From: a methanotrophic endosymbiont of Bathymodiolus puteoserpentis (Logatchev)
Lineage (GTDB): Bacteria; Pseudomonadota; Gammaproteobacteria; Methylococcales; Methylomonadaceae
Length of the DNA: 57,538 nt
Reading direction: 5' to 3'
Assembly: GCF_900128525.1 (NCBI RefSeq)
Contig: NZ_FQTQ01000083.1
Location: 1 to 57,538 of the forward strand
The notes below the pieces were generated by a model. The model saw only the letters and a program-made list of their open reading frames with translations, did no database searches and was not told the DNA's origin. Of this stretch, positions 1 through 57,538 are shown one piece after another. The position numbers and the translations under genes are program-made. Each line of letters opens with the position of its first letter. Position 1 is the first letter of the stretch.

Positions 1-2
1 TT

Positions 3-2006
3 ATTTCACAGTGGGTGGCTCTTTGCATATTATGGGGATTGGCTCTATGGTATGCAAGAAAACCAAATGATTATCTTTTAATATTAAAAGATAAAGCATT
101 CTTAGCTTATTTTCTATTTATTCTCTGGGCATTTTTCCATAGTTTATTTTGGTCAACGGCAGAAGCTATCAGTCTCTTCAGTGTTTTTACTTTTTTGGGA
201 GGCTTGTTAACGTATTTTATTGGCTATGCAAGTAGCCACCGCTCGGCACGTCTTTTTTACGTTCTTTTGTTAGGTTTTGGCTTATTGCTTTGCTTTTATA
301 CTTATTATCAAGCGTTTATTTTACAAATAAGTCGGCCTACTGGCATGCTGGGCAATTGGAATACGCATGCGGCATTGTTAGCTATTATTCTTTTACCTAC
401 CATTATACTGAAAGCCTTGACCAAAAAAGTGCCGACTTTAGTGTTAAGCATGCAGACTATTTTGCTTGGCTTATTTGCTTTCGCGATCAGCTTGACTTTA
501 AGTCGTGGTGTTTTAATTATTTTTGCTTGTGCTATTTTATTTTCAGTGATACTGGCTTGGCGAAAACAGCTTTTTTTTAAACAGGGTGTTATATTTTTAT
601 CGGCTCTAGTGCTTGCTTATATATTACAAAGTTTTTTGACTGCAGATTCGGTTATATCCCGTATCAATATAAATTCTGCGAGTCGTGGCCTTTTTATTAT
701 TTTCGCCTGCGCTATTTTACTTTCAGTCATCATCGCTTGGCGAAAAAAACCTTATTTTAAACAGGGTGCGATAGTTCTCATTATTTTAGTGGCAGGCTAT
801 ATATTACAAATCTTTTTGGCTTCGGAATCCGTCATACCCGGCTTAAATGTAAACACTGAATTAACACCATCGTCAATCACTGCTCTCGGCTCAGGGCGGC
901 ATTTGTTATGGCAGCCTGCTTGGCAAATGTTTTTGGATCGCCCTTTTTTGGGTTGGGGGTTGGGGGTATTTTATTTAATTTATCCTCAGTATAAAGCCCC
1001 TTTGACTAATGAATCTGGCTTTTTTGCGCATAATGATTATTTGCAAGTACTTGTTGAGCTAGGGCCTATTGGTTTAATTCTGCTGACTATTTTTGTTTTT
1101 ATCATTACTAAGCGGTTATGGCAGTTAGTTTTTTCGCCGGGTGTTTTTTCAGAGTATAAAATTGAAGCGTTTGCTTTGTTAGTGACTTGTGTTGGTCTTT
1201 TAGCGCATACGTTTTTTACGTTTCATTTATATCAATTAACAATCCAAATCATTTTTGGGTTTTATTTAGGCCGTGCGGCTAAAATTTTACATACTGAATA
1301 CGCTATACCAACGGTGTCTATTTCACCTGTGATAGCAGAGAGATTTAAAAGTATTTATATAGGTGGCTGTGTTTTAGTTGTTTTGAGTTCAGGGGTGCTG
1401 GGACTTGCTTATTATAATTTGAACAAAGCGACGGAGGTAAGTGACTTAGGGCAGAGCTTAAAGTTTTATCGTAAAGCGGGCGAGTTTTTCCCCAGCTTAA
1501 ACCGTTATGAATTTTTTAGTGCTGTTGACTTGGTTAAGCAATTAAACGAGACAAAGTCACTTAAAAAACGTAATGAAATAAAGAAGCTGGCATTGCAACG
1601 AATTGATATGGCCATTGAAAAAATGGCAGTTGATGCGAAAAATTACGCTTTAAAAGCAGAGGTTCTTCGCATCACTCAGGGAGATTTTAGGGAAACATCG
1701 GCGGCCTACGAACAGGCACTAAAATTAAACCCTGGCATGCTGAGATTACGTTACGATTACGCTAAATATTTACTTGCTTATAGGCAATACCCTAAGGCAT
1801 TAGCTATTCTTTGGGCGGGGTGGGATAGGTTGAATATCGGCGCTTATCAAAATGGGATAGCGTTTTTATCTTTTCATTTAGCGGTCAATCAGAAAATAGG
1901 CAAGCCACAAGATAATGCTTTGATCGCACAAGAAATTCAGCGTTTACTTGCTCTTAAGCGTTCTAGCTCTCAAGGTTTGTATGTTTTACAGCAGTCATCA
2001 CCTTAA
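3..2006 (+). CDS. O-antigen ligase / Wzy_C-type polymerase, 5'-partial
   Basis: Polytopic inner-membrane protein of the O-antigen ligase/polymerase group (Wzy_C, PF04932), which transfers or polymerises undecaprenyl-linked glycans in the periplasm. The frame is open to the left edge with no stop, so the true start lies outside the window; the GTG at 15 is only the first candidate inside it. At least ten hydrophobic helices are followed by the large periplasmic loop typical of Wzy_C, with GSGRHLLWQPAWQMF (about nt 889-933) and the family HNDYLQ motif (nt 1029-1046). After the last membrane helix (about nt 1360-1420) the C-terminal 190 residues are helical and TPR-like. Odd: residues encoded by 501-680 are tandemly duplicated at 681-860. 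The convergent neighbour is a sugar aminotransferase, which fits a glycan locus. Ligase, polymerase and PglL-type O-oligosaccharyltransferase cannot be told apart here. Confidence 0.8.
   Translation: MSQWVALCILWGLALWYARKPNDYLLILKDKAFLAYFLFILWAFFHSLFWSTAEAISLFSVFTFLGGLLTYFIGYASSHRSARLFYVLLLGFGLLLCFYTYYQAFILQISRPTGMLGNWNTHAALLAIILLPTIILKALTKKVPTLVLSMQTILLGLFAFAISLTLSRGVLIIFACAILFSVILAWRKQLFFKQGVIFLSALVLAYILQSFLTADSVISRININSASRGLFIIFACAILLSVIIAWRKKPYFKQGAIVLIILVAGYILQIFLASESVIPGLNVNTELTPSSITALGSGRHLLWQPAWQMFLDRPFLGWGLGVFYLIYPQYKAPLTNESGFFAHNDYLQVLVELGPIGLILLTIFVFIITKRLWQLVFSPGVFSEYKIEAFALLVTCVGLLAHTFFTFHLYQLTIQIIFGFYLGRAAKILHTEYAIPTVSISPVIAERFKSIYIGGCVLVVLSSGVLGLAYYNLNKATEVSDLGQSLKFYRKAGEFFPSLNRYEFFSAVDLVKQLNETKSLKKRNEIKKLALQRIDMAIEKMAVDAKNYALKAEVLRITQGDFRETSAAYEQALKLNPGMLRLRYDYAKYLLAYRQYPKALAILWAGWDRLNIGAYQNGIAFLSFHLAVNQKIGKPQDNALIAQEIQRLLALKRSSSQGLYVLQQSSP
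501..860 (+). repeat. 180-bp in-frame tandem duplication inside the ligase gene
   Basis: Bases 501-680 and 681-860 are two diverged copies of one 180-bp unit (60 codons). Both start with SRG followed by IIFACAIL, then AWRK and FKQG, then YILQ. Each copy encodes roughly two membrane helices separated by a short basic loop. Synonymous and conservative differences show the duplication is not brand new and that the frame has been kept. Confidence 0.85.
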
Positions 2007-2070
2007 TACAGCAGCTTTTATTTTTCTGGTGCAAACGTGAGGTATTGCCTTTTCTAATGATTATGGCTTG

Positions 2071-3213
2071 TTAAGACGCGCTGTCATCATGAGTAAAAAA
2101 AGCATGAATTGCCTCTGTCACATAATGAGCGGACTCAATGCTTAAAGAATAAAATAAAGGCAATCTTAAAAGTTGCTCGCTGGTTCTTAGGGTCTCTTTA
2201 TCAGAGCCTATAAAACGACCGTGTTTATAACCCATCGGTGTATCGTGTAAAGGTAAATAATGGAAAACGGTGTGTATTTTTTTAGCTTTTAAAAAATCAA
2301 TTAGCTGTTTTCTCAGGCGAGTCGATGGGGTTTTTATATAAAATAAATGACCATTATGTTCACAGTTCTCAGGAATATATGGTAGTTCTATAGCCTGAAG
2401 TCCCTCAAGCTCTTGGTAATAATGATTCCAAATGGCGCAGCGTTGCGTATTAATTATTTCCGCTTTTTCTAAATTAGCCAATAAAAAAGCCGCTTGCAAA
2501 TCACTCATCAAATAGCTAGAGCCGATATCTTGCCAAGTATATTTATCAACTTCACCCCGGAAAAATTTACTCCGATCCGTGCCTTTCTCACGAATAATTT
2601 CGGCACGTTCACTAAATTTTGTGTTGTTAATGACAATTGCTCCGCCTTCACCGCAGCTGTAATTTTTTGTTTCATGAAAGCTAAAGCACCCTATGTCTCC
2701 TATTGTACCTAGAGCCTGACCTTTGTAGGTGGCGTATAGGCCATGTGCGGCATCTTCAATAACTAATAAGTTGTATTTTGTAGCGAGCTCAAGAATGGTA
2801 TCCATTGCACAGCTGATACCTGCATAATGGACAGGAACAATTGCTACTGTTTTAGCGTTAATGGCTTGTTCAATGAGTTGCTCATTGATATTTTGCGTAT
2901 CGGGGCGTATATCGACAAAAATGCAAGTTGCCCCGCGTGCTACAAAGGCATTCGCAGTAGAGACAAAGGTATAGCTGGGCATAATAACTTCATCGCCAGG
3001 TTTGATATTTGCGAGGATTGCGGCCATTTCTAAGGCGGCTGTGCCTGAGCTAGTGAGTAAAACTTTTTTAGCTTGTAGTTGTTGTTCTAGTAGGGCTTGG
3101 CAACGTAGGCTGAATTGACCGTCTCCAGAGATCATCTCGGAATGTAAAGCCTGTTGTATGTAATTGATTTCGTTGCCTGTCAGAGCAAATTGATTAAAGG
3201 GAATGGTATGCAT
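2071..3213 (-). CDS. wecE: dTDP-4-amino-4,6-dideoxygalactose transaminase (DegT/DnrJ/EryC1/StrS family)
   Basis: PLP-dependent sugar aminotransferase of 380 residues, the normal length for WecE/RffA. In that subfamily it converts dTDP-4-keto-6-deoxyglucose to dTDP-4-amino-4,6-dideoxygalactose (Fuc4N) using glutamate. Visible: the fold-type-I nucleotide-sugar aminotransferase signature TSSGTAALEMAA near residue 55, VPVHYAG near 127, IEDAAHG (PLP-ring aspartate) near 152, and HETKNYSCGEGG near 180, whose lysine should form the Schiff base with PLP. HETKNY is the WecE form of the motif. The start is an ATG. The gene lies convergent to the ligase gene, consistent with surface-polysaccharide precursor synthesis. 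The exact sugar product is inferred; related aminotransferases make other 4-amino sugars. Confidence 0.8.
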   Translation of the reverse strand: MHTIPFNQFALTGNEINYIQQALHSEMISGDGQFSLRCQALLEQQLQAKKVLLTSSGTAALEMAAILANIKPGDEVIMPSYTFVSTANAFVARGATCIFVDIRPDTQNINEQLIEQAINAKTVAIVPVHYAGISCAMDTILELATKYNLLVIEDAAHGLYATYKGQALGTIGDIGCFSFHETKNYSCGEGGAIVINNTKFSERAEIIREKGTDRSKFFRGEVDKYTWQDIGSSYLMSDLQAAFLLANLEKAEIINTQRCAIWNHYYQELEGLQAIELPYIPENCEHNGHLFYIKTPSTRLRKQLIDFLKAKKIHTVFHYLPLHDTPMGYKHGRFIGSDKETLRTSEQLLRLPLFYSLSIESAHYVTEAIHAFFTHDDSAS

Positions 3214-3403
3214 AAATCCATTTAGCTGGGTAAGGGACTAGAAGGTGAATTATAACCTAATTTTTGAAAGTTCAACTCCCTTAATAAGGGTATTGTAGCT
3301 TAGAAAGCCTACAGAAATACTTGACCATTACAACGACAGTTTATAGAGCGATAAGATAAAAGTGATAAAATAAACCACGATGAACAAAGAAAGGGGTGTG
3401 GTG

Positions 3404-3820
3404 ATGAGTAAAACTCGTGTTGATGACATGCTTATTGAAATGATAAGCCCTAAAATAAAAGAGATAGAAGAGAAGTTTAGCGCAGGCAAAGGGCTAAACC
3501 AAGAAGATATAAATACACTGCTATTAAAGTCGCAATACAATCATATTAACCATTTAGATGATAAATTAAACGAAGTAACAGCGGATGTCGCCAGCTTGAA
3601 AGGTGAGTTTGCCGGATTGAAGGGCGAGTTTGCCGAATTGAAGGGAGAGTTCTCCGAATTGAGAGGGGAATTTTCAAGCTTGAAAATTGAGTTTTCTTTA
3701 CTTAATGCAAAGATAGAGCACACCATACAAAAAGCACTTAATAAAAACATGATGTTATTGATCACCGTGATGGGATTCTTTGTGATTCTTTCTAAACTAA
3801 TAGACAAAATTAATTTTTAA
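3404..3820 (+). CDS. small coiled-coil protein with C-terminal membrane anchor
   Basis: Function not recognised. The first in-frame ATG is at 3380, but the ATG at 3404 follows an AAAGGGG ribosome-binding site and gives a 138-residue protein, so I prefer it. The N-terminal half is acidic and helical. The middle carries a perfect heptad pattern, L(K/R)GEF repeated five times about every seven residues (nt about 3596-3700), which predicts a parallel coiled coil. The last 25 residues contain one hydrophobic helix, placing the coiled coil on one side of the membrane. The layout resembles DUF1640/CCDC90-like or Bdr-like anchored coiled coils, without any assignable activity. Heptad number can change by slippage because the DNA repeats about every 21 bases. 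Confidence 0.7.
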   Translation: MSKTRVDDMLIEMISPKIKEIEEKFSAGKGLNQEDINTLLLKSQYNHINHLDDKLNEVTADVASLKGEFAGLKGEFAELKGEFSELRGEFSSLKIEFSLLNAKIEHTIQKALNKNMMLLITVMGFFVILSKLIDKINF

Positions 3821-3972
3821 CCCGCAGGTTGGAATAAGGCGCGAGTGCCTGCAATGCTATAATGCCTAGTAAAATAGCGCCAGAATTCTCACAAGAATGA
3901 ATAAAAATCGAGGAAGTCTTGGTGCATAGTTGTATGGTTTCAGGCTTGGCAAAAGTTTTCTTTTAAAGATTA

Positions 3973-6900
3973 ATGGTTAATATGAGTAAAAATAAATACA
4001 AATTTACACTGGATACGACGCAAATGAATGATTCACATATGGGGCTAGTGGTTCGAATTAAGTCTCAGCAACGAATTTTGGAGTTAGGTTGTGCTAGTGG
4101 CTATATATCTAAATTTTTAAAAGAAGAACTGGCTTGTCATGTGGTAGGGGTGGATATTGATAGTCATGCAGCGCAACAAGCTGCAGCATTTTGTGAGCAG
4201 GTTATTGTTGCTGACTTGGATAGCGATGCTTGGTTAGCTGAAATTGAAGGACAGAAGTTTGATGTGATTTTGTGTGCAGATGTCTTAGAGCACATAAAAG
4301 ATCCTGTCGCGTTACTTGCCAGTTTAAAGCCTTTTTTACATGCTGATAGCCGTCTTTTAGCTTCTATACCTAATATTGCCCATGCATCTATACGTTTAGA
4401 ATTACTGCAAGGACATTTTGATTATGAGTCCTTGGGTTTGCTTGATGACACGCATTTGCATTTTTATACTTGTGATGGACTCGTGTCGATGTTAATGCAA
4501 GCGGGCTATGTTTGTTGTGATATTCAGTATAGTATTCAAGACTTAGCAGATGAAGCGATTGATCAGCATTTGGCTAATGCTGGTTTAGTGGCTTCTGAGC
4601 TAGCCTATGAATTATTGCATGCGCCTAATGCTGTGGCTTATCAATTTATTGTTGAGGCTCGTCCTGCACAGGCTGCATTACTACAGCACTTACCTAAAGC
4701 TTTAACACCTAAGCCCTTAGTAAGTTCTGGTGTATTTTATGGTGAGAAGCAAGAAAAAATTGTACGTTTAGAGAGGTTGTTGGCCGAAGAGCAGGAGCAT
4801 AATAAGCACCACCAAGTGCATACTATGCAACTTAAGGAAAAGATATCTCTTATGGAGCAGCAGTTGGATGCTGAACGTACACATAATAAAAACCATCAAG
4901 CGAATGTGCGCCGGTTTGAGGAAAGGATTTCTCTTATGGAGCAGCAGTTGGATGCTGAACGTACACATAATAAAAATCATCAAGCGAATGTGCGCCGGTC
5001 TGAGGAAAGGATTTCTCTTATGGAGCAGCAGTTGGATGCTGAACGTACACATAATAAAAACCATCAAGAGAATGTACGCCGGTTTGAGGAAAAGATCTCT
5101 CTTATGGAGCAGCAGTTAGAGGCTGAACGTGCACATAATAAAAATCATCAAGCACATGCTTTACGCCTTGAAGAGAAGTTTTTTATTATTGAGCAACAGT
5201 TAGATGCAGAGTTATTTTATTTAACTGAAGAGGTACAAAGTAGAGGGCAATCGCTTACACATGAGCAGGAGAAAAATGCTCAGTTACAGGCTCATATCGC
5301 TCACTTAGAAGGGGTTGTTGCGCAGCATCAAGGGAGTATTCTGCATTTAGAACAAGTTTTACAGCGTGTGCATAGTAAGGCAAGTTATCGAATGGTGCGC
5401 TTTATCAAAGATAGCCCTAAGAAAATCAATCATTTATTTAAGCCCGTAGTGCGCATTGAAAAAGAGTCGGAGGAAACTATTTTAGCTGCGCCTGTGAATC
5501 ACCATGATTACAATACTTGGCTACTTGAATATGAGGGGGTGATGACACAAAATAATCAAGCATTGGTGCAGGAGGAAATAGGACGCTGGGAAACAAGGCC
5601 AAAAATTGCAGTGCTGATGCCTGTTTATAATCCTGATAGAGCCTGCTTAGAAAATGCGATTGAGTCAGTGTTACAGCAGGTTTATGATAATTTTGAGCTG
5701 TGTATTGCTGATGATGCTTCAACTAAAAGTTACGTGCGTGAGGTGCTTGAGCACTATCAACAGCAAGACCCGCGCATTAAAGTTATTTTTCGTGAGCAAA
5801 ATGGACATATTTCTGCGGCTTCCAATAGTGCATTGTCATTAGTGGAAGCTGATTATGTTGCATTAATGGATCATGATGATTTATTAACCGTTGATGCTTT
5901 GTATTGGGTTGCAAAAGCCATTCAACAAAATCCAGATGTACAACTGATTTATTCTGACGAAGATAAGATGGATTTACAGGGTGTGCGCTATGCGCCGTAT
6001 TTTAAGCCCGACTGGAACCCTGAGTTACTGTTATCGCATAATTTTATTTGTCATTTAGGCATTTATAAAACGGTACAAGTTAAAGCTTTGGGTGGTTTTA
6101 ATTCTGACTTTGATGGTGCGCAGGATTATGATTTAGCACTCCGCTATGCCGCCGAATTAAAGCCCGAACAAATTGTACATATCCCGCGAATTCTTTATCA
6201 CTGGCGGGCTGTCCCTGGGAGTACCGCGAAGGGTGTGCATGAAAAACCGTATGCCGAAGCCTTAATTACTAAAGCTGTTAAGGCGGCCTTAGAGCGTAAG
6301 CAACGAGCTGCCGAGGTGTTGGAGCATGATCGCTTGCCAGGCGCCTTACGAGTGCGTTATCTGTTACCTGAAACATTGCCACTTGTTAGTATTGTCATGC
6401 CGACGCGTAATGGTTTTAGTTTATTACGCCGTTGCGTGGAAAGTATTTTTGCTAAAACACAGTATACGAACTATGAACTACTTATTATTGATAATGGCAG
6501 TGATGATTTTGTTACTTTGCGTTATTTGCAAGGTTTACAGAAAGATCCACGAGTTACTGTGATTCGAGATGATAGCCCGTTTAATTATTCGGCCTTAAAT
6601 AATAAGGCGGTCGCGCAGGCTAAAGGTGACATCGTTGCGCTATTAAATAATGATTTAGAGGTAATTAATGATGACTGGCTTGATGAAATGGTGAGTCACG
6701 CCTTGCACCCAGAAGTCGGGGCTGTGGGTGCTAAGCTATATTATCCTGATGATACGATCCAGCATGCAGGTGTGATTGTCGGCTTGGGTGGCGTGGCTGG
6801 GCATTCGCATAAACATTTTCTGCGTGATAACCCGGGTTATTGTGGGCGCTTACTTTTGGCGCAAAATTTGTCTGCCGTAACGGCAGCCTGTTTAGTGCTT

Positions 6901-7215
6901 AGAAAAGAAGTGTTTAATGCGGTCGGTGGCTTAGACGAAAAGAATTTGTCAGTAGCTTTTAATGATGTGGATTTTTGCTTACGTATACAAGAGCAAGGTT
7001 TTTATAATGTTTGGACGCCGTATGCAGAGTTGTACCATTATGAATCGGCCACGCGTGGTTATGAAGATACGCCAGAGAAGAAGGCGCGCTTTAGCGAGGA
7101 GGTTGAGTATATGAAAAAACGCTGGGGAGAGGGGTTATTAGTCGATCCTGCCTATAACCCGAATTTAACATTAGATCGTGAAGATTTTTCTTTTGCTTGG
7201 CCGCCGCGCGTATGA
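3973..7215 (+). CDS. methyltransferase - coiled coil - double GT2 glycosyltransferase
   Basis: Large 1080-residue protein with four parts. Residues 1-230 form a class I SAM-dependent methyltransferase (ILELGCASGYISKFL motif I near 36, then VVGVDID and LCADVLEHI). Residues 255-470 are a long coiled coil built from 28-residue repeats. Residues 540-770 are a GT2 domain (KIAVLMPVYNP, then DHDD near 633 as the metal/nucleotide-sugar site). Residues 800-1080 are a second GT2 domain of the rhamnosyltransferase-like type (LVSIVMPTRNG, LLNNDLEVI, then AFNDVDFCLR). This plan resembles multifunctional enzymes that extend and methyl-cap O-antigen or capsule chains, with the coiled coil acting as a length ruler (inference from WbdA/WbdD-like systems). 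The start is ATG 3973; ATG 3982 is an alternative. It sits in the polysaccharide region upstream of a decayed transposase. Confidence 0.8.
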   Translation: MVNMSKNKYKFTLDTTQMNDSHMGLVVRIKSQQRILELGCASGYISKFLKEELACHVVGVDIDSHAAQQAAAFCEQVIVADLDSDAWLAEIEGQKFDVILCADVLEHIKDPVALLASLKPFLHADSRLLASIPNIAHASIRLELLQGHFDYESLGLLDDTHLHFYTCDGLVSMLMQAGYVCCDIQYSIQDLADEAIDQHLANAGLVASELAYELLHAPNAVAYQFIVEARPAQAALLQHLPKALTPKPLVSSGVFYGEKQEKIVRLERLLAEEQEHNKHHQVHTMQLKEKISLMEQQLDAERTHNKNHQANVRRFEERISLMEQQLDAERTHNKNHQANVRRSEERISLMEQQLDAERTHNKNHQENVRRFEEKISLMEQQLEAERAHNKNHQAHALRLEEKFFIIEQQLDAELFYLTEEVQSRGQSLTHEQEKNAQLQAHIAHLEGVVAQHQGSILHLEQVLQRVHSKASYRMVRFIKDSPKKINHLFKPVVRIEKESEETILAAPVNHHDYNTWLLEYEGVMTQNNQALVQEEIGRWETRPKIAVLMPVYNPDRACLENAIESVLQQVYDNFELCIADDASTKSYVREVLEHYQQQDPRIKVIFREQNGHISAASNSALSLVEADYVALMDHDDLLTVDALYWVAKAIQQNPDVQLIYSDEDKMDLQGVRYAPYFKPDWNPELLLSHNFICHLGIYKTVQVKALGGFNSDFDGAQDYDLALRYAAELKPEQIVHIPRILYHWRAVPGSTAKGVHEKPYAEALITKAVKAALERKQRAAEVLEHDRLPGALRVRYLLPETLPLVSIVMPTRNGFSLLRRCVESIFAKTQYTNYELLIIDNGSDDFVTLRYLQGLQKDPRVTVIRDDSPFNYSALNNKAVAQAKGDIVALLNNDLEVINDDWLDEMVSHALHPEVGAVGAKLYYPDDTIQHAGVIVGLGGVAGHSHKHFLRDNPGYCGRLLLAQNLSAVTAACLVLRKEVFNAVGGLDEKNLSVAFNDVDFCLRIQEQGFYNVWTPYAELYHYESATRGYEDTPEKKARFSEEVEYMKKRWGEGLLVDPAYNPNLTLDREDFSFAWPPRV
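4852..5187 (+). repeat. 84-bp tandem repeats encoding a coiled coil
   Basis: Four near-identical 84-bp units begin at 4852, 4936, 5020 and 5104. Diverged units sit on both sides (about 4768-4851 and from 5188). Each unit encodes 28 residues, exactly four heptads, opening MEQQLDAERTHNKNHQ. The near identity at the DNA level implies recent unit gain or loss. Confidence 0.9.
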
Positions 7216-7217
7216 GC

Positions 7218-8212
7218 CTATTTATTTTTGCTCATTACTGTTTCAGCTGTTTGATAGCCTGCAATTCGGCATCTTTTGTTTTCAGCTTTGATTTCTGCTT
7301 TTAATGCTTTATCCCTACGAGGGTGTTTATCAATCAGCGGTATATGGCCTAGTTCTCGGCTAAGTTGGTGAATTTGAGGGGCATCATAAGCAGAATCCAT
7401 TAAATCATAGAGATTAGTCACGCGTTCATGACTGATCTTTACCAAGGGAATAGCAACCTGGCTGTCGTGTACTGATGCGGAGGTTAATACACAACTAATA
7501 GGAATGCCACCATCTGCAGAATCAATATGTAATTTATAGCCTATCCAACTGGTTTTATAGCCTTTGCTATTTTTCTTGGTGCCGACATCACAGGCGCTAG
7601 ACAAGTCGTCAAGCCTGTCCGACAAACCCATGCCTGCCGCTTGTTTTTCAAGTCGTGTGGGCTCTTTGATGCGTTCTTCACCTTTTTTAGGTCGCCCTCG
7701 TTTTTTAGCGACTTTTTTTACGTTCTCTTTTTTAAGGGGTTTTTCACGTGCCTCTATGGCGGTGGAATCGCGTGAATTATGACCGACAATTTCAGCTTTA
7801 TAAGACTTTTTTATAAGGCTTTCGTGTACACGTTCGGGCAATTGTGAATCAGAAAATTCAGCAAAGGCTCGCGAAAAAGTCCACTCCCCAGAAATATCAC
7901 TTTTTCGTTCCCAGCCGCAGATGCGCCTGAGTGAAATATCTGTTTTTAATCGATCAAGTAAAATGCGGGGGGTCGGCATGTTATAAACCATTTTCGCAAC
8001 AAACGCCCTCGCTATAGCCGCTCTGTCTTCGATGGGTCTTCCTGGGTAACCCTTACTGGAAAGAATAAACTCTTCTATCCGTATCATTTCCAATGTTGTC
8101 ACTAATCCTTGCTGTTTAGCGGTTAATTCCCCTAATTCTTCTGATAGCCATGGAAACAATGATGTTTGAAATTAAGCCAAGTTTGTGCTAATGTATCGTT
8201 TAACTTACTCAT
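7218..8212 (-). pseudogene. decayed DDE transposase (IS5-like, DUF772 N-terminus)
   Basis: Transposase remnant with an N-terminal DUF772-type region (GYPGRPIEDRAAIARAFVAK) and part of the DDE domain (RDSTAIEAREKP with a catalytic Asp, GYKLHIDSADGG, LMDSAYDAP). Two lesions are visible. The natural N-terminus MSKLNDTLAQTWLNFKHH starts at ATG 8212, but joins the body only after a one-base shift in a T run near 8153-8156. The C-terminus stops soon after IDKHPRRDK, where family members continue with the region holding the last catalytic glutamate; the final MSKNK looks like chance read-through. Without the frameshift correction the body can only start at TTG 8159. The element abuts the stop of the glycosyltransferase gene without breaking it. 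Probably inactive. Confidence 0.8.
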
Positions 8213-8332
8213 TTATTGGTACTTTTAGATTGTTTTTAGGCTTCCTATTTTACCATTTATGAGTAAGTTCTTTTTTTTAGCTCATCTTGCTAAGAATATT
8301 CTTCGGTTTTATTGGTTTTGCAAGAGGCTCTT

Positions 8333-9052
8333 ATGTTCAGAAAAATCAGTTTTCTTATTTTACAGTTTATTGTTGTTGCTATTCCGGCATCATTAATATT
8401 TTATTATGCTTTGAATGCAGGGTCTCTTCCTGATAATGATTATTGGGACTCAATTAGTCACATTCTTTCTCCTCAAGGTGAGTTTTCAGGAAATATTAGT
8501 GACTGGGTGATACGGAATAATGAGCATTATATATTATTAACGAAATTGGTTTATGCGGCTAATATTGTTATTACTGGAGGTAGTAATGTCGGTTTAAGTC
8601 TCTTTACTTGGTTTATGGCGGTATTGCAGGTATTGATACTCTATCAATTGATTCCTGTCAAAAGTAGACAGTACCCTGTTTTATTTGTTGCTTTATTATT
8701 GGCGGTTTCTATTTTTCTCTTTAGCCCAAGACATGCTCATAATTGGATTTTAGGGATGAGTGGTACCGCTTGGATTTCTGCTAATTGTTTTTCTTTAGGT
8801 GCTATTCTTACCCTGCAGTATTATGCAAATACAGTGAAGCTAAGCTATTATTTGGCAACATTTGTTTTAAGTTTATGTGCATTGGCAACTTATAGCACTA
8901 GTTTAGCATTATTCCCCACGCTGGTTATTGCAGTAGTACTATTAAAACTACAGCGCCGAGATCAAGCCTTAATGGTAGCTCTCAGTATTACGGTTGTTAG
9001 TTTGTATTTATTAAATTATAGCAAACCTACGCACCACCCAGATAATTGTTGA
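8333..9052 (+). CDS. polytopic membrane protein, probably truncated
   Basis: Hydrophobic protein of 239 residues from ATG 8333, chosen because AAGAGG lies just upstream; a TTG at 8312 is a weaker alternative. About six membrane helices are visible. The first is followed by a periplasmic stretch with SLPDNDYWDS and NNEHY, acidic/His motifs like those of GT-C-type lipid-linked-sugar glycosyltransferases and Gtr-like membrane proteins. The frame stops right after YSKPTHHP, where proteins of this kind normally continue through more helices. The next frame (9048-9398) then begins with a soluble C-terminal domain. I infer an internal deletion with frame loss. Substrate unknown. The GT2 gene that follows (9408) is the usual partner for such proteins. 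Confidence 0.55.
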   Translation: MFRKISFLILQFIVVAIPASLIFYYALNAGSLPDNDYWDSISHILSPQGEFSGNISDWVIRNNEHYILLTKLVYAANIVITGGSNVGLSLFTWFMAVLQVLILYQLIPVKSRQYPVLFVALLLAVSIFLFSPRHAHNWILGMSGTAWISANCFSLGAILTLQYYANTVKLSYYLATFVLSLCALATYSTSLALFPTLVIAVVLLKLQRRDQALMVALSITVVSLYLLNYSKPTHHPDNC

Positions 9053-9398
9053 TAAGAAGAAATTTTTTGGCTCTTTTGACCAAATGAGGCGGCGTAATGG
9101 TCGTGTTATAGAAGTTAAAGGCTGGGCCTATAGTGATGGTGCTCAACCAATATGTCTCGTTGTGACTAATCAGGATAGTATTGTCAGAGGTATTGCGATT
9201 TACGGTATTAACCGACCGGATGTAGCCAAGGTCATACCTCGAGTCTTATCTGATGAGATTGGTTGGCAAGGATATGGAAAGGTGCATAACCATGATAAAA
9301 TCATTAAAGTTTTTATGCTGACTTCAACGGGGCTCTGGGTTCAATTAAACGGACGCTACCAAATTGACGGTCGGCCTCCCTATTATCACAAAATATAA
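9048..9398 (+). pseudogene. C-terminal domain remnant of the preceding membrane-protein gene
   Basis: Open frame read from about VDKKKFFGSFDQ (nt 9048), with the first ATG at 9084. It encodes a small beta-rich domain (EVKGWAYSDGAQPICLVV, then GWQGYGKV) of the type found as a C-terminal extracytoplasmic domain on large membrane glycosyltransferases. It has no membrane helix, no signal peptide and no good ribosome-binding site. It begins within a few bases of the point where the previous frame stops, so it is best read as the tail of the same gene after an internal deletion. An independent 104-residue protein from ATG 9084 is possible but less likely. Confidence 0.5.
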
Positions 9399-9407
9399 AT
9401 CTTGCTC

Positions 9408-10091
9408 ATGAAGCCAATAGATAGTCGCTCTTTATTCATAAGCTTTGTCATTCCTGTTAAAGATGAAGCTGAAACTCTAGCAACCTTATATCAAGGTATT
9501 AACGACACTATCATCAAAATGGATAGTAACCGTCATTTTGAAGTAATTTTTATTGATGATGGTAGTGCAGATAATTCTTGGGAAGAAATGGCACATTTGG
9601 AAGAACAATATCCAACGACTGTCAAGGCGATAAAATTACGTCGTAATTTTGGTAAATCCTTTGCATTATCAAGTGGTTTTCAAGAGTGTCAAGGTGATAT
9701 TGTTTTTACCATGGATGCAGACTTACAAGATGACCCAACTGAGATTCCTAAGTTTTTAGATAAAATGTCTGAGGGCTATGATGTGGTTTCGGGGTGGAAA
9801 AGTAATCGCCAAGATCCTTTGTCAAAAACCTTACCCTCTAAATTATTTAATAAAATGACCGCTAAATTAACGGGAATTTCATTGCATGATTTTAATTGTG
9901 GTTTTAAAGCTTATAAAAGAGAAGTATTAGACAGTATTAAAATTTATGGTGAATTGCATCGTTATATTCTGGTGTCTTTAGATAAGATTTTCCCTGGAGG
10001 GGATAGCGTTTTAATTGCTATCTTATTTAGAATAGTCACGGTTGTTGGTGATATATTATTTTTTACTGTGTCAGGTAAAGAAGTAAAATAA
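9408..10091 (+). CDS. GT2 glycosyltransferase (GtrB/DPM1-like), 3' end replaced
   Basis: Residues 1 to about 185 are a family 2 glycosyltransferase of the polyprenyl-phosphate sugar transferase type (GtrB/ArnC/DPM1-like): FVIPVKDEAETL, FIDDGSADNSW, LRRNFGKSFALSSGF, MDADLQDDP (catalytic DxD region), FNCGFKAYKREV and YGELHRYI. Family members continue with a conserved stretch and two membrane helices. Here the match stops after HRYI, and the last 40 residues read DKIFPGG...LFRIVTVVGDILFF, which looks like the end of a lysylphosphatidylglycerol-synthase/flippase-type membrane protein (PF03706). I infer a deletion that fused two adjacent genes in frame. The start is ATG 9408 (TTG 9402 also possible). 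Activity is doubtful because the membrane anchor is lost. Confidence 0.6.
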   Translation: MKPIDSRSLFISFVIPVKDEAETLATLYQGINDTIIKMDSNRHFEVIFIDDGSADNSWEEMAHLEEQYPTTVKAIKLRRNFGKSFALSSGFQECQGDIVFTMDADLQDDPTEIPKFLDKMSEGYDVVSGWKSNRQDPLSKTLPSKLFNKMTAKLTGISLHDFNCGFKAYKREVLDSIKIYGELHRYILVSLDKIFPGGDSVLIAILFRIVTVVGDILFFTVSGKEVK

Positions 10092-10113
10092 TAATTGCAC
10101 GATAAACTATAGC

Positions 10114-11460
10114 CTACTTTCCAATACAAAATGAACTAAAAATTTTACCCAGCAGGTCATCTGACGTGAACTCACCTGTGATTTCTGACAGATGGTTTTG
10201 TGCTTGCCTTAGGTCTTCAGCGACCAATTCGCCTGCTCGATTATTTTGTAATTGTTCCAGGGCATTTTGTACGAATTGCTTTCCTTTGCTTAGGACTTCT
10301 ATATGACGGCGGCGAGCGATAAAGACATTATCCGTTGTGCTATCAAAACCAACACTTTGCTTTAAGTGCTGTTTTAACAAATCCATACCGATGTCTTGTT
10401 TTACCGAGAGGTAAATTTGTGTACCATTTTCATTTTTGGTGATTTTTGGCTGAATTTTCAGTAAATCAATTTTATTATAAATTTTGGTGATGTTGATATT
10501 GCTCGGTAAAGTTTTTGAGATAGTCTCTGGTTCGGGGTCGTTTACATCAATTAATAGTAAGATCTTATCAGCCTTTAATATTTCTGCATGCGCACGACGC
10601 ACACCTTCTTGTTCGATGCTATTATCACTTTCACGTAAGCCGGCGGTATCAATAATATGCAGGGGCATGCCATCTATTTGTATGCGCTCTTTCAGCACGT
10701 CACGCGTTGTACCAGCAATATCGGTAACTATTGCAGCATCATGTCCTGCGAGTGCATTGAGCAGACTAGATTTACCAGCATTAGGCTTGCCAGCGAGTAC
10801 CACAGTCATGCCATCACGTAGTAGGCGGCCTTGTTGAGCGGTGGCTAGAATGGCTTGAATTGACTGCAATAAGCGAATTATACGATTTTCAACGATGCCA
10901 TCACTTAAGAAATCAATTTCTTCATCAACAAAATCAATTGCGGCTTCAACATAAATACGGAGTTCAATCAGTTCTTCTACAAAAAAATTAATTTGCTCTG
11001 AAAATATGCCTTGCATAGACCTTTGTGCTGAGCGAGCGGATTGTTCTGTACTGCTGGCAATTAAGTCGGCAATAGCTTCTGCTTGTGCTAAATCTAATTT
11101 ACCATTTAAAAAAGCACGCTCTGAAAATTCTCCGGGATTGGCTAGGCGTGCACCTAAAGATAAAATGCGTCTAAGCAACATATCGAGAACAACAGAGCCG
11201 CCATGACCTTGAATTTCTACTGTATCCTCTCCCGTAAATGAGGCGGGGTTAGGGAAAAATAAGGCCAAGCCAGAATCAATAATAGTGCCATCAGGTTCAT
11301 AAAACGAAGCATAGTGAGCATGGCGTGGCTGGAGCGTTTTATTGATTAATTGCTGAGCAATAGAGAGGGCGTTATTGCCTGAGATTCTAATAATTCCAAT
11401 ACCGCCATTTCCAGGTGGGGTGGCGATGGCTGCAATTGTATCTTGATGCGTGATGTTCAT
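10114..11460 (-). CDS. mnmE: tRNA uridine-5-carboxymethylaminomethyl modification GTPase MnmE
   Basis: With MnmG it makes 5-carboxymethylaminomethyl-uridine at the wobble position of several tRNAs; it is a cytoplasmic GTPase activated by G-domain dimerisation. The 448 residues match the family length. Visible: the N-terminal formyl-THF-binding domain ([20 protein letters not shown]), G1 [13 protein letters not shown] near 225, G2/G3 DIAGTTRD and DTAGLRES, G4 NKID, and the C-terminal FCIGK whose Cys is the family hallmark. It is the last gene of the rpmH-rnpA-yidD-yidC-mnmE block, but a strong hairpin terminator and a palindromic repeat lie between it and yidC, so it probably has its own promoter in that gap. 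Confidence 0.97.
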
Positions 11461-11471
11461 AATAGCCTCAA

Positions 11472-11507
11472 TAAAAAAGCCGAATCAGCAAGTGCATGAT
11501 TCGGCTT
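11472..11507 (-). terminator. Rho-independent terminator after yidC
   Basis: Read on the minus strand, an 11-bp perfect stem (AAGCCGAATCA pairing with TGATTCGGCTT, 9-base loop) is followed by a T run. It lies between the end of yidC and the start of mnmE, so it should end the rpmH-rnpA-yidD-yidC transcript. Confidence 0.85.
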
Positions 11508-11527
11508 AGGGCGTAGATTTAATTTAA

Positions 11528-11583
11528 AGTAGGGCGGACTTCAGTCCGTGTTTTTGCAATGGCGGACTGAAGTCCACCCTACT
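11528..11583. repeat. palindromic REP-like element
   Basis: Inverted repeat with 21-base arms (11528-11548 and 11563-11583; one mismatch) around a 14-base loop. The arm core is GTAGGGCGGACTTCAGTCCG. A related half-element sits at 54503-54522 beside arsJ, so this is a dispersed family. Confidence 0.8.
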
Positions 11584-11620
11584 ACAAATAGTGAGTTATG
11601 CCCCGTGTAAGCATTTAGTG

Positions 11621-13243
11621 TTAGTCAGTACCAACAATCTTTTTAGTGATATACCATTGCTGGATAATTGATAAAGTGTTGTTTGTTACCCAATATAAAA
11701 CTAAACCTGATGGGAAGAACATGAAGAACACCGTAAAAACGATTGGGAACATACGCATGATTTTTGCCTGCAATGGATCAACCGGAGCAGGGTTTAACCT
11801 TTGCTGTATGTACATACTAATACCCATTAATACAGGTAAGACAAAGTATGGGTCTTTAGATGATAAATCTTGTACCCATAATAGGAAAGGCGCTTGTCTT
11901 AGCTCTACCGTTTCAATCAATACCCAGTAGAGAGAAATGAAGACTGGAATTTGTACGATAACAGGTAAACAGCCACCCATAGGGTTGACTTTTTCCTTAC
12001 GGTACAAGTTCATCATTTCTTCGTTAAACTTTTGCCTATCATCACCGTAGCTTTCTTTTAATTGTGCTAAGCGAGGCTGTAATTTACGCATTTTTGCCAT
12101 TGACTTATAGCTAGCCGCTGACAAAGGGAAAAAGAGTAATTTAATACAGAAAGTTACGCCCATAATTGAGAAACCCCAATTTTTTACAAAGTCATGAATA
12201 AAATTCAATAAGCTGTAAATAGGTTTACCAATAATCGTTAACCAGCTGTAATCCACAGTTAGTTCCAAGCCGGGTGCTATAGCTTCCATCATAGGCTGAA
12301 TTTTAGGGCCAACAAATAATTGGCTCGTAAAAACAGTATTGCTATTTGCCGCAACTGTCGTTGGGTTTGGGTATGAACCAATAACATAGCGTGAATTGCT
12401 TAGTTCTTTAGTAAAGAAGTGCTGCTCATTACCAATGGGTGGGATCCAAGCTGCAGCAAAATAGTGTTGGATGATACCTGACCAGCCACCGGTTGAGGTT
12501 ACTTTAAGGTCAGTTTCAGCCATATCATCAAATTCGATTTTCTGAAATTTTTCTTCTTCTGTGTAAATAACAGCACCAGAAAAAGTGCGAATAAAAGTAT
12601 TACCCTTACCATCGCTATGAGGTACTCGAAGCAATTGTGTATAGGGTCTGCCTATCCAGTCTTGTGCTGATTGATTATCTACTTTTTGCGCCAATTGAAT
12701 AACATAACTACCACGTGTAAATGTGTAAGTTTTGCTATAGCTTAAGCCGTTTTGATCTGTCCATGTTAAGGGCACAGTCAATGATTGTTCACCTGCTTTA
12801 AGCTCGTAGTCATATTGCTCAGCGTGTAATTTTATACTGTGATTGGGTAATTTGACATAGCCAGAGCTGCTAATAAGCCCACTTTGGCCTAAAAATAGTT
12901 TTTCTGGGCTGCTATCAAATAAGCGTACAGGCGTATCTTCACCTTTTTCAACAGGGTAATCTAAAAGGTCAAGATTACGTAACGTGCCTCCTTTAGTATC
13001 GATCTCTAGGCGATAAACATCGGTAGTCACAGTAATAATGCTATTGGCTGCGCTTTCTAGGAAAGGTAGTTCAGAGTCCTCGGTATTTGACCTTGGGACA
13101 GGAACAAGGTTGCCATTGCTATCAATAGTGGTTTGTTGGGCTGTAGTTTCAGGTTTTGGGCCATAGTCCACTTGCCATGCTTCCCATAACATTAATGAAA
13201 TCATCGATAAAATTACGATGAGTACAAATCTTATATTCTCCAT
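11621..13243 (-). CDS. yidC: membrane protein insertase YidC
   Basis: Inner-membrane insertase that places proteins in the membrane alone or with SecYEG. The 540 residues match the gammaproteobacterial long form. A first membrane helix (residues 5-20) is followed by a large periplasmic domain (about 55-335, ITVTTDVYRLEIDTKGG at its start) and the conserved five-helix core. The core includes FPLSAASYKSMAKMRKLQP with its cytoplasmic coiled-coil hairpin, MGGCLPVIVQIPVF, and the C-terminal GLVLYWVTNNTLSIIQQW signature. It begins 2 bases after yidD ends, so the two are surely cotranscribed, and it is followed by a terminator. Confidence 0.97.
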   Translation of the reverse strand: MENIRFVLIVILSMISLMLWEAWQVDYGPKPETTAQQTTIDSNGNLVPVPRSNTEDSELPFLESAANSIITVTTDVYRLEIDTKGGTLRNLDLLDYPVEKGEDTPVRLFDSSPEKLFLGQSGLISSSGYVKLPNHSIKLHAEQYDYELKAGEQSLTVPLTWTDQNGLSYSKTYTFTRGSYVIQLAQKVDNQSAQDWIGRPYTQLLRVPHSDGKGNTFIRTFSGAVIYTEEEKFQKIEFDDMAETDLKVTSTGGWSGIIQHYFAAAWIPPIGNEQHFFTKELSNSRYVIGSYPNPTTVAANSNTVFTSQLFVGPKIQPMMEAIAPGLELTVDYSWLTIIGKPIYSLLNFIHDFVKNWGFSIMGVTFCIKLLFFPLSAASYKSMAKMRKLQPRLAQLKESYGDDRQKFNEEMMNLYRKEKVNPMGGCLPVIVQIPVFISLYWVLIETVELRQAPFLLWVQDLSSKDPYFVLPVLMGISMYIQQRLNPAPVDPLQAKIMRMFPIVFTVFFMFFPSGLVLYWVTNNTLSIIQQWYITKKIVGTD

Positions 13244-13245
13244 TT

Positions 13246-13473
13246 TTACTTACCAACTTTTTTGGGTACAGGATCATCAATATCACCGTTATGAAAAGGG
13301 TGACACCGTAGTAATCGTTTTATTGTGAGATAGGAGCCGATGAGTGCGCCATGCATTGATATTGCTTGCATAGCATAGCTCGAGCAAGTGGGGTGAAAGC
13401 GACAATTATTTCCCAGCAGAGGACTTATAAAATATTTATAAAATCTTAGTAGGGCTAAGAGAAGGGTGCGCAT
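13246..13473 (-). CDS. yidD: membrane protein insertion efficiency factor YidD
   Basis: Small amphipathic membrane-associated protein (75 residues) that helps YidC-dependent insertion. Family signature: [27 protein letters not shown], given here as [14 protein letters not shown] and [11 protein letters not shown], containing the conserved cysteines; [17 protein letters not shown] follows. I chose ATG 13473 because family members start MRxLL; a TTG at 13494 would add seven atypical residues. The start overlaps the end of rnpA by 19 bases, a normal coupled arrangement. Confidence 0.95.
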
Positions 13474-13823
13474 CGCTTTGTTACCTTGAGCCAATGCTTA
13501 GCTAAAGAATCTTGTAGTGTTTTTGAATCAGCTGTCGCCGCATTCCTGCGTGCGGTTACAACGAGATCAAGGTGAGGTATCTGATGTTGTTGTAATCTAA
13601 AGCTTTCCCGGGTAGATCGTTTGATTTTATTTCTATCGACAGCACGTTTAATATGTTTTTTTGCAATAGCAAGCCCTAAACGAGGGTGCTTTAGCTCATT
13701 AACAATAGCGAGCACTGTAAAATAATTATCAGTTGATCTTTCCGGGTTTGCAAAAACACGTTTAAATTCAGCGGGTTCTCGTAACCGTACGGACGATGGA
13801 AAACTAAATGCTTTCTGATTCAA
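13455..13823 (-). CDS. rnpA: ribonuclease P protein component
   Basis: Basic protein subunit of RNase P, which helps the catalytic RNA trim tRNA 5' leaders. The 122 residues include the family RNR-type motif ([17 protein letters not shown] near 62-78) and [12 protein letters not shown]. The only reasonable start is TTG 13823, three bases after the rpmH stop and with no separate ribosome-binding site, so translation is probably coupled to rpmH. The end overlaps yidD. Confidence 0.95.
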
Positions 13824-13826
13824 CGG

Positions 13827-13961
13827 TTAAAGAGCAAGTGTGTGACGACCTTTTGCTCTACGTGCATTGATAACTCTACGACCGCCTACTGTTGCCATTC
13901 TGGCACGAAAACCATGAGTACGGGCACGTTTGATTTTACTTGGTTGGAAAGTTCTTTTCAT
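13827..13961 (-). CDS. rpmH: 50S ribosomal protein L34
   Basis: 44-residue basic ribosomal protein starting [20 protein letters not shown] and continuing [18 protein letters not shown]. This is the complete L34 signature, in the gamma/betaproteobacterial style. ATG 13961. It is the first gene of the minus-strand block that continues through rnpA, yidD and yidC. Confidence 0.97.
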
Positions 13962-14414
13962 CTTAATGATTCCTAAACGTTAAAAGTTGAATATAAAAGT
14001 TCTGGAATCATAGGCAATTTATTGTCTTTTGTCAATAACTTAAATGAGTATCATCAAGTGCTTAGGTGAATGGCAATGACATACTTTTTAATGATAATGG
14101 GAATAGGGGGGTGTCTTTCATTTTTCAAGTTGCACTTTAAGTGGGAGCAGCTTTAGCCTCGATAGCTAAAATCAGGTCTTAAGTCTGTGCTTTTGTGCTC
14201 AGTATATAGAGTGGTGTTCTTTAAGGTATAAGAATTCAGGGTATATAAAATGTTATGGAGTTCACAAAAATATACGTTCATTTACTGGGCACTGTCCAAA
14301 AATAGACGCTAAAAATAACTAAGGTAACTTTATGTGAAAGTTACAACTTAATGAAAAATAACTATTTATTTTTATTTTAGATGGTTGGCACGCTAACTGC
14401 GTTATAAGTGATAC
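13962..14414. other. intergenic region upstream of rpmH, IS-flanking
   Basis: About 450 bases without a supported gene. It must hold the rpmH promoter (minus strand). It also holds a partial dispersed repeat (14114-14147) that matches 23558-23591 in most positions and ends in GTGGGAG. No dnaA gene and no cluster of TTATNCACA boxes is seen, although rpmH is next to dnaA in many bacteria. Bases 14386-14401 resemble a sigma54 promoter just before the transposase. Confidence 0.6.
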
Positions 14415-15575
14415 ATGAACAGCGAATTACCCGTCAGTAACGAACAAATAACTAGTTTTGTAGGTTTGTTGAAAAATAACTTGCCAGAGCATCGAGATAA
14501 TCGTGGTAAGCGCCACACGCTGGTGTGGGTGATCGTTGGTTTTGTTTTAGCAACTTTGGTAGGTCGCCAAAAGCTTTCTAGTATTCACCGTTATATTTGC
14601 AATCGAGCCAATTGGCTATACGAAATAACTCAAACCCAAAAAATTAAACCGATTTCTCGCGCGCACCTGCCTCGTTTTCTTGATGGCTTGGATTGGTCTG
14701 CATTAAACGAACTTATTGAGCGCTGTTTTGGTATTAAAATTGATTACACTCAATCTAAAAAATGGATAGCAATCGATGGTAAAGCATTGCGCGGCACACT
14801 GGATGCTGGCGACAAACAAAATATAGTCCTAGCGATTGATCACCATACGCGAGAAATCGTGGCGCAAGCCCGACAATCTGGCGATAAGTCCAGTGAGATT
14901 CCAGTCGTACGTGAACTCTTAAAAGATAGCGGATTAGAAAAGCAAAAAGTGTCTCTGGATGCCCATCACTTTAATCCAATAACAACCGCTCAAATTCATC
15001 AAGCTAATGGTATTTATTTAACTCAGGTTAAAGAGAATCAAGCGATATTCCTGAAACAATGTAAGTCATTACCTATACAATCTACGCCCCTTGCTGAAAC
15101 GATAAGTCATGAAAAGGCGCATGGGCGAGTGACCACGCGAAGAGCCCAATTATTTTCTTTGGATTCACTCTCCTTAGATTCTCGTTGGGAAAGTAGTGGT
15201 TTGTCAGTACTTATTGTTATGGAGCGAGAAACAGTTGAGATTGCCAAGCAAAAAACGACCTTTGATACTTCTTATTATGTGAGCAATTCAGCGATTGAAT
15301 CTAGCTCGCTACAAGCACTGACTGAAGAATTGGCTGGTGCTATCCGTTTCCACTGGGGTGTGGAATCCAACAATTGGATTCGTGATGTCACTTTTAATGA
15401 AGATCACATCAAAACAAAAGCAGGCAACCAAGCGCAGATTATGGCTTTGCTGCGTGGCCTCGCAATTGAGTTGATTAGAAAGACATCGCCCAAAAACTTT
15501 CAGGCAGTTATAGAGAATTTATCCGATTCAGTTGATAACCTAGAATCAATGCTCAGGCAAGTAAAGTTTTTATGA
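14415..15575 (+). CDS. ISAs1-family transposase
   Basis: Intact 386-residue DDE transposase of the ISAs1 (H-repeat-like) family. The N-terminal associated domain contains HTLVWVIVGFVLATLVG and SSIHRYI. The DDE domain has KKWIAIDGKALRGT with the first Asp, VSLDAHHFNP with the second Asp, and the C-terminal IRFHWGVESNNWIRDV..FNED region with the last acidic residues. No stop or frameshift is visible, so the element may be active. Terminal inverted repeats were not clearly resolved by eye. It lies between rpmH and the Amt-GGDEF-EAL gene, next to another IS remnant, so this is an insertion-prone spot. Confidence 0.9.
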   Translation: MNSELPVSNEQITSFVGLLKNNLPEHRDNRGKRHTLVWVIVGFVLATLVGRQKLSSIHRYICNRANWLYEITQTQKIKPISRAHLPRFLDGLDWSALNELIERCFGIKIDYTQSKKWIAIDGKALRGTLDAGDKQNIVLAIDHHTREIVAQARQSGDKSSEIPVVRELLKDSGLEKQKVSLDAHHFNPITTAQIHQANGIYLTQVKENQAIFLKQCKSLPIQSTPLAETISHEKAHGRVTTRRAQLFSLDSLSLDSRWESSGLSVLIVMERETVEIAKQKTTFDTSYYVSNSAIESSSLQALTEELAGAIRFHWGVESNNWIRDVTFNEDHIKTKAGNQAQIMALLRGLAIELIRKTSPKNFQAVIENLSDSVDNLESMLRQVKFL

Positions 15576-15611
15576 GAAAGCCGTGGGGCTAACGCAGATC
15601 TCTCACCAGAT

Positions 15612-15944
15612 TGTATAGTCACTTCCGATGGGTTGGGCTGTTTTTCTGGGGTAATCGATGCGGGCTGCCAGCATCAGGCTATCATCGCGGGTGGCCGAAA
15701 GCCCAAGGATTTGCCAGAGTTTAACTGGATTAACACGGTTTTAGGTAACCTTAAAACGAGCCTAGGGGGAGCCTACCATGCGTTCGATTTCGCTAAATAT
15801 GGCACTCGCTGTCTCGGTGCGTTTGTTTATCGGTTTAACCGGCGCTTCCATCTTGAGACGCTTCCGCTGCATCTACTGGTCGCTGCAGCCACCACCAAGC
15901 CTCGCCCTGCGGGTTGGCTTCGACAAGCTGAAGAATCTTTCTAA
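15612..15944 (+). pseudogene. IS1595-family transposase 3' fragment
   Basis: C-terminal fragment of an IS1595-like (ISXO2) transposase: SDGLGCFSGVIDAGCQHQ, then FNWINTVLGNLKTSLGGAYH, then YRFNRRFHLETLP. The expected N-terminal zinc-ribbon and most of the catalytic domain are missing upstream, where only the ISAs1 element is found. An in-frame TTG at 15633 would give 103 residues, but nothing suggests real translation. The base composition is visibly more GC-rich than the neighbours, indicating a foreign origin. Confidence 0.85.
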
Positions 15945-16047
15945 TCAGGTAAGATTTTATATAGCGTTAGGCATATAAATCTATTCGTTTTAATACTTTA
16001 TTTACCTCCATACTTATGCCTTAATACCTGAAAGAGGAGTTTTAAGT

Positions 16048-19000
16048 ATGTTAGACATCGTTTGGATCGTAATCTGTGCCGCTCTAGTTTTATTAATGCA
16101 AGCAGGGTTTACCTGTTTAGAAACGGGCTTCGTTAGAAATAAAAATAGTATTAATGTTGCTATCAAGAATTTGATGGACCTCTGCTTGTCTAGTGCCGTT
16201 TTCTGGCTATTTGGGTTTGGCCTAATGTTTGGTGATAGCTTTTTAGGGCTATTAGGCACTGATGACTTCATGTTTTCGGGCGATTATACGCCATTGCAAT
16301 ATGCATTTTTCCTCTTTCAAGTGATGTTTTGCGGTACTGCAATCACGATTGTATCGGGTGCCATTGCAGAAAGAATGAGTTTTTGGGGGTATGGCTTTAT
16401 TTGTATTATGGTTGCTGGCGTTATCTATCCCGTAACAGGGCATTGGGCTTGGAATGGGGCGCTTACTGGAGCAACACAAGGCTGGTTAGGTAGGTTAGGT
16501 TTTATTGATTTTGCTGGCTCAACAGTGGTGCACTCGGTAGGTGGTTGGTGTGCACTTGCTGCGATTATCATTATTGGTCCTAGAATAGGGCGCTTTGAAA
16601 GCAATGCAAAAATTCCGGGCAGCAGTTTGCCTTTCTCTGTTTTAGGTGCACTCTTATTATTGTTTGGCTGGTTTGGTTTTAATGGGGGAAGCACGCTTGC
16701 AGCGAATGATAGCATTCCACTCATCTTATTAAATACCTTTTTAGCCGCGGTATTTGGCTGTCTTTCAGCTGCTATTTATAGTACGCTAAAAACTAAGACG
16801 ACTGAAGTGAGTGCTTGTATTAACGGCTTATTAGGAGGCTTAGTCGCCATTACTGCTTGTTGCCATGTGATGACGCCGCTTGCGTCAGCTTTTATTGGTG
16901 CTTCTGCTGGGGTTATTGTTTGTACTGGTGAACAGCTATTAATCAAGTATAAAATTGACGATGCTATTGGTGTCGTACCGGTGCATTTATTTTCTGGTAT
17001 TTTTGGAACGCTCGCCTTGCCGCTCTTAAGTTCATCTGAAAACTGGGGAACAGGTCTTAATACCTGGCAGCAATTTCAAGTGCAATTATTGGGCGTATGC
17101 TCAATAGGTTTGTATGTTTTTACGGTAAGTTTTACGCTATTTAAAATACTTAATTACTTTTATCCTTTAAGGGTCTCTGAAGAAGCTGAAATGAAAGGGC
17201 TAAATATTTCTGAGCACATGGCGAGTAGCGAAATTTATAATTTACTCGGTGCGATGCAACGGCAAGAGCAACAGGGGGATTTTAAGCAAGCCGTTGTTGT
17301 TGAGCCTTTTACTGAAGCGGGACAAATTGCTAAACAATACAATCGTGTGTTGGCAAGAGTCAATACCGAAATCAATGCACGTGATCAAGTCTTAAATGAT
17401 TTTAAAAACAGTGAGTCCCGTAAAGGTGCTATTCTTAATGCCTCTTTAGATTGTATCCTGACCATTAACACGCAAGGTCAAATTAAAGAATTTAATCTCG
17501 CGGCTGAAAAATGTTTTGGTCTTAGTGCTCCAAGAGTCTTTAATTGCAATTTTATTGAGTTATTTGTCCCGCCCACAGCGCATAAAGAATTTACTGAAAG
17601 TTTAAATGGGCTTTTTTCCGTAAATAGCAGCATCGCGTTAAATCAGCATAACAAAATTACACTACAGCGTATTCATGGTATAGAGTTTCCTGCTGAACTC
17701 AGTATTACTCAAGCTGACCTTTTAGGTAAAAAGCTGAAAGAATTTACTTTCCATATCAGAGATATAACCAAACAGGTGGAAATGCAAAATAAAATGCATC
17801 AATTAGCCTTTTATGATCCGCTTACGAAGTTATTTAATCGTCATTATTTTAAAGATAAACTGTCTCAAGAAATAGCCTTCGCCAATCGTCATCGGAATAG
17901 CTTATTATTGATGTTTCTAGACCTTGACCATTTCAAAGATGTTAACGACACCTTAGGGCATGATGCGGGAGATCTGCTATTACGTCATGTTGCTGAAAGC
18001 TTAAGCAGCTGTGTACGCAATGATGATATTGTTTGTCGTTGGGGCGGAGATGAATTTTTAATTCTATTTCCTGGCTTAGAAAAACATAATGTTGCGTCAA
18101 TTAAAGCACAAGAGATTCTGCAAGCCTTATGTCTTCCTATTATCGCAGAGGGTAGGGAACTTTATGCCCAAGTCAGTATCGGCATTGCTATATCACAATA
18201 TGGCAAAGTTGAATCCCAACAGTTGATCCAGCGCGCCGATATGGCAATGTATGAAGCGAAACAGCAAGGGCGCAATACCTACTGCTTCTTTCTGCCTGAA
18301 ATGGAAGAAAAGATAAACCAGCGTTTTTATATAGAGTCAGAATTGCGTAATGCTGTAAAAAATGAAGAATTTTTTCTACAATACCAGCCAAAAGTTGATT
18401 GCCAAACAGGAGTTATTGATGGCTTTGAGGCATTATTGCGTTGGCAGCACCCAGAAAAAGGACTTATTTCTCCTGGTATTTTTATCCCTATTCTTGAGCA
18501 ATCTAACTTGATCAATGAGGTGACTAATTTTGTCATACACTCAGTTTGTCGGCAATTAAATAAATGGGAAGCAAAAGGATTGATGGCTTTACCCGTAGCC
18601 GTTAACCTCTCAATGAAAGATTTTCAATTAGACAGTTGTTATGAGCGAGTTTGTGATGCACTACAAAAACATCATATTCATGGGAGTTTGCTAGAGCTTG
18701 AAATCACTGAAACCATGCTGGCAAAGAATACTGAGCAGTGTATTAGTCTTATGAGTAGGCTACAGAAAATGGATATTAAATTTTCAGTAGATGATTTTGG
18801 TACGGGCTACTCTTCAATGAGTTATCTTAAAAAATTCCCCATTAATACGTTAAAAATTGATCGTGCCTTTGTCAGTGAATGTGATGTTAATAAAGAGGAT
18901 GCTGCTATTTGTCGGGCCATTGTTGCTTTAGGTAAGAGCTTAGGCTTAAAAATAATTGCTGAAGGAGTAGAAACACAAAGCCAGTTAGATTTTCTTAAGC

Positions 19001-19098
19001 AAACGGAGTGTGATGTGTACCAAGGGTTTTTGTTTAGTCGGCCTTTGCCGGTTGATGAGATAGATGCATTATTGATTGAAAATATTTTTAGAAAATAA
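16048..19098 (+). CDS. ammonium transporter domain fused to PAS-GGDEF-EAL
   Basis: 1016-residue fusion. Residues 1-385 are an Amt/MEP domain with about eleven helices and both pore histidines (H162 in DFAGSTVVHSVGG, H313 in GVVPVHLFSG), so the channel looks intact. After a linker comes a PAS domain (about 460-575), then GGDEF (about 590-755) with GGDEF at 666-670 and an inhibitory-site RNDD five residues before it. The EAL domain (about 770-1010) has EAL at 794-796 plus EITET, DDFGTGYSS, KIDRAFV and EGVET. Both cyclase and phosphodiesterase sites are therefore complete. The expected role is to tie external ammonium to cyclic-di-GMP level; Amt domains fused to histidine kinases are known ammonium sensors, while this coupling is inference. 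ATG 16048 follows GAGGAG. IS debris lies immediately upstream. Confidence 0.93.
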   Translation: MLDIVWIVICAALVLLMQAGFTCLETGFVRNKNSINVAIKNLMDLCLSSAVFWLFGFGLMFGDSFLGLLGTDDFMFSGDYTPLQYAFFLFQVMFCGTAITIVSGAIAERMSFWGYGFICIMVAGVIYPVTGHWAWNGALTGATQGWLGRLGFIDFAGSTVVHSVGGWCALAAIIIIGPRIGRFESNAKIPGSSLPFSVLGALLLLFGWFGFNGGSTLAANDSIPLILLNTFLAAVFGCLSAAIYSTLKTKTTEVSACINGLLGGLVAITACCHVMTPLASAFIGASAGVIVCTGEQLLIKYKIDDAIGVVPVHLFSGIFGTLALPLLSSSENWGTGLNTWQQFQVQLLGVCSIGLYVFTVSFTLFKILNYFYPLRVSEEAEMKGLNISEHMASSEIYNLLGAMQRQEQQGDFKQAVVVEPFTEAGQIAKQYNRVLARVNTEINARDQVLNDFKNSESRKGAILNASLDCILTINTQGQIKEFNLAAEKCFGLSAPRVFNCNFIELFVPPTAHKEFTESLNGLFSVNSSIALNQHNKITLQRIHGIEFPAELSITQADLLGKKLKEFTFHIRDITKQVEMQNKMHQLAFYDPLTKLFNRHYFKDKLSQEIAFANRHRNSLLLMFLDLDHFKDVNDTLGHDAGDLLLRHVAESLSSCVRNDDIVCRWGGDEFLILFPGLEKHNVASIKAQEILQALCLPIIAEGRELYAQVSIGIAISQYGKVESQQLIQRADMAMYEAKQQGRNTYCFFLPEMEEKINQRFYIESELRNAVKNEEFFLQYQPKVDCQTGVIDGFEALLRWQHPEKGLISPGIFIPILEQSNLINEVTNFVIHSVCRQLNKWEAKGLMALPVAVNLSMKDFQLDSCYERVCDALQKHHIHGSLLELEITETMLAKNTEQCISLMSRLQKMDIKFSVDDFGTGYSSMSYLKKFPINTLKIDRAFVSECDVNKEDAAICRAIVALGKSLGLKIIAEGVETQSQLDFLKQTECDVYQGFLFSRPLPVDEIDALLIENIFRK

Positions 19099-19542
19099 AT
19101 CTTTGTATTCCTGATGAGTTTGCCATTATGTTTAGTGTTAATGACATTATTTATGGGAGGAGGGTTTGTGTACAATCGCTATTAAAAAGCACCACTTCCA
19201 AATATTTCTTATGAATATTTTCAGTTATACGTAGCATCCACCAAGATGAATTATGAGAATTTTAAAATGCCTGATTGCTCTCAATTTCAGATAGTTTCAT
19301 AATAAATAATTGAGTAACGGGTACAATAGACTCAACGCTCAATTAGCACGGCTTTGCTTTTAGCTAAAATTGCGAACTTCTCATTTTTAACGGGTTACTA
19401 AAGCGTGTTGTAGGATGTGCTGAGGCACGAAGCGCATCACATAAACGATGCGCTTCCTATCATCAGCATATCCTACGCTATGACGTGAATGTCTAGTTAC
19501 GCTATTGCTTTATTAAGTATTGGAAAATAAAAGAGATTTACT
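19099..19542. other. intergenic region before comM
   Basis: About 440 bases without a supported gene. It contains the palindromic repeat at 19410-19476 and, just before it, AACTTCTCATTTTTAA (from 19375), which also flanks the related repeat near 43587. The comM promoter should lie at the right end. Nothing else is recognised. Confidence 0.6.
19410..19476. repeat. palindromic REP-like element (GTAGGATG family)
   Basis: Imperfect inverted repeat. The left arm starts GTAGGATGTGCTGAGG and ends GAAGCGCATC. The right arm is its near-complement and ends ATCCTAC. The same core occurs at 43629-43661 and, shorter, at 52795-52831. Confidence 0.8.
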
Positions 19543-21054
19543 ATGTCACTTGCCATTGCCTATAGTCGCGGGCGCTCAGGAATTGATGCGCCTTTAGTCA
19601 CCGTCGAAGTGCATATATCCAATGGTTTACCTGTTTTAAATTTGGTCGGTTTGCCGGAAGCGGCAGTGAAAGAAAGCAAGGATCGTGTACGTGGCGCGAT
19701 TATCAATTCGCATTTTGAATTTCCCATGCAACGCATCACCATTAATCTAGCCCCTGCTGATGTGCCCAAAGAAGGCGGTCGCTTTGATTTGCCGATTGCC
19801 TTGGGTATTCTTGCCGCTTCAGGGCAAATCCCAATCGCTGAATTGGCTAAATACGAATGTATTGGTGAGCTGTCATTAGGCGGTGAATTACGCAGTGTGA
19901 ATGGCGTCTTACCCGTGGCATTACAAGCCCGTGAAGCGCAGCGCCCGCTATTTTTACCTTTAGAAAATGCTCAAGAAGCCGCCTTAGTGCAGCAAGCAGA
20001 ACTCCTCCCTGCACAACATTTAACGGATATTTGTGCGCATTTGAATGGCTTTCACAAGCTAGATGCAGCCATACCCGCGCCCGAAGCCACACATAGTGAT
20101 TCAGATGCGCCTGACTTTTCGGATGTGCAAGGACAGTTCCACGTGAAACGTGCTTTAGAAATTGCGGCAACGGGTTTACATAATATTCTAATGCTAGGCC
20201 CACCAGGTACGGGAAAGTCGATGCTAGCTTCACGTTTACCGACTATTTTGCCCTTGTTATCAGAGGTACAGGCCCTAGAAAGTGCAGCGGTCGCTTCGAT
20301 TTGCGGCGCAGATTTTAATGCTATTAATTGGTTGAAGCCACCCTATCGAGCCCCGCATCATACCGCCTCTGCCCCTGCTTTAGTGGGCGGCGGTAGTAAT
20401 CCGCAACCCGGTGAAATTTCATTAGCACATAATGGCATTTTATTTTTAGATGAATTGCCAGAATTTGACCGAAAGGTATTAGAGGTTCTGCGCGAACCTT
20501 TAGAAACAGGGCATATCACTATTTCTCGTGCCACGCGGCAAGCAGATTTTCCCGCTAGGTTTCTTTTGATCTCAGCCATGAACCCCTGCCCCTGTGGCTA
20601 TTTAGGTGATCCATCAGGGCGTTGTCGTTGCACCTCAGAGCAAGTCTCGCGCTACCGTGCTAAAATCTCTGGTCCTTTATTAGATCGAATTGATATGCAT
20701 CTTGAAGTTCCCCGTGTTTCTCACGAAGTATTACGCAAAGGCTCAGCCGAAGGCGAAGAAACGAGTGCTGTTATTCGTGCGCGTGTCATTAAAGCCCGAG
20801 CTTTGGCGGTGGCGCGCTCGGGTAAAGCCAATAGTTTACTAAGTGCTAAAGAAGTAAAGCAGATTTGCACTTTGTCAGAGCAAGGTCATCAATTATTAGA
20901 ACAAGCGATGAATAGCTTTGGCTTATCGCATCGTGCCTATCATCGTATTTTAAAGTTGGCGCGCACTATTGCCGACTTAGCGGGCTCACAAAATATAGAA
21001 ATCCCGCATTTAAGTGAAGCCATCGGCTATCGCAAATTAGATCGTCAGTCATAA
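19543..21054 (+). CDS. comM: YifB/ComM family Mg-chelatase-like AAA+ ATPase
   Basis: 503-residue cytoplasmic ATPase of the ComM/YifB group. In naturally competent bacteria ComM is a hexameric helicase that promotes branch migration during integration of transformed DNA. Visible: the Lon-like N-terminal domain (VEVHISNGLPVLNLVGLPE, ESKDRVRGAI), Walker A GPPGTGKSM near 227, Walker B LFLDELPEF, the cysteine cluster MNPCPCGYLGDPSGRCRC, and the C-terminal helical domain ending in the usual YRxLDR. Ten bases separate its stop from rep, so the two are probably cotranscribed. The start ATG is supported by AAGAGA upstream. Confidence 0.95.
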   Translation: MSLAIAYSRGRSGIDAPLVTVEVHISNGLPVLNLVGLPEAAVKESKDRVRGAIINSHFEFPMQRITINLAPADVPKEGGRFDLPIALGILAASGQIPIAELAKYECIGELSLGGELRSVNGVLPVALQAREAQRPLFLPLENAQEAALVQQAELLPAQHLTDICAHLNGFHKLDAAIPAPEATHSDSDAPDFSDVQGQFHVKRALEIAATGLHNILMLGPPGTGKSMLASRLPTILPLLSEVQALESAAVASICGADFNAINWLKPPYRAPHHTASAPALVGGGSNPQPGEISLAHNGILFLDELPEFDRKVLEVLREPLETGHITISRATRQADFPARFLLISAMNPCPCGYLGDPSGRCRCTSEQVSRYRAKISGPLLDRIDMHLEVPRVSHEVLRKGSAEGEETSAVIRARVIKARALAVARSGKANSLLSAKEVKQICTLSEQGHQLLEQAMNSFGLSHRAYHRILKLARTIADLAGSQNIEIPHLSEAIGYRKLDRQS

Positions 21055-21064
21055 TCTTTTACTC

Positions 21065-23071
21065 ATGGCCACAAAATTAAACCCTCAACAGCAAACTGCT
21101 GTCAAAACGATTGATCGCCCCTTATTGGTATTAGCGGGTGCCGGCAGTGGTAAAACTCGCGTCATTACCGAAAAAATCGCATATTTGGTTAAACAAGGTT
21201 TACCCGCACGGCATATTGCCGCTTTAACCTTTACCAATAAAGCCTCGCGAGAAATGAAAGCGCGGGTCAGTAAATTGCTTGATGACAAGGAATTACGCGG
21301 CTTACGTGTTTCCACCTTTCACTCATTAGGTTTAGAAATTCTGCGTAAAGAACATAAAACTTTGCAATATAAAGCGGGAATCTCTTTATTTGATGAACAA
21401 GATAAAATTACGCTACTCAAAAACTTAATTACTCATAGTAGCCAAAATTACGATATTGATGCCGTCAATATTTATTCAGGTTTAATCGGACAGTGGAAAA
21501 ATTCCTTTGTTACACCAGAGCAAGCACTTAGTTTAGCTAATGCTGAGGAGCAAGAAGCCGCGCAGATTTATGTTGATTATACGCGCAGTTTAAAAGCCTA
21601 TAACGCGGTAGATTTTGATGACTTGATTTTATTGCCGGTGTTATTGTTTCAGCAATTCCCAGAAACCTTGGAAAAATGGCAAAACACCATCCGTTATTTA
21701 TTGGTCGATGAATATCAAGATACCAATATTACGCAATATCAATTAGTAAAATTACTGGTGGGTAAGTTGGGGAAATTTACCGTAGTGGGCGATGATGATC
21801 AGTCAATTTATGCCTGGCGTGGGGCGCATCCAGAAAATCTTGCGCAATTGCAAAAAGATTACATGCGTCTTGAAGTGATTAAACTAGAGCAAAATTATCG
21901 TTCTTATGGACGTATTTTAAAAGTTGCCAATCAGTTAATTGCTAATAACCCGCACGCGTTTGAAAAGAAATTATGGAGCGATATGGGCTATGGCGATCCG
22001 TTGCGCGTATTAGCACATAAGAATGATCTTGAAGAAGCCAAACAAGTCGTTGCAGAAATTGTGCACCATAAATTTAAAACGGGCGGCTGTTATGGGAATT
22101 ATGCGATTTTATATCGTAGCAATCATCAATCGCGTTTATTTGAACGTAGTTTAGGAGAGCAAGATGTACCGTATTTTATTACCGGCAGTGCCTCATTTTT
22201 TTCTTATGCAGAAATTAAGGATATCCTGAGCTATTTAAGATTATTTGTAAATCCTGATGATGATGCCGCCTTTTTACGCGTCGTTAATACGCCGCGTCGT
22301 GAAATTGGACCAAGCACTTTAGAAAAATTGGGCGCGTATGCCAGTGGGCGACATATTAGCTTATTTAGTGCTTGTTCAGAAATGGGTTTAAAGCCACTCC
22401 TTTCTGAGCAAGCACTTGCCCGCTTACAAAAATTTTGCCAATGGACATTGAGGACTTCGGCAGAAATTCAAAGTGGCGATACCTTTGCGGTCATGCGCGC
22501 TTTTATCCAGCAAATTAATTATCATCAATGGTTACATGAAAATAGCACCAGCCAAGCCGCTGCAGAGCGTAAAATTAAAAACGTCGATGAGTTGTTAGAA
22601 TGGTTACAGCGTTTGGCGGAAAAGGCAGAAGACTCAGAAAATACGTTAGAGGCAATTGTCGCTAAAATTCAATTGCTAGATATATTAGACCGTAACCAAG
22701 AGGAAGAAGCTGATAGCCAAGTAAGTTTAATGACTTTCCATGCCGCGAAAGGGCTAGAATTTCCCCATGTATTCTTAATCGGTTTTGAAGAAGATATATT
22801 GCCCCATCAAAATAGCGTAGAAACTGGCAATATCGAAGAAGAACGCCGCCTTGCGTATGTAGGTATTACTCGTGCTCAGCACACTTGTACCTTTAGTTAC
22901 TGCACGCATCGTAAACGATATGGCGATATTAGTGAAAGCGCCCCGAGCCGTTTTTTAGAAGAGTTGCCTGAAGAGGACTTAGAATGGCCGAGCAAAAACC
23001 CAGTTGATAAAGAAGAGCAAAAGGTGCGCGGCAAAGCTAATTTAGCGCATTTAAAATCGATGCTATCGTAA
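21065..23071 (+). CDS. rep: ATP-dependent DNA helicase Rep
   Basis: 3'-5' superfamily 1A helicase that removes proteins ahead of replication forks. The 668 residues match Rep rather than the longer UvrD. Motifs in order: Q-motif LNPQQQTAV, Walker A GAGSGKTRVI, Ia TFTNKASREM, II VDEYQDTN, III GDDDQSIYAWRGA, IV RSNHQSRLFE, V FHAAKGLEFPHVFLIG, VI YVGITRAQ. It follows comM by 10 bases and is followed by tRNA-Arg. Confidence 0.96.
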   Translation: MATKLNPQQQTAVKTIDRPLLVLAGAGSGKTRVITEKIAYLVKQGLPARHIAALTFTNKASREMKARVSKLLDDKELRGLRVSTFHSLGLEILRKEHKTLQYKAGISLFDEQDKITLLKNLITHSSQNYDIDAVNIYSGLIGQWKNSFVTPEQALSLANAEEQEAAQIYVDYTRSLKAYNAVDFDDLILLPVLLFQQFPETLEKWQNTIRYLLVDEYQDTNITQYQLVKLLVGKLGKFTVVGDDDQSIYAWRGAHPENLAQLQKDYMRLEVIKLEQNYRSYGRILKVANQLIANNPHAFEKKLWSDMGYGDPLRVLAHKNDLEEAKQVVAEIVHHKFKTGGCYGNYAILYRSNHQSRLFERSLGEQDVPYFITGSASFFSYAEIKDILSYLRLFVNPDDDAAFLRVVNTPRREIGPSTLEKLGAYASGRHISLFSACSEMGLKPLLSEQALARLQKFCQWTLRTSAEIQSGDTFAVMRAFIQQINYHQWLHENSTSQAAAERKIKNVDELLEWLQRLAEKAEDSENTLEAIVAKIQLLDILDRNQEEEADSQVSLMTFHAAKGLEFPHVFLIGFEEDILPHQNSVETGNIEEERRLAYVGITRAQHTCTFSYCTHRKRYGDISESAPSRFLEELPEEDLEWPSKNPVDKEEQKVRGKANLAHLKSMLS

Positions 23072-23108
23072 ATCACGCTGATCAGTTAAAATGACCAGTT
23101 CAAAATGC

Positions 23109-23185
23109 GCGCCCGTAGCTCAGCTGGATAGAGTGCCACCCTCCGAAGGTGGATGTCGGATGTTCGAATCATCTCGGGCGCACCA
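23109..23185 (+). tRNA. tRNA-Arg (anticodon CCG)
   Basis: 77-base cloverleaf including an encoded CCA end. The acceptor stem GCGCCCG pairs with CGGGCGC; the D arm has GCTC/GAGT; the anticodon stem CCACC/GGTGG encloses the loop CTCCGAA with anticodon CCG, reading the CGG codon; the T arm has the TTCGAAT loop. The discriminator base is A. No integrase or duplicated tRNA 3' end was seen downstream. Confidence 0.97.
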
Positions 23186-23668
23186 TATTACTTATTGAAT
23201 TTATTCGTATTTTTCTGGCTGTAGTGTATTAAGATAATTCCTGAAGTGTCACAGCGATCATTATTTGAAATAAATATCATCATTTTACGCATCAATCAAA
23301 AAAACATTTCGGCACTCATTGTCCCCGAGCACTAAGGAGTCAAAATTCAATAACATCCGAAAGCACTGCCAGTGCTTCAGAATCTAAAGTTTCGGGTTTT
23401 ATTTAATATGCATTCCTAAGCATAAAAGCCTACCTTGATCTTATTGTAGTAGTGTAATCAAATTTCTATAAAAACGTGAGGGTAGGGAACTGACAAAACT
23501 GTTTTTTCCTACATCAGAGAAGTAAACAACGATTGAAAATATAATAAGTTTTAGGTATCTTTCATTCTTCAGTTTACACTTTAAGTGGGAGTGGCTAAAG
23601 CCGCTCCCACGAAATATACTGAATGGGGTCCTTATTTTATGAGGTATTACCTTTTTTAAATTATGGGT
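23186..23668. other. intergenic region downstream of tRNA-Arg
   Basis: About 480 AT-rich bases without a supported gene. The only structure is the palindromic hairpin at 23585-23610 with its left flank (23558-23591), shared with 14114-14147. Confidence 0.6.
23585..23610. repeat. short palindrome, dispersed-repeat member
   Basis: Arms GTGGGAGTGGCT and AGCCGCTCCCAC around a two-base loop (one non-complementary pair). The preceding 27 bases and first seven arm bases recur at 14114-14147 next to rpmH. It lies downstream of the minus-strand phosphoesterase gene and could also act as a weak transcript end. Confidence 0.7.
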
Positions 23669-24520
23669 TTAGCGGGTGGAAATTATTTCTTCTTTAAATT
23701 GCACGTCATCATTTTCAACAATGGCCCTAACAACATGAATTTCCATTGCTTCAGTGCCAAAATCTTTATAGTACAGAAACATATTTGTGTCGTTGAGGGT
23801 ATTGCCGCTTGATAGCGACCCATTCTTATATTGAGTGAAGCTGTGTTTGTGGTACAGGTCGGTTGACCTCATTATTGATAAGTGGTGCGTATGACCACAG
23901 AAAACATGTTCTATATTATGCTCTCTTACGAACTCGACAACGATTCTGGAATTGAAAAGAGGGTCTGAATCAGTGTCCAGAATAGAGTGGTGAGTGAGCA
24001 GAATTATTTTATCGTAACTTGCTTTGTTAATGGTATGAGAAAGTGTTTTTAATATTTCTTTATCGACAAAACCGTTATCTTTATAGAGTACATTAGAGTC
24101 TAAGCACACTATTAGTAAGGACTCTCCATTGACCGTAATATTTTTAAGAAAATTGATGTCAGTAAAATGCTCCTTTATGCCATTGGTGTTTCCCTCAAGA
24201 AAAATATTATTCTTTCTACATTTATCACGATTTAGTGGGCGAATAACTTCGATGTTCTCGATATACTGGCGGAAATAGTCGGCACTGCGCATATTTCGTT
24301 TGTCATGATTTCCGGGGATAGAAACGACGTATTGGCACTCAATTGACTTCAAAAAATCCCCAGCGGCTGCAAATTCATTTTCAAGCGCATCGGTTGTACT
24401 GTCACCTGTGTTGATGACAATATCAGGCGCATAGCTGTTCAATTTATCTAATAAAAATTCACTTTTTCCGTGCCAGTGACGAGGGCCAAAGTGCATATCT
24501 GAGATGTGTAGTATGTTCAT
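23669..24520 (-). CDS. calcineurin-like metallophosphoesterase
   Basis: 283-residue dinuclear-metal phosphoesterase of the class III cyclic-nucleotide phosphodiesterase/CpdA-like group. All metal-binding blocks are present: ISDMHFG (D8, H10), NTGDSTTD (D40), PGNHD (N71, H72), LLTHHS and FCGHTHH. There is no signal peptide, so it is cytoplasmic. The substrate (cyclic nucleotide, lipid-head-group phosphodiester or other) cannot be read from sequence. It is divergent from the CDP-alcohol phosphatidyltransferase gene, with 360 bases between them. Confidence 0.85.
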   Translation of the reverse strand: MNILHISDMHFGPRHWHGKSEFLLDKLNSYAPDIVINTGDSTTDALENEFAAAGDFLKSIECQYVVSIPGNHDKRNMRSADYFRQYIENIEVIRPLNRDKCRKNNIFLEGNTNGIKEHFTDINFLKNITVNGESLLIVCLDSNVLYKDNGFVDKEILKTLSHTINKASYDKIILLTHHSILDTDSDPLFNSRIVVEFVREHNIEHVFCGHTHHLSIMRSTDLYHKHSFTQYKNGSLSSGNTLNDTNMFLYYKDFGTEAMEIHVVRAIVENDDVQFKEEIISTR

Positions 24521-24882
24521 ATTTTTTTCGAGTATATCTCTTTCACTATAAACAGTGTGAATTATATCTTATAAGCAATATTTAGGCTTATGGGCTTTGC
24601 AGTAAAGGGCGCACCGGTAAGATAACTAAACACGAATTATACCAATATAATGTGACACTAGTATGTTCTGATAGGCCTTGAGGCAGTAGTGTATACATTT
24701 ACCATGCGTAAGTATAGGTGGTACATGGACTCTTTTAACCTATGTTGTAAACGTTCAAACATCGTTACAGTTTCAAAATAAGCGGTTTCTACTGTTCAGC
24801 TTAGCGTTATGCTTAAAAAAAATCAGGGTTATCATTTTGATATAACTGGAATATAAGTTATGCTGATTAGTTTTAGGCTTCT
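24521..24882. other. intergenic region between divergent genes
   Basis: About 360 AT-rich bases between the minus-strand phosphoesterase and the plus-strand phosphatidyltransferase. It should contain both promoters. No repeat, RNA gene or clear operator was recognised. Confidence 0.5.
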
Positions 24883-25536
24883 ATGACTATAGATAAAACA
24901 GAATCTCAAGAATTACAACCTACCATTCTTTCTTACGTGAAAGATCTTCCTAACCTGTGTTCACTGGCAGGATTAGCCTGCACACTGTTAGCTATTTACT
25001 TCAGTATATTAGGTGTTTACTACGCTACAATGATTGGTATGATCTGGGCGGTTGCATTCGACTGGGCAGATGGCCTTATAGCCCGAAGAATGAAAGGGCG
25101 AACGGGTAACGACCGTGCTTTTGGTGGACAACTGGATGTCTTAATAGATATTGTCAGCTATGGTGTTACTCCAGCTATTCTTTTACTAAGCTATGGAAAA
25201 TTTGAGCCTATCTTTTTAATAGGTGCTTTTCTAATGCTTGCGGCTAGTGCAATCAGGTTAAGCTATTTTAGCGTGTTTGGTCTTGCTGGTGGCTCAAAAT
25301 ACACAGGGCTTGCGCTTGATAACAACAATATAATTCTTGTTTTCATATTCTTATTTGAAGCTGCTTTTAGTCAGGGAGTCTTTTCTATCATTCTTTATAT
25401 GAGTGGCTTAGGACTTGCCGCTTTGAATGTATCGCAAATCAAAACCCCCAAACTTTCTGGTAACGTGGTCAATGTTTATATTCTTGCTATTTATACGCTT
25501 GGAATAACGGGCATCTATGCTTGGAAACTATTATAG
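24883..25536 (+). CDS. CDP-alcohol phosphatidyltransferase (PssA-like)
   Basis: 217-residue membrane enzyme of the CDP-OH_P_transf family, which joins a CDP-activated alcohol to a second alcohol with loss of CMP. The signature D-x2-D-G-x2-A-R-x8-G-x3-D-x3-D is nearly exact (DWADGLIARR, then FGGQLDVLID), with six or so membrane helices. A two-residue difference in the central spacing is accommodated by KGRTGNDRA. The layout is closest to CDP-diacylglycerol-serine O-phosphatidyltransferase (PssA), but the next gene is a cytidylyltransferase. An alternative is that it transfers a CDP-linked head group made by that neighbour. It starts at ATG 24883 with only a weak ribosome-binding site. Confidence 0.8.
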   Translation: MTIDKTESQELQPTILSYVKDLPNLCSLAGLACTLLAIYFSILGVYYATMIGMIWAVAFDWADGLIARRMKGRTGNDRAFGGQLDVLIDIVSYGVTPAILLLSYGKFEPIFLIGAFLMLAASAIRLSYFSVFGLAGGSKYTGLALDNNNIILVFIFLFEAAFSQGVFSIILYMSGLGLAALNVSQIKTPKLSGNVVNVYILAIYTLGITGIYAWKLL

Positions 25537-25601
25537 AAAATAACAAAAATAGGTAAAAACTATTAACGAAAATCATTTTAATCTAGGAGTAAAATAATAC
25601 A

Positions 25602-26018
25602 ATGGTTGTATATACAGTTGGTACATTTGATTTATTGCATGTTGGGCATCTTGCACTGTTGGAATATTGCGCCACATTGGGAGGTACTGTAGCTGTGGGT
25701 GTTGCTTCTGATGAAGTCGTTCAACTATACAAACCTAAGGCTCCTGCTATTCCGCTTGAACAACGAATTGAAATGCTTCAAGCACTTCGTTGTGTGGATA
25801 TTGTACTTCCCTATCATGAGTTAGATTATCTTTCTGTTTGTGAGGAAGTTAAAGCTGATATTTTTGTTATTGGAGAGGATTGGGGGAGAAAGCCTCATAA
25901 TCATGATGTAGAAAAATATTTTGATACACAAGGGAAAAAGGTTGTGCAAATTAAATATAACCCACGAAATTCATCAACTAAAATAAAACAAAATATCATT
26001 GCTGAATTTCAAAAATAA
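25602..26018 (+). CDS. glycerol-3-phosphate cytidylyltransferase-like (TagD family)
   Basis: 138-residue nucleotidyltransferase of the TagD/RfaE-C group. Signatures: GTFDLLHVGHL with the HxGH nucleotide-binding motif, VASDEVV, the RIEMLQALRCVD segment, and RNSSTKIK, the equivalent of the ISTTxIK motif. It should make a CDP- or ADP-linked product from a phospho-alcohol; CDP is inferred from the CDP-alcohol transferase gene 65 bases upstream on the same strand. TAGGAG precedes the ATG at a slightly long distance. It is too short to be a bifunctional RfaE or PanC. Confidence 0.85.
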   Translation: MVVYTVGTFDLLHVGHLALLEYCATLGGTVAVGVASDEVVQLYKPKAPAIPLEQRIEMLQALRCVDIVLPYHELDYLSVCEEVKADIFVIGEDWGRKPHNHDVEKYFDTQGKKVVQIKYNPRNSSTKIKQNIIAEFQK

Positions 26019-26097
26019 TAAAGAGCGTAAGGAATCGCATACAATTGATTGTGATCATGCCAAAATAAACATAACTTGAATTCAGGGATATTGATTT

Positions 26098-26973
26098 ATG
26101 AAATTAGTGACATTTAGTTATCAAGGTGTTAGCCGAGTAGGTGCAGTGGTCGGTAATGCTGTAGTGGATAGTTTAGGGCGAGCAGATATTCCACAGACAA
26201 TGCTGGAGTTCCTGGCGGCAGGGCAGACTGCATTACAAGCACTACAAGAATTAATCGATAGTCAGCGGCAGCGTTTGGCTTTAAGTGAGGTTAAGTTAAT
26301 GGCGCCGGTTCCAAGACCGGGTAAGTTCTTAGGTGTGGGATTGAATTACGCTGATCATATTGCTGAAACAGCACTGGAAAAGCCGGAATACCCAACTTTT
26401 TTTACCAAGCAAAGTACTTGTGTAATTGCTCAGGGTGAGGCAATTCATGTGCCTAAAGTATCGGAAAAGTTAGATTACGAAGTGGAATTGGCTTTTGTGA
26501 TTGGTAAGCGTTGTCGGCATGTATTGCTAGATGATGCGCATAAAGTTATTGCGGGGTACACGTTGGTTAATGATGTCTCAGTGCGTGACTGGCAATTCCG
26601 CTCGCCAACTTGGACGTTAGGTAAGTCATTTGATACGCATGGGCCAATGGGGCCATGGATAGTTACGGCGGATGAAATCAGCGATCCGCATAATTTGAAT
26701 TTAAAAACCTGGATAGACGATGAGCTGCGCCAATCATCGAATACCCAGCATATGATTTTTAACTGTTATGAAATGATCGCTTATTTATCGCAAGCGATGA
26801 CTTTAGAACCTGGCGATGTTATTGCTACCGGTACGCCCAGTGGTGTCGGTGTTAAAATGAAGCCGCGTGGTTATATGCAAGCAGGGCAAACGGTAAAAAT
26901 TGAAATTGAGCATATTGGTTCTTTAGTTAATCCGGTGATTGATGAGCCTGATAACTTTGTTTTATCGCTATAG
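26098..26973 (+). CDS. fumarylacetoacetate hydrolase family protein
   Basis: 291-residue enzyme of the FAH superfamily (acylpyruvases, 2-keto-4-pentenoate hydratases, oxaloacetate decarboxylase-like). A short N-terminal domain is followed by the catalytic barrel starting PRPGKFLGVGLNYADH. The metal ligands are in DYEVELAFVIGK (two Glu) and VNDVSVRDWQ (Asp), and the end carries ATGTPSGVGVKMKP. It resembles the ureidoglycolate lyase-like/acylpyruvate hydrolase type. The exact substrate is not fixed by sequence, and no degradation pathway is adjacent. Confidence 0.88.
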   Translation: MKLVTFSYQGVSRVGAVVGNAVVDSLGRADIPQTMLEFLAAGQTALQALQELIDSQRQRLALSEVKLMAPVPRPGKFLGVGLNYADHIAETALEKPEYPTFFTKQSTCVIAQGEAIHVPKVSEKLDYEVELAFVIGKRCRHVLLDDAHKVIAGYTLVNDVSVRDWQFRSPTWTLGKSFDTHGPMGPWIVTADEISDPHNLNLKTWIDDELRQSSNTQHMIFNCYEMIAYLSQAMTLEPGDVIATGTPSGVGVKMKPRGYMQAGQTVKIEIEHIGSLVNPVIDEPDNFVLSL

Positions 26974-27010
26974 TTAGTTGTAGAGCTAAGCCTTTCATCT
27001 ATTTATTAAT

Positions 27011-27499
27011 TTAGTTTTTACCGCAGCAACGCTTGAATTTCTTGCCACTACCACAGGTACATGGTGCATTAAGTCCCTGATTTACCGGGCCGCTACTCGA
27101 ACCGACAGATTTAACTTTGCCATCAAGATAAAACCAGTGCCCTTGTTTTTTTACAAAGCGGCTAATTTCATTCATCACTTTTGCTTCACCATCCTGAGTA
27201 AAATAGGCTTTAAACTCAACGATACCTTTATTATCTTTTTCGGTGCCTTTTTTGCTGGAAATAATATCCAGGCTTGTCCATTTTCCGGTTTCTTTAGAAA
27301 AATCAATTGCTTCAGGACGGCTAGCCGTATCCCATGTTTGTAATAAATAATTTCCATTACGCATTGCATAAGCAGTAAAACGTGAACGCATCAAGGTTTT
27401 AGCTGTTGTCGCGTAGCTCTTTCCAGAATGGAGTTGTCCACAACATTGATCATAAGTGAGGTCGGAGCCGCAAAGGCAGTGCTTGGCTTGTGTTGTCAT
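27011..27499 (-). CDS. ychJ: YchJ family protein with two SEC-C zinc motifs
   Basis: 162-residue cytoplasmic protein of the YchJ/UPF0225 family. An N-terminal CLCGSDLTYDQCCG and a C-terminal PCTCGSGKKFKRCCGKN are both SEC-C-type zinc-binding motifs. The middle is an NTF2-like domain (MRSRFTAYAMRNGNYLLQTW). SEC-C motifs in SecA bind SecB or ribosomes, but the role of YchJ is not established. It is convergent with the FAH-family gene. Confidence 0.93.
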   Translation of the reverse strand: MTTQAKHCLCGSDLTYDQCCGQLHSGKSYATTAKTLMRSRFTAYAMRNGNYLLQTWDTASRPEAIDFSKETGKWTSLDIISSKKGTEKDNKGIVEFKAYFTQDGEAKVMNEISRFVKKQGHWFYLDGKVKSVGSSSGPVNQGLNAPCTCGSGKKFKRCCGKN

Positions 27500-27543
27500 G
27501 TTTAGGTTTTCATTTGGCTGGGATGATAAGGGTATTTTGTTGC

Positions 27544-28470
27544 TTAACTATTTAAACATATTCCAACCATTGCTTTAATATTGTCTAGTTCATTTTGTAG
27601 TTTTGTCAGTGCATTGTCGCAATCGACTGGATTTATCTGTAACTCTTGAATGACTTGGTCTATATTGTTGGTTTCATGATTTTCACCGATATTAAGGCGT
27701 GTAAGTAAGCTGTCGCTGAGGTAGGTGAGCAAGTTGAGTTGATAATGAGAGCCCCGGTAATGTGGGTTATGGTGATGGTACACGACTTCTACCACTTCAG
27801 GCGGCATGTCCCACGATTTTAATAACCAGCTGCCTAGTTCGGTATGGTCTACACCTAAAGCAAACTTTTCTAATGAATATAAGTTGAGAGTAGGATTTGT
27901 GTCTGCTAGGTGAGAAAGTATTTTAAATTCTTTAGGGAATTGGTCGGCCAATAATGGTAAGCCAATGTTATGCATCAGGGCAACGAAAAAAACAGTTTGT
28001 GTGGCGAATCTATCTTCAACAGGCTGTTTTTTATTTAAATCACTCATTAAATGTGAGCTTGCTAGGGCGTGTGTCCAGAAGGCGCGTGTGCCAATAATAC
28101 CTTCAATCGGAGCTTTAAGGGGGGATAATGCTGATAAGCCTAAAACGAGATCAAAGACAAATTGATAGCCTAGTACACGACTGATAGCATCATGTACGCT
28201 GGTTATTTTACCTTTATAACCATATAGCGGGGAGCTAGCCCAACGGATGACTTGTGTGGTGAGTAAGGGGTCTAGTTCGACAATAGCGGCTAATTTATTT
28301 GCGTCTGCTAATGGGTCAGCAGCTAACTTCATAATGCGTGTTGCAATGCCTGGCAGTGGTGGCAGTTGTTTGATTTGACTCACTGCCGTTCTTAAATCGG
28401 CCGGTGGGTTTATTGGCGCGTTTTTGCTATCAATGCATTGAAATGTCCAATCAATTAACGATGGTTCCAT
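27544..28470 (-). CDS. HDOD domain signalling protein
   Basis: 308-residue protein dominated by an HDOD domain (residues about 30-240): LPPLPGIATRIMKLAADP, then ELDPLLTTQVIRWASSPLYG, then ISRVLGY. The catalytic HD pair is missing (MHNIGLP in its place), as is normal for HDOD, so it acts by protein contacts rather than hydrolysis. The gene starts 13 bases after the sigma54 activator ends on the same strand, so both are probably one transcript and one regulatory module. Confidence 0.9.
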   Translation of the reverse strand: MEPSLIDWTFQCIDSKNAPINPPADLRTAVSQIKQLPPLPGIATRIMKLAADPLADANKLAAIVELDPLLTTQVIRWASSPLYGYKGKITSVHDAISRVLGYQFVFDLVLGLSALSPLKAPIEGIIGTRAFWTHALASSHLMSDLNKKQPVEDRFATQTVFFVALMHNIGLPLLADQFPKEFKILSHLADTNPTLNLYSLEKFALGVDHTELGSWLLKSWDMPPEVVEVVYHHHNPHYRGSHYQLNLLTYLSDSLLTRLNIGENHETNNIDQVIQELQINPVDCDNALTKLQNELDNIKAMVGICLNS

Positions 28471-28483
28471 ATCGATATCCTAA

Positions 28484-29764
28484 TTAGTTAAGTTCGAGAC
28501 GTTTTAGTTTGCGATATAGAGTGCGTTCACTAATATCCATTTCTGCAGCCATCAGTTTACGGTTGCCTTGATATTTTGTTGATAGCGTATTAATGACCTC
28601 ATATTCCATTTGTATTAGCGGGTTTTTGTTGTTGTGTGAATGTGATTTGAGGGGCTGGGTATACTCAATTTCTTGGCTTTTCTGTGTAATATAAGTAATA
28701 TCGGTTTCTGTAATATGCTGATCAGTACAAAGGCTACAGGCAAGTTGTAAACAGTTTTTTAGTTCTCTGATATTACCTGGCCAAGTATGTTTTAACAGCT
28801 TAATGAGCGCTGGTTTAGTAATACTATATTGCTGTTCATCGCGTTGACTTAATTGGGCCAATAAATATTGACTTATTTCTGGAATATCATGTACTCGTTC
28901 GCGTAATGGCGGTACTTGTATAGGAAATACAGATAAGCGGTAATATAGGTCTTCACGAAATTGTCCTGCCTTTATCATGCTCGGTAAATTTCTGTGTGTT
29001 GCACAGATAATACGCACATTTGATTTTAAAGCGGTTGTGCTGCCAACTCTTCTAAACTGGCCAGACTCCAGAGCACGTAATAGTTTGGGTTGCTGAGCTA
29101 AGGGTAGGTCACCGATTTCATCAAGAAATAAAGTGCCTTTATCGGCTAATTCAAATAGTCCTTTTTTGGTGCTAGTTGCGCCAGTAAAAGCGCCTTTTTC
29201 ATGGCCAAAAACTTCGCTTTCAAATAAATCATCACTGAGTACGGTGCAGTCTACTACGACTAGCTCATGTTCTTTACAGGCGGAATGCTGGTGAATAAAT
29301 TCAGCGGCAAGTTCTTTTCCTGTGCCTGTTTCCCCCATTAAAAAAACGGGTGCGCGAGTGTGGGCTGCTTGACTGAGCTTTTGTTGGTAGGCGGTAAACG
29401 CTGCACAACTCCCAGCCATATTTTGTCTGTCGCTGGTTGTTAGTGTGTGCGTGACTTGCGTAATGGACTCTCCTAAATAGATTTTGCCATCGTTATCCAA
29501 GAGAGGGTAGCCGCGTATTGTGAGTTGTTGTTCTGCTTGTGTCTCAGTCGCGTCATAAGTTTCTAACGTTTGAAATAATTTTTGATGTCGACAATGTGGT
29601 GTTGTATTACAGCATGGCTTGCCAATAACGTCAGCTCTGGAAACAGAAAATTGTTGTTCCCAGGCTTTATTTAGCCCTACGATCGTGAGTGTATTATCAA
29701 TAATGATAAAGGGACGTTCGTGCGATTCTAGTAGAGACTCAAGTGAAATTGAATTTTCAAGCAT
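28484..29764 (-). CDS. PAS-containing sigma54-dependent activator
   Basis: 426-residue bacterial enhancer-binding protein. Residues 10-110 are a PAS domain whose loop holds C51, C52, H57, C58 and H60, a possible metal or redox site. Residues 120-345 are the AAA+ domain with Walker A GETGTGKE, the sigma54-contact loop GAFTGA, Walker B GTLFLDEIGDL and the arginine-finger region ending NIRELKNCL. The C-terminus is a Fis-type helix-turn-helix (LMAAEMDISERTLYRKLKRL). No response-regulator receiver domain is present, so PAS is the likely sensor. Its start faces an array of TGTCA sites and a sigma54 promoter that drives the divergent PEP-CTERM gene. The HDOD gene follows it. Confidence 0.95.
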   Translation of the reverse strand: MLENSISLESLLESHERPFIIIDNTLTIVGLNKAWEQQFSVSRADVIGKPCCNTTPHCRHQKLFQTLETYDATETQAEQQLTIRGYPLLDNDGKIYLGESITQVTHTLTTSDRQNMAGSCAAFTAYQQKLSQAAHTRAPVFLMGETGTGKELAAEFIHQHSACKEHELVVVDCTVLSDDLFESEVFGHEKGAFTGATSTKKGLFELADKGTLFLDEIGDLPLAQQPKLLRALESGQFRRVGSTTALKSNVRIICATHRNLPSMIKAGQFREDLYYRLSVFPIQVPPLRERVHDIPEISQYLLAQLSQRDEQQYSITKPALIKLLKHTWPGNIRELKNCLQLACSLCTDQHITETDITYITQKSQEIEYTQPLKSHSHNNKNPLIQMEYEVINTLSTKYQGNRKLMAAEMDISERTLYRKLKRLELN

Positions 29765-29786
29765 AGTATCTTTAAGTTAAGGTGCT

Positions 29787-29842
29787 TGTCATGATTGTCA
29801 TTTTGACATGTCAGCATTGTCAGGTGGGCTGACAAAGTGTCA
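29787..29842. promoter_or_regulatory. array of TGTCA/TGACA half-sites (predicted enhancer)
   Basis: Seven TGTCA or TGACA pentamers within 56 bases, starting at 29787, 29796, 29804, 29809, 29818, 29830 and 29838. They form overlapping palindromes: TGACATGTCA (29804-29813, perfect), TGTCAG-N5-CTGACA (29818-29834) and TGACA-N3-TGTCA (29830-29842). The array sits 23 bases upstream of the activator start and 56-111 bases upstream of the sigma54 promoter, the usual position for enhancer sites. Binding by the adjacent activator is inferred. Confidence 0.75.
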
Positions 29843-29897
29843 GTCTAATAGACTTTATTCTAGTTCAATGTCGCTACATTTCAAGGCTTTTAACAAT

Positions 29898-29913
29898 TGG
29901 CATCAGGATTGCA
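29898..29913 (+). promoter_or_regulatory. sigma54 (-24/-12) promoter of the PEP-CTERM gene
   Basis: TGGCATCAGGATTGCA matches the sigma54 consensus TGGCAYRNNNNTTGCW at every fixed position except one (C for R), with exact spacing. It points toward the gene starting at 30032, leaving a leader of roughly 105 bases. Confidence 0.8.
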
Positions 29914-30031
29914 GTATTAGGATTTGTAATTTGAATTTTTACTGCCACACCTGCTGTGAAGTAGGCTCGGAAAGCTTCAGGTCTTTTGTTGTAAAAGATA
30001 GCTGAGTTATGTGATCTATAAGGATAATCGA

Positions 30032-30736
30032 ATGAAAATCTATAAATTAATATTTGTTATTTTAATAAGTGTATTTATATAGTGTTGTATTTTCTGCAAG
30101 CGTACCATTTGATGCTACGGGTATTTTAAAAACAGGGAGTACTTATGCAGGGGTATTAACGTAGAGTTAGACGGCACTGCCCGGAATAATTTAGGCGGTG
30201 GTAATATACTTAACAGTGTACTTGATGGGAAAGGTTTAATTTATGCTTATTGTATTGATATATATCACTCTATAGGTCTGAATCAAGTGTATAACGCTAA
30301 TTACAATAATAAAGCCTTTTTTGCTGACAGACCTGAACTGACGGAAGAAAATGGCGCTAAGATCGCGTGGTTAATTTTGAATATAGCTGAGACGGCAGTT
30401 GAAAAATATCAGCAGGCAGGGTTGCAAGCTTTAATTTGGGAGCAAGTCTATGGGGCTACAAGATTTACTCTGAATACCTCTACAGATGATCGTATAGAAA
30501 CTGCTTATAATGAGTATTCAGTAGCATTAGGCGCTAACATGGCATCTGTTAATAATGTTCTGTGGATTAGTCCTTACCGAAATGCTACTTCGCATCAAGA
30601 TTTAGTGGCTTGGGGGGAGGGGTTTAACTTACGTCAGTCAGCAAGTGTACCAGCTCCAACACCTGTATTATTACTTATGCTTGGGTTGTTGGGGTCAGCT
30701 ATAGTTTCACGCAAAAGGTTGGGGGTTAATGAGTAA
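30032..30736 (+). pseudogene. PEP-CTERM protein with thioester-like domain, frameshifted
   Basis: Secreted protein gene interrupted by two opposite single-base shifts. ATG 30032 opens a signal peptide (MKIYKLIFVILISVF) that meets a stop at 30080. The sequence continues in another frame (VVFSASVPFDATGILKTGS, 30084 to about 30150), then returns to the first frame (VELDGTARNNLGGG onward) to 30736. The mature part has YCID (Cys codon at 30251) and LQALIW (Gln codon at 30424), the Cys-Gln pairing of thioester domains that bond covalently to targets. The C-terminus is a PEP-CTERM-type sorting tail, VPAPTPVLLLMLGLLGSA then RKR, which directs exosortase processing. Without correction only the part from GTG 30287 is readable. 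Recent inactivation or sequencing errors are both possible. It lies downstream of the sigma54 promoter. Confidence 0.7.
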
Positions 30737-30942
30737 TTTTTAATAAGCGTTATCACTATCACTTTCAGTTGATTTAGGCCTATTTAGAGTAGGTCGGCGG
30801 GTCTTGAAAAGGATTTGTCGGCCTATTTTTTTGGATTATTAGCAGCCTACTATGCTGAAGTACCTATTTTGTTGTATATTGGTTATGACTTTAATGGTCA
30901 TAATGTATTGTGATTTACTTTAAAACTTTAGTGAGCAAAATA

Positions 30943-32388
30943 ATGAAAGCGGATATTGGATTAATTGGCCTTGCGGTCATGGGGCAGAACTTAGTCTTAA
31001 ACATGAATGACCATGGTTTTAAAGTCGCGGCGCATAATCGTTCGGCAAATAAAATTGATGATTTTCTGGCAGGGCCAGCAGCAGGCACTCAGGTTACTGG
31101 AGCGTATTCATTAGTTGAACTGGTGGATAGCTTAAAAAGCCCGCGTATTGTTATGCTAATGGTAAAAGCGGGTGAGGTGGTTGATAGTTATATAGAGCAA
31201 TTAACGCCTTTATTAGCGCCAGGAGATATCATTATTGATGGTGGTAACTCTTTATATACAGATACTAATCGCCGTTCTATTGCATTAGCAGAAAAAGGCA
31301 TTGAATTTGTGGGCGCAGGTGTGTCTGGTGGTGAAGAGGGTGCGCGTCATGGCCCTTCTATTATGCCTGGATGTAGCAAAGACGCTTGGCAAATAGTACA
31401 GCCTATTTTACAGAGTATTGCCGCTAAAGTAGATGGCGAGCCATGCTGTCAATGGGTGGGTGAGCAGGGTTCTGGGCATTATGTGAAAATGGTACATAAT
31501 GGTATCGAATATGGCGATATGCAAATTATTTGTGAAGCTTACCAATTATTATCGGAAGGTCTAGGTTTGAGCGCGGACGAGATTCAAAATATATTCGCGC
31601 AATGGAATAAAGGGGTACTTAATTCTTATTTAATTGAAATCACTACTAATATCTTGGGCTATAAAGATGAAGATGGTGAGCCTTTAGTGAATAAAATTTT
31701 AGATACAGCGGGACAAAAGGGGACTGGTAAATGGACTGGTATTAATGCCTTAGATTTAGGGGCGCCATTAACCTTGATTGCTGAAGCGGTGTTTGCTCGT
31801 TGCTTATCAGCACAAAAAGAAGAGCGTGTTCGCGCTGCAAACATTTTGCCACAAGCAAATGTGAAGTTTTCTGGTGATAAAGAGACAGCGATTAAAGCAA
31901 TTGGCGATGCGGTTTATGCAGCAAAGATCATTTCTTATGCGCAAGGCTTTGGTTTAATGCGTGCGGCTGAAAAAGAATATGGCTGGCAATTAAACTACGG
32001 CGGTATTGCGCTTATGTGGCGTGGTGGTTGTATTATTCGTAGTCAGTTCTTAAATGACATTAAAGAAGCCTATGATAATAATCCAGAATTAGAAAATTTA
32101 TTATTAGCTGATTTCTTTAATAATGCGATTAAAGAGTCTGATGCAGGTTGGCGTGAAACCGTCGTTCTTGGTGTGCAATTAGCTGTGCCTACACCATCAT
32201 TTTCATCGGCATTGGCTTATTATGATGGGTATCGCAGTGCGCGATTACCCGCTAATTTATTACAAGCACAACGTGATTATTTTGGTGCACATACTTATGA
32301 ACGTATAGATAAACCTCGTGGTGAATTCTTTCATACTGACTGGACTGGAACAGGCGGAAAAATGGCTTCGACGACTTATACAGCATAA
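30943..32388 (+). CDS. gnd: 6-phosphogluconate dehydrogenase, decarboxylating
   Basis: Converts 6-phosphogluconate to ribulose 5-phosphate, CO2 and NADPH. From ATG 30943 it has 481 residues, the usual long-form length; the frame is open to a GTG at 30910, but family members start near M-x-DIGLIGLAVMGQNL. Visible: the Rossmann motif GLAVMGQNL, MLMVKAG, the active-site region GAGVSGGEEGARHGPSIMPG, KMVHNGIEYGDMQ with catalytic Lys, and the C-terminal end. It is separated from the zwf-pgl pair by a hairpin and the Uma2 gene, on the same strand, forming the oxidative pentose phosphate cluster. Confidence 0.97.
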   Translation: MKADIGLIGLAVMGQNLVLNMNDHGFKVAAHNRSANKIDDFLAGPAAGTQVTGAYSLVELVDSLKSPRIVMLMVKAGEVVDSYIEQLTPLLAPGDIIIDGGNSLYTDTNRRSIALAEKGIEFVGAGVSGGEEGARHGPSIMPGCSKDAWQIVQPILQSIAAKVDGEPCCQWVGEQGSGHYVKMVHNGIEYGDMQIICEAYQLLSEGLGLSADEIQNIFAQWNKGVLNSYLIEITTNILGYKDEDGEPLVNKILDTAGQKGTGKWTGINALDLGAPLTLIAEAVFARCLSAQKEERVRAANILPQANVKFSGDKETAIKAIGDAVYAAKIISYAQGFGLMRAAEKEYGWQLNYGGIALMWRGGCIIRSQFLNDIKEAYDNNPELENLLLADFFNNAIKESDAGWRETVVLGVQLAVPTPSFSSALAYYDGYRSARLPANLLQAQRDYFGAHTYERIDKPRGEFFHTDWTGTGGKMASTTYTA

Positions 32389-32394
32389 TATTAT

Positions 32395-32451
32395 AAGATA
32401 GCTTGACTATATCAGAGGGTTAGTGGTGATAGGTTAAGCTATCTATTTTTT
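32395..32451 (+). terminator. hairpin terminator after gnd
   Basis: AGATAGCTT (32396-32404) pairs perfectly with AAGCTATCT (32436-32444), followed by a T run, seven bases after the gnd stop. The loop is long (31 bases), so termination may be partial. The Uma2 gene starts 12 bases later. Confidence 0.65.
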
Positions 32452-32463
32452 AGGAGTTGAACT

Positions 32464-33021
32464 ATGCAAATGGTCAACGCTGATGTTTTTACAGCCGAAG
32501 ATTATCTTGCTTGGGAAGAGATGCAAGAAGAAAAGCATGAATATATGCATGCCGAGGTTTTTGCTATGGGTGGCGCACGGCGTGAACATGTTATTGTCAG
32601 CCTAAATATAGCGGCTACATTAAAACAACATTTACGCGGCACCCCCTGCCAAGTCTATATTTCTGACATGAAGCTTCGGGTTGAACAGGTTGATGCCTTT
32701 TTTTATCCAGATGTAATGGTTTCTTGTGATAAGCAAGACCAACACGCGGAGCAATTTTTGACTGCGCCTAGCCTTGTTATTGAAGTGCTTTCTGATTCTA
32801 CCGAAGCTTATGATCGAGGCACTAAGTTTGCGGCTTATCGTCAGCTACCGAGTATTAAAGAATATGTATTGGTTGATATTAAGGCACGCAGGATAGAGTG
32901 TTTTCGGCGCGTGGCAGAAGGTGATTGGTTGTTGCATATTTGTGCAGCATCAGCCGTTTGCAACTTACCTAGCGTGGATGTTTCTATTACCTTGGCCGAT
33001 ATTTTTGAAGGTCTTGTCTAG
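32464..33021 (+). CDS. Uma2 family putative endonuclease (DUF820)
   Basis: 185-residue protein of the Uma2/DUF820 family, predicted PD-(D/E)xK nucleases common in cyanobacteria and some large-genome proteobacteria. Visible: FTAEDYLAWEEMQEEKHEY at the N-terminus, FYPDVMVSCD with the metal-binding Asp, SLVIEVLSDSTEAYDRGTK with Glu and Lys of the active-site pattern, and KEYVLVDI. TAGGAG precedes the ATG. The biological role is unknown for the family. Its place between gnd and zwf is probably an insertion into a metabolic cluster rather than a functional link. Confidence 0.88.
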   Translation: MQMVNADVFTAEDYLAWEEMQEEKHEYMHAEVFAMGGARREHVIVSLNIAATLKQHLRGTPCQVYISDMKLRVEQVDAFFYPDVMVSCDKQDQHAEQFLTAPSLVIEVLSDSTEAYDRGTKFAAYRQLPSIKEYVLVDIKARRIECFRRVAEGDWLLHICAASAVCNLPSVDVSITLADIFEGLV

Positions 33022-33080
33022 CGCTACAAATAAGCTGACTTTATCCCCTGAGTTTTTAAAAACTATAAAAGGAGTTCTGA

Positions 33081-34550
33081 GTGAAAACTGATCCCTGTAC
33101 TTATGTGATTTTTGGCGCAACAGGTAATTTGGCACGCATCAAATTAATCCCCGCCTTATATCATCTGGATATTGAAAACCGTTTACATGATGACACGAAA
33201 ATTATCGCTATAGGCCGTCGTCCTTGGGATAATGACAAGTGGGTGTCTGAAGTGCGTGCTATGCTAGAAGCTAAAGCGCGTGGCGGTATTGATGAGCAAG
33301 TATTTAAGCGTTTTATTGCTCGTCTGCATTATCATAAAGGTGATATGCAGCAAGCAGAATGCTATAGCAGTCTAGCGCAATTACTCACAGATTCTGTTAA
33401 GTTCCCGCAGAATATGGCTTTTTATCTAGCGATTAATCCATCCGATTTTAGCCATGTTATCGAGCAGCTTAGTAAGCCAAAGTTATTGGATGAAAGTCAG
33501 TTTTGGCGTCGCGTCATTATTGAAAAGCCATTTGGTACTGATTTAGAAAGTTCGCGTTCTTTACAAAATAAAATCAGTCAATATTTAAAAGAAGAGCAGA
33601 TTTACCGTATCGATCATTATTTGGGTAAGGGCATGGTGCAGAATGTTTTAGTCTTTCGTTTTGCTAATTCAATGCTAGAGCCTTTGTGGAACCGAAACTA
33701 TATTGATCATATTCAGATTACGCATTCGGAGCAATTAGGCATTGGTAGTCGAGGCCCCTATTATGATCATACAGGCGCAATGCGTGATATGTTACAAAGT
33801 CACTTGTTACAATTGCTAACCTTAGTGGCAATGGAGCCTCCTGTTTCGCTGGATGCTGAAGATTTACGTGATGAAAAAGTTAAAGTTTTAAAATCAATAC
33901 GCCCTATTCCTGAAGAGGCAGTGCATGCCCAAGCCTTTCGCGCACAATATGCGCCAGGTGAAATTGATGGTAAGCAAGTCAATGGGTATTTACAGGAAGA
34001 GGGTATTCCACAAAATAGTGTGACAGAAACTTATGCTGCGATGAAGCTCTATGTCGATAACTGGCGCTGGCGTGGTGTGCCTTTTTATATGCGTACAGGG
34101 AAACGAATGGAAAAAGCACAGTCAATGATTTCAATTTGTTTTAGGCATGCACCTTCACAGTTATTTGCTCATACGCAAGCCGAAAAAATTAAGCAAAATT
34201 GGTTATTGTTAGGTATACAGCCTGAAGAATGTATTCGCATGGAAATGACCGTTAAAGAGCCCGGGCTGGAAATGCGTACGCGAATTTCTAATCTTGATGC
34301 GAGTTTTCGTAATGAAGATGAGTTGGCTTCTGATGCTTATGAGGATTTATTGCTTGATGTAATTAAAGGCGATCGCTCTTTATTCTTAAGGTATGATGAA
34401 GTTGAGCATGCGTGGAAAATTGTGGATCCTATTATTAATAAGTGGGCCGTTAATCGTGATTATATCGAAACCTATCCAGCAGGCTCATGGGGGCCGAATG
34501 AGTGCCGTTTATTTGAAAAAGAAAGCCAGAGTTGGCGCAATACTTTATAG
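33081..34550 (+). CDS. zwf: glucose-6-phosphate 1-dehydrogenase
   Basis: Oxidises glucose 6-phosphate to 6-phosphogluconolactone, making NADPH. 489 residues, normal length. Coenzyme motif GATGNLARIKLIPALYHL at the N-terminus, IIEKPFGTD, and the substrate/catalytic motif RIDHYLGKGMVQNVL with the active-site His. The start codon is GTG 33081, with AAAAGGAG at good distance. pgl follows with 8 bases between them, so the two are co-translated from one mRNA. Confidence 0.97.
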   Translation: MKTDPCTYVIFGATGNLARIKLIPALYHLDIENRLHDDTKIIAIGRRPWDNDKWVSEVRAMLEAKARGGIDEQVFKRFIARLHYHKGDMQQAECYSSLAQLLTDSVKFPQNMAFYLAINPSDFSHVIEQLSKPKLLDESQFWRRVIIEKPFGTDLESSRSLQNKISQYLKEEQIYRIDHYLGKGMVQNVLVFRFANSMLEPLWNRNYIDHIQITHSEQLGIGSRGPYYDHTGAMRDMLQSHLLQLLTLVAMEPPVSLDAEDLRDEKVKVLKSIRPIPEEAVHAQAFRAQYAPGEIDGKQVNGYLQEEGIPQNSVTETYAAMKLYVDNWRWRGVPFYMRTGKRMEKAQSMISICFRHAPSQLFAHTQAEKIKQNWLLLGIQPEECIRMEMTVKEPGLEMRTRISNLDASFRNEDELASDAYEDLLLDVIKGDRSLFLRYDEVEHAWKIVDPIINKWAVNRDYIETYPAGSWGPNECRLFEKESQSWRNTL

Positions 34551-34558
34551 GAAGAAAA

Positions 34559-35224
34559 ATGACACAAGTAGTAAACTGGAAACCCTTTGATTCAATTGAG
34601 TTGCTTGCTGAAGCAGTTTGTCAGCGTATTTTAGCCGCAGCGGATAAGGCTATTGCGGATAAAGGGGTTTTTAAATTAGTTTTAGCTGGAGGGACAGCGC
34701 CAGTTAAAGCTTATCAGCTGTTGGCCACTAAACAAGCTGACTGGAGTAAATGGCATATTTATCATGGTGATGAACGCTGTTTGCCAGTAGATAATGCTGA
34801 GCGTAATAGTTTAGTTGCCGAGCAGAAATGGCTAAATTTGGTGGCCATTCCAAAAGCACAAATTTATAATATTCCTGCTGAGTTGGGCGCTGAAGTGGGC
34901 GCTGAGAAATATGCAAAGGTTGTGGCTGACGCTGGAACTTTTGATTTGGTTCTGTTAGGGATGGGGGAAGATGGACATACGGCCAGCTTATTTCCTGGAC
35001 ATGTGCATAATACTAATGAATTAACTCATGCAGTGCATAATTCGCCTAAGCCGCCCTCTGACCGAGTTTCATTGAGTGCTAAAGCATTAAGCAATACTAA
35101 AGAGCTGATTTTTGTTGTTTCAGGAGATAAAAAAGAGGCGCTTGCCGCATGGAAAAATCAAGAAGATCTTCCTGTTACACATATCTGTCCCGCTTGTGGC
35201 GTTGATGTATTATTGAGCGTGTAA
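34559..35224 (+). CDS. pgl: 6-phosphogluconolactonase (DevB type)
   Basis: 221-residue hydrolase opening 6-phosphoglucono-delta-lactone. ATG 34559 is chosen because AGGAAG lies right before it, overlapping the zwf stop; the frame is open upstream to 34532. Motifs: LVLAGGTAPVKAYQLL, WHIYHGDERCLP, LVLLGMGEDGHTASLFPG with the catalytic His, and RVSLSAKALSNTKELIFVVSG. It completes the oxidative pentose phosphate branch with zwf and gnd. Confidence 0.96.
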   Translation: MTQVVNWKPFDSIELLAEAVCQRILAAADKAIADKGVFKLVLAGGTAPVKAYQLLATKQADWSKWHIYHGDERCLPVDNAERNSLVAEQKWLNLVAIPKAQIYNIPAELGAEVGAEKYAKVVADAGTFDLVLLGMGEDGHTASLFPGHVHNTNELTHAVHNSPKPPSDRVSLSAKALSNTKELIFVVSGDKKEALAAWKNQEDLPVTHICPACGVDVLLSV

Positions 35225-35325
35225 ATATTCAGCTTTGGTATTTGTCAGTCGTATTAAACTTAGAGAGTAGCGCATGGTAATTTCTGCTTTCTGAGTAGTT
35301 TTTTAAGCAGTGAAGGGGGAGGGGT

Positions 35326-35730
35326 ATGAAAGATATTAAAAGCCTCGCACGTAAAAGTTTACGCTATAAACGTAAGGATATTAGCGTTTATATTGGTCAG
35401 GGAAGAAGACCATTCAAGTATGTTGAATTATTAAATATAAGTCAAAATGGCATGTTAATTAGAGGTCAGATAAACTTGAATTTGAACAATTGCATTATGT
35501 CGAAAATTAGTTTTGATAAACAGCATGTGTTTGAGCAAAAAAGTACAGTGGTAAGTAAAATAAAAATAAAGTCAGCGGCACTACAACCGCTTAAGAAAGC
35601 TTGGTTTTTCTTTGAACGAGATAATTCAATATATGATTATGGGCTTGCTTTTGAAGGTGACTTATCTGCTGTTCAGACTTTTTTATTGCGGTCTAATATA
35701 GAAAGGAGACTGGAGCATCATGGACGCTAA
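35326..35730 (+). CDS. PilZ-like domain protein
   Basis: 134-residue soluble protein that looks like a PilZ c-di-GMP receptor: RKSLR near the start fits the RxxxR motif and NISQNGM fits (D/N)xSxxG about 30 residues later, within a beta-rich domain ending YDYGLAFEG. The ATG follows a very strong purine stretch (GAAGGGGGAGGGG). If the motif reading is right, it could respond to c-di-GMP produced by proteins such as the Amt-GGDEF-EAL fusion elsewhere in the window. The match is by eye and moderate. Confidence 0.6.
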   Translation: MKDIKSLARKSLRYKRKDISVYIGQGRRPFKYVELLNISQNGMLIRGQINLNLNNCIMSKISFDKQHVFEQKSTVVSKIKIKSAALQPLKKAWFFFERDNSIYDYGLAFEGDLSAVQTFLLRSNIERRLEHHGR

Positions 35731-35770
35731 TATATTATAGTCCTGAATTTTTTTAAGAAGAGGGTGAGTT

Positions 35771-36091
35771 ATGAGTAATTGTTGTAGTGATCCTACAGAG
35801 ATATCCAAACTAGATCCTAGAGAGTTAGTGCGCGAGCAAACTCGCCATGGCGATTTGCAGCGAGAACTTTTCACCAGTGATCCGGAAAAGCTAATGTTGC
35901 ACGAGTTGCGCGAGGCAAGCACTTACCTACGTGAGCTTGCAGCTTTGCGTGCGTATTATGATTCGGTTCGGCTTGCCGCCATTGCTTTATTAGATCAATC
36001 TAGCGCTTCTGTCGTGCAACGTATTATCGATAAAGAACCTGAAACTGAGGTAGGCAAAGCAGCAGCGGCACGATTACAAAAAATACAATGA
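35771..36091 (+). CDS. conserved small protein, function unknown
   Basis: 106-residue protein not recognised. It starts MSNCCSDP, with a Cys pair, then is highly charged and helical (ELVREQTRHGDLQREL, LMLHELREASTYLREL) and ends in a helical stretch. There is no membrane helix or signal peptide. Its stop overlaps the start of the next gene in ATGA, which indicates translational coupling, so its role may be tied to the one-domain asparaginase. Confidence 0.75.
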   Translation: MSNCCSDPTEISKLDPRELVREQTRHGDLQRELFTSDPEKLMLHELREASTYLRELAALRAYYDSVRLAAIALLDQSSASVVQRIIDKEPETEVGKAAAARLQKIQ

Positions 36092-36573
36092 TAAAGCTGA
36101 TTATTACAGGCGGTACGATTGATAAACGTTATAACGAATTAAATGGTGAAATGTATTTTCCAGAAACGCATTTGCCGGCTATGTTACAGCAGTCGCGCTG
36201 TAAGCTGGATATTGACCTCCAGCTTTTAATGCTCAAAGATAGTTTAGCTATGACTGATGCGGATAGAGAGGTATTAAGTCAAGCGTGTAGCACAACAGGG
36301 CCGCAGCAAATTATTATCACTCATGGCACTGATACTATGGTTGAAAGTGCACAGTACTTAGCTAAGACGATAACCGATAAAACTATCGTTTTAGTCGGTG
36401 CGATGGTTCCCTATATGGTGAGTCAGTCTGATGCGCTATTTAATCTAGGTTGTGCGCTTACTGCTGTGCAATTACTGCCGGTAGGTGTTTATATCGCCAT
36501 GAATGGCAAAGTGTTTGCTTGGGATAAGGTCATAAAGGATCGGCAGGCCGGTGAATTTAAAGCAAGCATGTAA
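36088..36573 (+). CDS. single-domain asparaginase-like protein
   Basis: 161 residues covering only the N-terminal domain of L-asparaginase/GatD-type enzymes, which are normally about 330 residues. Conserved: ITGGTID with the nucleophilic Thr, THGTDTM with the second Thr and its Asp, and TDKTIVLVGAM with the Lys of the catalytic triad. The C-terminal domain that supplies part of the neighbouring active site is absent, and no remnant follows the stop. Short stand-alone forms exist, so this may be a genuine family rather than a truncation. It overlaps the preceding gene by 4 bases. Confidence 0.8.
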   Translation: MIKLIITGGTIDKRYNELNGEMYFPETHLPAMLQQSRCKLDIDLQLLMLKDSLAMTDADREVLSQACSTTGPQQIIITHGTDTMVESAQYLAKTITDKTIVLVGAMVPYMVSQSDALFNLGCALTAVQLLPVGVYIAMNGKVFAWDKVIKDRQAGEFKASM

Positions 36574-36685
36574 GAAATTTTTTAGAGCCCCCAATAAAGT
36601 ATAATTTTTTGCGGGAGTCATTTTAACTGCGTGGTTAAGGTCGTTCAGTCAGGGTTGGCTGTGTTTCCGGGTATAATCTCTAAGG

Positions 36686-37441
36686 CTATTCAATAAAAAT
36701 AAGCTGCTTATCTAAAAATTGCTGTAATGCTTCAAGCGCAGCATTTTGTAAAGCTTCTGAACTGTTTTCCGGCAATATTTCTTTTAGGCAGTCATTAATA
36801 AGTTTGGTTTGTGGCTCTTGTAAAGTCTGTAGTAAACGAAAACTCATCGGTGCTAATTCGATAAATTTCACTTCATCTTGATAGTCTCGGTAAACGGCTA
36901 GATAAGTTGCTTGCTTCGGTGCTTCTGTTGGTAAATAGTTGGGTGAAATTTTGTGCACAGGGTATTGGTATGCTAAAAGATAAGTTAAGGGGGAAAGGCT
37001 TATCTTATGCGCGAGTGTTAATCTTGGGTTGTCAGTTTTTTCAGGTAAAATATCTTGTGCGATAGATAAGGCCATTTCAACCCATTCATAATGCGCGAGT
37101 TCGAGCATAAACGGAAAGTCATCTGCTTGTTTCTGGCGTTCATTTTGTAAATATAGAATAAATTCTTCAGGTATTTCTGAAAAATAAGGGGTAGTGCTTT
37201 GGTGTTGGCTAAAAAAGTCTTGTGCTAATTGTTGCCACTGTTCTTGATCTAATATTGTATGTAATACCGGAAAGTTACTGGATAGAAAGCCTTCTACGTT
37301 ATTAAAGAATAGCTCGCGGTACATTTGCATGCGTTGCGGGGCAACATCGATTGGGCATGCGCTAGTGTCAGGGTTGCGGATATAGGCTGAAAATTCAGCT
37401 TGCTTGGCTTTGAAGTCGATTTTAGGCTGAGAGTTGTTCAT
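36686..37441 (-). CDS. DUF2063 protein (BufC/HvfC-type RiPP partner)
   Basis: 251-residue protein of the DUF2063 family. Typical features are the N-terminal FSAYIRNPD, then MYRELFFNNVEGFLSSNFPVL, and FMLELAHYEWVEMALSIA. These proteins are partners of DUF692 enzymes in modification of metal-binding peptides (bufferins) and probably recognise the precursor. ATG 37441 is chosen as the family-like start; an in-frame ATG at 37459 is possible. The gene overlaps the end of the DUF692 gene by 20 bases, so the two are coupled. Confidence 0.85.
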   Translation of the reverse strand: MNNSQPKIDFKAKQAEFSAYIRNPDTSACPIDVAPQRMQMYRELFFNNVEGFLSSNFPVLHTILDQEQWQQLAQDFFSQHQSTTPYFSEIPEEFILYLQNERQKQADDFPFMLELAHYEWVEMALSIAQDILPEKTDNPRLTLAHKISLSPLTYLLAYQYPVHKISPNYLPTEAPKQATYLAVYRDYQDEVKFIELAPMSFRLLQTLQEPQTKLINDCLKEILPENSSEALQNAALEALQQFLDKQLIFIE

Positions 37442-38273
37442 TATTCGTATGCCATGCATTTTGTAAGGATTGGATGGTGCTTACTTCGCTTAATAGCTCT
37501 GCGACACTGGGGATATTGAAATCTCTTTCTAATAGTGTCGGAAAAACACCGTATAAAGCATAGGCCTTTTCTAGTAATTGCCACACAGGGTCGATAATGT
37601 CTGCACCGTGAGTATCGACTAGAAAATCTTCGGCTTCAACATAATGTCCGGCAATATGCACATAACTTATACGTTGAGCAGGGAGTGATTGTAAAAATTG
37701 TTCAGCATCGTAGTTGTGATTTACACTATTTACATAGATGTTATTAACATCTAATAGTACATCACAATCTGCTGCTTCAACGACAGCATTAAAAAAATCA
37801 ATTTCGGACATTTCTTGGCCTGGTGCAGCATAGTAAGAAACATTTTCGATGGCGATTTTTTGTCCTAATATATCTTGCACGCGCCGTATTCTTTGAGCAA
37901 CATGATTTACTGCCTCTTCGGTAAAGGGGATAGGCATAAGGTCATATAAGTGCCCGTTGTTGCTACAATAACTTAAGTGTTCACTATAAAATTTGATTTT
38001 ATGCTCATGCATAAAGTTTTTTAAGTTTTTTACAAAGTCTTCGTCGAGCGGGTCGGTGCTACCAATGGAGAGTGATAAACCATGACAAACAAAAGGGTGA
38101 CGCTCAGTCATGGCTTTAAATTGTTTGCCTAGTTTGCCGCCTAAGGTCATCCAGTTTTCTGGTGCAACTTCATAAAAATCAACATTTTTTAGTGGGCTAG
38201 CAAGTGCTTCGTCAAGAAAAGAGCGACGTAAACCAAGGCCTGTGCCATGAACTAAGTTTTGCGTATGGTGCAT
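37422..38273 (-). CDS. DUF692 multinuclear iron enzyme (BufB/MbnB-like)
   Basis: 283-residue TIM-barrel protein of the DUF692 family, whose studied members are iron enzymes that modify cysteines of ribosomally made peptides (MbnB for methanobactin, BufB for bufferins). Visible ligand-bearing segments are GLGLRR, FYEVAPENW, CHGLSLSIG, FYSEHLSY, AIENVSYYA, LLDVNNIYVN, YVHIAGH and TLLERDFNIP. It is the first gene of a two-gene operon with DUF2063. No DUF2282-type precursor gene is visible on either side. Confidence 0.92.
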   Translation of the reverse strand: MHHTQNLVHGTGLGLRRSFLDEALASPLKNVDFYEVAPENWMTLGGKLGKQFKAMTERHPFVCHGLSLSIGSTDPLDEDFVKNLKNFMHEHKIKFYSEHLSYCSNNGHLYDLMPIPFTEEAVNHVAQRIRRVQDILGQKIAIENVSYYAAPGQEMSEIDFFNAVVEAADCDVLLDVNNIYVNSVNHNYDAEQFLQSLPAQRISYVHIAGHYVEAEDFLVDTHGADIIDPVWQLLEKAYALYGVFPTLLERDFNIPSVAELLSEVSTIQSLQNAWHTNNEQLSA

Positions 38274-38612
38274 GAGTTTTCCTGAATAGCGAAATATGAT
38301 AGTCGAATTATAACCTTTTTTTCGTGTAAGGATTTAAATGCACGAGCACAGTTATTTTTTAAATTTGTACTATAAAAAACAGCATAAGCCGTTTTTTAAT
38401 TGATTAATCATTTCATTATTTTGCCGCTTATTTTGAGCATGCCGCACTTGTCATTAAATATCAAATTAATAATATTAGCTTGTGTCCTTATTTCGTGCGC
38501 AGGAATGGGCCTTCTTATTTATAGAGTATGATTTTTGACAAACCCCAATACTTAATGCCTGTTTTTAGGTTAAAATAGTGCAATTAATTGTAATAATCGT
38601 TTTTTATGGGCC
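38274..38612. other. intergenic region between DUF692 and DAHP synthase genes
   Basis: About 340 AT-rich bases holding two divergent promoters. I looked on both strands for a small Cys-rich precursor gene of the bufferin type and found none; the longest plus-strand frame from ATG 38339 is about 20 residues without cysteines. Confidence 0.6.
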
Positions 38613-39683
38613 ATGCAAAATCAAATTAATACTGATAATTTAAGAATCCGTAAGACTAGAGGTGTTATGGCTCCAGTGCTGATTCATGATGAATTGCCAC
38701 TGACGGAAGTCGTTGCTAAAACTATTCAACAAGCTCGTCAAGCTGTGCATAATATTTTAAGCGATCAGGATGATCGCTTAGTTGTGGTTGTCGGCCCATG
38801 TTCTATTCATGACCCTAAAGCGGCTCTTGAGTATGCTAGTAAGCTTCGAGTTATTAAAGATAAATTAAAGCAAGATTTGCATATTATTATGCGTGTCTAT
38901 TTTGAAAAGCCGAGAACAACAGTAGGCTGGAAAGGGTTAATTAATGATCCTGATCTAGATGGTAGTTTTAATATCAATAAAGGCTTGCGTATTGCACGGA
39001 AGCTATTGTTGGATTTGAATAGCCAAGGAATACCAGCAGCGACTGAATATTTGGATTTAATTACCCCTCAATATGTATCTGATTTGATTGCTTGGGGGGC
39101 AATTGGCGCAAGAACGACTGAAAGTCAGTGTCACCGAGAACTTGCCTCGGGATTATCTTGTCCGGTTGGCTTTAAAAATGCGACAGATGGTACGATAGCT
39201 ATTGCTAATGATGCGATTAAAGCGGCTATGAATCCACATCATTTTTTATCTGTGACTAAAGAGGGTAATTCAGCTATTTTTTCCACTACGGGTAATGAAG
39301 ATGTGCATATAATTTTACGTGGTGGTAGTGGTGGCCCTAATTATGATGCGGTCAGTGTTGATAAGGTGGCTCGTGGCATGGAGAAGTCGGGTTTAAAAGC
39401 CAATATTATGATTGATTTAAGCCATGCTAATAGTCTAAAACAGTGTCAACGGCAGTTATTAGTTGGCGAGGATGTTGCAGAGCAAGTAGCGAGAGGTGAT
39501 CATCGTATTATGGGTGTGATGATTGAAAGTCATTTGCACGCAGGGCGGCAGGATGTTGTGGCAGGTCAAGCATTGGTTTATGGGCAAAGCATTACTGATG
39601 GCTGTATAGGCTGGAATGATACTGAGACTTTATTGAATAATTTGGCCGTCGCTGTACAAAGTAGAAGAACAGTAAAAAATTAA
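38613..39683 (+). CDS. 3-deoxy-7-phosphoheptulonate synthase (class I, AroF/G/H type)
   Basis: First enzyme of the shikimate pathway; it condenses phosphoenolpyruvate and erythrose 4-phosphate. The 356 residues match the E. coli isozymes. Visible: [68 protein letters not shown] and [13 protein letters not shown]. Which aromatic amino acid inhibits it cannot be read reliably. The ThiS-ThiG gene follows by 14 bases, so cotranscription is likely. Confidence 0.95.
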
Positions 39684-39697
39684 CAGGAACAAAAAGC

Positions 39698-40675
39698 ATG
39701 AATGTTTATGTAAATGGCGAAACTAAGCAATATACAGAAAATAGTACTATCGCAGATATTGTTAGCGAGTTGGGTTTAGAAAATAAACGCATTGCTGTTG
39801 AATTAAATAAAGAAATTTTACCGTTTAATCAGTATGCACAGACTACTTGTCAGGAGGGCGACTATATAGAGGTTGTACAAGCGATTGGCGGTGGGCAGGG
39901 TGATAGCTTTACTATTGCTGGTCAAGAGTTTAAGTCGCGACTATTGATTGGTACTGGAAAATATAAGGATTTAGAAGAATCACGCTTGGCGATAGAGGCA
40001 AGTGGGGCGGAGATTGTGACGGTAGCTATTAGGCGTACCAATATCGGTCAAAATCCAGGTGAGCCAAATTTATTAGATGTTATTTCACCAGATAAATATA
40101 CTATTTTACCTAATACAGCAGGTTGTTTTACCGCTGATGATGCAGTTCGAACATGTCGTTTGGCGCGTGAATTACTCGGTGGCCATAAGCTGGTTAAATT
40201 GGAAGTTCTAGCCGATCAAAAAACCTTATTGCCGGATATTATAGAGACTTTGTCGGCCGCAGAATTATTGGTTAAAGATGGCTTTGATATTATGGTTTAT
40301 ACGAATGATGATCCCATAATTGCTAAACGCTTGGAGGATATAGGATGTGTTGCAGTTATGCCGTTAGCTGCGCCTATTGGTTCGGGTTTAGGGGTACAAA
40401 ATTCCTATAATATTTTGACTATAGTAGAAAATGCAAATGTGCCTATTTTGGTTGATGCGGGTGTGGGTACGGCATCAGATGCTGCTATTGCCATGGAATT
40501 AGGGTGTACAGGTGTATTAATGAATACGGCGATTGCGGCAGCTCAAAACCCAGTATTAATGGCTTCGGCAATGAAGAAAGGCATACAGGCAGGTCGGGAG
40601 GCGTATTTGGCAGGAAGAATGCCAAGAAAACGCTTTGCCTCAGCGTCTTCACCATTAGACGGATTAATTGCTTAA
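39698..40675 (+). CDS. thiG: ThiS-ThiG fusion, sulfur carrier plus thiazole synthase
   Basis: 325-residue fusion. Residues 1-67 are ThiS ([20 protein letters not shown], ending VQAIGGG). Residues about 70-325 are ThiG ([29 protein letters not shown] with the Schiff-base Lys; [34 protein letters not shown]). The two make the thiazole part of thiamine. The oddity is that ThiS normally needs a free C-terminal Gly-Gly to be adenylated and loaded with sulfur; here GGG runs into QGDSFTI without a stop. AGGAAC precedes the ATG. trmB follows by 9 bases. Confidence 0.92.
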
Positions 40676-40684
40676 GTTTTAAAT

Positions 40685-41374
40685 ATGTCCAAAGAAGAAG
40701 TACAAAATCCGCCACGTATTAAGAGCTTTATTCGCCGAATTGGACGGATGACGGGGGCGCAAAGAAATGCTGTTGATACTTTGTGGGATAAATACTGTTT
40801 AAATCCAGAAGTTGTTTGTGATTTGCCCATTATTTTTGGACGTAGTGCTCCGGTTATTTTGGAAATTGGTTTTGGCAATGGCGAAAGTTTGGCCAAAGTC
40901 GCAGAAGATAACCCAGATAAAGATTATATTGGCATTGAAGTGCATAAGCCGGGAGTGGGTAATTTATTAGCACAACTGGAAAGAAAGCAAATTAGCAATG
41001 TTAGAATTTTTTATCATGATGCTATCGATGTTTTAGAACAATGCATTCCAGATGTTAGTTTATCAGGTATACACCTGTTTTTTCCTGATCCTTGGCATAA
41101 AAGAAAGCATCATAAACGACGTATTGTGCGACCTAGCTTTGTTAAACTTATTGCGCAAAAAATAAAGCCTGAAGGTTATTTTCATGCGGCGACAGATTGG
41201 CAGCATTATGCAGAACATATGTTGAAAATTTTGTCAGGAGCAGAGTACTTTGTTAATGCTAGTGCCAGCCAAAACTATTGTTCAAGGCCAGACTATCGGC
41301 CTTTAACAAAATTTGAGCGGCGTGGCTTGCGTTTAGGGCATGGTGTTTGGGATTTGATTTTTAAACGATTGTAA
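40685..41374 (+). CDS. trmB: tRNA (guanine-N7-)-methyltransferase
   Basis: 229-residue SAM-dependent enzyme that makes m7G46 in tRNA. Motifs: RIKSFIRRIGRMTGAQ at the N-terminus, ILEIGFGNGESL for SAM binding, FPDPWHKRKHHKRRIV and ATDWQHYAEHM, with TKFERRG near the end. It starts 9 bases after the ThiS-ThiG gene on the same strand. Confidence 0.97.
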   Translation: MSKEEVQNPPRIKSFIRRIGRMTGAQRNAVDTLWDKYCLNPEVVCDLPIIFGRSAPVILEIGFGNGESLAKVAEDNPDKDYIGIEVHKPGVGNLLAQLERKQISNVRIFYHDAIDVLEQCIPDVSLSGIHLFFPDPWHKRKHHKRRIVRPSFVKLIAQKIKPEGYFHAATDWQHYAEHMLKILSGAEYFVNASASQNYCSRPDYRPLTKFERRGLRLGHGVWDLIFKRL

Positions 41375-41591
41375 GGAGTTAGCCCTAAATTGATGCTCAT
41401 AATTGTTAGAAAGAAGTAATTGGCACAGGCATTGGTAAGAAATACTTAGAAAAATCGTTTATTTTTTAGCAGTTTTTTGTTTTTAGGCTACAATTCGTCT
41501 TATAGGTGTAGGCATTGAGTTTAGATGGTTTGTTATTTCAAATGATATAAATTGCGGTTTCTATCAATATCAGCGATAAGGCACGGGATGT

Positions 41592-43541
41592 ATGGAATTT
41601 AAAAAGCAGTTACATGAATATTCGCAATGGCGAGAAGAAATTGTCCAAGCAATTGAAATGTACAGAGAGTGGCGTGACCGTTATGGGTTAAGCGACCCGA
41701 ATAGTACAGATACCTTGTTAAATATGCTGAATGGCCTGAGTCATGATCGTATTACCTTGGCGTTTGCGGCTGAATTTTCTCGTGGTAAAACTGAGCTTAT
41801 TAATTCCTTATTTTTTGCTGAAACAGGTATCAGGTTATTACCATCATCTGCTGGACGTACTACGATGTGCCCGACGGAACTATTTTATGATGAAGCGGGT
41901 AGTTATATTCGTTTATTGAATATAGAAAGTCGCTTGGAAGATATTTCTTTGGTTGAATACAAACAAAGCCCAGAACGATGGATGCAAATTGATCTGGATT
42001 GTAATTCACCTGCACAAATGCAAGAAGCTTTTAAAGAATTAGTGGCTGTTAAAACAGTTTCTAAGGAAGATGCGGATAAATTGGGTTTATGGAATGAGCG
42101 TGAAGCAGCTGAATTAGGGATGCTAGATAGAAATGAGGTAGAAATACCTTGTTGGCGGCATGCTTTAATTAGCTTCCCTCATCCTTTACTAAAAGAAGGC
42201 TTGTGTATTTTAGATACGCCTGGGCTAAATGCCTTGGGTACTGAGCCCGAATTGACTTTAAATATGTTGCCTAGCGCACAAGCCATTATTTTTGTTTTGG
42301 CAGCTGATACTGGGGTAACAAAAAGTGACTTGGAAATGTGGCGCAATCATATCAGTATAGCTCGAGGTACTGGCAAGCAAGGTCTTGCTGTGGTCATGAA
42401 TAAAATTGATTCTATGTGGGATGATTTAGCTGGAGATGCCGGTTATGACGCATCAATTGCTTCACAGGTTAAAAATTCTGCATCCATTTTAGGTGTCAGT
42501 GAAGAGTTAATCTTTCCGGTCTCTGCTAAGCAGGCGTTGTTAGCGAAAATTAAATCTGATGATGCCTTGCTAGAGAAAAGTCGTTTGGCAGGATTAGAAA
42601 ACTATTTGTCAGATAACATTTTGCAGCATCGGCGCACTATTTTAATGGAAACCGTGGCGCATAATATTGGTTTCTTAGTTAAGGAGTCCCTAAGCCTGAC
42701 TGAGATAAAATATAAAAATGCAATGGCTCAATTGGAGGAATTTAAGAAAATAGATTTTGAAAATGCTGATATGACGGGGAAATTGATGGCCGAAACACGT
42801 GACCGTCAAAATGCTTATTTAGTTAATGTGGAAAACTTCCAAGCCAGCCGCCGAGTTTTTAGTGTGCAAGCTAGAATGCTAGTGGACTCTTTGGCAAAAG
42901 AGAGGATTGATGAGGTTATTCGTCGTACTAAAGATGACATGTCTAAAAGCCTGACTACTTACGGCATGAAACAGAATATTCGCAAGTTGTTTGATGAGTT
43001 GCGTGATTTATTACAAGACGCAGTTGATACAACAAATGAAACTCGCCGCTTAGTAAAGGCGATTCATAAGAAATTTAGAGATGAGTACGGCTTTAAAGAA
43101 ATTGAGCCGAAGTTATTTTCAATTAAGCAATATCAATTTGAGTTAGAGCAAATCTTTGAGGAAGGAGAGCTTTTTCGCTCTAGTGCTAGAACAACCATGA
43201 CTGAGCAAAGTGTTGTGGTGAAAAAGTTATACAGTACCATTATCTCAAAAGCACGTGAAGTACTGAAGCGTGCGAATAAAGATGCAACAACTTGGAGTAA
43301 TAGTGTGCTCTCGCCTTTGATGCATCAAATTAAAGACCATAAAAAGCAAATTGAAAGCCGTTTGCAAATGTTACGTAAAATTAGTGGGTCGAAAGAAAGT
43401 ATTGAAGAAAATATTGCTAACCTTGCTGCTGAATTAGGTCCATTAAAGCAGCAGCATAGGGAGTTAAAAATGATTATTAAGGCAATGAAAGTAGATAATA
43501 TTACTGAGTACAAAGACACTAGTGCAGCAGCCTTGAAATAA
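41592..43541 (+). CDS. dynamin-like large GTPase
   Basis: 649-residue protein with an N-terminal dynamin-family GTPase domain: P-loop AAEFSRGKTELINSLF near residue 56, a switch region with SSAGRTTMCPTE, G3 CILDTPGLN, and G4 MNKID. From about residue 350 it is long and helical with coiled-coil character, as in bacterial dynamin-like proteins. No membrane helix is visible; membrane contact would be through a paddle region that cannot be identified by eye. Bacterial relatives act in membrane remodelling or stress/phage tolerance, but none is close enough to assign a role. It is a single gene in an otherwise housekeeping region. Confidence 0.85.
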   Translation: MEFKKQLHEYSQWREEIVQAIEMYREWRDRYGLSDPNSTDTLLNMLNGLSHDRITLAFAAEFSRGKTELINSLFFAETGIRLLPSSAGRTTMCPTELFYDEAGSYIRLLNIESRLEDISLVEYKQSPERWMQIDLDCNSPAQMQEAFKELVAVKTVSKEDADKLGLWNEREAAELGMLDRNEVEIPCWRHALISFPHPLLKEGLCILDTPGLNALGTEPELTLNMLPSAQAIIFVLAADTGVTKSDLEMWRNHISIARGTGKQGLAVVMNKIDSMWDDLAGDAGYDASIASQVKNSASILGVSEELIFPVSAKQALLAKIKSDDALLEKSRLAGLENYLSDNILQHRRTILMETVAHNIGFLVKESLSLTEIKYKNAMAQLEEFKKIDFENADMTGKLMAETRDRQNAYLVNVENFQASRRVFSVQARMLVDSLAKERIDEVIRRTKDDMSKSLTTYGMKQNIRKLFDELRDLLQDAVDTTNETRRLVKAIHKKFRDEYGFKEIEPKLFSIKQYQFELEQIFEEGELFRSSARTTMTEQSVVVKKLYSTIISKAREVLKRANKDATTWSNSVLSPLMHQIKDHKKQIESRLQMLRKISGSKESIEENIANLAAELGPLKQQHRELKMIIKAMKVDNITEYKDTSAAALK

Positions 43542-43586
43542 GCGGCTAGTCATTTTTAAACACAACCAGTTATGCTGTTTTTTTGT

Positions 43587-43693
43587 AACTTCTCATTATC
43601 CACAGGTATTTGAGATATTAAAATTATGTAGGATGCACTTCGTTCCTCAGCACATCCTACGATATTTTTGCGTCTATTAAAAAATGAGAACTT
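43587..43693. repeat. small inverted-repeat element containing a GTAGGATG palindrome
   Basis: Outer arms AACTTCTCATT (43587-43597) and AATGAGAACTT (43683-43693), one mismatch, enclose a central palindrome 43629-43661 (GTAGGATG...CATCCTAC) of the same family as 19410-19476. A perfect DnaA-box sequence TTATCCACA happens to lie at 43596-43604. Confidence 0.65.
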
Positions 43694-43770
43694 ATATTTT
43701 TATTTGGTAAAATCAATGGCTTATATATTGGTTTATAGCCTGTATTCTTGTTTTTTTCCTCTCTGAGCGT

Positions 43771-43893
43771 CACTGTCATTAAGTTAAGAGCAATAGAATA
43801 TGGGGCGCAGTGCTTTAGCCTGTTATTTCCAGCTATGAAAGCAGGCTAAAGCACTGCGCCCCAATGAGCTAATTTCTTAACTTAATGGTAGTG
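43771..43893. mobile_element. 123-bp MITE with 11-bp target duplication
   Basis: Terminal inverted repeats CACTGTCATTAAGTTAAGAG (left) and the complement of CACTACCATTAAGTTAAGAA (right) match in 17 of 20 positions. The interior is a perfect 21-bp-arm hairpin (43802-43822 with 43842-43862; core GGGGCGCAGTGCTTTAGCC). The element is flanked by the exact direct repeat TCTCTGAGCGT (43760-43770 and 43894-43904). It has no coding capacity. The ends resemble those of IS4-family IS231-like elements, which make 10-12 bp duplications (inference). Confidence 0.85.
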
Positions 43894-44060
43894 TCTCTGA
43901 GCGTGCCTTGCTGTTTCGTTCTTCCTCCTCCGAATAATATGATCCTCAAATTCTTAGTAAATAGCTTTCTTTGGCTTATGGTTGCTGTTTTGTAGCAGCT
44001 GCAGTAAGGCATCAATAACATTCATTAATTTAATCTTCGCACCTTAGATAGGAGGGTTGT

Positions 44061-45413
44061 GTGCATATTCATATTTTAGGTATTTGCGGTACATTTATGG
44101 GGGGGGTGGCTTTGATAGCTAGAGAGCTAGGCTATACCGTTAGTGGATCAGACCAAAATGTTTACCCGCCTATGAGCACTCAACTAACTGAGCAAGGTAT
44201 ACACTTAATGCACGGTTATAAGGCTGAGAATTTGACAATAAATCCCGATTTAGTGGTTATTGGTAATGCTATATCGCGTGGTAACCCTGAAGTAGAAGCG
44301 GTTTTGAACTTAGGCTTGAAATATACCTCAGGTCCACAGTGGCTCTCTGAATATGTATTGCAAGATAAGTGGGTTTTAGCGGTAGCGGGTACGCATGGTA
44401 AAACGACTACAAGTAGTATGTTGGCTTGGATCTTGGAGTACCAAGGGTTTAAGCCTGGGTTTTTAATTGGTGGTATTCCAATGAATTTTGGACTTTCTGC
44501 TCGTGCAGGAGAAACAGATTTTTTTGTTATTGAAGCGGATGAATATGATTCCGCTTTTTTTGATAAACGCTCTAAGTTTGTACACTATCGACCTAGAACA
44601 GTCATTTTAAATAATTTAGAATTTGATCATGCTGATATTTTTGATGATTTATCGGCAATTAAACGACAATTCCATCATTTAGTTAGAACTATTCCTGCGC
44701 AGGGTTTAATTATTGCACCTCAAGCAGATGCTAATGTGCAGGATATGTTAACCATGGGTTGCTGGACACCTGTGCAAGAAACAGCTATAGGACAGCAAGC
44801 TGACTGGCAAGCGGCATTAGTTAAGGAGGATGGTAGTCAATTCGAGGTTTTATTTGCCAATGAAAAACACGGGCAAGTAGAGTGGGGTTTGACTGGTTTG
44901 CATAACGTACATAATGGCTTAGCTGCAATTGCAGCAGCAAGGCATATAGGGGTGTTGCCTGTTGATGCAATAGCAGCATTAGCCCAGTTTAAAAATGTCA
45001 AGCGGCGTATGGAGGTCATTGCTAAAATTCGCGGTACGACGATTTATGATGATTTTGCCCATCACCCCACTGCGATTAAAATGACTTTAGAGGGCTTACG
45101 TCAGCATGTAGGTTCTGAGAAAATTATTGCCGTGCTTGAGCTTAGGTCAAATACTATGCGCATGGGTGTACATCGTAATGAATTGGCAAGTGCGCTCAGG
45201 TTGGCAGATAGAGTGCTTATTTATCAGTCGGAAAATTTAGCTTGGGATTTAAGTGAGCTGCAAGTTTATACTGATAAGATTCAAATTTGTATGTCGATAG
45301 GTGAGATTGTTACTAAATTGCAGCAAGAAGTTGCCGCACAAAGTCACTTTTTAATAATGAGCAATGGTAGTTTTGGTGGTATCTATCAGCGTATAAAGAG
45401 TGAGTTAAAATAG
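44061..45413 (+). CDS. mpl: UDP-N-acetylmuramate:L-alanyl-gamma-D-glutamyl-meso-DAP ligase
   Basis: Peptidoglycan-recycling ligase that attaches recovered murein tripeptide to UDP-MurNAc. The 450 residues fit Mpl. Visible: [21 protein letters not shown] at the N-terminus, shown as [14 protein letters not shown] motif [29 protein letters not shown]; and [11 protein letters not shown]. The start codon is GTG 44061 with AGGAGG just upstream. Confidence 0.96.
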
Positions 45414-45448
45414 CAGGCTGCAAAAATACTCTCTGCTCTGTAATATGG

Positions 45449-45467
45449 TTGTCATATTTGCTGTACA
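45449..45467 (+). promoter_or_regulatory. possible Pho box before pstS
   Basis: TTGTCATATTT followed by CTGTACA resembles the PhoB-binding direct repeat CTGTCATAWAW-CTGTMAY, but with one extra base between the halves. Position (about 40 bases before the pstS ATG) and context support it; the match is imperfect. Confidence 0.35.
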
Positions 45468-45505
45468 TAATAGCTGGTATCTTAATTTTAGTGATAGGTT
45501 TAAAA

Positions 45506-46489
45506 ATGAAAATTACGTCTAAAGTGCGATCTTTAGCAGCGGCTGGTTTTGTTACAGCAGTGTTAGTAAGTACTTCAGCTAACGCAGTACAAACAGTTGA
45601 CCCTAAACTTCCTGACTACCAAAAAGCAAGTGGTGTATCGGGTAATTTGTCAAGCGTTGGTTCTGATACTTTAGCTAACTTAATGACGTTATGGGCTGAG
45701 TCATTCAAGCGTAACTATCCAAATGTAAATATTCAAATTCAAGCGGCAGGTTCATCTACTGCGCCTCCAGCATTGACTGAAGCAACGGCTAATATTGGTC
45801 CTATGAGCCGTAAAATGAAAGATAAGGAGCTAGATGCTTTTGAAAGGAAGTACGGCTATAAGCCTACAGCGATTCCTGTTGCTATTGATGCTTTAGCCGT
45901 TTATGTCAATAAAGACAACCCTATTGAAGGTATGACGATTCCGCAAGTTGATGCGATTATGTCATCTACACGTAAATGTGGCTATCCAACAGATATAACA
46001 ACTTGGGGTGATCTGGGTTTAACGGGGTCTTGGAAAAATAAAAGTATTCAGTTATATGGTCGTAACTCAGTATCAGGTACATACGGCTACTTTAAGAAAA
46101 AAGCGTTATGTAAGGGTGATTATAAGAATAATGTAAATGAGCAGCCTGGTTCTGCTTCTGTTGTGCAGTCTGTTTCAACTTCATTAAATGGTATCGGTTA
46201 TTCAGGTATTGGTTATAAAACATCGGGAGTTAAGGCTGTTGCTTTGACTAAGAAAGCAAGGGGGGCTTTTATTGCGGCGACACCTGAAAATGCACTGTCA
46301 GGTAAATACCCATTAGCACGTTTCTTATATGTTTATGTTAACAAAAAACCTAATCAAGCTTTAGCGCCATTAGAAAGAGAGTTTATCAGAATGGTTTTGT
46401 CTAAAGAAGGCCAGAAAATTGTTATTAAAGATGGTTATATCCCATTGCCAGCTAAAGTAGTTAAGAAGTCATTGGCTGAATTGTTATAA
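45506..46489 (+). CDS. pstS: phosphate ABC transporter substrate-binding protein PstS
   Basis: Periplasmic phosphate-binding protein of 327 residues. ATG 45506 gives a clean signal peptide (basic MKITSKVR, hydrophobic core, cleavage after SANA). The frame is open upstream to a TTG at 45449, which would put an extra hydrophobic helix before the signal and is unlikely. Binding motifs: [29 protein letters not shown], and [13 protein letters not shown]. It heads the pst operon, but a strong terminator at 46592 separates it from pstC, so it should be made in excess. Confidence 0.95.
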
Positions 46490-46591
46490 GTTTTCAGGAT
46501 GGATGGATGATATGGATATTATTGGGCAGGGATGCCACATTATCAAATCTACTATAGTCCTTGTTGTTTAAGTAGAAATGAGATTGAATTT

Positions 46592-46628
46592 AACTAGGTG
46601 CTATTTTTAATAGCTCCTAGTTTTTTTT
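46592..46628 (+). terminator. Rho-independent terminator between pstS and pstC
   Basis: A 13-bp stem (AACTAGGTGCTAT with ATAGCTCCTAGTT, one mismatch, 5-base loop) is followed by eight or more T. It lies 100 bases after pstS. A TATAAT at 46683-46688, preceded by TTGTCAT at 46666, suggests a separate pstC promoter. Confidence 0.9.
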
Positions 46629-46722
46629 GCTTGTTATTTTTGTGAGCAAGAGTTGATTCATGTTTTTGTCATATAAAGTTTGTATAATTGATTTATGATA
46701 CAACTATTTTGTTCGTTAAACT

Positions 46723-48969
46723 ATGACAGCATCTAAACTTCAGATAAGTGAAACTTATCAAAAGTGGCGTAAGATAAAAGACCAATTCACCCGTTATGGC
46801 GTCGTTGCCGGTGGTCTGGGTGTTATTGTCGCCATTGTCTTAATTTTCTTCTATTTAATGTATGTGGTTTATCCGCTATTTGTTTCGGCAGATGCTCATG
46901 CTTTATATCAATATGAATTACCTGAAAAATCAGCGGGTAAGAGCCTGTATCTCGCAACAGAGGAGCAAAATGAAGTTGCGGCACGTTTTACCGATCAAGG
47001 TAAAGCAGTTTTCTTTGCTACAGCAACGGGTAAGGTTCGTAACATAGTCTCAGTCGTTCCTAGTGATGCAAAAATAACTAGTTTTAGTGTTGGTACGCCA
47101 TCGCGAGGATATATTGCATATGGTTTAAGCAATGGTGGTGTCATTATTGCACGACATAAATATCAAATAACTTATCCTGATAATAAGCGCTTTATTACTC
47201 CGCAGATTGAATTTCCTCAGGGTGAACAAGCATTGCAGATAGACCCTCAAGGTCAAGCAATTACTCATCTGGCTTTTAGAGTCGGTGAATCAGGGACTAC
47301 CTTAGTCGTAAGAACGTTAGATAACCGAGTACTATTAACTAACTTTTTTAAAGAAGAGTCACTTTTTTCTGATGATGAAAGTTTTGAGCGTGTTGATGTA
47401 GAAATCGATGTTGATTCTAAGGACCTTGAATATATTTTGCTCGATAAAGAGCAGCGCAATTTATATTTAGCGAGCCGTACGGGGCGCTTAAGTATGTTTA
47501 ATATTAGTGATAAAGAAAGTCCTCGGCTTATTCAGCACACTGAGCTATTACATGTAGGAAGTAAGTTAACAAGCTTAGTGTTTTTGACGGGCGAGCTTTC
47601 TTTGTTGGCGGGTGACAGTACAGGCTTGGTTTCGCAGTGGAGCGCAGTGCGTGATATGAGTAACCATATATCACTACAAAAGTTACGTGCCTTTAAAGTT
47701 TCAGATTATGCGATTACCGATATTGATGGTGAGCAACGCAGAAAAGGTTTTATTGTGGTCGATGCTAAAGGTGTTGTTGGGGTTTATCACTCAACTGCTG
47801 AAAGGGAGTTGTTGAGAGAGAAAATTACTTCAGCGCAACCGGAATTGTTGGCTATGTCACCGAGGGCTAATGTTTTCCTGCTTCAAGATAAGCAGGGTAT
47901 GATTTATATCTGGGGTGTTGAGAATGAACATCCAGAAGTTTCAATCAAATCTATTTGGCAAGAAGTTTGGTATGAAAGCTACCCTAAGCCTGATTATATT
48001 TGGCAATCTTCTTCTTCAAGTAATGATTTTGAACCTAAATATAGCTTAACGCCCTTAGTTTTTGGGACTTTGAAGGCGGCATTTTACGCAATGATGCTTG
48101 CTGTACCACTAGCCATTATGGGGGCTATTTATACTGCATATTTTATGACCTCTAGTTTGCGTAGAGTGGTGAAGCCAAGTATTGAAATTATGGAAGCTTT
48201 ACCGACCGTCATTTTAGGCTTCTTGGCTGGCCTTTGGTTAGCTCCTTTTGTGGAAGAGAACTTGATGGCGGTGTTTAGTATTTTATGTGCGCTCCCTGTT
48301 GCAGTGCTGTTGTTCGCTTATATGTGGCAATATATCCCTAAAAATATACGATTACGCATAGGGGAGGGGACTGAAGTGCTTATATTAGTCCCTGTTATTA
48401 TTTTGGCAACGTATTTTGCGATTAGCATCAGTAGCCCTATAGAAAATATGATGTTTGGTGGAAGCTTGATTTCTTGGTTTAACAATGAGTGGGGAATAGG
48501 CTATGATCAACGCAACTCCTTAGTGGTTGGTATAGCAATGGGATTTGCCGTTATTCCGACGGTTTTCTCTATTACGGAAGATGCTATTTTTAGTGTCCCT
48601 AAGCATTTAACGGTTGGTTCTTTGGCTTTAGGCGCAACGCCTTGGCAAACGATGACCAAAGTTGTGCTATTAACTGCCAGTCCTGGTATTTTTTCCGCTG
48701 TTATGATTGGTTTAGGGCGTGCGGTAGGTGAGACAATGATTGTATTAATGGCAACGGGTAACACGCCGGTTATGGATTTAAGTATCTTTCAGGGAATGCG
48801 TACCTTATCGGCGAATATTGCTGTGGAAATGCCTGAGGCTGAAGTTGATAGTACGCATTACCGTGTATTATTTCTTGCTGCTTTAGTGTTGTTTGCCTTT
48901 ACCTTTGTTTTTAATACCTTGGCTGAAATTATTCGTCAACGTCTCCGTGAAAAATATAGTTCATTATGA
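46723..48969 (+). CDS. pstC: phosphate ABC transporter permease PstC, long form
   Basis: 748-residue permease, more than twice the E. coli length. After a first membrane helix (about 25-48) there is a periplasmic beta-propeller-like region of roughly 390 residues (for example LASRTGRLSMF, FLTGELSLLAGDSTG). The binding-protein-dependent permease domain with its helices follows from about 440. The coupling loop [19 protein letters not shown] (EAA type) and GRAVGETMIVLMATGN are in the C-terminal third. Long PstC forms are known in pseudomonads and related gammaproteobacteria. It pairs with PstA and PstB downstream. Confidence 0.95.
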   Translation: MTASKLQISETYQKWRKIKDQFTRYGVVAGGLGVIVAIVLIFFYLMYVVYPLFVSADAHALYQYELPEKSAGKSLYLATEEQNEVAARFTDQGKAVFFATATGKVRNIVSVVPSDAKITSFSVGTPSRGYIAYGLSNGGVIIARHKYQITYPDNKRFITPQIEFPQGEQALQIDPQGQAITHLAFRVGESGTTLVVRTLDNRVLLTNFFKEESLFSDDESFERVDVEIDVDSKDLEYILLDKEQRNLYLASRTGRLSMFNISDKESPRLIQHTELLHVGSKLTSLVFLTGELSLLAGDSTGLVSQWSAVRDMSNHISLQKLRAFKVSDYAITDIDGEQRRKGFIVVDAKGVVGVYHSTAERELLREKITSAQPELLAMSPRANVFLLQDKQGMIYIWGVENEHPEVSIKSIWQEVWYESYPKPDYIWQSSSSSNDFEPKYSLTPLVFGTLKAAFYAMMLAVPLAIMGAIYTAYFMTSSLRRVVKPSIEIMEALPTVILGFLAGLWLAPFVEENLMAVFSILCALPVAVLLFAYMWQYIPKNIRLRIGEGTEVLILVPVIILATYFAISISSPIENMMFGGSLISWFNNEWGIGYDQRNSLVVGIAMGFAVIPTVFSITEDAIFSVPKHLTVGSLALGATPWQTMTKVVLLTASPGIFSAVMIGLGRAVGETMIVLMATGNTPVMDLSIFQGMRTLSANIAVEMPEAEVDSTHYRVLFLAALVLFAFTFVFNTLAEIIRQRLREKYSSL

Positions 48970-49009
48970 TAATACTTAATTATACAATTTCAGATTTAAA
49001 GGTGCCGGT

Positions 49010-50668
49010 ATGATGCGTGAATGGTTCAAAACGGGTGCACCTTGGGTGTGGCTAAATGCAGCGGCAGTCAGTTTAAGTCTCATTATGGTGTTTGGCTTAT
49101 TAGCTTTAATAGCAATACGGGGGCTGGGGCATTTTTGGCCCGCCGATGTTGCTTCTATTCGTTATGTGGAAAAAGCGAATGAGCAGCCTATCACCCTCGC
49201 AGGTGAAATAGTTGACCAGCAAGTATTAAAGCCTGAGCTTGCCAAAGCAGCAGGTTATACGCCGGAACAAGCAGCAGCAGGCTTAACACAGTACTTGGTT
49301 AAAACAGGTAATAGAGATATTAGTGGTTTGGATTTTCGTTGGTTACTCGGAAAAGATATTAAGAAAACCGATTACCCTGAAAACTTAATGGTACTTGAGC
49401 GCCGTGAATGGGGTAACTTTTATGGTTATTTAGACACTATAAAAGAAAATGGAAAAGTGGTTGCCCAGGGGGAACAGGCGTGGACAGTATTAGAGGAACG
49501 AATGGTGCGTACCTTAGATATCTTTGAGCAAATTAAAGATATTGAAAAAGGGGAGATTGGTGCGATTAATTACCAACTAGAGCGACTGCGTTTAAAAGAG
49601 CGGAAATTAGAGTTAGAGGGAAAATTAAACACCAGGGCTAAGCAGGAAATTGCTGCTGAGAAACTGGAATTTGAAAAAAAATATCAGGGGTTACAAGCAA
49701 ATTTAGCTGATCTTAATCAGGAAATTAGGCGCGATAGTTTAACTGCAACAGTCGCGAGTGGACGGAAAGTTGAAATCCCTTTAGAAAAAATTGTACTTTA
49801 CTATCAACCTAATGCAATGAGTTTTTTGCAGAAGATTGGGCATTATGGCGCGAAGGCTTGGGAATTTGTAAGCGAAGAGCCACGTGAGGCAAATACCGAA
49901 GGGGGTGTTTTTCCTGCTATTTTTGGAACCATTATGATGGTGATGATTATGGCGGTGATTGTTACGCCATTTGGTGTGATTGCTGCTATTTATATGCGTG
50001 AATACGCTAAGCAAGGCATTTTGACCCGTATTATACGAATTGCTGTGAATAATTTAGCCGGTGTACCTTCGATTGTTTATGGTGTATTTGGTTTGGGTTT
50101 TTTCGTTTATATTTTGGGGGGAAATATAGATAGTTTGTTTTTTCCTGAGGCGTTGCCAGCACCAACTTATGGTACGCCTGGCATGTTTTGGGCTTCATTG
50201 ACGCTAGCTCTATTGACCTTGCCCGTTGTTATTGTGTCCACCGAAGAAGGCTTATCGCGTGTCCCTAAATCAATTCGTGAAGGGAGTTTGGCATTAGGTG
50301 CGACAAAAGCTGAAACGTTATGGTTGACCGTATTGCCTATGGCAAGCCCGGCAATGATGACGGGCTTGATTTTGGCTGTTGCACGAGCGGCAGGGGAGGT
50401 GGCCCCTTTAATGTTGGTCGGCGTGGTAAAATTAGCACCGACGCTACCTTTAGATGGTAATTTCCCTTTTATGCATTTGGACAGAAAGTTTATGCATCTA
50501 GGCTTTCATATTTATGATGTGGGCTTTCAAAGCCCGAATGTTGAAGCGGCTAGACCACTAGTTTATGCAACCTCATTATTATTGGTCATGGTGATTATTA
50601 GCTTAAATTTATTTGCGGTTAATATCAGAAACCATTTACGCGAGAAGTATAAAGCCTTAGAAAATTAA
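49010..50668 (+). CDS. pstA: phosphate ABC transporter permease PstA, long form
   Basis: 552-residue permease with an N-terminal helix (about 15-37) and a periplasmic insert of about 250 residues that includes an obvious coiled coil ([18 protein letters not shown], then [12 protein letters not shown]). The permease core starts around [14 protein letters not shown] (residue about 303). The coupling loop is [20 protein letters not shown], and [14 protein letters not shown] follows. Two ATGs stand in tandem at 49010 and 49013. It lies 40 bases after pstC. Confidence 0.95.
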
Positions 50669-50723
50669 TGGCGGCTACACCGTTAATATCGAATATTATT
50701 TCAAAAATAAACTGAGTGATCTT

Positions 50724-51557
50724 ATGAGTTCAGAACCTGTACGTACACATGCCATTGATATGAGTGCTATTGCACAAAAAAATCAATCCAATAAAGGTAA
50801 GAATGAAACGAGTATACAAATACAAGACTTAAACTTGTTTTATGGAGAGAAACAGGCTCTGCATGGAATTAATATGGAGATACCGAAGAAGCAAGTGACG
50901 GCTTATATCGGCCCAAGTGGTTGTGGTAAATCGACTTTATTGCGTTGTATTAATCGTATGAATGATTTGGTTGATATTGCTAGAATCGAAGGTAAGATAA
51001 GTATCGAAGGTAAAGATATTTATCAGCCGGGTGTTGATGTTGCTGAATTGCGTCGTCATGTCGGTATGGTCTTTCAAAAACCGAACCCTTTTCCTAAGTC
51101 TATTTATGAAAATGTTGCCTATGGTTTGCGTATTCAAGGTATTAATGATCGTCGAATTTTAGATGAAGTAGTAGAAAAGTCATTACGTGGTGCAGCGATT
51201 TGGGATGAAGTAAAAGATCGTTTGCAAGATAATGCGCTAGGCATATCTGGTGGGCAGCAGCAGCGTTTGGTTATTGCGCGTGCAATTGCTATTGAGCCGA
51301 CAATTTTATTGCTAGATGAGCCATCGTCAGCGCTGGATCCTATTTCATCATTAAAAATTGAAGAATTAATTAATGAGTTGAAAGAAACCTATACCATTGT
51401 TATCGTTACTCATAATATGCAACAAGCAGCGCGAGTTTCTGATTACACTGCCTTTATGTATATGGGCGATTTAATTGAGTTTGGAGATACCAATACTATC
51501 TTCACTAATCCTGAGAAAAAGCAGACTGAAGATTATATTACCGGTCGTTACGGCTAA
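50724..51557 (+). CDS. pstB: phosphate ABC transporter ATP-binding protein PstB
   Basis: 277-residue ABC ATPase that powers phosphate import. [19 protein letters not shown] opens the domain; Walker [11 protein letters not shown]-loop [11 protein letters not shown], typical of PstB; signature ISGGQQQR; Walker [14 protein letters not shown]; switch His in [12 protein letters not shown]. The first 30 residues are a short non-conserved extension. It lies between pstA and phoU. Confidence 0.97.
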
Positions 51558-51569
51558 AAACGATATTGA

Positions 51570-52304
51570 GTGAGTAAAAAAATGGAAAAGCAGCAAATAG
51601 GTAAGCATATTTCTCATAAATTTAATGAAGAAATAGAAGATATCCGTAATCAATTTTTAATCATGGGCGGTCTTGTTGAGCAACAGTTAGCGGATGCTGT
51701 GGAAGCCTTAGTGACAGGCAATCTTGAATTAGCTGAAAAAGTGATCCAAAGTGATACTGATGTTAATAATTTAGAACATGATATTGATGAGTCTTGTTTG
51801 TTAATTATTGCTAAAAGGCAGCCAGCTGCTTTTGATTTACGTTTATTAATTGCTATTTCTAAAGCGATTACTGAGCTAGAACGTGTTGGTGATCAAGCTA
51901 AGCGTATTGCTGATATGGCAATTAAACTAGAAGAATTTAATAAAGGATATACGGATTTTCATGAGCTAAAGCATTTGTTAGAGCTAGTCAGGTCCATATT
52001 AAATGGCGCACTAGATTCTTTTGCACGATTAGATGTAGAGAGCGCAGTTGACGTAGTTTTACGAGATAAAGACGTTGATGAAGAGTATATTAGTATTTTT
52101 CGTCAGCTTACTTTATCTATGATGGAGGATAGCCGTAATATTAAGCGTACACTAAATATTATGAACGCGATTCGCTCCCTAGAAAGAATTAGTGATCATG
52201 CTGGTAATGTTTGTGATTATGTGATTTATGCCGTACAAGGCTTGGATGTTAGGCATATTCCTGATGATAAGGTTAAGGCGGCGGTATTAGGTCATAGCGC
52301 TTAA
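51570..52304 (+). CDS. phoU: phosphate transport regulator PhoU
   Basis: 244-residue all-helical protein with two PhoU repeats, each with its metal-binding acidic motif (ELERVGDQAKRIADMA and SLERISDHAGNVCDYV). It links Pst transport state to PhoR/PhoB signalling and limits phosphate uptake. The first start is GTG 51570, 12 bases after pstB ends; ATG 51582 in the same frame is equally plausible. Confidence 0.96.
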   Translation: MSKKMEKQQIGKHISHKFNEEIEDIRNQFLIMGGLVEQQLADAVEALVTGNLELAEKVIQSDTDVNNLEHDIDESCLLIIAKRQPAAFDLRLLIAISKAITELERVGDQAKRIADMAIKLEEFNKGYTDFHELKHLLELVRSILNGALDSFARLDVESAVDVVLRDKDVDEEYISIFRQLTLSMMEDSRNIKRTLNIMNAIRSLERISDHAGNVCDYVIYAVQGLDVRHIPDDKVKAAVLGHSA

Positions 52305-52521
52305 CTTCAAGTGATTAACTTTACGATGCAAGATACCTTGTATGGAAGACAAGCAAAAGCTTAGCTTGGAGCCATCATATTAAAATCTGGTCGATATTTT
52401 ATTTACAATTTGTTTATGAAGAGTTCAGCTAGTGCCTCAATTTTCACAAGGCTGTGACTTACCTATTGCCTTCCTTTCTGCTGAAAAATCTTACTCTGCC
52501 CTATGCTTGCTCTTTTATCTC

Positions 52522-52549
52522 TTGTTAAATAAGCTTTCTGGCGTATAAA
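52522..52549 (+). promoter_or_regulatory. predicted sigma70 promoter for the small membrane protein
   Basis: TTGTTA at 52522-52527 and TATAAA at 52544-52549 with 16-base spacing lie 35 bases before the ATG at 52584. This suggests the small gene is expressed independently of phoU. Confidence 0.5.
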
Positions 52550-52583
52550 ATAGGTAAAGACATAATCTAAATCGGAGAGAATA

Positions 52584-52784
52584 ATGGGTTTAAATATTGA
52601 AAGCGAGAGTTCAAAAGGCGTAAGGGGCTATGTAGCCATTATGGGGATGCTCATTATTATTCTTGGAATGGTGGCCAGTGTGCAGGCAGATGGTTCGGTT
52701 ATTCCTGATATAATGATGCTGCTAGGATTGATCGTCGTACTTGTGGCTGAAAAATCTTCATTAAATGAAGGCCCTAATAATTAA
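52584..52784 (+). CDS. small two-helix membrane protein
   Basis: 66-residue protein, not assigned to a family. A short polar N-terminus is followed by hydrophobic segments GYVAIMGMLIIILGMVASV and IPDIMMLLGLIVVLVA, with a polar C-terminus, so a two-helix hairpin in the inner membrane is likely. CGGAGAG at good distance before ATG and an upstream promoter-like sequence support a real gene. It lies 280 bases after phoU; a link to phosphate is possible but unproven. Confidence 0.7.
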   Translation: MGLNIESESSKGVRGYVAIMGMLIIILGMVASVQADGSVIPDIMMLLGLIVVLVAEKSSLNEGPNN

Positions 52785-52794
52785 TCTAGATAGG

Positions 52795-52831
52795 CGTAGG
52801 ATGGAATAGCGCGAGCGTTTTCCATCCTACG
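52795..52831. repeat. palindromic REP-like element at the msrQ end
   Basis: CGTAGGATGGAA (52795-52806) and TTCCATCCTACG (52820-52831) form a perfect 12-bp inverted repeat followed by a T run on the plus strand. It can end transcription from the small membrane-protein gene. On the minus strand, its TAG is the stop codon of msrQ (52827-52829). Confidence 0.8.
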
Positions 52832-53423
52832 TTGTTTTTTTGAAGTACAGAATTAATCGAGTTCCTAATAATATCGACATCACGGCCGAATAAAAAAGTG
52901 GCTCACTTATATCTGATTTTACTAACCATAAATAATGGGTGATAGCGCTGATACCGGCTATATAGACTAATTTATGTAATTGCAGCCAATGTTTACCTAA
53001 GCGTTTTTGTATCGTTTTGCTTGAGCTTAGTGCTAGAGGCGTGAGCAGTAGAAAAGTCAGCAGTCCGACTAGAATATAAGGGCTTTGCGGGACTTCATCA
53101 ATAAAATGTGTCCAAGAAAGGGATAAGTCCAAAAGGATATAAACCAAAAAATGTAAGCTGGCATAAAAATAGGCAAACAGCCCCATCATGCGCCGAAAGC
53201 GTATCGGCCAGCTTTGTTGTAGTAGTTTTCTTAGTGGCGTTAAGGCAAGAGTGATACAGAGAAAACGTAAAGCCCAATCACCTAATGTAAAATGTAAAGT
53301 TTCAACAGGATTCGCACCTAATTGATCGCGCAGTGTGTCGTTAACTAAGAGCAGGAAAGGTGTCAGGCTGAGTAAGAAAATGCTAATTTTTATAACAACC
53401 CAATGGGTTCTGGATAAATGCAT
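52827..53423 (-). CDS. msrQ: MsrQ, heme-binding membrane subunit of the MsrPQ system
   Basis: 198-residue membrane protein with six helices of the ferric-reductase-like fold, which passes electrons from the quinone pool to periplasmic MsrP for repair of oxidised methionine. Visible: NPVETLHFTLGDWALRFL, FRRMMGLFAYFYASLHFLVY with heme-ligand His, and WLQLHKLVYIAGISAITHY with further His. It overlaps msrP by one base (53423), so the two are coupled. Confidence 0.95.
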   Translation of the reverse strand: MHLSRTHWVVIKISIFLLSLTPFLLLVNDTLRDQLGANPVETLHFTLGDWALRFLCITLALTPLRKLLQQSWPIRFRRMMGLFAYFYASLHFLVYILLDLSLSWTHFIDEVPQSPYILVGLLTFLLLTPLALSSSKTIQKRLGKHWLQLHKLVYIAGISAITHYLWLVKSDISEPLFYSAVMSILLGTRLILYFKKTT

Positions 53424-54370
53424 TAGAAATGCTTTTTAAGATCCATACCCGTATAAAGTGAGGCAACTTGTTCGCCGTAGCCATTAAATAATTCGGTTTT
53501 GCGTTTTGGTGTGAAAATACTAGCACCTAATATGCGTTCTCTGCTTTGACTCCAGCGTGGATGTGGTACGTGCGGATTTACGTTAGCATAAAAGCCATAT
53601 TCACCTGCTGCCATTTTATTCCACGCAGTGGCTGGCATGGTTTCACTGAAACGAATTTTGACAATGGCTTTAATACTTTTAAACCCGTATTTCCATGGTA
53701 CAACTAAGCGCAATGGCGCGCCATTTTGTTTGGGTAGGTCTTCGTCATACATGCCTGTTGCTATAAAGGCTAAGGGGTGCATGGCTTCATCGATTCTTAA
53801 AGCCTCAACATAAGGCCAGTCGAGAGATTTACCGCGCTGTCCGATCATGACTTCTGGGTTATATAGTGTAGTAAATTCGGCAAATTTTGCTTTTGCTGTA
53901 GGTTTGAATTGTTGCAGCATCGCACCGAGAGGGAATCCTATCCACGGAACTACCATAGACCACGCTTCGACACAGCGAAATCGGTAAATGCGCTCTTCAA
54001 GTGGGTTGTTTTTGAGTATGTCTTCTAAATTAAATTCCCCTGTTTTTTCCGCTTCACCTTCAATCGTAATCGTCCAAGGACTCGTTTTTAATGGCCGGGC
54101 TAAAATGGTAGAGTCTTTTTTGTTGGTGCTGAATTCGTAATAATTAGTGTAATTAGTGGCATCTTCAATGCTGGTTACTTGTAGATTGGCAGAATAAGGC
54201 CCGCTAGGTACTTGTGCATATTTTTTAGCTTTTTCTGCGGTAGCAGTGTTAGGCAGTAGCGAGGTAATAGATAGCCCTGCAGCGGCTTTAATGATTTTCC
54301 GGCGGTTTAGAAAAATAGCTTTGTCGGTGATTTCGCTGCTTAAAATAGTTGATTTTTCCTTAATTAGCAT
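53423..54370 (-). CDS. msrP: MsrP, periplasmic methionine sulfoxide reductase catalytic subunit
   Basis: 315-residue molybdopterin enzyme exported by Tat. The signal contains LNRRKIIKAAAGLSI (twin Arg) and ends near TATA. The catalytic domain carries YRFRCVEAWSMVVPWIGFPL, where Cys should coordinate Mo, and RLVVPWKYGFKSIK. The length and the msrQ partner downstream fit MsrP (formerly YedY). It reduces protein-bound methionine sulfoxide in the periplasm. Confidence 0.96.
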   Translation of the reverse strand: MLIKEKSTILSSEITDKAIFLNRRKIIKAAAGLSITSLLPNTATAEKAKKYAQVPSGPYSANLQVTSIEDATNYTNYYEFSTNKKDSTILARPLKTSPWTITIEGEAEKTGEFNLEDILKNNPLEERIYRFRCVEAWSMVVPWIGFPLGAMLQQFKPTAKAKFAEFTTLYNPEVMIGQRGKSLDWPYVEALRIDEAMHPLAFIATGMYDEDLPKQNGAPLRLVVPWKYGFKSIKAIVKIRFSETMPATAWNKMAAGEYGFYANVNPHVPHPRWSQSRERILGASIFTPKRKTELFNGYGEQVASLYTGMDLKKHF

Positions 54371-54502
54371 AATTAATTCCCTTAAGCTGTTTTATTCAGT
54401 ACGTGAGTGATAACTATAACTGAAAATCGATATAAAACAACTAGGCGTGCGACGTTGTTTTTTTCTGAGCAAGTTACTTATATGAAAGCTTGTGTAATGC
54501 CG

Positions 54503-54522
54503 GTAGGGCGAACTTTAGTCCG
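54503..54522. repeat. half copy of the 11528-type palindrome
   Basis: GTAGGGCGAACTTTAGTCCG differs at two positions from the left arm core at 11529-11548. It ends two bases before the arsJ stop codon. No right arm is seen. Confidence 0.6.
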
Positions 54523-54524
54523 CT

Positions 54525-55724
54525 CTAAATTGCATGATGCCGTGGCAATGCAATGGAAAGTAGACTGGTAATCATAATAAATATAGCAGAAACAATAAGG
54601 CAGGAAATTAGGCCATATGATTGGTAAACCCAGCCTGATAAGAGAGTACCAACTAAGCGGCCTAAGGCATTAGCCATATAATAAAATCCTACATCCAGAG
54701 ACACTCCATCTTCTTTCGCGTAAGCGATGATAAGATAGGAATGCACAGCAGAATTAACAGCGAATATTGCACCAAAGGCTAATAAACCAATAATTAACAC
54801 ACTGTCTGCTTGCCAGCCTTGCTGTAGAAAACCGGCTATAGCGAGTGGCATTATTGCTAGTAACGTTGCCCAAAGCATGGCTGTCCTACCATCAGGTATT
54901 TTTCCTCGGCGTATACCGGTTATTAAAGGAGAAGCGGATTGAACAAAGCCATAACCGATAACCCAGGCGGCTAATAACGTGCCCACTTCAGTATAATCCC
55001 AATATAAATGCTCTTGGAGGTATACCGGTAAGGCAATCACAAACCAAATATCACGAGCACCAAATAAAAAAAATCGTGCGGCTGATAACTGGTTAACAGC
55101 AGAGCTTTTAGAAAAAATATCTGTAAATTTAGGTTTATACTTAGTTTTTCCTAAATCTTTTTGTAGTAATAAAAAGCTTACCATTAAAGCGATTATTAAG
55201 CAGAATGCCAAAATGGCAATTGCAGCTCTAAAGCCTAGCAATGTTAAAAGTGTTGCTCCGAGAAAAAAACCAATACCTTTTAAGGTATTTTTTGAACCGG
55301 TGAGTAGAGCCACCCATTGATATAGTTTGCCTTGTGCATTATTAGGCGCTAAAAGTTTAATGCTGCTTTTTGCACTCATTTTATTCAGGTCTTTAGCAAT
55401 GCCTGATATGGCTTGAGCGACCATTACATAGACAACACTGAGCAGAGAAGGTTCAACTAGAAGCATGCATAAAGCAACAATTTGTAGCGCTAGGCCAAAG
55501 TGAAGGGAGGTATTTAGGCCTATATGTGCAGCAAGCCACCCACCAATTAAGTTAGTGATAACGCCGCAGAACTCATATAACAAAAACAAACTAGCGACTT
55601 CAAATGGGCTGTAACCTAACTGGTGGAAATACAAAATCACCAGCATTCTGAGAGCGCCATCGGTCAGCGTAAAGACCCAGTAGCTTGCAGTGACTACCAT
55701 GTATTGTCGTATAGGCGTATTCAT
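54525..55724 (-). CDS. arsJ: ArsJ, organoarsenical (1-arseno-3-phosphoglycerate) efflux permease
   Basis: 399-residue major-facilitator protein with about twelve helices. Its family is recognised both from sequence style (YWVFTLTDGALRMLVILYFH at the start; DLNKMSAKSSIKLLAP in the central loop) and from context: a GAPDH gene 10 bases upstream and arsR before it. In this pathway GAPDH adds arsenate to glyceraldehyde 3-phosphate and ArsJ exports the unstable product, giving arsenate resistance without arsenate reductase. Confidence 0.9.
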   Translation of the reverse strand: MNTPIRQYMVVTASYWVFTLTDGALRMLVILYFHQLGYSPFEVASLFLLYEFCGVITNLIGGWLAAHIGLNTSLHFGLALQIVALCMLLVEPSLLSVVYVMVAQAISGIAKDLNKMSAKSSIKLLAPNNAQGKLYQWVALLTGSKNTLKGIGFFLGATLLTLLGFRAAIAILAFCLIIALMVSFLLLQKDLGKTKYKPKFTDIFSKSSAVNQLSAARFFLFGARDIWFVIALPVYLQEHLYWDYTEVGTLLAAWVIGYGFVQSASPLITGIRRGKIPDGRTAMLWATLLAIMPLAIAGFLQQGWQADSVLIIGLLAFGAIFAVNSAVHSYLIIAYAKEDGVSLDVGFYYMANALGRLVGTLLSGWVYQSYGLISCLIVSAIFIMITSLLSIALPRHHAI

Positions 55725-55734
55725 GAACTGGTCC

Positions 55735-56742
55735 TTAGAGTGATTGCGCCAGCTTTTTAGTTAACTCCATCATGCGCTGCACATAACCAATTTCATTGTC
55801 ATACCAAGTTAATATTTTGACTTGCGTACCATTAATGATCATTGTTGATAAAGCATCTACTGTACTGGAGTGAGTGTCATTGGTGTAATCAGCAGATACC
55901 AATGGTTTTTTTTCATAGCCTAAAATGCCTTTTAGCTTGCCCGTTGCGGCAGCCTCTAACGCGGCATTAACAACTTTGACGGTAACGGGCTGTTCAACTT
56001 CAAATACACAATCGGTTAAAGAGGCATTTGCTAAAGGAACTCGCACCGCAATACCATTTAATTTACCTTTTAATTCAGGGAAAATCTCAGTGATCGCTGT
56101 GGCAGAGCCTGTGCTAGTCGGAATTAACGATAAGCCACTAGCTCTGGCGCGACGTAAATCTTTATGATATTCATCAAGAATACTTTGTGTGTTGGTCATA
56201 TCATGAATAGTAGTAATTGAGCCGTGTTTAATACCAAAACTCTCATGAATAACTTTAACGATGGGCGCAATGCAATTGGTGGTACAAGAAGCTGCAGTGA
56301 CAATTTGGTGTACTTTAGGGTCATAAAGGTGATCATTAACGCCCATCACAATATTTAAAGTGCCATCTTTAATTGGCGCGGAAACGACAACTTTTTTAAT
56401 GCCTTGATTAAGGTAAGGGGCGAGCGCTTCTTTGGATTTAAATTTACCGGTACATTCGACCACAATATCAACGCCAAGTTCATGCCACGGAGTATCTTCA
56501 AGTATCGTATTTTGGCTATAGCTGATTGACTGACCGTTGATTATAAGTTTGTTGTTTTCACTGTCAGCAACATGTTCCCAGCGGCCATGCACAGAATCAA
56601 AATTAAGCAAATGAGCGGCAGTTGCAGCATCACCTGCATTTTCATTGATATGTACAATTTCAAACTCCGGCCAATCCCATGCGGCACGGAATGCCAGTCT
56701 ACCCATGCGGCCAAAGCCGTTGATTGCTATTTTAATAGTCAT
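55735..56742 (-). CDS. gap: glyceraldehyde-3-phosphate dehydrogenase (ars-operon copy)
   Basis: 335-residue phosphorylating GAPDH, normal length. NAD-binding [15 protein letters not shown]; catalytic [35 protein letters not shown]; and [12 protein letters not shown] near the end. Its place between arsR and arsJ indicates that it serves the arsenate pathway, accepting arsenate in place of phosphate. A second gap gene for central metabolism would be expected elsewhere in the genome. Confidence 0.95.
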
Positions 56743-56817
56743 AATTCTCTCTTAACGTATATACGGATAAACAGATGTATCTAGGCGGTTTTTACTGGTT
56801 ATTTATAACGCGTTACC

Positions 56818-57153
56818 TTAGCAGTTCTTTGTCTTGCCTACATTAGCAAGGTCAGATTGTATTTCTTTACTATTGGCAATATTGTCGTGAATAAAATTAA
56901 AGAGTGGTTTCAACTCTGATTGAGCGTAACCAGTTAGTTGATAGTACATCCAAACGCCTTCACGTCTAGCCGTGACAATCTTGTTATTGCGTAGATATGC
57001 TAAGTGGCGCGAGGTGACACTTTGAGATAAATTTAAAGTATCAACTAAATCACAAACACAAAGCTCCCCTTTTTTTAGCAATAAAGCCAAGATGCGTAAA
57101 CGGATAGGCTCGGAGAGTGCTTTGAAAAGGTTAGCTAGGATATCTGTATTCAT
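56818..57153 (-). CDS. arsR: arsenic-responsive repressor ArsR
   Basis: 111-residue winged-helix repressor from ATG 57153; the frame is open to 57231, but that extension is unlike the family and would cross the operator. Contains ALSEPIRLRILALLL and the metalloid-binding ELCVCDL. The third Cys of the E. coli site is Val here, so two motif Cys, perhaps with the C-terminal Cys, would bind As(III). SQSVTSRHLAYLR is the recognition helix. It is the first gene of arsR-gap-arsJ. Confidence 0.94.
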   Translation of the reverse strand: MNTDILANLFKALSEPIRLRILALLLKKGELCVCDLVDTLNLSQSVTSRHLAYLRNNKIVTARREGVWMYYQLTGYAQSELKPLFNFIHDNIANSKEIQSDLANVGKTKNC

Positions 57154-57160
57154 AAGACAA

Positions 57161-57184
57161 TTATATTTGCTTAGGCAGATATAA
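57161..57184 (-). promoter_or_regulatory. predicted ArsR operator
   Basis: Twenty-four-base inverted repeat seven bases upstream of the arsR start. On the minus strand TTATATCTGC is separated by four bases from GCAAATATAA; the arms match at nine of ten positions. Position over the promoter/start fits autoregulation by ArsR. Confidence 0.75.
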
Positions 57185-57311
57185 GCAAGTGTACGAGTTT
57201 TTAGTGTTAGCATGCAAGGAGAAATGTGCAAACTTACTCTGGAGAGTGTATGAACGATGCAGGATTATGCGCTCATGACATGAATTCAGGAAATATTTTT
57301 GTTGTGGAAAA

Positions 57312-57538
57312 TTAAACTATCTGTCCACCAATATCATAAATTAATGTTGTGCCTAGAACTATTGTCACTAGGCCAATGATGGTTTGTAAACTAATGTTTA
57401 GCCATGCAATTCCTTTTGCTGACTGCCTTAATGGGATGGCAATAATGAAGGAAAGTGCAGCCATACCAATGATTGAACCGATACCAAACATCAAGATGTA
57501 TAACATGCCTGTCATAACTGATTCGACTGATTGCAGTG
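57312..57538 (-). CDS. C-terminal part of a polytopic membrane protein, partial
   Basis: Frame runs off the right edge (the ATG at 57515 is internal; LQSVESV precedes it in frame). About 75 C-terminal residues form two to three hydrophobic helices (MLYILMFGIGSIIGMAAL, then LNISLQTIIGLVTIVLG). The style is that of UreH/NicO or TauE/SafE-like small transporters, for example urease-accessory-type nickel/cobalt permeases. Assignment is weak from a fragment. It is on the same strand and upstream of arsR, with the ArsR operator between them. Confidence 0.55.
   Translation of the reverse strand, partial: LQSVESVMTGMLYILMFGIGSIIGMAALSFIIAIPLRQSAKGIAWLNISLQTIIGLVTIVLGTTLIYDIGGQIV

What the first reader, a model, noticed from the sequence alone, without database searches (positions are those of the whole stretch)
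28484..30736. Sigma54 activator, TGTCA enhancer array and a PEP-CTERM thioester-domain protein form one regulatory unit
Seen: seven TGTCA/TGACA sites in 56 bases with nested palindromes, a near-perfect -24/-12 promoter 56 bases further on, a PAS-type sigma54 activator on one side, and a secreted protein with a PEP-CTERM-like tail on the other. Known: exosortase/PEP-CTERM systems are often sigma54-controlled and tied to exopolysaccharide or floc formation. Inference: the activator binds the array to switch on a matrix protein. The HDOD protein in the activator operon may modulate it.
Basis: partly seen in the sequence, partly recalled or inferred. Interest (0 to 1): 0.75.

Follow-up and report, generated by a model that had tools for sequence, protein, structure and literature searches.

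The report
Two-input switch for a matrix protein
In a methane-oxidising-type bacterium, a sensor-activator gene, its cluster of binding sites and a signal-sensing RNA leader together appear to control one exported surface protein, and the arrangement of sites and promoter recurs with nearly fixed spacing in many relatives.

Summary
In detail: seven TGTCA/TGACA sites at 29787-29842 (at most 4 in 900 simulated windows), a -24/-12 promoter, a PAS sigma54 activator and a PEP-CTERM-tailed protein. The unit reading is well supported: 57 of 237 family genomes hold the activator; 29 of 61 copies face a PEP-CTERM gene; a near-perfect palindrome is present in 27 of those and 10 of the other 32; in 24 of 63 copies a site lies 52-56 bp from a -24 element (shuffles 20 of 6300). 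Some arrays elsewhere precede other PEP-CTERM genes. The riboswitch is in only 4 of the 61 facing leaders. The PAS domain has an invariant CC...CRH motif. The box differs from the published PrsR box. Best reading: a Cys/His-PAS activator drives an exosortase-substrate promoter, probably limiting itself, while cyclic di-GMP gates the mRNA. A new variant of a known kind; binding, signal and switch direction are untested.

The parts
27544..28470 (-). HDOD-domain protein, second gene of the activator operon
   Evidence: Pfam HDOD 148.9 bits; an HDOD homologue lies in the fetched piece of 54 of 61 activator copies (two of the seven misses, L130 and L149, are at contig ends)
28484..29764 (-). PAS - sigma54 AAA+ - Fis-type HTH activator, no receiver domain found
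   Evidence: Pfam; orthologues at E <= 1e-100 in 57 of 237 family genomes; GAFTGA loop and HTH conserved
29585..29614 (-). codons of the PAS motif C51 C52 ... C58 R59 H60
   Evidence: all five residues identical in 62 of 62 aligned orthologues (61 family copies and L017); PAS fold model pLDDT 81.8
29787..29842 (.). array of seven TGTCA/TGACA half-sites, probable enhancer of the activator; core TGTCA-N7-TGACA-N3-TGTCA at 29818-29842
   Evidence: core found by exact pattern once in this genome; related arrays in L016, L078, L101, L103 and others
29857..29884 (-). sigma70-like promoter for the activator, TTGAAA-16-TAGAAT; would put the array in the activator's own leader
   Evidence: 10 of 12 matches; the scan as a whole is near the shuffle level (8 found, 5.0 expected), so inferred
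29898..29913 (+). -24/-12 sigma54 promoter TGGCATCAGGATTGCA; start predicted near 29924
   Evidence: 0 of 200 shuffles of the 95 bases after the array score as well
29934..30014 (+). c-di-GMP-I (GEMM) riboswitch aptamer in the 5' leader, with G at position 20 and U at position 92 (Vc2 numbering)
   Evidence: RF01051 46.3 bits, gathering 35; homologues in L016, L078, L101, L103
30020..30024 (+). likely ribosome-binding site AAGGA, directly after the aptamer
   Evidence: sequence; in the minimum-energy fold it is in or next to a hairpin in the L078 and L016 leaders, not significant against shuffles
30032..30736 (+). secreted thioester-domain PEP-CTERM protein, frame broken twice in this assembly; thioester Cys codon 30251-30253, Gln codon 30425-30427
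   Evidence: TED 25.0 bits; one TGA and one TAG inside; intact 235-aa homologues in L016 and L078
30647..30718 (+). PEP-CTERM sorting tail
   Evidence: TIGR02595 18.7 bits, cut-off 16
30786..30829 (+). intrinsic-terminator-like hairpin after the PEP-CTERM gene
   Evidence: 1 found, 0.8 expected

Best explanation
This is a self-contained, two-input control unit for an exosortase-sorted surface protein. The activator is made from its own sigma70-type promoter. When its N-terminal PAS domain, which carries an invariant CC...CRH ligand set, receives its signal (most likely redox, O2, NO or metal state), it oligomerises on the TGTCA/TGACA array and opens the sigma54 promoter about 54 bp away by looping. 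Binding of the same array, which lies in the activator's own leader, limits activator synthesis. The transcript begins with a cyclic di-GMP aptamer that ends just before the ribosome-binding site, so expression is also gated by cyclic dinucleotide level. The product is exported, sorted by the exosortase and placed in the envelope or matrix; its thioester domain may bond covalently to a surface. Shown by computation: the parts, their conservation, the spacing, the association with PEP-CTERM genes, the aptamer (which belongs to the unit in two genera only). Inferred: binding of the array by this activator, autorepression, the PAS signal, the direction of the riboswitch, the role of HDOD, and that the target works in this strain (its frame is broken in the assembly).
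For: Array beyond chance. Facing PEP-CTERM gene in 29 of 61 activator copies; palindrome in 27 of 29 against 10 of 32 without. Site to -24 gap of 52-56 bp in 24 of 63 copies, 54 bp in 16, against 20 of 6300 in shuffles. Same gap at PEP-CTERM promoters away from the activator: L297, L298 (52), L341 (53), second array of L269 (56), L270 (53). L341 (G195), whose activator copy L159 has no facing PEP-CTERM gene, has array, promoter, aptamer (46.6 bits) and PEP-CTERM gene together. Exact three-site core: 35 matches, 0 reversed controls in 57 activator genomes; 12 and 3 in 180 others (the 35 include six at the activator itself and overlapping ones). Riboswitch in window, L016, L078, L101, L103, starting 36-45 bases after the first base of the -24 element. 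One exosortase in the genome. CC...CRH invariant in 62 of 62; PAS model like CitA, FixL, Dos and NifL PAS among others. HDOD near the activator in 54 of 61 copies.
Against: No binding or expression data. In 10 of 32 copies without a facing PEP-CTERM gene the palindrome is still there, so it may serve the activator itself or other genes. Thirteen of 19 exact-core places away from the activator in activator genomes show no PEP-CTERM gene (in some the next ORF runs off the piece). A looser one-mismatch pattern does not discriminate: 99 against 26 control in activator genomes, 102 against 34 in the rest. No promoter was found within 95 bp of the array in 7 of 30 loci with a PEP-CTERM gene, and a weak one in L151. 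The aptamer is in only 4 of the 61 facing leaders (window, L016, L101, L103), so it is not a general part of the unit. Counts are not corrected for phylogeny. The target gene is broken in this assembly; the activator is broken in L078. Leader folds are not more stable than shuffles (z -0.43, -1.46, -0.24). U instead of C at position 92 may weaken c-di-GMP binding.
Confidence: 0.7

Rival explanations
1. The array is bound by the genome's PrsR (the known PEP-CTERM response regulator), and the neighbouring PAS activator has another job.
For: The genome has a true PrsR (C92:51617-52948, 717 bits, cut-off 502.6) and a PrsR-type regulator with sigma54 is predicted to control PEP-CTERM genes elsewhere (PMC1569441, section 7).
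Against: The published motif ends in TTTACA; neither TTTACA nor TGTAAA occurs in 29765-29898. The exact core goes with the PAS activator (14 of 57 activator genomes, 10 of 180 others) and lies beside it.
Confidence: 0.1
2. The array is mainly an operator for the activator's own gene; the PEP-CTERM gene is a chance or secondary neighbour.
For: The array lies 22-78 bases upstream of the activator start and downstream of its sigma70-like promoter; palindromes persist in 10 of 32 copies with no facing PEP-CTERM gene.
Against: The nearly fixed gap to a -24/-12 promoter, the association with PEP-CTERM genes and arrays at distant PEP-CTERM genes.
Confidence: 0.1
3. The unit is dead in this organism: target frame broken, so only a relic is present.
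For: One TAG and one TGA in the target; decayed units occur in relatives (L114, L148 remnants; L078 activator).
Against: Array, promoter, aptamer, activator and HDOD are all present and open here; two close breaks that restore the frame, with homologous residues between them, also fit assembly error in a 208-contig draft.
Confidence: 0.25

Closest known systems
PrsK/PrsR - sigma54 - PEP-CTERM regulon (Haft et al. 2006, PMC1569441, section 7 read)
   Same: PEP-CTERM gene behind a -24/-12 promoter with an activator box upstream: published box-to-promoter spacer averages 62.8 nt (range 32-92), here 55; promoter-to-start averages 71 nt (range 23-221), here about 118
   Different: Activator has PAS, not a receiver, and is encoded beside its target with HDOD; box is TGTCA/TGACA, not ...TTTACA; leader holds a riboswitch; TIGR02915 score 264.9 against cut-off 502.6
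Divergent self-limiting sigma54 activators such as PspF/pspA (recalled)
   Same: Activator gene divergent from its target, enhancer sites between them close to the activator's own promoter
   Different: PspF has no PAS domain and works on a stress operon; autorepression is not shown here
c-di-GMP-I (GEMM) riboswitch RF01051; in Methylophaga GP59 four of seven flank genes of PEP-CTERM type (PMC12530212, passages read)
   Same: Aptamer over the gathering score in front of a PEP-CTERM gene
   Different: Here behind a sigma54 promoter with a dedicated activator; U at position 92 in the five activator-facing aptamers against 5 of 73 others read, but C in the distant target L341
Thioester domain PF08341 adhesins of Gram-positive bacteria (recalled)
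   Same: Pfam TED match over cut-off in window and L078 (25.0 and 23 bits), conserved Cys and Gln
   Different: Weak match (L016 21.3, below cut-off 22); exosortase tail instead of LPXTG; no confident structure model (pLDDT 31.8)

Membership tests
Bacterial enhancer-binding protein (sigma54 activator) | AAA+ sigma54 domain with GAFTGA loop and Fis-type HTH | tested here: met
   Pfam PF00158 217.8 bits, PF02954 25.6 bits; GAFTGA conserved
PrsR (TIGR02915) | score over curated cut-off, receiver domain | tested here: not met
   264.9 vs 502.6 bits; N-terminus is PAS
PrsR-type PEP-CTERM regulon | 17-nt box ending TTTACA upstream of -24/-12 | tested here: not met
   neither TTTACA nor TGTAAA in 29765-29898; box described in PMC1569441 section 7. 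The full 17-nt logo was not available
PEP-CTERM exosortase substrate | C-terminal PEP-CTERM tail and exosortase in the genome | tested here: met
   TIGR02595 18.7 bits over 16; exosortase 193.3 bits; but Pfam PF07589 below cut-off
PEP-CTERM exosortase substrate | intact reading frame | tested here: not met
   two in-frame stops in this assembly; intact in L016 and L078
PEP-CTERM exosortase substrate | N-terminal signal peptide | not tested
   a hydrophobic N-terminus is seen by eye in L016 and L078; no predictor was run
Thioester-domain adhesin (PF08341) | Cys and Gln that form the internal thioester | tested here: inconclusive
   YCID and LQALIWEQ identical in three homologues, Pfam near its cut-off; the bond cannot be shown
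c-di-GMP-I riboswitch RF01051 | score over gathering threshold with conserved fold | tested here: met
   46.3 vs 35 bits; 45.4-51.4 in four relatives
c-di-GMP-I riboswitch RF01051 | ligand contacts G20, A47, C92 | tested here: inconclusive
   G20 kept in 5 of 5, A47 by eye in the alignments, C92 replaced by U in 5 of 5; numbering recalled from the Vc2 structure
c-di-GMP-I riboswitch RF01051 | binds c-di-GMP and controls the gene | not testable with these tools
   needs in-line probing and reporters

The most novel reading that the evidence does not exclude
The aptamers in the activator-facing leaders are a natural GEMM-I subclass, G20 with U92, whose binding pocket is tuned away from plain c-di-GMP (for example to 3',3'-cGAMP, with U92 pairing the adenine, or to a much higher c-di-GMP threshold), so that a Cys/His-PAS signal and an unusual cyclic-dinucleotide signal form an AND gate on one matrix protein. 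U92 is in all five such aptamers, from both genera where they were found, and in 5 of 73 other family aptamers read. Against it: the distant array target of G195 (L341) has the same box, promoter spacing and aptamer but C92.
Probability: 0.1. Interest if true: 0.8.

Novelty: new variant of a known kind. Interest (0 to 1): 0.57.

Why it matters
Exosortase/PEP-CTERM systems are widespread in environmental bacteria, but little is known of what switches on single substrates (my own knowledge). Here a one-component activator, a box unlike the PrsR box, a nearly fixed array-promoter geometry and, in two genera, a riboswitch leader sit together, in a family where 57 of 237 genomes keep the activator. 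That makes the inputs directly testable (PAS ligand, cyclic dinucleotide) and gives a search key for regulon members. It would tie matrix protein production to two sensory inputs in a group of organisms some of which form exopolysaccharide bands where oxygen and methane gradients meet (PMC11072679, passages read).

Tried and rejected
A loose -24/-12 scan of the window gave no excess (57 against 55.6 expected), so promoter claims rest on position and conservation. A single TGTCA-N-TGACA pair is not special in the genome (29 per strand against 21 for the reversed pattern). A one-mismatch three-site pattern did not separate genomes with and without the activator once the control is considered (99/26 and 102/34); I used the exact pattern instead. 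The split by facing PEP-CTERM gene printed holds one wrong genome (G139) and is not used. In some searches the start of L078 was misplaced and its array missed; corrected (one search leaves L078 out because its activator is broken). The Fisher tests (p 7e-5 and 0.002) used a rougher list and are replaced. I thought by eye that the C108 PEP-CTERM leader (L191) was a degenerate GEMM; cmscan at E up to 5 did not find it. PrsR as the array's activator was considered and put low. The AlphaFold model of the thioester protein failed (pLDDT 31.8). Leader folds do not beat shuffles, so the direction of the switch stays open: L078 and L016 suggest hiding of the ribosome site without ligand, while in L101 two competing hairpins can be drawn by eye, the second followed by a U-run. 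The 73 other aptamers were 30 best-scoring loci and 43 that I picked from the listed (best) matches, so not a random sample; the base at position 92 was read at a fixed distance from the end of each match; the PEP-CTERM share among them (27 of 73; 36 ORFs run off the 1.4 kb held) comes from a regular expression. Paper searches were made, in an open-access library only; in the listings shown I saw no paper that joins a PAS sigma54 activator, a c-di-GMP riboswitch and PEP-CTERM.
Full report
What was checked. The window lies in an unnamed 3.23 Mb draft genome of 208 contigs. Two named relatives of the activator are Methylococcaceae MAGs (L017, L078), so an aerobic methanotroph family is inferred. 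The array is real: seven pentamers in 56 bases at 29787-29842, at most four in 900 simulated windows. The promoter TGGCATCAGGATTGCA follows 55 bases later. The activator is PAS + sigma54 AAA+ + Fis HTH, followed by an HDOD gene.

Rfam's c-di-GMP-I riboswitch matches 29934-30014 (46.3 bits, cut-off 35). It starts about 10 bases after the predicted sigma54 start and ends before the AAGGA at 30020. It is the only such match in the genome. The leaders in L016 and L078 (51.4 and 51.2 bits) and in L101 and L103 of another genus (48.8 and 45.4 bits) have it in the same place. I scanned the fetched pieces of all 61 activator copies at the gathering threshold: 4 have the aptamer in the facing leader (window, L016, L101, L103), and L078, whose activator is broken, makes a fifth leader. 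Of 12 pieces with arrays near PEP-CTERM genes away from the activator or in G150, one has it: L341 of G195 (46.6 bits). So the riboswitch belongs to the unit in two genera only. In the family as a whole 125 of 237 genomes have at least one match at E <= 0.001. Of 73 further aptamers that I read (30 best-scoring, 43 picked from the listed best), 27 are followed by an ORF with a PEP-CTERM-like tail by regular expression, 36 by an ORF that runs off the piece held, 10 by neither. The link of c-di-GMP riboswitches with PEP-CTERM genes is already in print for Methylophaga GP59 (PMC12530212, passages).

The target gene. The frame that begins at ATG 30032 meets a TAG and a TGA. Between the breaks the homologous residues lie in another frame. 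Intact 235-aa homologues are in L016 and L078. The thioester domain match is modest: 25.0 bits in the window part, 23 in L078, 21.3 in L016, against a cut-off of 22. Homologues of this protein are rare (10 of 237 genomes at E <= 1e-5).

The unit in relatives. The activator is found in 57 of 237 family genomes at E <= 1e-100, in 11 of 29 genera, 61 copies in all, which I fetched. In 29 copies the first ORF of at least 90 aa in the divergent direction has a PEP-CTERM tail, judged from the sequence; in L107 further residues follow the tail in frame, and in five copies (L143, L144, L145, L147, L158) the gene starts 600-950 bases away. Two more copies (L114, L148) hold remnants and L157 an ORF that runs off the piece; these count as without. 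In the set of 32 proteins scanned (the 29, with the window's open part, plus L078, L114 and L148) TIGR02595 matches 18 at E <= 0.1 and the PEP-CTERM family matched by most members 31; Pfam's PEP-CTERM matches 18 at E <= 0.01. The ectodomains differ: thioester type (3 of 32), an unnamed 'DGNLSDWG' type and others. A palindrome with at most one mismatch is present in 27 of the 29 and in 10 of the other 32 (Fisher p 8e-7); at least two sites within 60 bases in 29 of 29 and 13 of 32; three or more in 23 of 29 and 10 of 32. Shuffled upstream regions give the palindrome in 43 of 1220. None of this is corrected for shared ancestry, and genus g17 supplies many of the copies without.

Geometry. The commonest pair near the promoter is TGACA-N4-TGTCA (17 of 32 upstream regions), often with TGTCA 12, 13 or 21 bases before. 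In 24 of 63 copies (the 61, with L017 and L078) some exact site lies 52-56 bases before a -24/-12 promoter, 54 being the mode (16 copies); with the promoter-side sequence shuffled this happened in 20 of 6300. The spacing is kept where no PEP-CTERM gene faces: L017, L159, and single-site relics in L109, L110, L114 and L118. In 7 of 30 loci with a PEP-CTERM gene no promoter was found within 95 bases of the array; in the five genus g19 copies among them a candidate lies further on. L142 and L151 gave a poor or oddly placed candidate.

Regulon. The exact three-site core occurs in 14 of 57 activator genomes (35 matches, 0 reversed controls) and in 10 of 180 others (12 matches, 3 controls); one of these others, G149, has letter for letter the array of L078, whose activator is broken. 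Away from the activator, 19 distinct places in activator genomes were read; 6 lie by a PEP-CTERM-like gene (G015, G016, G096, G146:1606761, G195:C85, G203:C79), 13 do not show one, some because the next ORF runs off the piece. G015's ORF also runs off the piece and is called by its likeness to G016's. G150, without a detected activator, has one array before a PEP-CTERM gene and one that is not. Of 12 one-mismatch places that I picked, 5 (G020, G021, G022, G097, G116) precede PEP-CTERM genes. In G195 and G116 the activator has no facing PEP-CTERM gene but an array elsewhere does; G195's (L341) has array, promoter at the usual gap (53), aptamer and PEP-CTERM gene together. In the window's own genome there are six PEP-CTERM hits: C83 (this one), C108 with three direct TGACA at -268 to -237 and a TGTCA at -179, C170 with one TGTCA at -363, C181 with none, C100 with one TGTCA in the 243 bases available, and C144 at a contig end. 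A true PrsR and one exosortase are present.

Sensor. C51, C52, C58, R59 and H60 of the PAS domain are identical in all 62 aligned orthologues (61 copies and L017). The PAS model (pLDDT 81.8, four sequences) resembles CitA, Aer2, FixL, Dos and NifL PAS domains, with 12-19 percent identity; this gives the fold, not the ligand. I infer a metal, Fe-S or haem-linked redox or gas signal.

Autoregulation. A sigma70-like TTGAAA-16-TAGAAT reads towards the activator from 29884, so the array would lie in the activator's leader. Binding there should lower activator synthesis, as recalled for PspF. This is inference; the scan found 8 such sites against 5.0 expected.

Aptamer detail. Position 92 of the Vc2 numbering (model position 83; numbering and its contact with one guanine of c-di-GMP are recalled) is C in 68 of 73 other aptamers read and U in 5; in the five activator-facing aptamers it is U in all, but in the distant target L341 it is C. 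Position 20 is G in the five and in 71 of 73 others. Passages of PMC9049102 and PMC7288161 say that the G20A/C92U double mutant of the model aptamer has a KD of about 4900 nM and can bind c-di-AMP, and that mutants at these positions bind c-di-GMP less well; no separate number for C92U was shown there. The five aptamers come from two genera and are not independent.

Compared with what is known. Haft et al. 2006 (PMC1569441, section 7) described sigma54 promoters with an upstream 17-nt box ending TTTACA before 99 of 167 proteobacterial PEP-CTERM genes, and PrsK/PrsR. RpoN dependence of a PEP-CTERM gene is shown in Aquincola (PMC9850573, passages). The present unit works like that system but is not a member: different activator architecture, score below the PrsR cut-off, different box. 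With the HDOD neighbour and, in two genera, the riboswitch it is a new variant of a known kind.

Verdict. Observation confirmed, interpretation supported and extended. Interest 0.57: not a new class, but a clear, testable circuit with a strong comparative signature and one open question (U92) that could be surprising.

Noticed in passing
L017 4260-4430 (minus strand): Activator, HDOD and array with a -24/-12 element at the usual gap, but no PEP-CTERM gene: a terminator-like hairpin follows after about 70 bases (by eye) and then glyA. Possibly a sigma54-dependent small RNA or a lost target.
   Followed up: partly
L101 2784-2830 and L103 2594-2640: After the aptamer two mutually exclusive hairpins can be drawn by eye, the second followed by a U-rich run in L101; suggests a terminator-type switch in that genus, unlike the window.
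   Followed up: no
L019 2200-3320: A 42 percent identical activator in another gammaproteobacterium faces a 1003-aa gene with five CxxCH motifs (cytochrome-like), with TGTCA sites and TGGCATGACAATTGCA; the regulator family may be older than its PEP-CTERM role.
   Followed up: partly
L334 2007-2090: Nine TGTCA/TGACA sites within 150 bases, in a 22-bp repeat, between a PEP-CTERM gene and another gene in G203.
   Followed up: no
L289, L290, L293, L332 (G011): Four exact arrays in one genome with no PEP-CTERM gene seen beside them; either a wider regulon or a repeat family.
   Followed up: no
L160-L189: Many of the best-scoring c-di-GMP-I riboswitches in this family precede long ORFs of over 430 aa that run off the piece, with no PEP-CTERM tail seen.
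   Followed up: partly
L078 4501-4940: In this relative the activator is interrupted by stops and no HDOD gene was found, while array, promoter, aptamer and target stay intact.
   Followed up: partly
L341 271-520 (G195): Array, -24/-12 promoter, c-di-GMP-I aptamer with C92 and a PEP-CTERM gene together, far from the activator copy of that genome.
   Followed up: partly
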